A DNA stretch of 36,605 bases from Bacteroidales bacterium (GTDB lineage Bacteria; Bacteroidota; Bacteroidia; Bacteroidales; UBA7960): positions 1 to 36,605 of the forward strand of contig SLNU01000031.1 in assembly GCA_007132865.1 (NCBI GenBank). Direction: 5' to 3'. Every line of letters begins with the position of its first letter. Position 1 is the first letter of the stretch. This document shows, piece by piece, positions 1 to 36,605 of this stretch. The notes below the pieces were generated by a model, which did not search any database, had not been told where the DNA came from, and saw nothing but the letters and a program-made list of their open reading frames with translations. A program made the position numbers and the translations under genes.

Positions 1-1167
1 GGCATTCTGGATTATGACATCGTTACGTTCGATGTGGTAATGGAAACGGTTTACGGAACCACCTATAATTCCTACTATATCGGGGCGGAAAAAAAGGCCA
101 TCGTGGAAACCTCCAAAAGCAGGTTCTGGGATGTGTACCTTGAAAAGATCAGGCAGGTGTGCGACCCGTCTGAAATAGAATACATCATCCTGAACCATAC
201 AGAACCTGATCACAGCGGCAATTTGGGAAAGCTGCTTGAACTGGCACCGGATGCCACTGTGGTGGGCAGTCGCCTGGCAATTAGTTATTTGAAGGACTTT
301 ATGGGAAGGGATTTCAAAAACATGGCGGTGAAGGACGGTGATACGCTGGACCTCGGGAACAAGACCCTCCGCTTCATCGCGGCGCCTAACCTGCACTGGC
401 CCGACAGCATGTATACTTATCTGGAAGAGGACAAGCTGCTGTTCACCTGTGATTCATTCGGCTGCCATTATTGCGACCACAGGATGTACGACGACCAGGT
501 GGGAGACTTCGGGGATGCCTTTAAATACTACTTTGATGTGATCCTTAAGCCTTTCAGCAAGTTCTTGCTGAAGGCCATCGAGAAAATCCGCCCCTTGGAG
601 ATCCATGCCGTGCTCACCGGACACGGTCCGCTACTGATGTCTGACTGGAAAAAGTGGGTGGACCTGTCTGAGGAATATGCCCGGGAGGCCATTGCCATAC
701 CACAAAAGAACCATGTGTTCATCCCTTATGTGTCGGCTTACCATAACACCGGTCAAATGGCCGAGGCCATTGCGGAGGGGATCCACAGTGTGGGGGGCTT
801 TTCGGTGGACGTTTGCGATGTGGAGACCATGGCCATTGGCGACCTGGACGAAAGGGTTGCCAGGAGCCAGGCCGTGATTGTAGGGTGTCCGACCATCAAC
901 CAGAATATCCTGCTGCCCATTTATAAACTGTTTGCGATTATCAGCCCCATCCGGGACAAGGGAAAACTGGGCGGTGCATTTGGATCATATGGCTGGAGCG
1001 GCGAAGCCGGCAAGCTGATCGGATCATCACTTGAAAATTTGAAGTTGAATATGGTGGGAGAGGGGGTCTTTATCAAGTTCACTCCCCACGAGGACGAGTT
1101 CCGTAAGTGCTTTGAATATGGTGAGCAAATCGGCAGGGAGCTGCAGCATCGGACTGAGTCAGTCTAG
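1..1167 (+). CDS. A-type flavoprotein (FprA/ROO-like), 5' end outside window
   Basis: This is a di-iron flavoprotein of the FprA/rubredoxin:oxygen oxidoreductase family, which reduces O2 to water or NO to N2O in the cytoplasm of anaerobes and microaerophiles. The reading frame is open from base 1, and the first residues (GILDYDIV) resemble the family N-terminus, so the gene starts upstream of the window; the GTG at 34 and ATG at 40 are internal. The metallo-beta-lactamase-type domain has HTEPDH (196-213), [14 protein letters not shown] and TGHG, matching the family's di-iron ligands. A C-terminal flavodoxin-like domain follows ([13 protein letters not shown] for FMN phosphate, then PTINQ and GSYGWSGEA). 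No rubredoxin or flavin reductase extension is fused at the C-terminus. I infer O2 or NO detoxification; the sequence does not say which substrate dominates. Confidence 0.93.
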
Positions 1168-1306
1168 GTAGTGGCCTCGGCTTGCTTTGCCATTTGAGAA
1201 GCGTGCGGCGCGCTTGGTTCAGTTTAACGAATGACCTCACCGGTTGCAGCATAAAACAAAGCACCGGTTCCGGCGTTTATTACCTGGGAACAGTTCCCGG
1301 CTTATC

Positions 1307-1371
1307 CGATAATGACAATTGCGATAATGGTCAATAGAAATTAGCAATCGCGAGAATTTAGCATTCACGAG
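1307..1371. repeat. Short imperfect tandem duplications before a lipoprotein gene
   Basis: Two back-to-back degenerate duplications lie in the 210-base gap between the flavoprotein and the lipoprotein gene. One is a 15-base unit (1307-1321 and 1322-1336, around CGATAATG). The other is a 16/17-base unit (1339-1354 and 1355-1371, around TTAGCA...CGAG) that ends six bases before the next ATG. A short GGGAAC-A-GTTCCC palindrome lies at 1286-1298. I see no clear promoter or terminator in the rest of the gap. Confidence 0.45.
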
Positions 1372-1377
1372 AATACA

Positions 1378-2295
1378 ATGGTCATGGAAAGGAGAAGGAT
1401 ATCTGGCAGGGTTTTATTTGTTGCGTGGATATTTGTATTGGCCATTGGCTTGGGCTCCTGTGCGTCAGAACGCAGGCTCGCCTCGAATTTCGTGGTGCGT
1501 GAAACCAACATCAATGTGCTGGTGCTGCCGCCTGCAGGTTTGATAAAAAGTTTTTCCCCTGTGCCGCTGGCCGAACTTCCCGAAGGGGAGGGCCCGCTCT
1601 CCGAATTTGAGGAAAGCAGGTTTCTGGAGGAGCTCAATGACACCTCGTTTGTCAGTTACTACCTTAGGTCCCTGCATTACCATCTTTCGCTGTTGCAGGT
1701 GAATGTATTCGGACCAGAGAACCTGGATGAGTTCCTTCAACTGGACACCACGGCCTTTATCTTTTCCCTGGCCCAGGTCGAACTATTGGAATTCAATGAT
1801 CAGTTCACTGCCTTTGCCACCATTGACACCACGAATTACAGGGTGGCTTTTCCGCGGACCAACATTGAATTGAGTTCATGGTTTGAATTTACAGAGGTCA
1901 ACCATGCAGAAAGGCCTGTGGAAGTGCTCTACAGCATGCAGAATACCAGCGATTTCTATGATGGCAGGTTTGTCTACAACGTAATCACCGGAGAGGTGAC
2001 TTACCGCCGGAACGCTTATCCGCTGGAGGTGCCGGATGTTTACAACCTTGCCTATTTTGCCGGGCAGAAAAATGCCGGTTACATATTTGACCACCTGATG
2101 AACCTTTATGTGTCTGAGAAGACCAGGACAGAAAAGCCGCCCAAGGTCTTTTACCAGTACGATCGGGAGCGACATGTGATCCGGCGTGCCTACAACGACC
2201 GTTTTATCCGCTTACAGACGGGTCCGCCGGGACCCGAACTGGAGGAAGTGCTGGAGCAGGAATCTGATACACAGGAATCTGATACATTGGATTAG
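1378..2295 (+). CDS. Uncharacterised lipoprotein, 305 aa
   Basis: I do not recognise this family. The N-terminus has basic residues (ERRR), a hydrophobic stretch and a lipobox ending LGSC near residue 28, so it should be a lipoprotein exported by Sec and processed by signal peptidase II. The mature part is a mixed alpha/beta-looking sequence without cysteine clusters or a recognisable catalytic motif. The tail is acidic and repetitive: QESDT occurs twice, encoded by a 15-base unit at 2257-2271 and 2272-2286, just before the stop. The ATG at 1378 is chosen because it gives a normal signal sequence; ATG 1384 would work equally well. It is convergent with tsaD, and the space between the stops is largely a 31-base tandem repeat. 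An envelope-associated role is an inference only. Confidence 0.75.
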   Translation: MVMERRRISGRVLFVAWIFVLAIGLGSCASERRLASNFVVRETNINVLVLPPAGLIKSFSPVPLAELPEGEGPLSEFEESRFLEELNDTSFVSYYLRSLHYHLSLLQVNVFGPENLDEFLQLDTTAFIFSLAQVELLEFNDQFTAFATIDTTNYRVAFPRTNIELSSWFEFTEVNHAERPVEVLYSMQNTSDFYDGRFVYNVITGEVTYRRNAYPLEVPDVYNLAYFAGQKNAGYIFDHLMNLYVSEKTRTEKPPKVFYQYDRERHVIRRAYNDRFIRLQTGPPGPELEEVLEQESDTQESDTLD

Positions 2296-2311
2296 AATCC
2301 GTCTCAGGCCG

Positions 2312-2385
2312 TGCCTTACCTGGGATCGCCCGGCACTGCCCATGCCTTACCTGGGATCGCCCGGCACTGCCCATGCGTTACCGGG
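2312..2385. repeat. 31-base tandem repeat, two full copies plus a partial third
   Basis: Copies at 2312-2342 and 2343-2373 are identical and a diverged partial copy follows (2374-2385). The unit begins TGCCTTACCTGGGATCG. It lies between the convergent stops of the lipoprotein gene (2295) and tsaD (2397), starting 16 bases after the lipoprotein stop. Identity of two 31-base copies implies a recent duplication or ongoing homogenisation. No hairpin terminator is evident here. Confidence 0.85.
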
Positions 2386-2396
2386 AATAAACATTC

Positions 2397-3413
2397 TTAT
2401 TGATTGTAGCGTGTAAAGGGGGTGGATTGCTGCTTCGCAAAGTCGCCCTTGAGGAATTTGTAATAGCCTGTAATGGCGATCATGGCCGCATTGTCGGTGC
2501 AATATTCAAATTTTGGGATGTACACTTCCCAATTTCCCTTCTCCTGTTCGGCATAAAGGGCTTTCCGGAGGCCCGAGTTTGCCGACACCCCGCCCGCGAT
2601 GGCAATGTGACGGATGCCCGTCTTTCTGGAGGCTTTGTGAAGTTGCTTCATCAGTACATCGATGATGGTGGCCTGCATCGAGGCCGCAAGGTCCTTTTGG
2701 TGTTTTTGGATGAAGTCTTTGTCTTCCTTGAGTTTGTCGCGGACCAGGTACAGGAACGAGGTCTTCAGTCCGCTGAAACTGAAGTCCAGTCCAGGCACCA
2801 CCGGATGGGGGAATTTGAATGCCGTTGCATTGCCTTCCCTTGCCAGCTTATCAATTACGGGTCCGCCGGGATAAGGCAGTCCCATAATCTTTGCGGCTTT
2901 GTCAAATGCTTCACCCGCGGCATCGTCAATGGTTTGTCCGATCAGCTCCATATCAAAATGGTCCCTTACAAGCATGATCTGGGTGTGTCCGCCCGAAACC
3001 GTCAGGCAAAGAAACGGGAAGGATGGTGTTTTTTCGTGCGCTGCATCCTCAATGAACAGGGCCAGGATATGTGCCTGCATATGGTTAACCTCGATCAGCG
3101 GAATGTTCAGGGCCAGCGCAAATGTTTTGGCAAAAGAGGCACCGACCAACAAGGATCCCAGCAATCCGGGCCCATTGGTAAAAGCAATGGCATTAAGCTG
3201 ATTTTTATTTACTTTTGCCCTGGACAGGGCATTGTCGATGACCGGCACGATGTTTTGCTGGTGGGCACGGGAAGCAAGTTCGGGCACCACCCCGCCATAC
3301 TGCTGGTGAACATCCTGATTGGCAATCAGGTTGGCAAGAATTTTGCGGTCTTTGATGATGGCGGCGGAGGTATCATCACAGGAGGACTCTATACCCAGTA
3401 TGGTTATGCTCAT
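2397..3413 (-). CDS. tsaD: tRNA N6-adenosine threonylcarbamoyltransferase TsaD
   Basis: TsaD transfers the threonylcarbamoyl group from TC-AMP to N6 of A37 in tRNAs reading ANN codons, working with TsaB and TsaE in the cytoplasm. At 338 aa it has the usual bacterial length. It starts MSITILGIESSCDDTS, the typical ASKHA-fold opening, and has the metal-binding NHMQAH motif (His111, His115). SGGHTQ, GEAFDKAAK, PGLDFSFSGLKT, AGGVSANSGLR and the late CTDNAAM aspartate are all present. The start is ATG at 3413-3411. It faces away from tamB across a very short gap, and its complementary strand is fortuitously open in the tamB frame. A TACCTTTG motif upstream (3455-3462) may be its promoter. Confidence 0.98.
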   Translation of the reverse strand: MSITILGIESSCDDTSAAIIKDRKILANLIANQDVHQQYGGVVPELASRAHQQNIVPVIDNALSRAKVNKNQLNAIAFTNGPGLLGSLLVGASFAKTFALALNIPLIEVNHMQAHILALFIEDAAHEKTPSFPFLCLTVSGGHTQIMLVRDHFDMELIGQTIDDAAGEAFDKAAKIMGLPYPGGPVIDKLAREGNATAFKFPHPVVPGLDFSFSGLKTSFLYLVRDKLKEDKDFIQKHQKDLAASMQATIIDVLMKQLHKASRKTGIRHIAIAGGVSANSGLRKALYAEQEKGNWEVYIPKFEYCTDNAAMIAITGYYKFLKGDFAKQQSTPFTRYNQ

Positions 3414-3444
3414 TGCTGCTTGCCGGAATCCAGTATTAAGGGGT

Positions 3445-3453
3445 TAAGGAGGG
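3445..3453 (+). promoter_or_regulatory. Strong Shine-Dalgarno sequence before tamB (TAAGGAGGG)
   Basis: TAAGGAGGG contains a full AGGAGG core (3447-3452), unusual in this window, where most genes have no such site. It stands nine bases before an ATC codon at 3462 in the tamB frame. That codon is followed by KKSRYIVLILFG, a typical beginning for a membrane-anchored protein. No ATG exists in frame nearby, so this site is the best sequence evidence for where tamB translation begins. Confidence 0.55.
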
Positions 3454-3454
3454 A

Positions 3455-3462
3455 CAAAGGTA
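3455..3462 (-). promoter_or_regulatory. Possible tsaD -7 promoter element (TACCTTTG)
   Basis: On the minus strand this reads TACCTTTG, a match to the Bacteroidota -7 consensus TAnnTTTG, about 42 bases upstream of the tsaD start. I see no TTG at the expected -33 distance, so support rests on the -7 motif and its position. It abuts the tamB start region, so tsaD and tamB control signals would be interleaved. Confidence 0.3.
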
Positions 3463-6400
3463 TCAAAAAATCACGGTATATCGTATTGATTCTGTTCGGC
3501 TTTCTGGTCGTGTGGCCTGCCTTTGCCTATACCTTGCTTAGAAGTCCGAAGGTCCAGACCTTCCTGGCCCAGCGCACGGCAGCCTACCTTAGCCGGGAGC
3601 TGGGAACCACCGTGGAGGTAGGCGGGGTGAATGTGACATTCTTTATGAATATCGTGCTGGAGGACGTTTCCTTGGCGGACCAGCATGGCAAATCGATGGT
3701 TTCCGCCCGGCGCATGGTGTTTGATGTTGGCAAGTTTTACCCCCGGAGTGGTTTCGTTTCAGTCAATAAACTTTATTTGCAGGATGCCTCGCTCTCCCTT
3801 GCCAGGTATGAACAGGAGGAAAGACTGAATATACAATTCCTGCTTGACTATTTTTCGCCCAGAAGGCCTGCCGGCACAAGGGGGCGTCCCTGGGATGCGG
3901 CAATTAAGTCCTTCGAACTGGACAATGCCGGTTTCCGGTATGTGGACCATAACAAGCCGGGGGAAATGCCGGCCTTTGACCGGCACGATTTTTCACTTTC
4001 CGGTTTCGACCTGGTCATAACGGACATTTTCCTGGATAGCGGGACCTTGTCATTCGAGCTTGAAAAAATGACGTTCATGGAATCCCATGGTTTTGAGCTG
4101 CGCCATTTTTCCGGTTTTTTGGAGGTGGGCCCCCAGCACGCCCGGATAGACAACCTGCTGCTTCGCTCTGAAAAATCTATGGTCTCGACAGACCTGGAGC
4201 TTGTTTATGAGGGGCCCGATGCTTTTAATAATTTTTATGAGGATGTTGCCATTGCGCTGAATATAAGCAACTCGCGTATTGATCTGGCTGATGTCGGATA
4301 TTTCGTGCCAGCACTCTATGGCATGCAGGACCCGGTAACCATTCGGGGGGAGGTTTCAGGAAAACCCTCCCGGATGCGAGGCAATGAGTTCTACCTCTCT
4401 TACGGGGACCATTCTGTTTTCAGAGGAAGTTTTCAATTAACGGGACTGCCTGACTTTGAAAATGCCCATATCCAATTCCTGGTGGAGGACCTTCGTACCA
4501 ATTTATCCGACATCGCCGGGTTCCGCTTTCCCGATCGCAGCCCGCACCGATACCTCCAGCCACTGGAAAATTTGTATGCGCTGGGGGACCTGGCTTTCCG
4601 GGGTCGCCTCTCCGGCTATCCCTCCGATCTATCCGCCTCCGGAACGTTTCAAACGGACCTGGGTGAAGTGACCACCAATATTGAGGTGAAAAGGGAAGCT
4701 GGTTCACAGATACCTGTGTATAAGGGCAGGCTCAGTTCCCCGGGTTTTGATCTTGGCAAGTTCTTCGGGCAAACTGAATTGCTGGGTGCCATCAGCCTGA
4801 ATGCAGCGATAGAAGGGGAGGGGATCACCCTGGAAACCCTCGATATGAAGATCAATGGACAGGTGGCTTCAATGGAGTTGTCGGGCTACGAATACAGTAA
4901 CCTGGTCGTTTCCGGTGCAATCAGTAACCGGATGTTTAACGGAGCCCTGAAGGTGGACGATGGCAATTTGTCCCTGGATTTTCTCGGGATTGTTTCCTTT
5001 GAGGAGGCAGAACCGGTCTTTGATTTCAATGCGGTGATCGACCATGCCAACCTGACCCGCTTAAACTTATACCAGCGGGACCCTGATGCGGAGTCTGTAA
5101 TTAGTGCCAGGCTGTCAATGAATGCCAGTGCCCTGAGCCTTGCAGATTTGCAGGGGCGGCTTGAGGTAATGGATTTGTCCTACGAAGAAAGACCTTCGCC
5201 CGAAGATGGAGGATTTGATCCTCGCATCTATACCACGGGACTGATTCGGCTTTCCAGCAGCGCTTCTGAGGACAGACGCCAGGAATTGTTTCTGGAGTCG
5301 GATTTTCTGGATGCCCGGCTGAGCGGAATCGTTGCATACGACCGGCTCGGTGCAGCCCTGGAACAGTTTATGGCGGTCTTTATCCCGGCCTACCTGCCAG
5401 ACGTCCCGAATTCTATAGCAGGCCAGGAAGCCCATCTCGAGCAGGAAGCATTGCTCAATCAGGATTTTTCGCTGCGGGTACACCTAAAAGACCCCGAAGT
5501 GCTATCAGAGTTGTTCCTCCCCTGGCTGAGGTTCTCAAGCGATTCCCACCTGCAGCTGGATTTCAACGAAGCAACAAATCAATTTTCATTTACCGGGGAA
5601 TCAGGGATGTTCACCCTGGCAGGAAACCGTTTTAATGGCTGGAAAATGGACGCCGCAAGATCGGGAAATGCTTTCCTTTTGAACCTTTCAAGCGAAAAGC
5701 TGCTTTTTACTGACAGTTTGTTTCTTGACAATGTAGAGCTCCACGGCACCCTGGCCCTGAACGCTTTTCTGCTTGACACCCGTTGGGACTCGGGGAGCAA
5801 CAGCCGGCAAAATCACGGACATATGGCGCTTCAGGCCAACTTCCCGGAATACAAACATGCCGAGGTCCGCTTCCTGCCTTCCTATGCCATGGTGAATGAT
5901 TCGCTTTGGCAGGTGAATACCGGCCATGAGATCTTCATCGATTCAGCTATGGTAGAGGTACACAATCTGATGTTTTACAACAACAATCAAAGTGTAACGG
6001 CCGACGGGATCCTGGGTCCGGATCCGCAAGACAAGCTGCGAATCGGGTTCAGCGCATTCGATTTTTCCAACCTGGCCATGCTGATCCGGCTCAACAACAT
6101 GGATTTTGCCGGCGTGCTGGACGGAACGATGGACGTGACTGCCATCTACCAGGCCCCTGGGGTGGAGGCAGAGCTCACCATTCGGGATTTTACGTTTAAC
6201 AACGAACACCTGGGCGATTTTTCCATTTTCACGGTTTGGGACCATGATGAAGGGGGTTTCAACCTGGCCGCTGAACTGGTTGACCGTGACGGGGACGATA
6301 CAAACAAACCGCTGCTGGTTTCGGGGTTTATTTACCCGGACAGCGAGGATGAAAATTTTGACCTGGACTTGCTGCTGCAGGACATGAGTCTTTCTGTGTG

Positions 6401-7946
6401 GAGCAGATACATGGATGGCTTCATACCCGGTTTTCATGGACTGGCCTCGGGCTATCTCCGCATGGAGGGACCCTTTTCCCGGCCCGAAATATCCGGTAAG
6501 GTGAAGGGATCGGCAGCCGGCTTCCGGGTGGATTACCTGAACACTGCCTATTCCTTCTCGCATGAAGTGGAGATTGGAAAGGATTTTTTCAGGTTTAATG
6601 ATTTGTTGTTGTCGGATGCCTTTGGCAATACGGGCCTGGCCAGCGGAATGATCAACCATGATATGTTCAAGGACTTCCATCTGGACTTACAGATACAGCC
6701 TGATCGCATGCTGGTGCTCAACACCAACGCAGCCCAGAATGAATTGTATTACGGCAGGGCGTTTGCATCCGGACTGATACATATACATGGACCGGAAGAC
6801 AACATAACCATGGATGTCAGGGCGCGCACCAGCCGGGGGACCCAGGTATCCCTTCCCCTGAGCTATTCCGGGGAGGTCGCCGAAAACCATTTCATCACCT
6901 TCGTGTCAAGGGATACCACGCAAGCCGTCCAGTCTTTTGCTGAAACCCGTGTTGCCGGACTTAATCTGAATTTTGATCTTGAGGTTACACCCGATGCCGA
7001 GGTGCAGCTGATCTTTGACTCCCAGATTGGGGACATCATCCGTGGACGGGGAACGGCCAACCTGAATCTGGAGATCAATTCCCTTGGTGCGTTTAATATG
7101 TATGGAGAATACCATATCGAGGAAGGGGACTACTTGTTCACCCTTCAAAACCTGATAAACAAACGCTTCCGCATAGAGCAGGGAGGGGTGGTCAGATGGA
7201 CCGGCGACCCGAACGATGCAGATGTGGATATCAGGGCTACTTATCGTTTGCGGACCAGCCTGTACGATCTTGTGGCGGATGTGGACACCTCGGATGTCTA
7301 CCGAAGAAGGATGCCGGTAGACTGTGTGCTGATTCTGGAGGATAAACTGTTTAACCCAAGCATCACCTTCGATATCAGCCTGCCCGGGAGCGATGAGGGG
7401 ACCCGGGACATGGTCGAAAGACTGATCACGACCGAACAGGAGATGAACCGCCAGGTTTTTTCCCTGCTGGTATTAAACCGCTTCCTGCCCACGACGACAG
7501 ACCAGTACAATACGGCCCTTGGGTACGGGGTGGGGAGCACTTCCTCTGAATTGCTCTCCAACCAGCTCAGCAACTGGTTGTCACAAATAAGCTCGGACTT
7601 TGACATCGGGGTGAACTACCGGCCCGGGGATGAGATCAGCAGCCAGGAAGTGGAGGTCGCGTTATCCACCCAGTTGTTTGACGACAGGGTCATTATCGAC
7701 GGCAACGTAGGAGTAGCCGGGACCCATCCGACGGGAACCCAAAGGGCGAGCAATATTATCGGGGACGTGAATATTGAAGTGAAAATTACGCCGGAAGGGA
7801 AGTTCCGGATAAAAGCCTTTAACCGCTCCAACACCTTCGATGTGCTGAATGCGAATTCGCCCTATACGCAGGGTGTCGGACTTTTCTACCGCAAGGAGTT
7901 TGACTCCCTGGGTGAGTTGTTCGGACTGGGCAGGCGGCCAGAGTAG
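3462..7946 (+). CDS. tamB: TamB-like translocation/assembly protein (DUF490 C-terminus)
   Basis: This large AsmA/TamB-superfamily envelope protein is anchored in the inner membrane and spans the periplasm as a long beta-rich groove. In proteobacteria TamB works with TamA, and TamB-like proteins are linked to outer-membrane protein assembly and phospholipid transfer. Here a hydrophobic anchor (YIVLILFGFLVVWPAFAYTLL) is followed by about 1,400 residues of beta-strand-rich repeats. The conserved C-terminal TamB domain ends near GVGLFYRKEFDSLGELFG, with GRGTANLNLEI and GEYHIEEGDYLFTLQN before it. About 1,494 aa fits Bacteroidota homologues. The start is not ATG: candidates are TTG 3420, ATT 3435 and ATC 3462. 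I chose 3462 because of the Shine-Dalgarno site and the MKKS-like context. It is convergent with ribBA, with only seven bases between the stops. Confidence 0.9.
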   Translation: MKKSRYIVLILFGFLVVWPAFAYTLLRSPKVQTFLAQRTAAYLSRELGTTVEVGGVNVTFFMNIVLEDVSLADQHGKSMVSARRMVFDVGKFYPRSGFVSVNKLYLQDASLSLARYEQEERLNIQFLLDYFSPRRPAGTRGRPWDAAIKSFELDNAGFRYVDHNKPGEMPAFDRHDFSLSGFDLVITDIFLDSGTLSFELEKMTFMESHGFELRHFSGFLEVGPQHARIDNLLLRSEKSMVSTDLELVYEGPDAFNNFYEDVAIALNISNSRIDLADVGYFVPALYGMQDPVTIRGEVSGKPSRMRGNEFYLSYGDHSVFRGSFQLTGLPDFENAHIQFLVEDLRTNLSDIAGFRFPDRSPHRYLQPLENLYALGDLAFRGRLSGYPSDLSASGTFQTDLGEVTTNIEVKREAGSQIPVYKGRLSSPGFDLGKFFGQTELLGAISLNAAIEGEGITLETLDMKINGQVASMELSGYEYSNLVVSGAISNRMFNGALKVDDGNLSLDFLGIVSFEEAEPVFDFNAVIDHANLTRLNLYQRDPDAESVISARLSMNASALSLADLQGRLEVMDLSYEERPSPEDGGFDPRIYTTGLIRLSSSASEDRRQELFLESDFLDARLSGIVAYDRLGAALEQFMAVFIPAYLPDVPNSIAGQEAHLEQEALLNQDFSLRVHLKDPEVLSELFLPWLRFSSDSHLQLDFNEATNQFSFTGESGMFTLAGNRFNGWKMDAARSGNAFLLNLSSEKLLFTDSLFLDNVELHGTLALNAFLLDTRWDSGSNSRQNHGHMALQANFPEYKHAEVRFLPSYAMVNDSLWQVNTGHEIFIDSAMVEVHNLMFYNNNQSVTADGILGPDPQDKLRIGFSAFDFSNLAMLIRLNNMDFAGVLDGTMDVTAIYQAPGVEAELTIRDFTFNNEHLGDFSIFTVWDHDEGGFNLAAELVDRDGDDTNKPLLVSGFIYPDSEDENFDLDLLLQDMSLSVWSRYMDGFIPGFHGLASGYLRMEGPFSRPEISGKVKGSAAGFRVDYLNTAYSFSHEVEIGKDFFRFNDLLLSDAFGNTGLASGMINHDMFKDFHLDLQIQPDRMLVLNTNAAQNELYYGRAFASGLIHIHGPEDNITMDVRARTSRGTQVSLPLSYSGEVAENHFITFVSRDTTQAVQSFAETRVAGLNLNFDLEVTPDAEVQLIFDSQIGDIIRGRGTANLNLEINSLGAFNMYGEYHIEEGDYLFTLQNLINKRFRIEQGGVVRWTGDPNDADVDIRATYRLRTSLYDLVADVDTSDVYRRRMPVDCVLILEDKLFNPSITFDISLPGSDEGTRDMVERLITTEQEMNRQVFSLLVLNRFLPTTTDQYNTALGYGVGSTSSELLSNQLSNWLSQISSDFDIGVNYRPGDEISSQEVEVALSTQLFDDRVIIDGNVGVAGTHPTGTQRASNIIGDVNIEVKITPEGKFRIKAFNRSNTFDVLNANSPYTQGVGLFYRKEFDSLGELFGLGRRPE

Positions 7947-7953
7947 CAGGTGG

Positions 7954-9156
7954 CTAGAATAAATGGCCCAGTTTTTTGCGTTTGGTATCCAGGTATACCT
8001 TGCAGTGATCGTTCGTGGGAACGATAATGGGGATGTTCTCGGTGATCTCAATGCCATACCCAATGAGACCGGTTTTCTTTGAGGGGTTGTTCGTGATGAG
8101 CCTGATTTTCCGGGCTCCGAGATCACGCAGGATTTGTGCCCCGATCCCATAGTCCCGTTCATCGGCCTTGAACCCCAACTCTATATTGGCTTCCACGGTG
8201 TCCATTCCCTGCTCCTGCAGGTGGTAGGCCTTTAACTTGTTCAGCAGTCCGATTCCCCTGCCTTCCTGGTTCATGTACAACACCACACCACGGCCCTCTT
8301 CCTCGACCATTTGCATGGCCTTGTGCAGCTGACCGCCGCAATCGCATTTGCAGGACCCGAATATATCACCGGTAACGCAGGACGAATGCACACGCACCAT
8401 CACCTCGTCTTCCGGAGACCAGGAACCCTTGGTCAAAGCCAGGTGGATCTTCTCGTTGGTGGTCTGACGGTAAGCGGCAAGTTTGAACGATCCCCATTCG
8501 GTGGGCAGGTCCACCGTAATTTCCCTGGCTATCAGGCTTTCATTCTTGATGCGATACGCAATAAGGTCTTCTATCGAGATAATCTTCAGTTCAAAACGCT
8601 CAGCGATATCAAAAAGCTCTGGCAGACGGGCCATGGTGCCATCCTCGTTCATGATCTCTACCAACACACCGGCAGGTTCCAGCCCGGCCAGTCTGGCCAG
8701 GTCTATGGATGCTTCGGTATGCCCGGCCCGCTGCAACACACCACCTTCGCGTGCCCGGAGTGGAAAAATATGTCCCGGCCTTCCCAATTCCTCGGGTTTG
8801 GTGTTGGAGTCGGCAAGTGCCTTAACGGTTTTTGACCGGTCGGAAGCGGAGATACCGGTGGTGCATCCATGTCCTTTGAGATCGATGGATACGGTAAACG
8901 GGGTGTCGTGCAGGGAGGTGTTCTTGGGAACCATCAGCTCCAGGTCGAGCTGCTCGCAGCGCTGCCGGGTGATGGGTGCACAGATCAAACCCCTTCCATG
9001 GGTGGCCATAAAATTGATGATCTCCGGCGTGATGGCTTCGGCTGCGGCAATGAAGTCGCCCTCGTTCTCCCGGTGCTCGTCATCCACCACGATGACTACC
9101 TTCCCGTCACGAATATCTGCAATGGCTTCCTCTATGGTGTTTAATTTTTTTTTCAT
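7954..9156 (-). CDS. ribBA: Bifunctional DHBP synthase / GTP cyclohydrolase II RibBA
   Basis: RibBA catalyses both entry steps of riboflavin synthesis: ribulose 5-phosphate to 3,4-dihydroxy-2-butanone 4-phosphate, and GTP to the diaminopyrimidine precursor. Residues 1-200 form the RibB domain, with [10 protein letters not shown] (25-34) and RAGHTEAS (143-150). Residues 206-400 form the RibA domain, with zinc cysteines Cys260, Cys271 and Cys273 in the [16 protein letters not shown] segment and the NQEGRGIGL motif. Both active sites look intact. ATG 9156 follows the stop of the upstream glycosyltransferase by 29 bases, so it is probably the last gene of the LptF/G-glycosyltransferase block. I see no FMN riboswitch-like leader in the 29-base gap. 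Confidence 0.98.
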
Positions 9157-9185
9157 TTTTTAAGGCATTGACACCCAATCATGGT

Positions 9186-10355
9186 TTAGCCTGTGATGAC
9201 CGCTTCCAGCCGGGAGCAAACAATGCTCCACTGAAATTTGCCGGTTACATACCGGTGGCCACCATCCGCTATTTTCTGGCGGTATGCGGTGTCGTTTAAC
9301 AAAGATATGATAAGTTGTGCATAGTTCTCCGGGTCAGAGCCGATCAACACCTCACTCCCTTCTTCAGCCCCGAGGGCTTTGTTTGCGAGGTGGGAGGTGA
9401 TGCAAGGCAATCCCATGGCCATGGCCTCCAGAACTTTATTCTGCAATCCGGTCCCAATCTGCATTGGTGCCACGAATACCCTGGACTGGTTATAGTAAAT
9501 GCGCATGTCATCCACCCATCCGGTCACCTCCACGCGCTCGGAGGCCAGTCCGTAAACCGACTGGGCCGGGTTGGCCCCCGCAATCACCACCTTTACACCG
9601 GGAAGTTCCTGCCAGACAAATGGCATGATCTGATTGACAAGGAAAAGCGCCCCATTGATATTTGGAGGATAACCCATGTTGCCGCTAAAGATTACATCAT
9701 GGGATTTTTCCTGCTTCATGGGTCGGAAATACGAGAAATCAACCCCGTTGGGAATCACAGTAATCTCCTCCCTTTTTGGGTGGGGAATCAGCTTTTGGTC
9801 GGGAATGGAAATGATCGTTTTTTTCTGGAAACAATCGAATATGTCGTGTTCGTATTTCTTTACCCTCTGGAACTCCATCCTTAGCAGGAACTTCAGGTAC
9901 CAGGGCCCCACCACCAGCCTGCGGAATAGCCCCTGTGAAAAAACATCCTGGTAGTCTAGGGTTTTATCCAGGTCCCGCAAGTCCTTAACGTATTCTGCCG
10001 TACGTATCAGCTGGCAGAATAAATGGTCTGGCTTGTGCTCATCCAGCAGTGCATGGATCTTTTTCTGGATCCGCAGGCTGAAGAAATAGGCGACCTGGAA
10101 TGGCTTGCCGGTAAAGAAATTGCGGAGCAGCCGCAAAAGAATAAGAGGTTTTGAGATCCTGAAAATATGCAGGCTGCTTACATAGGGCTGCAGTACCTCC
10201 CTGGCCTTTTTGTGAACAGATGTATCACTCAGGGCGCATAGGACGATGTCATGGGTTTTGGACAACTCCCGGATCTGGTAAAAAGCCCGCAGTTTATCCC
10301 CCTTTTCAATCGGATAGGGCACCCTTGAAAGCAATACAAATATTTTTTTCCTCAA
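9186..10355 (-). CDS. Family-4 glycosyltransferase (TIGR03087-like)
   Basis: This is a GT-B glycosyltransferase of about 389 aa. It opens KIFVLLSRVPYPIEKGDKLR, close to the pattern of glycosyltransferases annotated as XrtA/PEP-CTERM-associated (TIGR03087). The C-terminal half has FSGNMGYPPN, VTGWVDDMRIYY and GTGLQNKVLEAMAMGLP, the nucleotide-sugar-binding E-x7-E region of GT4 enzymes. It has no signal peptide, so it is presumably cytosolic and acts on a lipid-linked sugar or similar acceptor; donor and acceptor cannot be read from sequence. The only reasonable start is TTG at 10355-10353. It sits between a second GT4 gene and ribBA, and a TACCTTTG motif in the 42-base gap upstream could give it its own promoter. 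Confidence 0.88.
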   Translation of the reverse strand: MRKKIFVLLSRVPYPIEKGDKLRAFYQIRELSKTHDIVLCALSDTSVHKKAREVLQPYVSSLHIFRISKPLILLRLLRNFFTGKPFQVAYFFSLRIQKKIHALLDEHKPDHLFCQLIRTAEYVKDLRDLDKTLDYQDVFSQGLFRRLVVGPWYLKFLLRMEFQRVKKYEHDIFDCFQKKTIISIPDQKLIPHPKREEITVIPNGVDFSYFRPMKQEKSHDVIFSGNMGYPPNINGALFLVNQIMPFVWQELPGVKVVIAGANPAQSVYGLASERVEVTGWVDDMRIYYNQSRVFVAPMQIGTGLQNKVLEAMAMGLPCITSHLANKALGAEEGSEVLIGSDPENYAQLIISLLNDTAYRQKIADGGHRYVTGKFQWSIVCSRLEAVITG

Positions 10356-10376
10356 ACCTCAGCCTGGAATTTTGGG

Positions 10377-10384
10377 CAAAGGTA
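10377..10384 (-). promoter_or_regulatory. Possible internal -7 element before the second glycosyltransferase
   Basis: The minus strand reads TACCTTTG (TAnnTTTG class) in the 42-base gap between the two glycosyltransferase genes, 21 bases before the TTG start. A -33 TTG at normal spacing is not present. It may be a weak internal promoter. Confidence 0.28.
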
Positions 10385-10397
10385 ATTATTAAAATGC

Positions 10398-11600
10398 TCA
10401 TCCGGTGCCAATGTCACGGTAAAACTTGATCAGCTTTTTAATGATGTGCTCTGTACGGAAATGCCCGATTGCAAACTCCCTTGCCTGGCGGGCGACCTGT
10501 GTGGCGGATTCTGGGTTTTCAAAGCAGTGCAGGATCCATTGGGCCATCTGTTCCGGTCCGTCTGCAAGAAAAAGATGCTCCCCGTGCCGGCACGGGATGC
10601 CTTCCGCCCCGATCCTGGTGGAAACAATGGGCCTGGCAGCCGCCATGCCTTCAATGATCTTAACCCGCATGCCCCCACCTGAGAGTAGGGGGACCACCAT
10701 CACGTGCTTGGAGAGGGCAAATGCAATGGCGTCGGGAACTTCGCCAATCACCCGGACACTTTCTGAGGCAAACCGGTGAAAGGAGGGTGGCATGCGTTTC
10801 CCTGCCAGGTAAAATTTCAGCCCCGGCATCCGGCTGACCACTTTTGGCCAGACCTGCTGCAGGAACCATTTGATTCCTTCCTGGTTTGGCCGCCAGTCCA
10901 TACTCCCAAGATGGAAAACGCTTGCGGCTTCAGGCTCCGGCAACGGATCGGGAACTTCCAGATCGGGCATGCCAACTGGAATGACCGTCGCAGGTCCCTT
11001 GAATCCCAGGCTTAAAAAATACTGCTCGTCCACCGGAGAAATGGCCGCCAGTCCGTCTACCTGATGAATTACCCTTTTTTCGTAAGCTTCAAGCCGGCGT
11101 GCCAGCAACTGAAGGTATTGCCTCCTGAGCGGTGTGCGGCAAGCTGCCGCCATTCGCCTCCAGATGAAATGTTCAATGTTATGCGCCCTGTAAACGACCG
11201 GCGCTTTTGAGAATTGCCTGATCACCGGCAGAAAGGGGGTCAGGTACAAACCTTCCAACTGTATGATGTCGAATGTTTGCCGTTGCAAGACTTCCTTCAG
11301 TTTTTGCTCCATGGCGCGGCTTCTGAAACGCTCCACGTTGTAAGACCTGCTGGTAAACAGGTTTCGGAAGGCTGGCCAGAGTCGGATTTTTGTGTTGATT
11401 GGAATGGCCTCGAATTCCGTTGCTTTTAAATAATCTGCAGGCAAGCGGGAAAGATCCGGCATCTGATGCTCCGGGGCAACTGCCAGCACCTTGACCTGTA
11501 TTCCCTCTTCCAACAGTCCCACGGTGACCTGGTGCATGGCTATGGACCCTCCATCCGACGGAGGGAAAGGGACCCTGTGGCATAATTGAAGAACCCGCAT
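10398..11600 (-). CDS. Family-4 glycosyltransferase
   Basis: This GT-B glycosyltransferase of 400 aa starts MRVLQLCHRVPFPPSDGGS, the nucleotide-binding-fold opening used by GT4 enzymes. YRAHNIEHFIWRR in the N-terminal domain contains the acceptor-side histidine/glutamate region. The C-terminal domain has FHLGSMDWRPNQEGIKWF, VIGEVPD and the donor-binding GGGMRVKIIEGMAAARPIVS. It is full length, without a signal peptide or membrane segment. It begins five bases after the LptF/G stop, so the two are very probably cotranscribed. I infer that it builds a glycan part of lipopolysaccharide or another surface polymer, because its partner moves LPS. The sugar is unknown. Confidence 0.9.
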   Translation of the reverse strand: MRVLQLCHRVPFPPSDGGSIAMHQVTVGLLEEGIQVKVLAVAPEHQMPDLSRLPADYLKATEFEAIPINTKIRLWPAFRNLFTSRSYNVERFRSRAMEQKLKEVLQRQTFDIIQLEGLYLTPFLPVIRQFSKAPVVYRAHNIEHFIWRRMAAACRTPLRRQYLQLLARRLEAYEKRVIHQVDGLAAISPVDEQYFLSLGFKGPATVIPVGMPDLEVPDPLPEPEAASVFHLGSMDWRPNQEGIKWFLQQVWPKVVSRMPGLKFYLAGKRMPPSFHRFASESVRVIGEVPDAIAFALSKHVMVVPLLSGGGMRVKIIEGMAAARPIVSTRIGAEGIPCRHGEHLFLADGPEQMAQWILHCFENPESATQVARQAREFAIGHFRTEHIIKKLIKFYRDIGTG

Positions 11601-11605
11601 GCTGC

Positions 11606-13039
11606 CTAGCTCCCCCTTTTTAAAAACACAAAAAAACGTTCAAACCGTCTTACGTAGCTGTCTATATCCAGCAGGCTGGAGTCGGTGGTGGCCTTGATGG
11701 TCAAAAGGATGCCGACGGGCAGCAGCAGGAAGGGCGCGATCCACATTCCCTGCCAGGCCTCCAATACGCCTTCCCTGGCAAATTTTTCACCCGTAATCGA
11801 GACCACATGGAACACCACAAAAAACAATACCGAAACCACCATGGGCAATCCGAATCCGCCCTTGCGAATAATCGCTCCCAGTGGGGCGCCGATCATGAAC
11901 AATACGATGCAGGCGAAAGACAGGGTGAATTTCCGGTGGAATTCAATCTGGTAGCGGGCCAGGGTCCTCTTTCGGTAGCGGAACTCCTCATGAGAAAATC
12001 CGGTATGGTCCTTGTTTGAACGGACCAGCTCCATGGCCTGGTTGATTACCATGGTCTCCAGTGCTTGATGCTGTTCGCTGCTCCTGAGGTTAATCATTCG
12101 CCTGTCACCCGGCGGCAAGCCTGCAATGTCGGCGGAGTCGATCCGTCCGAAAAAGTTCAGCCGGGACCTGTAGGAATGGATGAACTGTGATTTTTTCTCA
12201 TCCAGAGCAGTAGACAGGGTGTCTTCATAATAGATCAGCTGGCTGAGGTTCATCATGCGGAAATTGCTCTTAAACAGCTCCTCGTCCGTTCTGCGAAGGT
12301 CAAAGGAACTCAGGTCGAATTTTCGCGTCTGCTCCTCAAAATAAGTGCGTTGGAATGGTTTTGCAGGGTCCTGGGGATTGTCACCGGTTTCCTGGTAGTT
12401 CACCCCGTTATAAAGTGTAAGCACTAGTTGCCGTCCGTCCGGGGTCATCGCCATGGTACCCCATTCAGCCGTGGAGAGATTGATGTTGCCCCGGCGTTCT
12501 GTATGGTCGTAAATCTTGATGCCGTATAGCGTTTGTCCGTCCGCCCCCTTGTCACTGACCCGGATCACAAAATTGTCGATTCCCTTGTAGTATACCCCCT
12601 CCGTCAAGTTGAAGGCTGGCCTGTGGTGGCGTACATCGTAGAGCAGTGACAAGCCTTTCAGGTTGGCAACCGGAAGCACGTTGTTGGAGAAATAAAAAGC
12701 GGCCAACACCAGAAATGCCGAAACCATGACCAGGGGCCACATGATCTTGTTGAGTGAGATGCCGGCAGATTTGAATGCGACCAGTTCATAGTGTTCCCCC
12801 AGGGCACCCATGGTCATGATGGACGATAAAAGCACGGCCAGCGGAAGTGCCAGTGGGACAAATCCGGCAGACATGTAAAACAGCAGCTCTCCGAGGACAT
12901 ACCACTCCAGTCCCTTTCCGACCAGGTCATCTATATACTTCCACAGGAATTGCATCAACAGGATGAACATGGCAATGAAGAAGGTCGCCACGAATGGTCC
13001 GATGTAAGATGAAAGTACAAGTTTGTGGAGCTTCTTCAT
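11606..13039 (-). CDS. LptF/LptG-family permease of the LPS exporter
   Basis: This YjgP/YjgQ-family membrane protein pairs with LptB (ATPase) and LptC to extract LPS from the inner membrane and pass it to the periplasmic bridge. The 477-aa protein has three N-terminal membrane segments (about 13-35, 50-80, 97-120), a large periplasmic jellyroll-like domain, and three C-terminal segments (around CIVLFMIGAPLGAII, GLPMVVSVLFFVVFHVV and MWIAPFLLLPVGILL). The RKGGFGLPM segment is typical of the family. It is longer than proteobacterial LptF/G, as is usual in Bacteroidota. Sequence alone does not say whether it is LptF or LptG. It heads a minus-strand block of two glycosyltransferases and ribBA. 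Confidence 0.93.
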   Translation of the reverse strand: MKKLHKLVLSSYIGPFVATFFIAMFILLMQFLWKYIDDLVGKGLEWYVLGELLFYMSAGFVPLALPLAVLLSSIMTMGALGEHYELVAFKSAGISLNKIMWPLVMVSAFLVLAAFYFSNNVLPVANLKGLSLLYDVRHHRPAFNLTEGVYYKGIDNFVIRVSDKGADGQTLYGIKIYDHTERRGNINLSTAEWGTMAMTPDGRQLVLTLYNGVNYQETGDNPQDPAKPFQRTYFEEQTRKFDLSSFDLRRTDEELFKSNFRMMNLSQLIYYEDTLSTALDEKKSQFIHSYRSRLNFFGRIDSADIAGLPPGDRRMINLRSSEQHQALETMVINQAMELVRSNKDHTGFSHEEFRYRKRTLARYQIEFHRKFTLSFACIVLFMIGAPLGAIIRKGGFGLPMVVSVLFFVVFHVVSITGEKFAREGVLEAWQGMWIAPFLLLPVGILLTIKATTDSSLLDIDSYVRRFERFFVFLKRGS

Positions 13040-13056
13040 ATGGAGTCAAGGCTATG

Positions 13057-13064
13057 CAAATATA
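13057..13064 (-). promoter_or_regulatory. Possible -7 element for the LptF/G block (TATATTTG)
   Basis: The minus strand reads TATATTTG, a TAnnTTTG match 17 bases upstream of the permease ATG. No clear -33 TTG accompanies it. It is the only candidate promoter I see for the four-gene minus-strand block. Confidence 0.33.
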
Positions 13065-13119
13065 AAAAATCCACAGAGGCTTTATACCTTAGCCGATCTT
13101 TTATTATATTAAGCCACTA

Positions 13120-13180
13120 ATTCGCGGACCAGATTGTGGCACGCATTCGCGGACCGGAGTATGGCACGCATTCGCAGATC
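13120..13180. repeat. 25-base imperfect tandem repeat, two copies plus a partial third
   Basis: Copies lie at 13120-13144 and 13145-13169, with a degenerate third beginning at 13170. Each begins ATTCGC and the first two end TGGCACGC. The repeat is in the 180-base space between the divergent permease and hydrolase genes, about 40-100 bases before the hydrolase start. It is open in the hydrolase frame, so an upstream GTG could read into it, but the lipoprotein signal begins later. Confidence 0.7.
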
Positions 13181-13219
13181 AAGGTCATAGGATCTGTTCC
13201 TGAGGCAAGGCAAAGCACT

Positions 13220-14323
13220 ATGGAGAAGGCAGCAATCAAAAAGGGTATGGAAAGCAGGGCGGGACGAATGCTGCTGCTGGCAGCAGCGTTCGCCTGCCTG
13301 TTGCCTGCCTGTTCTGTCTATTATTTCCCACATCATGCCCATTCCGATATCCATGAATTCCAGATGCTTGAGATCAATGGCATCAGGCAGGCCGTATTGG
13401 TGAGAGGCAATGATGTGTCCAACCCGGTATTGGTGTATCTGCATGGCGGACCCGGTTTTCCGCTGTTTCCCTTCGAGCCGGCAGGTGAAACCATGCAGCG
13501 ACTGGAGGAGGACTTTACCTTGGTGTACTGGGAGCAGCGTGGAACGGGTAAATCCTTCAGCAGGGGAATTCCTTCCCAATCCATGTCGATCGACCAATTT
13601 GTGGAAGATGCACGCGTGGTCACCGCCTTTGCCCTGGAGTTGACCGGACAGGAAAGGGCCTTTGTATGGGGACATTCCTGGGGGAGCGGTATAGGTGTGC
13701 TGCTGGCTGCCCGCTATCCGGAGCTCATCGAAGCCTATATCTCGACCGGACAAAGTGTGAATCCCTTCCTGAACGAACGCATCGGCTTGGAGTTTGTCAG
13801 GGAGCGTGCCCTTCAGGAAAACAACCGCAGGGCACTCAGGCAACTGGAGTGGATTGACACCATACCCGATAATTACACCCTGGCAGATGCCCTGACAATC
13901 AGGCGCTGGGTTTACCGTTTTGGGGGGGTCGTCAGGGAAAGCACCCACGAAAGGCCATATGTGGACCTGCAGGAGATTGCGGACATGCTGACAGCTCCCG
14001 AGTACAGCATTGGCGAGCGTATCAACCTGATCCTCTCCCCACTTTATTCTGTGGGAAAACTCTGGGACGAGATAAAAAAAATGGACCTGAACCGGGATGC
14101 ACCCCGGGTCGAGGTTCCGGTGTACTTCTTACTTGGCCGGCACGATGTGATCGTCTCCTCAGCGCTGGCAGCAGCATATTTTGAGGAATTGCAGGCAACG
14201 GCAGGGAAAACCCTCCACTGGTTCGAACATTCTGCCCACCGACCGCAAAAGGAGGAAAGGGAGAAGTTCCTGGAGATCATGAAAGAGATCCGGGAAAGCT
14301 ACTTCAGGCAAGCCGGGAATTAA
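13220..14323 (+). CDS. Lipoprotein alpha/beta hydrolase (proline iminopeptidase-like)
   Basis: This is an alpha/beta-hydrolase related to proline iminopeptidases. From ATG 13220 the protein is 367 aa, with a basic start, a hydrophobic stretch and lipobox LLPAC (Cys31), so it is probably anchored in the outer or inner membrane. Motifs in order are HGGPG (oxyanion loop, about 75-79), WEQRGTGKS, GHSWGS (nucleophile Ser about 153), GRHDVIV (catalytic Asp) and EHSAHRPQ (catalytic His). The triad is complete. The substrate is not readable; a peptide or ester released in the periplasm or at the surface is plausible. In-frame starts upstream (13136 and others) would put 28 unlikely residues, including repeat sequence, ahead of the signal. 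Its stop overlaps the stop of the convergent SDR gene. Confidence 0.88.
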   Translation: MEKAAIKKGMESRAGRMLLLAAAFACLLPACSVYYFPHHAHSDIHEFQMLEINGIRQAVLVRGNDVSNPVLVYLHGGPGFPLFPFEPAGETMQRLEEDFTLVYWEQRGTGKSFSRGIPSQSMSIDQFVEDARVVTAFALELTGQERAFVWGHSWGSGIGVLLAARYPELIEAYISTGQSVNPFLNERIGLEFVRERALQENNRRALRQLEWIDTIPDNYTLADALTIRRWVYRFGGVVRESTHERPYVDLQEIADMLTAPEYSIGERINLILSPLYSVGKLWDEIKKMDLNRDAPRVEVPVYFLLGRHDVIVSSALAAAYFEELQATAGKTLHWFEHSAHRPQKEEREKFLEIMKEIRESYFRQAGN

Positions 14324-15174
14324 TGCGCCCCACCTTGATGTGCCTCACCGTGATGTGACCCGGCGTAATGTGACCCGCCGTGATGTGACCCGCCGTGATG
14401 TGACCCGCCCTGGCTTTCGTCCCTTCTGATCACCGTCGCCGAAGCCTGTGCCGAAGGCATTAGTAACAGATCATCCACGTTGACATGGCCGGGCATGTCG
14501 ATTGCAAACTTAACCGCCACTGCCACGTCCTCCCCGCTCAGGGGCCGGAATCCACTGTACACGCCTTTGGCCTTCTGTGCATCCCCATGGAACCTGACCA
14601 GGCTAAACTCGGTCTCGACTGCGCCGGGACTGACCTGGCTGACCCGGATGCCATAAGGCAGCAGGTCCAGCCGCATTCCCTTGGTGAGGGAACTTACCGC
14701 ATGCTTGGTGGCACAATAAACGTTGCCGTTGGGGTAGGTTTCCCTTCCTGCGATGGAGCCAATGTTGATGATCTGTCCCTGCCCGCGTTCTATCATAAGT
14801 GGTATCACGGCCCGGCTGACATACAACAATCCTTTTACATTGGTGTCAATCATCTGGTCCCACTCCCCGGGATCTCCTCCGTCAATGCCTGACAAGCCCA
14901 GTGCCAGACCGGCATTGTTTATCAGCACGTCGATGTTTTTCCAGCCGGAAGGCAGCTTGCTGATGCCGGTTTCTACTGCGGCCCGGTCCCTTACATCCAT
15001 ACCCAGAAAATGGACCCCGCCGGCCCCCGCTTTTTTCAGTTCTTTACTGAGCCGCTCAAGGCGATCCAATCGCCTGCCGGTCAGAACAAGGCGGTGGCCA
15101 TCCACTGCCAGCAGCCTGGCGCAGGCTTCGCCGATGCCACTGCTGGCCCCGGTAATCATGATGGTTTTTGTCAT
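14320..15174 (-). CDS. Short-chain dehydrogenase/reductase with His-rich repeat tail
   Basis: This is a classical SDR: NAD(P)-binding TGASSGIGEA (about 8-17), NNAG (about 90), and the catalytic serine followed by YCATKHA (Tyr-x3-Lys). The core resembles NADP-dependent serine/3-hydroxy acid dehydrogenases of the YdfG type, which oxidise L-allo-threonine, serine or 3-hydroxypropionate; that substrate assignment is an inference. After the normal SDR end (about residue 255) comes a tail of about six GGSHH-like pentapeptides, encoded by 15-base repeats at 14323-14410 and rich in histidine and glycine. This could bind Ni, Zn or Cu, or be a harmless by-product of repeat expansion. The stop shares bases with the stop of the convergent hydrolase (14320-14323). 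Confidence 0.92.
   Translation of the reverse strand: MTKTIMITGASSGIGEACARLLAVDGHRLVLTGRRLDRLERLSKELKKAGAGGVHFLGMDVRDRAAVETGISKLPSGWKNIDVLINNAGLALGLSGIDGGDPGEWDQMIDTNVKGLLYVSRAVIPLMIERGQGQIINIGSIAGRETYPNGNVYCATKHAVSSLTKGMRLDLLPYGIRVSQVSPGAVETEFSLVRFHGDAQKAKGVYSGFRPLSGEDVAVAVKFAIDMPGHVNVDDLLLMPSAQASATVIRRDESQGGSHHGGSHHGGSHYAGSHHGEAHQGGAH
14323..14410 (-). repeat. 15-base tandem repeat encoding the SDR His-rich tail
   Basis: About six copies of a 15-base unit encode Gly-Gly-Ser-His-His and variants (SHY, EAHQ, GAH toward the stop). The copies farthest from the stop are the most alike and those next to the stop the most diverged. The unit length preserves the reading frame. It lies at the extreme 3' end of the gene, like other repeats in this window. 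Confidence 0.85.
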
Positions 15175-15325
15175 AAAGCAATTTCAATAGATACGTTGTA
15201 CCTGCAATCCCCATTGCCCCGGAAAGCCCGGGAACGGGTTGCCGTCCACAAATTAGTTGAATAAACCTCCCCAAATTTAATTGATTATTGGGAAAGAAAT
15301 GTTTCTCAGGCAGCGGGATGTTACG

Positions 15326-15333
15326 TATTTTTG
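15326..15333 (+). promoter_or_regulatory. Possible purL -7 element (TATTTTTG)
   Basis: TATTTTTG matches TAnnTTTG 25 bases before the purL ATG. I cannot find a -33 TTG at the usual distance. A second motif on the other strand (TAAATTTG, 15272-15279) could serve the divergent SDR gene. Nothing else is recognisable in this 184-base gap. Confidence 0.3.
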
Positions 15334-15358
15334 CCGATAACCTTATGCCATTAAAGAT

Positions 15359-17599
15359 ATGGACCATTTGACAAGTACCTCGATTCCAGGAATGGAAACC
15401 GCAGCCAAACTCGGGATATTACCGGAAGAATACGATGCCATAGTGGAATACCTGGGGCGTAAACCCAATTTTACGGAACTGAGCGTGTACTCGGTGATGT
15501 GGTCGGAACATTGTTCCTATAAGAACTCCATTAAATGGCTCAAAACGCTCCCTCGTAAAGGTCCCCATCTGCTGGCGGAGGCAGGGGATGAGAATGCGGG
15601 TCTGGTGGACCTTGGAGACGGCATTGCCTGTGCGTTCAAGATCGAGTCACACAACCATCCATCTGCATTGGAACCATACCAGGGCGCTGCCACCGGTGTA
15701 GGGGGAATCAACCGCGATATATTCACGATGGGCGCCCGGCCGATCGCACAGCTGAACTCCCTGCGTTTCGGCAATCCGGCGCTCGAGCGTACCAAATGGT
15801 TGCTAAAGGGTGTCGTGAAAGGGATCGGTGACTATGGCAATGCATTTGGAGTTCCGGTGGTGGCCGGAGAAGTGTTTTTTGACGATTGTTACAATACCAA
15901 CCCCCTGGTAAATGCCATGTCGGTCGGCGTGGTAAAAACCGGGAATACGATATCCGCCATTTCTTACGGCAAGGGCAACCCCGTGTTTATTGTCGGATCG
16001 TCTACCGGGAAAGACGGGATCCATGGTGCCACCTTTGCCTCGGAAGACATTACCGAAGCATCGGCCGAAAAGATTCCTGCCGTGCAGGTCGGCGACCCTT
16101 TCCAGGAAAAACTATTGCTGGAGGCCAGCCTTGAAGTAATCAAGACCGGTGCCGTGGTCGGCATGCAGGATATGGGAGCGGCCGGAATCACCTGTTCGAC
16201 CAGTGAAATGTCTGCCAAAGGCAAGCACGGCATGGTCATTCACCTCGACAAAGTGCCCATGAGGCAGAAAGACATGCAGCCATTCGAGATCCTGCTCAGT
16301 GAATCCCAGGAGCGCATGCTGGTGGTGGTGGAAAAGGGCCGGGAAAAGGAAGTAGAGGCCGTTTTTGAGAAGTGGGACCTGAACTGTGTGCAGATCGGGG
16401 AGGTGATAGAAGGGGACATCCTCAGGTATTATATGCATGGGGAACTGGTTGCCGAGGTGCCGGCCGACAGCCTGGTTTTGGGTGGCGGTGCGCCGGTATA
16501 CGAACGGGAATATACAGAACCATCCTACTATAAGGAAAAAGACAAATTCCACATGGACCAGGTTCCGTTGCCTGAAGATTTGCCTGCCGCCGCAAAGGCG
16601 CTGCTGTCCCATCCGAATATCGCATCAAAGAATTGGGTTATAGAACAATATGATACCATGGTGGGCACCAAGAATATGAGTACCAATGTATTGTCGGATG
16701 CTGCAGTGGTGAACCTGAAAGGGACCCGCAAGGCGCTGGCCCTGACTGTGGACTGCAATTCCCGCTACGTGCATGCTGATCCGGATATCGGCTGTGCCAT
16801 TGCCGTGGCCGAAGCCGCACGCAATATCGTATGTGCAGGAGGGGAGCCTTCTGCCATCACCAATTGCCTGAATTTTGGAAATCCTTACAACCCTGAGGTT
16901 TACTGGCAGTTCGTCGGTGCCATCAAAGGCATGAGCCGCGCCTGCCTGCGTTTTGAAACCCCTGTCACCGGCGGAAATGTTAGCTTCTACAACCAGGCTT
17001 CCTCGGGTGACAGCTCCGAACCGGTATTCCCTACTCCGGTAATCGGCATGATGGGGGTGCTGCCTGACAAGGACCTGCAGACCGGCATTGCATTCAGGAA
17101 GGAGGGAGACCTGGTCTTTCTGATCGGCAGCTCAAGGAACGACATCAATTGTTCGGAATATCTTTACAGCTACCACAAGGTGAAACTTTCCCCGCCCCCG
17201 TATTTTGACCTGGAGGAAGAATACCAGGTGCACCAGGCGGTGAAGGAGCTGATCCGGTCGGGCTTGCTGCAGAGCGCACATGACGTGGCCGACGGTGGTT
17301 TGTTCGTGACCTTATTCGAAAAGGCAGTGGCGGGGAACCTGGGTTGTACCATTGACTGCGACCACGAAATCCGCAAGGATGCTTTCCTGTTCGGGGAAGC
17401 CCAGGGCAGGGTGGTGGTCAGTGTCCGGCCTGAAGACCAGGGTGCGTTTGCGGAGATGCTTTCCCAAACCGATGTGGAATTCTCGTTGCTTGGAGAGGTT
17501 GGCGGACAGGAGATTTTGATTGACGGGGAAAGCTTCGGGAGCCTGGAGCAGCTGAATAAGATCCATACCGGGACATTCCCCGCGATTTTGGGGGAATAA
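15359..17599 (+). CDS. purL: Phosphoribosylformylglycinamidine synthase subunit PurL (small type)
   Basis: PurL converts FGAR to FGAM with ATP in purine synthesis, using ammonia from PurQ within a PurS-PurQ-PurL complex. The 746-aa length and the absence of a glutaminase domain mark the small form. It has the catalytic EHCSYK (His51), SHNHPSALEPYQGAATGVGG (ATP/Mg site), GAAGITCSTSEMSAKGKHG, and VTGGNVSFYN in the second half. Both AIRS-like halves are present. No purS or purQ is adjacent, so they must lie elsewhere. ATG 15359 gives a normal N-terminus; an AT-rich stretch rather than a Shine-Dalgarno site precedes it. The next gene starts about 140 bases later. Confidence 0.97.
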   Translation: MDHLTSTSIPGMETAAKLGILPEEYDAIVEYLGRKPNFTELSVYSVMWSEHCSYKNSIKWLKTLPRKGPHLLAEAGDENAGLVDLGDGIACAFKIESHNHPSALEPYQGAATGVGGINRDIFTMGARPIAQLNSLRFGNPALERTKWLLKGVVKGIGDYGNAFGVPVVAGEVFFDDCYNTNPLVNAMSVGVVKTGNTISAISYGKGNPVFIVGSSTGKDGIHGATFASEDITEASAEKIPAVQVGDPFQEKLLLEASLEVIKTGAVVGMQDMGAAGITCSTSEMSAKGKHGMVIHLDKVPMRQKDMQPFEILLSESQERMLVVVEKGREKEVEAVFEKWDLNCVQIGEVIEGDILRYYMHGELVAEVPADSLVLGGGAPVYEREYTEPSYYKEKDKFHMDQVPLPEDLPAAAKALLSHPNIASKNWVIEQYDTMVGTKNMSTNVLSDAAVVNLKGTRKALALTVDCNSRYVHADPDIGCAIAVAEAARNIVCAGGEPSAITNCLNFGNPYNPEVYWQFVGAIKGMSRACLRFETPVTGGNVSFYNQASSGDSSEPVFPTPVIGMMGVLPDKDLQTGIAFRKEGDLVFLIGSSRNDINCSEYLYSYHKVKLSPPPYFDLEEEYQVHQAVKELIRSGLLQSAHDVADGGLFVTLFEKAVAGNLGCTIDCDHEIRKDAFLFGEAQGRVVVSVRPEDQGAFAEMLSQTDVEFSLLGEVGGQEILIDGESFGSLEQLNKIHTGTFPAILGE

Positions 17600-17682
17600 C
17601 AGGAAAGTTTACCGAAAGACGGTATGCCAAATAAGTCTCATTTAGTGAATTCACGGATGTATATTCCGCAAAGGAGCGCAAT

Positions 17683-17736
17683 CGCCTTTGCCTGGGCTTG
17701 CGCCTTCGCCTGGGCTCGCGCCTGCGCTTGCGCCCG
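17683..17736. repeat. 18-base GC-rich tandem repeat, three copies, ending at a start codon
   Basis: Copies lie at 17683-17700, 17701-17718 and 17719-17736. The first two differ at two positions (CGCCTTTGCC versus CGCCTTCGCC, and CTTG versus CTCG); the third is more diverged. The next base plus one is the ATG of the solute-binding lipoprotein (17738). If translation begins upstream, the repeat would encode an Ala/Trp/Cys-rich extension. Confidence 0.8.
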
Positions 17737-17737
17737 T

Positions 17738-19369
17738 ATGTCTTTGATCCTTATTGTTTCCCTGTTGTTGGCTTCCTCCTGTGGAGGCCGGCTTGGGGAT
17801 ATGGAGGGGAAAACGGTGTTCCGTTACAATGAAGCCGGCAACATTACCTCCCTTGATCCGCTTTATGCCCGCAATCAGGCGAATATCTGGGCCGTTTCAC
17901 AATTATTCAGCAGCCTTGTGGAACTGGACGAAGACCTGGCGATCCGACCATCCATTGCTGAGCGGTGGGAGATATCCGGGGACGGGCGGACTTACTCTTT
18001 CACGCTGCGAGGGGATGTGTTCTTTCACGACAATGAATGCTTCCCCGGGGGGGAGGGAAGGAAAGTGGTGGCCGGGGATTTTGTGTACAGCCTTTCCCGC
18101 CTGACAGACCCTGCCCTCAACGCTCCGGGTGCATGGGTGATGAACCAGGTCGCAAGCCTGGAAGATGGCCGCCCGGACATCCATGCACCAAATGATTCCA
18201 CACTGGTCATCCACCTGCAGCAGGCATTCCCCCCTTTCCTCGGATTGTTGAGCATGCAGTATTGTGCTGCCGTTCCGAAAGAAGCGGTGGAATATTATGG
18301 TACAGATTTCCGCAGGAATCCGGTCGGGGCCGGTCCATTCCGATTCCAATACTGGAAAGAAGGGGTGAAGCTGGTTTTCAGGAAAAACAACCGGTATTTT
18401 GAGTTTGAGGATGGAGAGCGCCTGCCGCACTTGGATGCAGTGGCCATCAGCTTCATCATTGACCGGCAGACGGCTTTCCTTGAGTTCGTCAAGGGAGAAT
18501 TGGACTTCCTTTCCGGGGTGGATGCCAGTTATAAGGACGAACTGCTGACCCCTGCCGGAGAGCTGCAGCCCAAATACCGGGAACGCTTTCAAAAGATCTC
18601 CATGCCATTTTTGAACACGGAGTATCTTGGCATCCTGGTAAGGGAGGATGGGCTGCCGGCTGACTGGCCATTGCGGGAGGCGAAGCTGCGCCAGGCCATC
18701 AACTTTGGCTTTGACAGGGAAAAAATGCTCCGTTTTCTGCGTAACAATATCGGCACCCCTGCACATGCAGGCTTTGTACCTGTCGGGATGCCCGGCTTTA
18801 CTGAAAACACCGGCGGTTTTGGTTTTGATCCGGAAAGGGCAAGGCAGCTGCTGGTGGAGGCAGGATATCCCGGAGGCAGCGGACTGCCTGCCATCACACT
18901 TCTGACCAACCAGGCCTATCAGGATATTGCACAGTATATACAGTTTGAATTGTCACGTATTGGGATGCAAGTAGGCATCGATGTAATGCCGCCTGCCACG
19001 CTAAGGGAGATGATGGCCAAAGGGGAGGCCCGATTTTTCCGTGCTTCCTGGATTGCCGATTATCCGGATGCCGAAAATTACCTGGCCCTGTTCTACAGTC
19101 AGAACAAGTCCCCGGCCGGACCCAATTATACCCACTTTTCCCACCCGGAATACGACCGCCTGTATGAGCAGTCTCTCAGCATTACAAACGACAGCCTGCG
19201 GTTTGACATTTACCGGCGCCTGGACAGCATGTTGATCCAGCATGCCCCGGTCGTGCCCCTGTTCTATGACCAATCGGTCAGGTTCGTGCCCCATACGGTG
19301 CAGCACCTGGGGAACAACCCGTTGAACCATCTGGATCTGAGAAGGGTCAGGGTTTCTGCCGGGGAGTAA
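17738..19369 (+). CDS. ABC transporter substrate-binding lipoprotein, family 5 (DppA/OppA-like)
   Basis: This periplasmic binding protein belongs to the peptide/nickel family (SBP_bac_5). It has a lipobox LLLASSC, then FRYNEAGNITSLDPLYARNQANIW, ERWEISGDGRTYSFTLRGDVFFHD, GAGPFRFQYWKEGVKLVFRKNNRYF and the late DYPDAENYLALFY. The 543-aa length fits the family. It binds oligopeptides or similar ligands for an ABC importer, but no permease or ATPase gene is adjacent. The start is uncertain: ATG 17738 gives a 14-residue signal without basic residues, whereas ATG 17659 or 17624 would add basic residues plus a repeat-encoded stretch (AFAWAC-like). It is convergent with the PhnP-like gene. Confidence 0.9.
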   Translation: MSLILIVSLLLASSCGGRLGDMEGKTVFRYNEAGNITSLDPLYARNQANIWAVSQLFSSLVELDEDLAIRPSIAERWEISGDGRTYSFTLRGDVFFHDNECFPGGEGRKVVAGDFVYSLSRLTDPALNAPGAWVMNQVASLEDGRPDIHAPNDSTLVIHLQQAFPPFLGLLSMQYCAAVPKEAVEYYGTDFRRNPVGAGPFRFQYWKEGVKLVFRKNNRYFEFEDGERLPHLDAVAISFIIDRQTAFLEFVKGELDFLSGVDASYKDELLTPAGELQPKYRERFQKISMPFLNTEYLGILVREDGLPADWPLREAKLRQAINFGFDREKMLRFLRNNIGTPAHAGFVPVGMPGFTENTGGFGFDPERARQLLVEAGYPGGSGLPAITLLTNQAYQDIAQYIQFELSRIGMQVGIDVMPPATLREMMAKGEARFFRASWIADYPDAENYLALFYSQNKSPAGPNYTHFSHPEYDRLYEQSLSITNDSLRFDIYRRLDSMLIQHAPVVPLFYDQSVRFVPHTVQHLGNNPLNHLDLRRVRVSAGE

Positions 19370-19387
19370 GGAGGCGGGCTACCTCAG

Positions 19388-19459
19388 GAGGCATACCAGT
19401 CACACCAGGTCGTGGGCCATCCAGAGGCGTACTAGCCACACCAGGTAACGGACCAGCCT
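19388..19459. repeat. 36-base imperfect direct repeat between convergent stops
   Basis: Two copies (19388-19423, 19424-19459) share GAGGC, TAC, AG, CACACCAGGT, GG and CCA at matching positions and differ at roughly nine sites. Together they nearly fill the 92 bases between the solute-binding protein stop (19369) and the stop of the minus-strand hydrolase (19462). A partial earlier GGAGGC copy precedes them. Confidence 0.6.
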
Positions 19460-19461
19460 GG

Positions 19462-20226
19462 TCAGTCCACACGGATCCGGAGCCCGTCATAAGCCAAAAA
19501 AATACCTTCAGGCAAGTCTTTCTGAATGGACTGGTGAAGCCCCATCTGGTGGCTGATGTGGGTCAGGTAGGCTTTTTCGGGTTTGAGGTATTGAAGCAGC
19601 TCCACTGCCTCGCTGAGGTTGAAGTGGGAATGGTGTTTTTCCTTGCGGAGGGCATTCAGTATAATCAACTTGGATCCCTTCATTTTTTCTATTTCTCCGG
19701 ACTCGATCATGCTGGCATCTGTCAGGTAGGAGAAGTCCCCCGTGCGAAAACCCACCACCGGCATTTTCTGATGCATGGCTTCGATCGGGACAAAGTGAAA
19801 GTCGCCGACCTGAAATGGCTCTTCTGAGAGTTGATGCAGGTTGATATCGGGAGAACCCGGGTATTTGTCATCCCCAAACGCATAAGGGAACTCCCTCTGA
19901 ATGGATTCCTGCACCCCGGACCTGGCATAAATGTCCATATGCTTTTTCTGCACCCAATTAAAAGCCCTCACATCATCGAGTCCGCCAGTATGGTCCTTGT
20001 GCCCGTGGGTGATCAGCACGGCATCCAGCCGCCGTACATTGTGGGCAATCATCTGCTGCCTGAAATCCGGTCCGGCATCAATGACCACTTGGGTGGTCTT
20101 GCTGCTTAACATGGCGGATGTGCGCAATCTTTTGTCGTACGGGTCTTCGCTCATGCAGACTTCGCAACGGCAAGCGATGACCGGTACCCCTTGCGATGTG
20201 CCCGTACCAAGTATCGTGACCTCCAT
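19462..20226 (-). CDS. PhnP-like metallo-beta-lactamase-fold hydrolase
   Basis: This MBL-fold metal-dependent hydrolase resembles PhnP phosphodiesterases and is common in Bacteroidota genomes. It starts MEVTILGTGTSQGVP and has an ACRCEVC cysteine cluster like the structural zinc site of PhnP. THGHKDHTGG (metal ligands, about 73-82) and YLTDAS follow, then a late THISHQMG. It is about 254 aa. ATG 20226 is preferred over an in-frame TTG seven codons earlier, because GTGTSQG sits at the usual distance and the earlier region overlaps a promoter motif. No phn genes are nearby, so a cyclic-phosphate or nucleotide phosphodiesterase role is a family-level guess. Confidence 0.88.
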   Translation of the reverse strand: MEVTILGTGTSQGVPVIACRCEVCMSEDPYDKRLRTSAMLSSKTTQVVIDAGPDFRQQMIAHNVRRLDAVLITHGHKDHTGGLDDVRAFNWVQKKHMDIYARSGVQESIQREFPYAFGDDKYPGSPDINLHQLSEEPFQVGDFHFVPIEAMHQKMPVVGFRTGDFSYLTDASMIESGEIEKMKGSKLIILNALRKEKHHSHFNLSEAVELLQYLKPEKAYLTHISHQMGLHQSIQKDLPEGIFLAYDGLRIRVD

Positions 20227-20244
20227 ATTCCTCAGGGCTTTTAA

Positions 20245-20252
20245 CAAAGATA
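20245..20252 (-). promoter_or_regulatory. -7 element for the PhnP-like gene (TATCTTTG)
   Basis: The minus strand reads TATCTTTG, 18 bases upstream of the preferred ATG. It is divergent from a matching element at 20271-20278. The 18 bases between the two motifs are AT-rich, so each promoter's upstream region overlaps the other. Confidence 0.42.
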
Positions 20253-20270
20253 TGAATTTAAAGTTTTAAT

Positions 20271-20278
20271 TACCTTTG
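20271..20278 (+). promoter_or_regulatory. -7 element for the flavin reductase-dapA operon (TACCTTTG)
   Basis: TACCTTTG lies 56 bases before the flavin reductase ATG. It would drive the flavin reductase, DUF6913, dapA and peptidase genes, which have gaps of 24, -8 and 28 bases. No TTG at -33 is obvious; the expected position falls inside the opposing promoter's -7 element. Confidence 0.42.
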
Positions 20279-20334
20279 TTGTCCGGCGACAGACTGCGCC
20301 GGGAAATTGGATTGAACCAAATGCGATTATATTT

Positions 20335-20847
20335 ATGGAAGACTTGTTTCATTCCATTCAGCCCGAAGAGGTGCAGGACAATTTGTTCAAGCTGATTGGG
20401 ACCGACTGGATGCTGATTTGTGCCGGCAAGCCCGGACATTACAATATGATGACCGCCAGCTGGGGATGTGCCGGTGTATTATGGAAAAAACCCGTGGCAG
20501 TGGTATTTGTCAGGCCCCAGCGCCATACCTTCCTGTTTATTGAGGAAAACCCCAGGTTTACATTGAATTTTTTCGGGGAAGAACACCGGGAAACCCTGAA
20601 CCTTTGCGGCACCAGGTCAGGTAGGGATATTGACAAGATGAACATCCCAGGCTTAAAAGCTGTGGAAACACCGTCGGAAGGTCTTGTGTTCGCGCAGGCC
20701 CGCCTGGCGCTGGAATGCAGAAAAATATACTACGACGACATCAAGCCGGAGTTCTTTATGTCGTTCGATCAGGAGAAGATATACCCACAAAAGGATTACC
20801 ATCGTTTTTTCATCGGTGAGATAAACAAGGTCTGGAAAAGAAAATAA
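20335..20847 (+). CDS. Flavin reductase-like FMN-binding split-barrel protein
   Basis: This 170-aa protein has the FMN-binding split-barrel fold of the flavin reductase-like family. NMMTASWGCAGVLWKKPVAVVFVRPQRHT is the conserved flavin-contacting region, and ENPRFTLNFF, LNLCGTRSGRD and KIYYDDIKPEFF follow. Family members reduce FMN/FAD with NAD(P)H or bind flavin for another enzyme. The substrate is not predictable. It is the first gene of a probable operon with DUF6913 and dapA; no metabolic link among the three is evident from sequence. Confidence 0.88.
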   Translation: MEDLFHSIQPEEVQDNLFKLIGTDWMLICAGKPGHYNMMTASWGCAGVLWKKPVAVVFVRPQRHTFLFIEENPRFTLNFFGEEHRETLNLCGTRSGRDIDKMNIPGLKAVETPSEGLVFAQARLALECRKIYYDDIKPEFFMSFDQEKIYPQKDYHRFFIGEINKVWKRK

Positions 20848-20871
20848 CCAAGGTTTCAAGATTCAACGACA

Positions 20872-21432
20872 GTGAGTGTGCTAAAGTGGATCAGGGAAAA
20901 GATGCGCAGCTACTTCTTCAGGGTGGAGGTGAGCAAGCGCAGACGGGACAAGACGGTAATGGGATTGGATGAATCCCGTGTGGTCGGGATCATTTTTGAT
21001 GCCAGCGAATCGGCCGACTACAGCCACGTTGTTTCCCTGGTCTCCAGCTTGCGTGAAAGCGGAAAAAAGGTCAGGGGAATGGGATTTATCCGACAAAAAC
21101 AAAAACCGGCATTTATATTTGACCAGATCCACTTCTCTTTTTGCCAGGCCAGGGATTTTTCCTGGAACCTGAAACTCAAAACCCCGGCTTTGGTGGAGTT
21201 TACCGAGACGGAGATGGATTTGTTGCTGGATCTTTCACCATCCGGCTTGTTTTTTCCAAAATACCTGGCAGCCATGACCAATGCAAGGTACAAGGTGGGA
21301 AATTATCACCCCGACCAGGTGGAGATCTACGATATGATGATACAGGAAAAAGAACCATTTGACCTGAAGGAGTTCATCGACCATTGTTTGCAATATTTGA
21401 AAATCATTAAAAAGCCCGTATCTCATGCATGA
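20872..21432 (+). CDS. DUF6913 family protein
   Basis: This 186-aa protein of unknown function corresponds to the small family (DUF6913) typically encoded just upstream of dapA in Bacteroidota. It has a basic N-terminus (KRRRDK), VVGIIFDASE, VRGMGFIRQKQKP, LKTPALVEF and NARYKVGNY. No signal peptide or membrane segment is visible. The start must be GTG: 20872 is used here, and GTG 20878 (VLKWIREKM) is also reasonable; ATG 20902 would trim a conserved-looking basic helix. It overlaps dapA by eight bases, implying translational coupling, and I infer a link with DAP or cell-wall synthesis from that arrangement only. Confidence 0.8.
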   Translation: MSVLKWIREKMRSYFFRVEVSKRRRDKTVMGLDESRVVGIIFDASESADYSHVVSLVSSLRESGKKVRGMGFIRQKQKPAFIFDQIHFSFCQARDFSWNLKLKTPALVEFTETEMDLLLDLSPSGLFFPKYLAAMTNARYKVGNYHPDQVEIYDMMIQEKEPFDLKEFIDHCLQYLKIIKKPVSHA

Positions 21433-22330
21433 AAAACTTAGGGGAACCGGGACCGCCATTGTCACCCCATTTCATAAAGAAGGCAACATCGACTTTAAGT
21501 CATTCGAGGGACTGATTGAATACCAGATCAGCAATAAGATTGATTACCTTGTGTTCATGGGTACCACAGGAGAGGCCGTCACACTCAACAAGGATGAGCG
21601 CCGCGCCGTGATAAACCTGGCCGTGGAGATTGTAGACAACAGGGTGCCTGTGGTGGTGGGGATAGGGGGCAGCAACACCCAGGAGATTGAGAATACCATC
21701 AGGGAGACCCCCTTTGACGGGATCGATGCCGTTTTGTCCGTCAGCCCCTATTACAACAAGCCCCAGCAAAAAGGAATCTTTTACCATTACAAGGCCATTG
21801 CCTCGCTTTGTCCCGTGCCGGTCATCATATACAATGTCCCGGGGCGGACCGGCTCCAATATTGCTTCCGAGACCACCCTCCGGATCGCTCACGAACTCAG
21901 CAACGTGATCGGCATCAAGGAAGCCTCTCACGACCTGGCGCAGTGTGCCCGAATCATCAAGGACAGACCGGAAGGCTTCCTGGTGATTTCCGGAAATGAT
22001 GACATCGCCCTGCCGTTCATGGCGCTGGGCGGGGATGGCGTAATCTCGGTAATCGCCAATGCCTATCCGCGGGAGTTTTCACAAATGGTGCGTTATTGCC
22101 TGGTGGATGAGTTTGAAAAGGCACGGGGTATCCACAACCAGCTGCTGGATATCATTGAAGCCATTTACGCCGATGGCAGCCCGTCTGGTGTGAAGTCGGT
22201 GTTGGCCATGAAGGGCCTCTGCCAGAATGCATTGCGGCTGCCTCTGGTAAAGATAAACAAAGCCCTCAGCAACCAGATCTCAAACCTGCTGGCTGAAATG
22301 AAACCTGGAAAATATTCTTCCCGCATCTGA
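21425..22330 (+). CDS. dapA: 4-hydroxy-tetrahydrodipicolinate synthase DapA
   Basis: DapA condenses pyruvate with aspartate semialdehyde, the first committed step to diaminopimelate and lysine. The 301-aa TIM barrel has GTTGE (Thr47/Thr48), IIYNVPGRTG (Tyr136, Arg141) and the Schiff-base lysine in IGIKEAS (Lys165). All active-site residues are present. ATG 21425 overlaps the DUF6913 end by eight bases. Its DAP product feeds peptidoglycan, matching the mpl recycling ligase farther along the window. Feedback inhibition by lysine cannot be judged from sequence alone. Confidence 0.97.
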   Translation: MHEKLRGTGTAIVTPFHKEGNIDFKSFEGLIEYQISNKIDYLVFMGTTGEAVTLNKDERRAVINLAVEIVDNRVPVVVGIGGSNTQEIENTIRETPFDGIDAVLSVSPYYNKPQQKGIFYHYKAIASLCPVPVIIYNVPGRTGSNIASETTLRIAHELSNVIGIKEASHDLAQCARIIKDRPEGFLVISGNDDIALPFMALGGDGVISVIANAYPREFSQMVRYCLVDEFEKARGIHNQLLDIIEAIYADGSPSGVKSVLAMKGLCQNALRLPLVKINKALSNQISNLLAEMKPGKYSSRI

Positions 22331-22358
22331 TTGCGCGGCAGCGCAAGACCTTTTTGCC

Positions 22359-24449
22359 ATGCTAGCGAAAAAAAGCCTGATCCTACTGTTCCTTCTGCCG
22401 CTGGCACCGCTTTATGGCAGTGCTCCTGACAGCCTGGTGCAGCAGAGGCTCCTGGATAGGGGGGAGGTTTATATTTCTTTTGAAAGGCCTGATTCAGAAA
22501 TCCTTGCACATATCCTGGCCGGTGTTTCACTGGATAAAATGGATGGAGACTCTGTCCATGTTTATGCGAACCGCCGGGGCTATGACTGGTTTCTGGAAAG
22601 CGGACTGCCATTCCGATTGCTGGATCCGCCCGGTAAGGTGGATTTTGACCTGCGAATGAAGGGTCCGGAAGTGCTGAAGTCAGGAGAGCTGCCACAGGAG
22701 TGGAATTTCTATCCGACCTATGAGGGCTACCTGCAGATCATGGAAGATTTTGAAAAGGCGTACCCGGATCTGTGCCAGTTGGTTAGTATCGGGAAGTCTG
22801 TCATGGGCAGGGAATTGATGTTTGCGCGCATTTCCGCTCCGGACAATGATGGCAAGCTGGTGCCCCGTTTTATGTATACCTCCACCATACACGGGGATGA
22901 AACGGCAGGCTTTGTTCTTTCCCTTCGCCTGATCCATCACCTGCTTGAACAGTATGGCAAGGATGAACGCATTACCAGGCTGCTTGAGGAGGCCGAGATC
23001 TGGATCAGCCCAAACGAGAATCCCGATGGCACCTATCGGAATGACAACAGCACCGTTTACGGGGCTACCCGCGGCAATATAAACGGAGTGGATCTGAACC
23101 GCAACTATCCCAATCCGGTGCGGGACCCCTTTGATGAGATGCAGAAAGAGACTTCCGTGATGATCCAGTTCGTGGATACGATGGACTTTGTCATGTCGGC
23201 CAATATGCACGGAGGCATCGAACTGGTGAACTACCCGTTTGACAGCTGGATTTCCTCCCAGAACAGGCATGCCGACCACCACTGGTGGCAGTTTGTGCTG
23301 CAGGAATATGTCGATACCGTTCACCAATATTCCCCACCTGGCTATATGACCGGACGGGGAACGGGACTGACCCACGGGGGTGATTGGTATGTGGTTTATG
23401 GAAGCCGCCAGGATTATTTGAACTACTATCTCAGCTGCCGGGAATTCACATTGGAGCTGAGCAACCAGAAGATCCCCAACCCATCCCAGCTTCCCGTGCT
23501 TTGGGAAAATAATTACCGTTCCCTGATCAATTACATATGGCAGTCAACATACGGCCTTTCAGGTTTGGTCAGTGATGCCGTCAGCGAAGAGCCCCTGCCG
23601 GCTATGCTGCGGCTCCCGGGCCATGACAAGGACAATTCAGAGGTGCAGACCAGGCCAGTCAGTGGCTTTTTTCAGCGACCACTTCTGGAAGGGCAGTACG
23701 ACTTGCTGGTAAGCGCAGCAGGATACCCGGATGTGCTATACGCAGACTTGCAGGTGTGGAACCATGAGACCCTATGGCTGGACATTCAAATGGGAAGGCT
23801 TTCCTTTGACCCGCTGGCCCTGGATTTTGAACCAGTCCAGGTGAACGGCAGTTCACAGCTAGCCCTGATTGTTAGCAATCCCGGCAATGAAGGCGTCGAG
23901 GTCAGTCTGGATGGGATTGGTGGCGATGCCGGCTTTTCCATTGGCGTCCCGGCAAAGTCTGGCTTCCCGGCAAAGTCTGGCTTCACGGCCAAGTCGTTAA
24001 ACTTTTTTCTTGCACCCGGTGAATCCCGGTCGGTGCCAATTTTGTTCAGCCCCACGGGTATTGGGGATTACGAGGCTGTGTTGCAGATCGGTTCAGATCC
24101 CGGTGACGGATCGAAAATACTGATTCCCTTGCTGGGGATGGGCATACAGTCTACTTCAGTGGATCCGGAACCCCAGCTTTCCGGCAGGCCCCTGCTTTTT
24201 CCGAATCCCTTCCATGACCAGGCCATGCTGCGCATTGATCTTCCATCGCCCGGGAAGGTCCGGGCCGAACTTTTTGATTTGCAGGGACGGCTGGTACAAA
24301 CTTTATTTGTCGGACAATTGGATGCAGGAATGCAGGAGGTGGCAATGCTTTCAGGAAGTGCAGGTCTGGTTCCCGGCCTCTACATTTTACGGGTAACCAC
24401 TCCGCAGGCCGCCTACCATTTGAATGTGGTGAGGATCGCATCAGATTGA
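22359..24449 (+). CDS. Secreted M14 zinc carboxypeptidase with T9SS sorting domain
   Basis: This is an exported M14-family metallocarboxypeptidase. A signal peptide (about 1-22, LLFLLPLAPLYGSA) is followed by a propeptide-like segment, then the catalytic domain (about 115-390). Zinc ligands are His178 and Glu181 (STIHGDE) and His284 (ANMHGG). Substrate contacts include NRN (247-249), and the general base is Glu366 (TLELSNQ). A CarboxypepD_reg-like domain, a DUF1573/choice-of-anchor-type beta domain (LDFEPVQVNGSSQLALIVSN) and a C-terminal type IX sorting domain (PNPFHDQAMLRI ... GLYILRV) follow. The architecture implies secretion to the cell surface or medium to trim peptides. Within the beta domain, PAKSGF is tandemly repeated by an 18-base unit. 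It is the last gene of the dapA operon, 28 bases after dapA. Confidence 0.94.
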   Translation: MLAKKSLILLFLLPLAPLYGSAPDSLVQQRLLDRGEVYISFERPDSEILAHILAGVSLDKMDGDSVHVYANRRGYDWFLESGLPFRLLDPPGKVDFDLRMKGPEVLKSGELPQEWNFYPTYEGYLQIMEDFEKAYPDLCQLVSIGKSVMGRELMFARISAPDNDGKLVPRFMYTSTIHGDETAGFVLSLRLIHHLLEQYGKDERITRLLEEAEIWISPNENPDGTYRNDNSTVYGATRGNINGVDLNRNYPNPVRDPFDEMQKETSVMIQFVDTMDFVMSANMHGGIELVNYPFDSWISSQNRHADHHWWQFVLQEYVDTVHQYSPPGYMTGRGTGLTHGGDWYVVYGSRQDYLNYYLSCREFTLELSNQKIPNPSQLPVLWENNYRSLINYIWQSTYGLSGLVSDAVSEEPLPAMLRLPGHDKDNSEVQTRPVSGFFQRPLLEGQYDLLVSAAGYPDVLYADLQVWNHETLWLDIQMGRLSFDPLALDFEPVQVNGSSQLALIVSNPGNEGVEVSLDGIGGDAGFSIGVPAKSGFPAKSGFTAKSLNFFLAPGESRSVPILFSPTGIGDYEAVLQIGSDPGDGSKILIPLLGMGIQSTSVDPEPQLSGRPLLFPNPFHDQAMLRIDLPSPGKVRAELFDLQGRLVQTLFVGQLDAGMQEVAMLSGSAGLVPGLYILRVTTPQAAYHLNVVRIASD
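23948..24000 (+). repeat. 18-base in-frame tandem repeat inside the peptidase gene
   Basis: Copies at 23948-23965 and 23966-23983 are identical, and a degenerate third follows (23984-24000). They encode repeated PAKSGF between two beta-strands of the anchor domain. The unit length keeps the frame, so copy number could vary without breaking the protein. Confidence 0.8.
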
Positions 24450-24505
24450 TTTGATCCCTGGCCAGCGTAGTTTGATCCCCACCAGCCCAATTTGATCCCC
24501 AACTC
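24450..24505. repeat. 20-21-base tandem repeat starting directly after the peptidase stop
   Basis: Units starting TTTGATCCC lie at 24450-24470 (21 bases), 24471-24490 (20 bases) and 24491-24505 (partial). The first base of the repeat is the base after the TGA stop (24447-24449). No hairpin terminator is seen before the next gene. Confidence 0.7.
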
Positions 24506-24545
24506 TAAAAAAATCATAAAATTCAGGCATTTTATCTGATGCACG

Positions 24546-24562
24546 TTAAACGATGCGTTTAA
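24546..24562. promoter_or_regulatory. Perfect palindrome TTAAACG-ATG-CGTTTAA upstream of the beta-barrel gene
   Basis: A seven-base inverted repeat with a three-base centre lies about 58 bases before the beta-barrel protein start. This is the size of a dimeric regulator's operator. It runs straight into AAGGAGGT (24561-24568), a perfect anti-Shine-Dalgarno match that is too far from the ATG at 24620 to serve it. No short ORF of note follows. The regulator is unknown. Confidence 0.45.
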
Positions 24563-24619
24563 GGAGGTATCTAAGGGTTATACTCAGCTGAAATTATCAA
24601 TTTTCTAATTCCATCCTTG

Positions 24620-27508
24620 ATGAATCGTCTTTTCTTTTTCATAAGCCTTCTCGTTTTTTCCATATCCCTTTCTGCGCAGCCTGGCGGGCAAAGGCCCGGC
24701 GGGCAAACCGGGCAGCGTCAGTCAGGCGACCAGGCAGAGGTCCTGGTCTCAGGATACGTGAAGGACAGCTCAGACAACACCTCCCTGCCTGGCGCCCACG
24801 TTTCACTGATGCATTTTCGGGACTCTACCAGGGTATATCGGGCCACCACCGATCCTGATGGCAAATTTTCAATAAGGGTTTTACGGGGCAGGTATTATAT
24901 TGGAGCGAGCTTTGTGGGTTACCAGTCGTTGGTACTTGCCGAACCCATTGCCGCCAACCAGGCAGAGAACGTAGTGGAGGACCTGAAACTGACCCCTGGT
25001 TCATTGCTCGACGAGGTGCAGATCACCGGTGAACGCCCCAGCGTTTTGGTCCGCGGCGATACATTGGACTTTGATGCACGGGCCTTCCGCTTGAATCCCG
25101 ACGCCAGTGCAGAGGACCTGATCCGCCGTATGGCGGGGATTACCGTCCAGGATGGGGCAGTCACCGCACAGGGTGAGGAGGTTCGCCGGGTATTCGTAGA
25201 CGGAAGGGAATTCTTTGGGGATGACCCCTCCATCGCCCTGCGTAACCTGCCAGCAGAGGTCATCGAACGCATCGAAGTGTACGACCAGATGAGCGACCAG
25301 TCGGAGTTGACGGGATTTGACGATGGGGAAAGGAGCAAGACCATCAATATCGTGACCCGGCTGGATACTAGAAGTGGTCAGTTTGGCCGGGCATATTCCG
25401 GGTACGGAGCGGATGAGCGCTACCAGGCCGGACTGGTCACGAACATCTTCCACAACGATGCACGGATCTCCATCCTGGGAATGACCAACAACATCAACGA
25501 ACAGAATTTCACCCGGGAGGACTTCCAAAGCTTCTTCGGTGGAGGTGCACGCGGCGGTGGTGGCGGAGGCGGGCGCGGCGGTGGTGGCGGTGGGATGCCC
25601 ATGGGAGGCATGCCCATGGGGGATTTTCGGGGTGGCAACCGCCCCGGGTTCAATACGACGCACGCACTTGGACTCAATCTCAGCAATTCATGGAACGACA
25701 AGCTGAATGTTTCCGGGAGCTATTTTATGAACATCTCCGACAACATCACCAACCAATTCACCGACCGGCAATACTTCCTGGATGACATCAGCTCCCAGCT
25801 ATACCGGGAAAACTCGGAAGAAAACAGCCGCAGCAACAACCACCGGTTTTCGATGCGGATGAACTACGACATAGACGAACGGAATTCCATCCGTTTCACG
25901 CCAAGGGGCTCCATACAGAACAACAATTCAGACAGCTATTTCAACGCCTTCAATGCCTTGGGCGACAATGTCCTGCTGAGCCAGTCAGAAACCGGATATG
26001 ACTCCGATCTTTCAGGCTATAATTATTCAGGCTCCCTGCTTTACAGGCGGCAGTTTGAAAAGCGGGGCAGGACGGCTTCGATCAACATGAGCTCCAATGC
26101 CAACAACAACCAAAACCTGTACTTCCTGGATGCCCTCAACGAATATTTCAGTGAAGGGGAGACCGATCCGGCCAATGAGAATGTGGTCAGTGACTATTTG
26201 AACCAACGATCCGACTCTGAAACCATTAACAATACCATCTCTTCCAATATCAGCTATACCGAGCCTTTTGGGGAGAGGGGCCTGGTGCAGGTCAGCTACA
26301 ACATCTCAAGGGCCCGCAGGGAAACCGACCGGGTGACCCACAGCTGGGACGATGAACTGGATGTGTATGGATTGTTCGAGCCTGAGCTCTCCAACAGACT
26401 CCAAAGCAATTACCTGACCCAAAGGGGCCAGATCGGTTACAGCTACCGCCAGGATAGGCTGAATATGACCTTTGAATTGGGATACCAGCACGCAGAATTA
26501 AATGCCGACCAGGAATTTCCCTATGCGACGACCATTAACCGTACTTTTCAGAACGTATTGCCCGGTTTCCGGCTGAACTACAATATTGCCCGTGGGAAAT
26601 CCCTGCGCTTCAATTACCGGACCAGTACCAGTGCCCCTTCGGTCAACCAGCTGCAGGATGTGGTGGACAACTCCAACCCGATGTTGCTTTCTTCGGGGAA
26701 TCCGAACCTCAACCACAGCTATTCCCACTTCTTCATGGGGCGATTCAACACCACGAATACCGAGAAACTGACCACCTTCTTTGCCTTTTTGATGGGGAAC
26801 TTCTCAAGCGGTTACATCGGCAATTCTACTACCATTGCATTGAATGACACCATTTTGCCTGGCGGAACTGAGCTCAGGAAAGGGACCCAATATTCTTTGC
26901 CGATGAACATGGATGGCTTTGCCAACCTCCGTTCCAACCTTACTTATGGCTTCCCGCTGAGGTTCATTAAGAGCAATATCAACATGAGCTCAAGACTTTC
27001 CTATTTGCGGACCCCAAGCATGATCAACGGGCAGACCAATTTTGCGAACAGTTACACCATGGGAGGGGGGATCGACCTGAGCAGCAATGTGAGCCGCAAC
27101 GTGGACTTTACCCTTTCGTACAACGCCAATTACAACATCGTTGAAAACACGATGCGCCCACAACTCGACAATACTTACTACCTGCAGACCACCGGGGCGC
27201 GGTTCAGTTTTATCTTTCTGGATAAATGGGTGTGGAGGTCGGATATCAGCTACCTGATGTACCGCGGACTCGGAGAGGATTTCAATCAGGACTATGCCTT
27301 GTGGAATATGAACGTGGGACGGAAATTCCTAAAAAACAATCTTGCGGAGTTGACGCTGAGTGTGTTTGACTTACTGAAGCAGAATGACAGTATCATCCGA
27401 AACGTCTCGGGCAATTACGTAGAGGACCTTCGTACCAACGCCCTGACCAGGTTCTTTATGCTGACATTTACCTATAACCTGCGTAACTTCAACGTACGGG
27501 AGGCTTAG
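24620..27508 (+). CDS. TonB-receptor-like outer-membrane beta-barrel protein
   Basis: This 962-aa outer-membrane protein is of the Bacteroidota OMP_b-brl_3/TonB-dependent-receptor-like type. A signal peptide (MNRLFFFISLLVFSISLSAQ) is followed by a Gly/Gln-rich linker. Next come a carboxypeptidase-regulatory-like domain (LVSGYVKDSSDNTSLPGAHV, about 45-130) and a plug-like segment (LDEVQITGERPSVLVRGDTL through DDGERSKTINIVTR). A long barrel follows and ends in FTYNLRNFNVREA. A loop near residues 305-335 is almost all glycine (GGGARGGGG, GGMPMGG). No SusD partner follows, so a SusCD polysaccharide system is not supported; the cargo is unknown. ATG 24620 is used; TTG 24617 directly precedes it. 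The stop is immediately followed by a heptamer array and then a terminator. Confidence 0.9.
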   Translation: MNRLFFFISLLVFSISLSAQPGGQRPGGQTGQRQSGDQAEVLVSGYVKDSSDNTSLPGAHVSLMHFRDSTRVYRATTDPDGKFSIRVLRGRYYIGASFVGYQSLVLAEPIAANQAENVVEDLKLTPGSLLDEVQITGERPSVLVRGDTLDFDARAFRLNPDASAEDLIRRMAGITVQDGAVTAQGEEVRRVFVDGREFFGDDPSIALRNLPAEVIERIEVYDQMSDQSELTGFDDGERSKTINIVTRLDTRSGQFGRAYSGYGADERYQAGLVTNIFHNDARISILGMTNNINEQNFTREDFQSFFGGGARGGGGGGGRGGGGGGMPMGGMPMGDFRGGNRPGFNTTHALGLNLSNSWNDKLNVSGSYFMNISDNITNQFTDRQYFLDDISSQLYRENSEENSRSNNHRFSMRMNYDIDERNSIRFTPRGSIQNNNSDSYFNAFNALGDNVLLSQSETGYDSDLSGYNYSGSLLYRRQFEKRGRTASINMSSNANNNQNLYFLDALNEYFSEGETDPANENVVSDYLNQRSDSETINNTISSNISYTEPFGERGLVQVSYNISRARRETDRVTHSWDDELDVYGLFEPELSNRLQSNYLTQRGQIGYSYRQDRLNMTFELGYQHAELNADQEFPYATTINRTFQNVLPGFRLNYNIARGKSLRFNYRTSTSAPSVNQLQDVVDNSNPMLLSSGNPNLNHSYSHFFMGRFNTTNTEKLTTFFAFLMGNFSSGYIGNSTTIALNDTILPGGTELRKGTQYSLPMNMDGFANLRSNLTYGFPLRFIKSNINMSSRLSYLRTPSMINGQTNFANSYTMGGGIDLSSNVSRNVDFTLSYNANYNIVENTMRPQLDNTYYLQTTGARFSFIFLDKWVWRSDISYLMYRGLGEDFNQDYALWNMNVGRKFLKNNLAELTLSVFDLLKQNDSIIRNVSGNYVEDLRTNALTRFFMLTFTYNLRNFNVREA

Positions 27509-27627
27509 TTGGTTATTGGCTATTGGGTGTTGGCTATTGGGTGTTGGGTGTTGGTTATTGGCTATTGGATGTTGGCTGTTGGTTGTTGGTTGTTGGTTAT
27601 TGGCTATTGGATGTTGGCTGTTGGGTA
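27509..27627 (+). repeat. Heptamer array 1: 17 units of TTGGNTR
   Basis: Exactly 17 seven-base units begin at the first base after the TAG stop of the beta-barrel gene (27506-27508) and run without interruption to 27627. All 17 fit TTGGNTR. There is higher-order structure: the four-unit block with variable triplets TTA, CTA, ATG, CTG occurs at 27551-27578 and again at 27593-27620. A rho-independent terminator follows two bases later, so the array lies in the 3' untranslated part of the beta-barrel transcript. Confidence 0.95.
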
Positions 27628-27629
27628 TG

Positions 27630-27667
27630 AAAAAGCCCCTCTTTCTTTCGGATAGAGGGGCTTTTTT
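27630..27667. terminator. Bidirectional rho-independent terminator
   Basis: AGCCCCTCT (27634-27642) pairs with AGAGGGGCT (27654-27662) around an 11-base loop, extended by an A-run on the left and a T-run on the right. The symmetrical A/T tails let it end both the plus-strand beta-barrel transcript and the minus-strand csp transcript, whose stop lies 40 bases to the right. Confidence 0.92.
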
Positions 27668-27706
27668 TGGTCAATCCTGACCTTTTTGGATAAGTTCAGT
27701 CTTAAC

Positions 27707-27898
27707 CTATGCGAGTTTAACGTTTGCCGCATTCAAACCTCTTCTGCCTTCCTGCAGTTCAAAGGTCACTTCGTCGCCTTCGCGTACCTGGTCGATCAGA
27801 CCTGTTGCGTGTACGAAGTATTCGTTATCTGACTCATCATCTTTAATAAATCCAAATCCTTTAATTTCGTTAAAGAATTTAACTGTTCCGTTTTTCAT
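27707..27898 (-). CDS. Cold-shock domain protein (CspA family)
   Basis: This 63-aa single cold-shock domain protein binds single-stranded RNA/DNA and acts as an RNA chaperone. RNP1 is KGFGFIK (13-19) and RNP2 YFVHATG (27-33); the start is MKNGTVKFFNEIKG. The length and both motifs are standard. The gene has a leader of about 70 bases containing an inverted repeat, and a promoter with both Bacteroidota elements, so it is probably monocistronic, ending at the terminator at 27630-27667. No Shine-Dalgarno site precedes the ATG; the upstream bases are A/T-rich. Confidence 0.96.
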   Translation of the reverse strand: MKNGTVKFFNEIKGFGFIKDDESDNEYFVHATGLIDQVREGDEVTFELQEGRRGLNAANVKLA

Positions 27899-27920
27899 AA
27901 TAATGTAATGTGTGTTAATT

Positions 27921-27950
27921 GGAATTAATCAACATACTTGAATTAATTCC
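27921..27950 (-). promoter_or_regulatory. Inverted repeat in the csp 5' leader
   Basis: GGAATTAAT (27921-27929) and ATTAATTCC (27942-27950) form a perfect nine-base stem with a 12-base loop. It lies in the transcribed leader of the cold-shock gene, starting 22 bases upstream of the ATG. Cold-shock mRNAs such as E. coli cspA are controlled by temperature-dependent leader folding, so a similar role is plausible. An operator for a DNA-binding protein is the alternative. Confidence 0.55.
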
Positions 27951-27971
27951 CTTTGTTAATAATAATCCCGA

Positions 27972-27998
27972 CAAAGGTACAAAAAAAAGCCTTAGCAA
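27972..27998 (-). promoter_or_regulatory. csp promoter (-33 TTG, -7 TACCTTTG)
   Basis: On the minus strand TTG (27998-27996) is followed after 16 bases by TACCTTTG (27979-27972), close to the Bacteroidota consensus TTG-N17-19-TAnnTTTG. Initiation is expected near 27967, giving a leader of about 70 bases. It is the only promoter candidate in the window with both elements near normal spacing. Confidence 0.58.
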
Positions 27999-28053
27999 TA
28001 CGGTTTTGCATTATTTTTTTAAAATATGGCTGTTTATGCGTTATTAAACCGGC

Positions 28054-28902
28054 TTACTCCCCTTTTTTTACCGGTTTTACCCCATAGTCGGATGGGGAAG
28101 CAGAGATGGCCGCACCGATAGCGGTGCAATATTCTGCATGTTTGGGGATGTGGAACTTTACTTTATACAGTTTGGAAAGGGAGTCCAGTATTTTTCCTGC
28201 CAGCGGGGCGTTCACCAGCTTTCCGGAAAGCACGATGTTCTTGTCACCATGTTGCCGCGCTGCGAAAATGGACATCATGCCGATGACCTGGAAAACCATA
28301 TTAAGGATGCCCTTGGTAATGTCCTCCTTGCTGGCCTGTTCACTCATCTTGCCGAAGTTTGAGGCGGTGATATTGCTTGGCAGGTTGCCGATCTCTGACT
28401 GTGAGATGTCTCCCACGCTAAGGTCAATGTTCCCCAGCCTCCCTTTGGAGGCAGCTTCCATGATATTGTCAAAGTTGGAGAGGTTTACCATGGCCTTTGA
28501 CAGTCCGAGTATTGTTCCGCCTCCGACACCTGTACCACCAAGGTGACTGATGCATTGTCCGTGGGCCTTTACAAAGGCCGTCCCCGTGCCCATGCTGACA
28601 ATAATGGCATTCTCCAGTCCGGAGAGGAAAAGTCCGCCGTATCCAAGCGCCCTGAACTCCGCAATTTTCTTAAGTGGCAATCCCAGCAGCTGGTCACCCA
28701 GAAAGGAAGCCCCTACACCGGTAATGATGACTTTATCAATTTCCTGCAGGCTTAGCTTGTGGGTGCTAAGGAACTTTCCCATCGCACCGGAAGCCGATGC
28801 CACCGGGTCATTGGCTTCCACCGTAAGCGGCTCCAGGATCTTGCGTCCGTTGATGCCGACAATTTTTGTGGTACTTCCGCCGATGTCAATGCCTATGGTC
28901 AT
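28054..28902 (-). CDS. coaW: Type II pantothenate kinase
   Basis: This ASKHA-fold kinase phosphorylates pantothenate at the first step of CoA synthesis. It starts MTIGIDIGGSTTKIVGI and has a VIITGVGASFL segment, VSMGTGTAFV, HLGGTGVGGGTILGLSKAM and NIVLSGKLVN, the pattern of type II (S. aureus CoaW/eukaryotic-like) enzymes rather than type I (CoaA) or type III (CoaX). The 282-aa length fits bacterial type II forms. All nucleotide-binding segments look intact. Type II enzymes usually resist feedback inhibition by CoA, at least in staphylococci. It lies upstream of csp on the same strand, but csp has its own promoter. A TAACTTTG motif upstream may drive it. Confidence 0.92.
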   Translation of the reverse strand: MTIGIDIGGSTTKIVGINGRKILEPLTVEANDPVASASGAMGKFLSTHKLSLQEIDKVIITGVGASFLGDQLLGLPLKKIAEFRALGYGGLFLSGLENAIIVSMGTGTAFVKAHGQCISHLGGTGVGGGTILGLSKAMVNLSNFDNIMEAASKGRLGNIDLSVGDISQSEIGNLPSNITASNFGKMSEQASKEDITKGILNMVFQVIGMMSIFAARQHGDKNIVLSGKLVNAPLAGKILDSLSKLYKVKFHIPKHAEYCTAIGAAISASPSDYGVKPVKKGE

Positions 28903-28931
28903 GCTTTGTGTTTTTAACTGGTTTGCAGAGG

Positions 28932-28939
28932 CAAAGTTA
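28932..28939 (-). promoter_or_regulatory. Possible coaW -7 element (TAACTTTG)
   Basis: The minus strand reads TAACTTTG, a TAnnTTTG match 29 bases before the coaW ATG, in an A/T-rich stretch. No -33 TTG at normal spacing was found. Confidence 0.38.
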
Positions 28940-29020
28940 TAAAATATATGGATGTGCCTTATTTATTGCTGCATTGTCTGTTCCACCTGCCGCAGCAATG
29001 CCTGTCCCTTCAAGCCAGCC

Positions 29021-30217
29021 TTATATCCCGATCTCCAACTGGAACATCAGGTTCCAGAAGCTCTTGTCTTCAGAATGCCCGCCTAAGTTCTCCTGGTGAG
29101 AAAGGTTCAACTGAAGCTTGTTGCGGTGCTTTACCAGGTACTTGGAAACTCCCAGCGTATAGATGTTTATATTTTGCTCCGTAACCATGTCCGGCACCAC
29201 CCGGGCATACCTGCCCGCCAGTTCGTACATGGATGGGAATACATAACTTAGCTGGGTGTTGATGCCTTTCCCGGTGAACACGTATGTGAGTCCGTCTCCA
29301 GTAGAAGGCAAGAGTGGCAAGATTTGCCGGGGCGTACTACGCCAGGCTGCCTCTGACTGCAGAGCCCAGCCCTGGTATTTTGCGATCAGGTCAATAAAAT
29401 AACTGTGTATATCAACTGGAGTCTCTAATGCGGCGCCTCGTTGACCGGCATCCCTTACTGCCATGTGGTTGAAGGAATAGGTGGCACCAAGGGCTAGTTT
29501 CGGACTGCTTTCCCTTTCCAGGTCGCCCTCCGAGAAGTCCCCGTCATTTTTAAACGGTCCGAGCGGCAGCAGCTCCAAGCGTCCGGTATAGGCCAATCCG
29601 TTGTCTGTCCGCTGCATATTCCTTCCTTCCCCGGTCGAGATGGATCCCTTCAGGTTGTAATGCATGCTCCCCAGGCTGTTGTTGTAATAGCCCATCAGTC
29701 CGAAATCCCTGTCGATATTGAAAATGGCGTTGACCAGCGAGCGGTCTGCAAATTGCTGCTGCCCGCTGGAGATCACCCGTTGCCTGTTTCCGGGGAGTTT
29801 CCCCTGGCCCATGCCGATGTAAAAGCGGTCTGAAAAGTTGTAAAATACCATGGCATCCCTGACAATCCCCGGGAAGCCCGTATTGTCCCAGTCCTGGTCT
29901 CCCCTCGAAAAGGAAAGCTGCAGGTAATAGGTCAGTCCGGATTTTCCCACGAACCCGTCAAAGCGAAGCCGTAGCCTCCGCACATTGGCTTCGAATGATT
30001 CGGGGCTGAGGTCGGAAGCCGAATAGGTCGTGATGCCAATCCGGTTCTGCATGCGAAAGCGCAGGTTGAGTCCGAAGGTGGAATCAGGGGCAAAGAACCC
30101 AAGGCCCTTGTCAAAATTGATTACCGCCCGTTCATCCACTTCTGTTTGGGCATGTAGGAAAACCGGCAGAAGCACGGCAAGGAAAGAAAGAATCAGTCTT
30201 TTGCGCAAGGAAGTCAT
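29021..30217 (-). CDS. Porin O/P family outer-membrane porin
   Basis: This outer-membrane beta-barrel protein of 398 aa belongs to the phosphate-selective porin O/P family. A signal peptide ends LPVFLHAQ. The mature part has GLGFFAPDSTFGLNLRFRMQNR, VRRLRLRFDGFVGKSGLTYYLQLSF and FYIGMGQGKLPGNRQRV, typical of the family's first strands. It has alternating aromatic/polar strands to the end (NLMFQLEIGI). It should form a trimeric channel; actual selectivity is unknown and the name is historical. It begins 47 bases after the lutA-like gene on the same strand, so cotranscription is possible. No Pho-box-like sequence was recognised. Confidence 0.9.
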   Translation of the reverse strand: MTSLRKRLILSFLAVLLPVFLHAQTEVDERAVINFDKGLGFFAPDSTFGLNLRFRMQNRIGITTYSASDLSPESFEANVRRLRLRFDGFVGKSGLTYYLQLSFSRGDQDWDNTGFPGIVRDAMVFYNFSDRFYIGMGQGKLPGNRQRVISSGQQQFADRSLVNAIFNIDRDFGLMGYYNNSLGSMHYNLKGSISTGEGRNMQRTDNGLAYTGRLELLPLGPFKNDGDFSEGDLERESSPKLALGATYSFNHMAVRDAGQRGAALETPVDIHSYFIDLIAKYQGWALQSEAAWRSTPRQILPLLPSTGDGLTYVFTGKGINTQLSYVFPSMYELAGRYARVVPDMVTEQNINIYTLGVSKYLVKHRNKLQLNLSHQENLGGHSEDKSFWNLMFQLEIGI

Positions 30218-30264
30218 GGAAAGCAGAAGGATTAAAGGATCCAGAAACGATATTCATCCCGGTT

Positions 30265-30987
30265 TTACCGCAGTCCGGCCGCAAGCAGGTCGGCGATGTG
30301 CATGGTCTTGATGGGCAGCTTGTGTTTTTTGATGTATCCATCCAGTTGCATCAGACATGAAGCCTCCGTCGACACGATGTATTCGGCCCCGGTAGCCAGC
30401 GCATGCTGTACCTTCTGCTCGGCCATGGCCGTGGAGATGGCTTCATGTTTTACAGAAAAAGTGCCACCGAAACCGCAGCATACGTCACTTTCCTCCATTT
30501 CCAACAGTTCCAGTCCGTCTACAAACCCCAGCAACTCCCTAGGCTCTCCCTTTAGTCCGTATTCCCGCAAGGCAGCACAGGAGTCGTGAAAGGTGATCCG
30601 GGCCTCGAACCTGGCACCAAGATCCGGCTTTTTCACCATATTGACCAGGAAGTCTGTGAACTCAAAGATCTTTTTCGAAAGGTAGTTGTTCTCGTTGTGC
30701 CAGGCTGAATTGTAGAACATTTCCGGGTAGTAATTCTTTACCATGCCGATGCAGGATGCCGAGGGTCCGACTACATAGTCATACTCCATAAAGTCCTTGA
30801 TGAACTTCTCTCCCAGACATTTGGCCTCATCCCAGAAACCATTGTTGAAGGCCACTTGTCCGCAACACGTCTGGGCAGGGTTGTAGGAAACCTTTACCCC
30901 GGCCTTTTCCAGCACCTTCACCATACTGTGCCCCGTCTCTGGCAAAAACTGATCAATAAAACATGGAATAAAAATACCGGTGTTCAT
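30265..30987 (-). CDS. LutA/LldE-like (Fe-S)-binding oxidoreductase subunit
   Basis: This 240-aa protein has two cysteine-rich CCG domains: IPCFIDQFLPE with TCCGQVAFNNG (about 41-51), and FHDSCAALREYG with VCCGFGGTFSVKH. That is the pattern of LutA/LldE, a subunit of the LutABC L-lactate oxidation complex, and of related heterodisulfide-reductase-type subunits. The cysteines are all present. The usual partners LutB and LutC do not follow; the next gene is a porin, so the partner genes must be elsewhere or the protein works in another complex. ATG 30987 lies three bases from a 30-unit heptamer array that fills the whole space back to rlmB, so no ordinary promoter or ribosome-binding site is present. 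Confidence 0.87.
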   Translation of the reverse strand: MNTGIFIPCFIDQFLPETGHSMVKVLEKAGVKVSYNPAQTCCGQVAFNNGFWDEAKCLGEKFIKDFMEYDYVVGPSASCIGMVKNYYPEMFYNSAWHNENNYLSKKIFEFTDFLVNMVKKPDLGARFEARITFHDSCAALREYGLKGEPRELLGFVDGLELLEMEESDVCCGFGGTFSVKHEAISTAMAEQKVQHALATGAEYIVSTEASCLMQLDGYIKKHKLPIKTMHIADLLAAGLR

Positions 30988-30990
30988 ATT

Positions 30991-31200
30991 TTGGGTGTTG
31001 GCTATTGGTTATTGGGTGTTGGCTATTGGTTATTGGGTGTTGGCTATTGGCTGTTGGGTATTGGCTGTTGGCTGTTGGCTGTTGGGTGTTGGATATTGGG
31101 TATTGGGTATTGGGTGTTGGCTATTGGCTGTTGGGTATTGGGTATTGGGTATTGGCTGTTGGGTGTTGGCTATTGGCTGTTGGGTGTTAGCTATTGGTTC
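30991..31200 (+). repeat. Heptamer array 2: 30 units of TTGGNTR
   Basis: Thirty uninterrupted seven-base units (210 bases) run from 30991 to 31200. Position 6 is T in all 30 and 29 of 30 begin TTGG; the variable triplets are mainly GTG, CTG, GTA and CTA. The exceptions are at the rlmB end: TTAGCTA (31187-31193) and TTGGTTC (31194-31200). The array starts three bases upstream of the lutA-like ATG and overlaps the last four codons of rlmB; the variant unit TTAGCTA provides the rlmB TAA stop. A 21-base superunit (triplets GTG, CTA, TTA) repeats at the left end. The G-rich strand is antisense to both flanking genes. Confidence 0.97.
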
Positions 31201-31921
31201 TTTGTCTTTGTGCTTCGAACAGTACTATGCCAGTGGCGACCGATACATTGAGGGAGGCGATTTTTCCCTTCATTGGGATGGAGAGGATTTTCCCGGCCAA
31301 TTTCAGGGATGCCGGCGAGACCCCTTTGTCCTCCGAACCCATGATGATTGCCACGGGTCCGCGCAAATCTGCCTCGTATATGGTTTCCTTTCCCTTTTCA
31401 TCGCAGGCAATTACTTCTATGCCGCACTCCCTGATAAAGGCAATGCTTTCCGGGATGCTGCTTTCCCGGCAGACCGGGATGCGGTTCAATGCCCCGGAGG
31501 ATGCCTTGATGGCTTCTGCATTGATGGGGGCCATGCCTTTCTCAGGAATGATCAGGGCATGTGCCCCTGCACATTCTGCAGAGCGGGCAAGGGCACCCAG
31601 GTTGCGCACGTCGGTGACGCCGTCGGCCAGCACCAGCAGCGGTGTCTCCCCCTGCTCGAATACCATCGGAAGTACCTCGTGCAGGGGCTGGTATTCTATC
31701 AAAGACCCAAAGGCAATGATTCCCTGGTGGTTTTTACGCGTTACCCGGTTGAGCTTCTCGATGGGCACCACCTGGAAGGGGATCTTCTCCCGGCGGATAC
31801 GCTGGAACAATTTTTGGAAATTATCGCCATGCAGGCCTTTCTGGATCAATACCTTCTCAATGGGCATCCCGTTTTCCAGGGCTTCCATGACCGGGTGGAT
31901 TCCGAATAATAAATTTTCCAA
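31187..31921 (-). CDS. rlmB: 23S rRNA 2'-O-ribose methyltransferase RlmB (TrmH family)
   Basis: RlmB methylates G2251 (E. coli numbering) in the peptidyl-tRNA-binding loop of 23S rRNA using SAM. An N-terminal substrate-binding domain (LLFGIHPVMEAL ... NHQGIIAF) precedes the SPOUT knot domain with DGVTDVRNLGALARSAE, IIMGSEDKGVS and IPMKGKIASLNVSVATGIVLFEAQRQR. All three SPOUT motifs are intact in 244 aa. The start is TTG 31921 (MENLLFG); no ATG is available at that point. The final residues TNS and the stop are encoded by heptamer array 2, immediately after the conserved FEAQRQR end. Confidence 0.95.
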   Translation of the reverse strand: MENLLFGIHPVMEALENGMPIEKVLIQKGLHGDNFQKLFQRIRREKIPFQVVPIEKLNRVTRKNHQGIIAFGSLIEYQPLHEVLPMVFEQGETPLLVLADGVTDVRNLGALARSAECAGAHALIIPEKGMAPINAEAIKASSGALNRIPVCRESSIPESIAFIRECGIEVIACDEKGKETIYEADLRGPVAIIMGSEDKGVSPASLKLAGKILSIPMKGKIASLNVSVATGIVLFEAQRQRTNS

Positions 31922-32003
31922 TGGCGGTGTGTTAATGGGGGTCTGTCCCCGGTTTGATTTTATGCAAATTTCGTAAAAAAAAGCGACCCCATGCAGGTTG
32001 CGA

Positions 32004-32684
32004 TCAATTAATTGCCCAGTCGATCTCCTGCAGTCCCTGAGATTTCAGGATTTGGTTCGTCATTGAGAAATGCCTGCACCCAAAAAAACCCCTGGATGCG
32101 GAAAGAGGAGAGGGGTGGGGTGCTTTCAGCACATGGTGCCTGCCCGTGTCGATCAGCGCTTCCTTGGCCTGGGCATAACTCCCCCATAGCAGGAATACGA
32201 GTCCGCTTCTTTTCTCTGACAATGCGCTGATGGCCGCGTCGGTAAACCGCTCCCATCCCTTGTTCTGGTGGGAGCCGGCCTGGTTTGCCCTTACTGTCAG
32301 CGTGGCGTTAAGCAGCAGCACGCCCTGCTCCGCCCATTGCTCCAGGTTGCCGTGGGGTGGTACGGCCACCCGCAGGTCTGCGTTCAGCTCCTTGAAGATA
32401 TTCACGAGAGACGGGGGCCTGGGAATGCCTTTGCTTACCGAGAAGCATAGTCCGTGCGCCTGCCCGGGTCCGTGGTAGGGATCCTGCCCCAGTATTACCA
32501 CCCTGACCTTTTCAAAAGGGGTATGGTTGAAGGCCGAGAATATCTGAGACCCTGGCGGGAACACCCTGAACTTTTTCTTCTCTGCCACCAGGAATGTCTT
32601 CAGCTCCGCAAAATACGGCGCCTGGAACTCATTCTGCAGCACTGTCCTCCAGCTCTCCTCAATTTCCGGTTTAATCGTTTTCAT
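32004..32684 (-). CDS. ung: Uracil-DNA glycosylase
   Basis: Ung removes uracil from DNA, starting base-excision repair. This 226-aa family-1 enzyme has the water-activating loop ILGQDPYHGPGQAHGLCFSV (catalytic Asp68), LLLNATLTV and the minor-groove loop HPSPLSASRGFFG (190-202). Length and motifs are canonical. It lies 48 bases after mpl on the same strand and before rlmB, with 82 bases to the rlmB start. I see no terminator in that gap. Confidence 0.98.
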   Translation of the reverse strand: MKTIKPEIEESWRTVLQNEFQAPYFAELKTFLVAEKKKFRVFPPGSQIFSAFNHTPFEKVRVVILGQDPYHGPGQAHGLCFSVSKGIPRPPSLVNIFKELNADLRVAVPPHGNLEQWAEQGVLLLNATLTVRANQAGSHQNKGWERFTDAAISALSEKRSGLVFLLWGSYAQAKEALIDTGRHHVLKAPHPSPLSASRGFFGCRHFSMTNQILKSQGLQEIDWAIN

Positions 32685-32732
32685 CTCTGTTTGCGGCCTG
32701 CCCGTCGTTTTTGCCTCTAAAGTGTTTATCCA

Positions 32733-34100
32733 TCATTCGATCCGGTCCATGGCCTCCACCAGCCGCCCGGTATCCAATCCGCCAAACGCACCCGAGCTCA
32801 TAAACAACAGTATGCTATCCTTACCAATCTCCTTTTCCAAGGCTTTCAGCAAGGCATCCGCATTGGTGAACACACGGATTCCCGGTTTATGAAAAGCCGT
32901 GGCCACCTCTTCCGGATCCAGGTCAGGCAGTTTTTTCATTTCCAGGGCATGGGGACTGTAGAACACCATGGCCTGGTCGGCATCGTCCATGCTGCCCCTG
33001 TATTGGTCCAAAAAGGTTTTGTTCAGGCTGCTGAAGGTATGTAGTTCCATGCAGGCCAGCAGCTTCTTGCCGGGGAAAAACTCCTTTACTGCCTTTACCG
33101 TGGCTTTCAGCTTGGAGGGGGCATGTGCGAAATCCCGGTAAATGCGCATTCCATTCTTGTCATAAACCAGTTGCAGGCGGTTGCTGGCACCACGGAAGGA
33201 AGCCATGGCCTCATAAAACTGGCCGGAGGCAATGCCAAGCTGCATACATATGGTTCGCGCCCCGCTCATGTTCAGCAGGTTATGTCTTCCAAACACCTGT
33301 ATGGGATAGGTCGTTTCATCACTGACTACCATGACCTGGTCCCCTTCCATCCTGTATTCCGGCATGCCATAGGGCAGTAGGCAAAGATCCCGCTCCCGGC
33401 CCCTTTCTGCAAGGGAGGGCATGTGTTCGTCCTCCGTGCACCAAATCAGTTTGCCCCCTTCCTCTATGGCATCTACGAACAGCCTGAACTGTTCCAGATA
33501 GTTCTCAAATGTCGGGAACACATTGATATGGTCCCATGCAATGCCACTTATCAGGGCGATATGCGGCTTGTACAGGTGAAATTTCGGACGCCTGTCGATG
33601 GGGGAGCTTAGGTATTCATCTCCTTCCATCACCATGAACGGCGCATCGTCGGTCAGCTTGACCATTACATCGAAGCCGTCCAGCTGCGCCCCGACCATAT
33701 AATCTGTCTCAATCCCGCAATGGCTCAGTACATGCAAAACCATCGCGGTGATGGTGGTCTTGCCGTGGCTGCCACCGATGACGATCCGGGTTTTGGAGGC
33801 GGATTGCCGGTAAAGGAATTCCGGGTAGGAGTAGATAGGGATGCCCAGCTCCCTGGCCCTGGCCAGCTCGGGGTTGTCTGCCCTGGCATGCATGCCCAGG
33901 ATGACCGCGTCCAGGGCGGAGGTAATCTTTTCCGGAAACCATCCCTGGGCCTTTGGCAGTAAGCCGTATTTTTGCAGGCGCTGTCGGGAGGGGTCGAAGA
34001 TCTCATCGTCCGAACCGGTGACTTGCCAGGATCTTTTGTGCAGGGCGATGGCCAGGTTGTGCATGGCGCTTCCGCCGATGGCAATGAAATGAACCTTCAT
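32733..34100 (-). CDS. mpl: UDP-MurNAc:L-Ala-gamma-D-Glu-meso-DAP ligase Mpl
   Basis: Mpl reattaches the recovered murein tripeptide (or tetra-/pentapeptide) to UDP-MurNAc, recycling peptidoglycan. The 455-aa Mur-ligase has the N-terminal HFIAIGGSAMHNLA nucleotide-binding segment, ATP-binding GGSHGKTT (109-116), GDEYLSSPIDRRPKFHLYKPHIALISGIAWDH, and the C-terminal domain with FAHAPSKLKATVKAV. Mpl and MurC are related; GSAMHNLA (rather than GIGMSGLA), the length and the HAPSK motif favour Mpl. It is divergent from the MBL-fold gene across a 113-base gap. It shares the DAP pathway with dapA in this window. Confidence 0.93.
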   Translation of the reverse strand: MKVHFIAIGGSAMHNLAIALHKRSWQVTGSDDEIFDPSRQRLQKYGLLPKAQGWFPEKITSALDAVILGMHARADNPELARARELGIPIYSYPEFLYRQSASKTRIVIGGSHGKTTITAMVLHVLSHCGIETDYMVGAQLDGFDVMVKLTDDAPFMVMEGDEYLSSPIDRRPKFHLYKPHIALISGIAWDHINVFPTFENYLEQFRLFVDAIEEGGKLIWCTEDEHMPSLAERGRERDLCLLPYGMPEYRMEGDQVMVVSDETTYPIQVFGRHNLLNMSGARTICMQLGIASGQFYEAMASFRGASNRLQLVYDKNGMRIYRDFAHAPSKLKATVKAVKEFFPGKKLLACMELHTFSSLNKTFLDQYRGSMDDADQAMVFYSPHALEMKKLPDLDPEEVATAFHKPGIRVFTNADALLKALEKEIGKDSILLFMSSGAFGGLDTGRLVEAMDRIE

Positions 34101-34179
34101 CGGGAGGCTTTGTTTTAGTTTGTAAATATAGTGGTTTTTGCTTATGGTCCCTGCCTGCTGCGAAAAGGCAATCTTTTTG

Positions 34180-34187
34180 TAATTTTG
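34180..34187 (+). promoter_or_regulatory. Possible -7 element for the MBL-fold gene (TAATTTTG)
   Basis: TAATTTTG matches TAnnTTTG and ends 26 bases before ATG 34214. It overlaps the GTG at 34187, an in-frame but unlikely start, which supports using the ATG. A -33 TTG is not obvious. Confidence 0.35.
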
Positions 34188-34213
34188 TGGGTTGTTTTTT
34201 TAAACATCAGCTT

Positions 34214-35059
34214 ATGAAGATCTTTTCCGTTACAGCCGATCAGTGGAGAATGGATGGGGGCGCCTGCTTTGGGGTGGTACCCAAAACCGTCTGGGGCAAG
34301 CATGTCCCATCCGACGAAAACAACAAAATACCCATTTCGACCCGCTGCATGCTGGTGGATACAGGCGACCGCCTGATCCTTTTCGATACGGGCATGGGCA
34401 ACAAGCAGAGTGAGAAATTCTTTTCCTATTACTATCTGTTCGGGGAGGAGGGTCTGGAAAAGTCCTTCAAAGAGCTGGGCTATTCGTTTGAACAGGTGAC
34501 CGATGTGGTGTTCACCCATTTGCATTTTGACCATGTGGGGGGTGCCCTTCGGTTTGGGGCCGATGGGAAGACCCCGGAACCGGTCTTCCCGAATGCGACC
34601 CATTATGTTTCAAAGGAGCATTGGGATTGGGCGATGGATCCTAACCCCAGGGAAAAGGCTTCCTTCTTTCCGGAGAATTATGTGCCTTTGTTTGAAAGCG
34701 GGCGCCTGGAGTTTATCCACGAAGAGGGGGCGTTTTGCCCGGGCGTACACCTGACGATTAAAAATGGGCATACGCGCGGACAGATCATCCCGGTGGTGGA
34801 TTACGCGGGTCGCAAGGTGGTGTTCACGGCCGATTTCATTGCCGCCGTTCTGAACATTCCATTGGCCTATGTTCCTAGCTTCGATATCGAGCCGCTGACC
34901 TCCATGCAGGAGAAGGAATCCTTCTACAAAGAGGCGCTGGCGCATGACTATGTACTTTTCTTCCAACATGACTTCGATCATGAATGCTGTACCCTTGAAA
35001 TGACGCCCAAGGGCGTCCGGGCCAAGGAAATTTTTAAACTCAGCGATTTGAATGGGTAA
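34214..35059 (+). CDS. Metallo-beta-lactamase-fold hydrolase
   Basis: This 281-aa cytosolic MBL-fold enzyme has the metal-binding HLHFDHVGGAL (about 102-112), a later NGHTRGQ histidine, the bridging aspartate in FTADF, and a C-terminal FQHDFDHE histidine segment. The arrangement resembles lactonase/quorum-quenching and related MBL hydrolases; the substrate is unknown. No signal peptide is seen. ATG 34214 is used because the upstream GTG falls in a promoter motif. The last five codons plus stop (SDLNG-stop) form the first copy of an 18-base tandem repeat that continues to the cysH start, so the end of this gene and the start of the next are linked by repeats. Confidence 0.87.
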   Translation: MKIFSVTADQWRMDGGACFGVVPKTVWGKHVPSDENNKIPISTRCMLVDTGDRLILFDTGMGNKQSEKFFSYYYLFGEEGLEKSFKELGYSFEQVTDVVFTHLHFDHVGGALRFGADGKTPEPVFPNATHYVSKEHWDWAMDPNPREKASFFPENYVPLFESGRLEFIHEEGAFCPGVHLTIKNGHTRGQIIPVVDYAGRKVVFTADFIAAVLNIPLAYVPSFDIEPLTSMQEKESFYKEALAHDYVLFFQHDFDHECCTLEMTPKGVRAKEIFKLSDLNG

Positions 35060-35113
35060 AGCGAGCTGAGCGGATAAAATGATCTGAACGGATAAAGCGA
35101 TCTGAATGGAAAA
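35042..35113 (+). repeat. 18-base repeat, four copies, linking the MBL-fold stop to the cysH start
   Basis: Four adjacent 18-base copies (35042-35059, 35060-35077, 35078-35095, 35096-35113) follow the pattern AGCGATCTGAATGGATAA. Copy one is the last five codons (Ser-Asp-Leu-Asn-Gly) and TAA of the MBL-fold gene. Copies two and three end in TAA in the same frame (35075-35077, 35093-35095). Copy four lacks the TAA but contains the cysH ATG (35106-35108) in its AATGGA segment. Confidence 0.93.
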
Positions 35114-35807
35114 TAAGGCAGGGGAGTACAGCCGGAAGTTTGCCGGCATGGAAGCCGGAGACATCCTGGCACATGCCATGTGGTCGCATCCGGGAATGGC
35201 AGTTTTTTCGACCAGCCTGGGGGCGGAGGACCAGGTAATCACCCATATGCTGGCCACGCGGGGCTTCAAGGAAGGCATATTCACGCTGGATACCGGGCGG
35301 CTGTTCCCGGAGACCTATGAGCTGATGGAAAAAACCTGCGTGCGTTACGGGATCCGGATAGAGGTGTTTTTCCCGGATACAGGCAAGGTGGAGCAGATGG
35401 TCCGTGAGAAAGGCATCAACCTGTTCTATCAAAGCATAGAGAATCGCAAGCTTTGCTGCAATGTACGCAAAACCGAACCCCTGCGCAGGGCCTTAAGCGG
35501 AAAGGAAATCTGGATCACCGGGCTGAGGCGGGAGCAGTCCCCAACCCGTCAGGACCTGGCCTTGGCTCAGTGGGATGCGGCCAATCAGATCATCAAGGTA
35601 AACCCCTTGCTGGAATGGAGTGAGGAACAGGTCTGGGCATACATCCACCAACACAAAATCCCCTACAATACGCTGCACGACAAGGGCTTTCCGAGCATTG
35701 GCTGCCAGCCCTGCACCCGTGCGATCCTGTCCGGGGAGGACGTCCGCGCCGGCCGCTGGTGGTGGGAAAACCCCGACACCCGCGAATGCGGATTGCATAC
35801 GGACTAG
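35106..35807 (+). CDS. cysH: Adenylyl-sulfate (APS) reductase, CysH family
   Basis: This CysH-family thiol-dependent reductase makes sulfite for cysteine synthesis. SLGAEDQV is the nucleotide-sulfate-binding loop. The cysteine pairs LCCNVRK (117-118) and GCQPCTR (200, 203) are those of the 4Fe-4S-containing APS reductases, so APS rather than PAPS is the likely substrate. The C-terminal ECGLH (Cys228) carries the catalytic cysteine. At 233 aa it is full length. Its ATG lies in the last copy of an 18-base repeat and its stop is three bases from heptamer array 3. No sulfate adenylyltransferase genes are adjacent. Confidence 0.95.
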   Translation: MENKAGEYSRKFAGMEAGDILAHAMWSHPGMAVFSTSLGAEDQVITHMLATRGFKEGIFTLDTGRLFPETYELMEKTCVRYGIRIEVFFPDTGKVEQMVREKGINLFYQSIENRKLCCNVRKTEPLRRALSGKEIWITGLRREQSPTRQDLALAQWDAANQIIKVNPLLEWSEEQVWAYIHQHKIPYNTLHDKGFPSIGCQPCTRAILSGEDVRAGRWWWENPDTRECGLHTD

Positions 35808-35810
35808 CTG

Positions 35811-36021
35811 TTGGGTGTTGGACATTGGGTATTGGGTATTGGGTATTGGGTATTGGACATTGGGTATTGGACTTTGGCTATTGGATATTGGACATTAGCT
35901 ATTAGCTAACAGCCAAAAGCCAATAGCTAACAACCAACAGCCAAAAGCCAACAGCCAACAGCCAACAGCCAACAGCCAACATCCAAAAGCCAATAGCTAA
36001 CAACCAACAACCAACACCCAT
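35811..36021. repeat. Heptamer array 3: inverted array of 14 + 16 units
   Basis: Fourteen plus-oriented units (35811-35908) are followed, after one extra base, by sixteen units in reverse orientation (35910-36021). They meet at the palindrome TTAGCTAA (35902-35909). The left half starts three bases after the cysH stop and is rich in triplets GTA and ACA; the right half ends on the first base of the SDR stop codon and is rich in CTG and CTT. Each half therefore reads TTGG-type downstream of its own gene. It fills the whole space between two convergent genes, with no ordinary terminator. Confidence 0.95.
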
Positions 36022-36605
36022 CAACCCTTCCGCGGTATCAGCTCATTGTACAGCGTCACGCCGCCGTCGACTTTGATGATGGCCCCGGTGATCCAGGAGG
36101 CTTCATCCGACAATAAAAAGGATGCTGTGGAGGCGATGTCGTCTGCCTTGCCGATCCGACCCAGGGGGTAGCGGTCTGCCGCCTTCTCCAGCATATGGCC
36201 ATAGTCGGACTCTTTCTCAAATACCTTGTTGTCAAGGTGCAGGTGCGTTTTGACCAGACCAGGATTGATCGAGTTGATCCGGATTTTGTAAGGTCCCAGG
36301 TCCCCGGCCAGGTATTCGGTCAGCATGTCCAGTCCCGCTTTGGATACCGAATAGGCGACCGAAGTGCCGGGCGATTTGGAGGCGATGGACGAGATGTTCA
36401 CCACGGCGGCTCCCCCGGCTTTTTTCAGCAATGGCAAGAGGGCCTTGACCAGGTAAAATGGTCCGCTCAGGTTGATGTCCAGAATCTGTTTCCACTGTTC
36501 GTTGGTGATGGCCTCCATCCCGCCCCAGGCCACGATCCCTGCATTGTTCACCAGTGCGTGCAGCAGCCCGTGTTCCTTTTCGAGTTGCGCGGCGATCCCG
36601 GCACA
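36021..36605 (-). CDS. Short-chain dehydrogenase/reductase, N-terminus outside window
   Basis: This is a classical SDR with NNAG, the catalytic serine of NISSIASK followed by YSVSKAG (Tyr-x3-Lys), and INSINPGLVKTHLH. The C-terminus has ASFLLSDEASWITGAIIKVDGGV, typical of 3-oxoacyl-ACP-reductase/glucose-dehydrogenase-like members. The frame is open to the window edge (residues LHALVNNAG), so the NAD(P)-binding TGxxxGIG motif lies beyond it; the apparent GTG start at 36551 is internal. The substrate cannot be assigned. The stop overlaps the last base of heptamer array 3. Confidence 0.92.
   Translation of the reverse strand, partial: CAGIAAQLEKEHGLLHALVNNAGIVAWGGMEAITNEQWKQILDINLSGPFYLVKALLPLLKKAGGAAVVNISSIASKSPGTSVAYSVSKAGLDMLTEYLAGDLGPYKIRINSINPGLVKTHLHLDNKVFEKESDYGHMLEKAADRYPLGRIGKADDIASTASFLLSDEASWITGAIIKVDGGVTLYNELIPRKG

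Follow-up and report, generated by a model that had tools for sequence, protein, structure and literature searches.

A TTGGNTR heptamer array between rlmB and a lutA-like gene in Bacteroidales: probably a length-variable minisatellite of gene borders

Tandem repeats can occupy the whole of the space between two genes. In a stretch of Bacteroidales DNA of 36,605 nucleotides (the window), a 7-base repeat fills the gap between rlmB and a lutA-like gene on the minus strand. Is this array a device that sets expression of the downstream gene, or a repeat that has settled at a gene border and is tolerated there? The initial annotation inclined to the former: it proposed that the minus-strand RNA acts as an unstructured leader and that changes in unit number would alter lutA translation or the rlmB C-terminus. 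We discuss the array, its length alleles, its relatives across genomes, and the direction in which such arrays face their genes, and we weigh the explanations that these features allow.

The array is a real repeat of 30 heptamers in one register. As first described, it fills the space between the two genes, one variant unit supplies the stop codon of rlmB, and the opposite end lies 3 nt from the next start codon (Table 1). The dimer pattern TTGGNTRTTGGNTR has 53 matches in the window, against 0.02 expected from shuffles. On the minus strand, the units read YANCCAA toward the ATG of the lutA-like gene; at the other end, 14 nt of the array fall inside the rlmB frame, and rlmB terminates within the array, its last residues (T-N-S) being encoded by the repeat. 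The fixed core of the unit holds two G, and GGG is present in 13 of the 30 units. Among NCBIfam models, the lutA-like gene comes closest to the C-terminal portion of LdhH, at a score far under that model's cut-off, and "LutA" is thus a family-level name only.

Table 1. Features of the rlmB/lutA-like gap and of other arrays in the window
Feature	Position	Strand	Remarks
rlmB, 23S rRNA (guanosine2251-2'-O)-methyltransferase	31187..31921	-	TIGR00186, 191.2 bits (cut-off 160.15); start codon uncertain
lutA-like gene	30265..30987	-	cysteine-rich CCG domains
Heptamer array	30991..31200	+	30 units, single register: 28 exact TTGGNTR, plus TTAGCTA and TTGGTTC
Variant unit TTAGCTA	31187..31193	-	rlmB stop TAA (31189-31187) inside unit
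Unit TTGGTTC	31194-31200		final unit of the rlmB/lutA-like array
Sole non-array bases between array and lutA-like ATG	30988..30990		ATG at 30987
Sister array, 17 units	27509..27627	+	directly 3' of TAG (27506-27508) of outer-membrane beta-barrel gene
GC-rich hairpin and T-run after the 27509-27627 array	27630-27668		read by eye; absent from the scan's list
Two-sided (palindromic) sister array	35804..36021	.	between convergent genes

The sense RNA of the gap has the character first ascribed to it: over the 210-nt array, it is 44% A, 41% C, and 7% G, and it folds no better than its shuffles (z 0.40). TAnnTTTG, the -7 motif of Bacteroidota, has no match on the minus strand in the scanned interval 30900-32000, and sigma-70-like matches at 27400-31950 number 7, about what chance would give (5.2 expected). 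The missing promoter and Shine-Dalgarno site had been presented as notable, a view that finds no support, since extracts of PMC6847099 describe the Bacteroidetes as naturally without Shine-Dalgarno sites. The same extracts name structure and an A at -3 as features that adjust initiation in Flavobacterium (PMC6847099), and an A is read at -3 of the lutA-like start in the window and in both alleles introduced below. A promoter in the gap is likewise not expected to be necessary, since short, array-free spacers in 19 relatives suggest that rlmB and the lutA-like gene are probably on a common transcript.

The locus exists in alleles of different length. The closest relative found is a Bacteroidales MAG, the sister genome G001, presumably from soda-lake sediment, to judge by the CSSed label it carries. 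It shares 98% of the lutA-like protein with the window, and the DNA is 91.5% identical over 3,486 aligned bases. The rlmB/lutA-like site has 30 units in the window, 15 on G001 contig C63, and 26 on G001 contig C307, lengths that come from short-read assemblies and may be misstated. Around the 15- and 26-unit alleles, the flanks (about 100 nt on each side) are identical at 99 of 99 and 104 of 105 positions. The rlmB C-terminus follows the array: the window reads TNS-TAA, and G001 locus L001 reads ANPQ-TAG. The variation foreseen for unit number and for the end of the protein is therefore real.

Besides L001, we examined 79 loci; rlmB lies beside the lutA-like gene in 19 of them and was not found within the DNA examined in the other 60. 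The spacer is free of an array in all 19, and its length, for which four lutA-like starts were placed by hand from the match, is 7-199 nt, with 63 nt or less in 17. In these relatives, rlmB terminates 1 to 15 residues past a common RQR motif. Such short, array-free spacers make it probable, as far as the compared loci tell, that the array is a later addition to a short spacer, and they led us to reject a long ancestral leader. The comparison among relatives, which the initial annotation had proposed as a check, speaks against a special leader at this locus.

Neither is the array peculiar to these two genes. In G001, triple-unit matches number 268 (198+70), against 23 (20+3) for the reversed control pattern. 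They occur in 8 of 19 other relatives (1 to 50 each); four-unit matches occur in 11 of 47 genomes of the family and five-unit matches in 20 of 395 genomes of the phylum, G001 included in both, and 7 of these 20 have control matches as well. In some genomes with TTGGTTG or TTGGTTA units (for example, G152, G353, and G034), the reversed control is about as frequent, and the motif is not separable from its reverse. We surveyed 60 G001 contigs, 24 picked for their matches and 36 not, which contain 250 of the 268 triple matches. Arrays, counted as composites of neighboring runs, number 26 on 24 of the 60 contigs, with one such contig (L147) among the 36 unselected. None of the 29 composites of the window and G001 lies within a called gene; several overlap gene ends. 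Run lengths range from 3 to 32 units with a median of 15 (in composites that have 5 or more units in one arm or both), and exact-run counts in the 60 contigs have no peak at 4 units. A device special to rlmB and lutA, as the array had first been viewed, is hard to reconcile with 26 such arrays in G001 and with array edges, in the window and G001 together, that touch stops at least as often as starts. Several G001 contigs end in an array or at most about 65 nt from one (the far end of L001, L121, L122, L131, L134, and L136); short-read assemblies thus probably fall apart at the repeats, and arrays would be undercounted.

The units have a constant and a variable part. All of 542 units from G001 have G at position 4, and 541 have T at position 2; position 1 is fixed in 524 and position 3 in 517, giving 95-100% across positions 1-4; position 6 is T in 456 (84%). 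Position 5 is free (C 196, G 130, T 124, A 92), and position 7 is mainly G and A. The 80 units of the window are conserved to 90-100% at positions 1-4 and to 95% at position 6. The array caller penalized mismatch everywhere except position 5, and conservation is thus partly built in; a fairer control is Tandem Repeats Finder, which works without a preset motif. In the window and G001, TTGGNTN accounts for 37 of its 45 period-7 rows, which may overlap, and 7 of the 8 remaining rows retain a CCAA core by reading; in other genomes, TTGGNTN accounts for 66 of 101 rows. Caller bias notwithstanding, a neutral array would hardly be expected to spare single positions so selectively.

The arrays follow a rule of direction. 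In the window and G001, 32 array edges lie close to genes: 18 at stops and 14 at starts. The TTGG strand is directed outward from the gene edge at 27 of them (p = 1e-4), that is, at 13 of 14 starts, where CCAA is the sense reading into the gene, and at 14 of 18 stops. The 5 edges that break the rule include 2 alleles of the rlmB stop. A gene edge was counted within 12 nt; right edges in the window and in L136 were allowed to 18 nt, which added two rule-breaking edges. A set rule extended edge distances to upstream ATGs. The genes come from a home-made gene finder with a coding coverage of 0.81-0.85 that misplaced the lutA-like start by 63 nt. Of the 18 stops that abut arrays, 12 are TAG, against 50 of 197 for other genes (p = 6e-4), an excess expected if TTAG variant units supply stops.

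The rule extends beyond touching edges. In the main set of 93 composites, merged within 60 nt and including the 29 of the window and G001, all 21 two-sided arrays run TTGG> <CCAA. One such array is that at 35804-36021 in the window, where the TTGG half starts from a TAG at 35805-35807 and the CCAA half reaches the TGA of a minus-strand gene. For one-sided arrays, the nearer gene is at the TTGG 5' end in 27 and at the 3' end in 8, with 6 ties (p = 0.002). By group, the ratios are 4:2 with 5 ties in the window and G001, which alone are uninformative for this test, 10:4 with 1 tie in G009, 8:0 in G010, and 5:2 in others. The rule recurs in G341, a further genome from the phylum search with a largest contig of 3.15 Mb and composites merged within 120 nt. 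Its one-sided arrays give 29:1 (1 tie; p = 6e-8); among its 25 two-sided arrays, 23 conform and 2 run the opposite way. Merging limits affect these counts: L147 holds two consecutive +- composites beyond the limit, and wider-spaced G341 pairs were counted as two one-sided arrays. All p values assume independent sites, which orthologous sites are not: the rlmB locus is common to C63, C307, and the window, and the 35804 locus to C307 and the window. L001 duplicates L119 and was omitted from the counts.

The placement survey proposed with the leader thus has two sides: placement relative to stops and starts is strongly non-random, as that proposal needed, and the rule is common to stops and starts, which points away from a pure translation-leader role. 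We considered two other origins, one for the rule and one for two-sided arrays. Coding constraint would favor one strand, as stops in the three frames of this array number 1 on the TTGG strand and 9 on the CCAA strand; this could explain starts, not stops. Fold-back copying of one arm looks unlikely as a source of two-sided arrays, whose arms, by reading, are often of different unit type.

Side observations concern the composition of these gaps. The arms of two-sided arrays tend to differ, with TTGGACA/ACT/GTA units on one and TTGGCTG/TTG units on the other (L120, L133, L134, L135, and L147); the TTGGACA/ACT/GTA arm is often at the stop side, a tendency that window 35804-36021 and L130 fit incompletely. 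A rule-breaking array in G001 (L113, contig C6, 3847-3909) lies about 300 nt from a match to the Rho RNA-binding domain (C6:3331-3552) and runs into a GCTGTT-type repeat. In G010 (L203, L205, L206, and L211), TTGG arrays run on into an octamer (CTTTTCAA) and sometimes into further heptamers (such as GGAAGGT and AGAAGAC), so whole gaps are composed of several tandem-repeat types. TTGGCTA arrays of G009 (L185, L189, and L193) seem to lie within a longer dispersed element with similar flanks (such as CAGACTAAGTAGGC and GGATTTTTGACACACAGGAGGATGATTATT). In G341 (L257, L259, and L263), two outward-pointing heptamer arrays of the GGATGAC/TTGGATG type surround a terminator-like hairpin between convergent genes; in a like manner, the window array at 27509-27627 has a stop codon on one side and, on the other, a GC-rich hairpin with a T-run. 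The window also holds 15-bp tandem repeats of the TGATGTGACCCGCCG type at 14321-14409, where two convergent, slightly overlapping reading frames meet.

How, then, is the array to be read? In the leader proposal, the CCAA RNA serves as an unstructured 5' leader or standby site of adjustable length, and the number of units acts as a rheostat on how strongly the lutA-like gene is translated. The 3-nt distance from the ATG, the lack of structure in the RNA, and the CCAA sense at 13 of 14 array-abutting starts agree with it, as do the tuning of Flavobacterium initiation by structure and A at -3, matched by the A at -3 here (extracts of PMC6847099), and the translational role proposed for TAACTGA heptamers before starts in Beggiatoaceae (extracts of PMC4679880). 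Like arrays, however, abut stops at 18 edges and sit between convergent genes, and the 19 relatives do without one; in addition, repeat-associated genes in the parts of Rehm et al. 2015 consulted here are random over functional classes, with no regulatory role identified (PMC4692102). A regulatory leader is possible, and we regard it as unlikely.

A second alternative makes the arrays Rho-dependent borders, which would halt antisense transcripts that run into stops and, once rlmB translation ends, attenuate expression of the lutA-like gene. C-rich, G-poor RNA is the composition associated with Rho loading, and the array RNA (41% C and 7% G over 210 nt) has it; moreover, one cause would cover starts and stops under the polarity rule, and G001 has two matches to the Rho RNA-binding domain. 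Yet sense-strand loading upstream of starts would harm the gene that follows, and we give this explanation little credence. It is more doubtful still that the repeat acts as bound or structured DNA, with the TTGG core at 7-base spacing as a protein-binding or two-tetrad G-quadruplex motif and the palindromic arrays as cruciforms or terminator-like hairpins. Conservation of the core would suit a binding site, the predicted RNA hairpin of the 35804-36021 array (-88.8 kcal/mol, z -7.22) would suit a structure, and GGG heptamers of Xanthomonas and Nostoc form quadruplexes in vitro (extracts of PMC4692102). Against these stand the restriction of GGG to 13 of 30 units here and the two-fold variation in length at a single locus, and we consider this reading very improbable.

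We favor instead a length-variable heptanucleotide minisatellite of gene borders, of the class described by Rehm et al. 2015, that would have colonized short intergenic gaps in this lineage of Bacteroidales and is tolerated here as an unstructured spacer; on balance, this is probably the right description. It takes in what the DNA itself displays: composition, allele variation, absence from relatives, and polarity. Units that share TTGG and mostly T at position 6, and vary at positions 5 and 7, would be gained and lost whole, probably by slippage during replication or by recombination of one unit with another. In a half array, the TTGG strand would have its 5' end toward a gene edge and point into the gap, and growth would proceed from the edge inward until one half fills the gap or two halves collide head-on. 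At rlmB and the lutA-like gene, a single half would have grown from the lutA-like start to rlmB, inserted in the short spacer of two co-directional genes, and would now carry the rlmB stop. The CCAA-sense RNA would be a C/A-rich spacer without structure, a case of tolerance rather than regulation, made acceptable by a phylum without need for Shine-Dalgarno sites and by an unstructured sense RNA. Neutral slippage alone, nonetheless, does not appear to explain why TTGG is near-fixed while positions 5 and 7 vary, and it would leave the orientation at stops unaccounted for, where coding constraint would disfavor the nearly stop-free TTGG strand.

Within the set of papers searched, in part with the array letters themselves, we found no earlier report of TTGGNTR arrays. 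Among known systems, the cyanobacterial STRR are comparable repeats with a heptanucleotide class and slippage as the proposed origin. LSSR are similar: in extracts of PMC4679880, heptanucleotides are the commonest long-unit class, and slippage is again proposed. Gene-relative polarity, which marks the TTGG arrays, is not known to be part of the descriptions of LSSR and STRR. From the same extracts come the TAACTGA heptamer arrays of Beggiatoaceae, Cyanobacteria, and five Bacteroidetes, for which MacGregor 2015 proposed a translational role (PMC4679880). They share with the arrays here a position near start codons, mostly without Shine-Dalgarno sites, and 7-nt-step indels between related Cyanothece resemble our whole-unit alleles; they differ in having another, non-degenerate unit and, in the genome described there, in lying mostly at starts, and TAACTGA is not among the units here.

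The closest likeness is to the G-rich heptamers GGGANTN of Xanthomonas and GGGGAYT of Nostoc (Rehm et al. 2015; PMC4692102), for which we draw on parts of that paper throughout. These lie at most 50 bp upstream of ORFs, where the G-rich strand is antisense, or downstream of stops, where it is sense; the TTGG strand found here has that orientation. Both sets are dispersed, mainly intergenic arrays; as in GGGANTN, positions 1-4 and 6 are conserved and 5 and 7 variable. The published repeats are closer to the 5' neighboring ORF, some overlapping stops, as in our genomes. Convergent inverted pairs, the counterpart of our two-sided arrays, occur in Xanthomonas and are few in Nostoc, and two Xanthomonas species have mostly the same sites with differing lengths, as do the alleles here (PMC4692102). 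The arrays here depart from that class in their unit, TTGGNTR, with two fixed G and not a tract of at least three, in their greater length without preference for four units, in their host phylum, Bacteroidota, and in often filling the gap and supplying stop codons (PMC4692102). Stop-supplying arrays show how such repeats edit gene ends, and with two alleles in near-identical flanks, long-read metagenomes would allow the gain and loss of units to be measured directly. What was reported for Xanthomonas, both the orientation and the design of the unit, recurs in another phylum with just two fixed guanines, which weakens the quadruplex as common cause and raises the question of how a repeat with a set direction comes to be written at gene borders. 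We tentatively suggest, as conceivable rather than likely, that TTGGNTR, GGGANTN, and GGGGAYT form one cross-phylum class that arises from a process dedicated to it or very specific. Such a process would begin at gene edges and lengthen the G-rich strand in the 5' to 3' direction toward the middle of the gap; the shared signature would be the conservation of positions 1-4 and 6, and not strong quadruplex potential.
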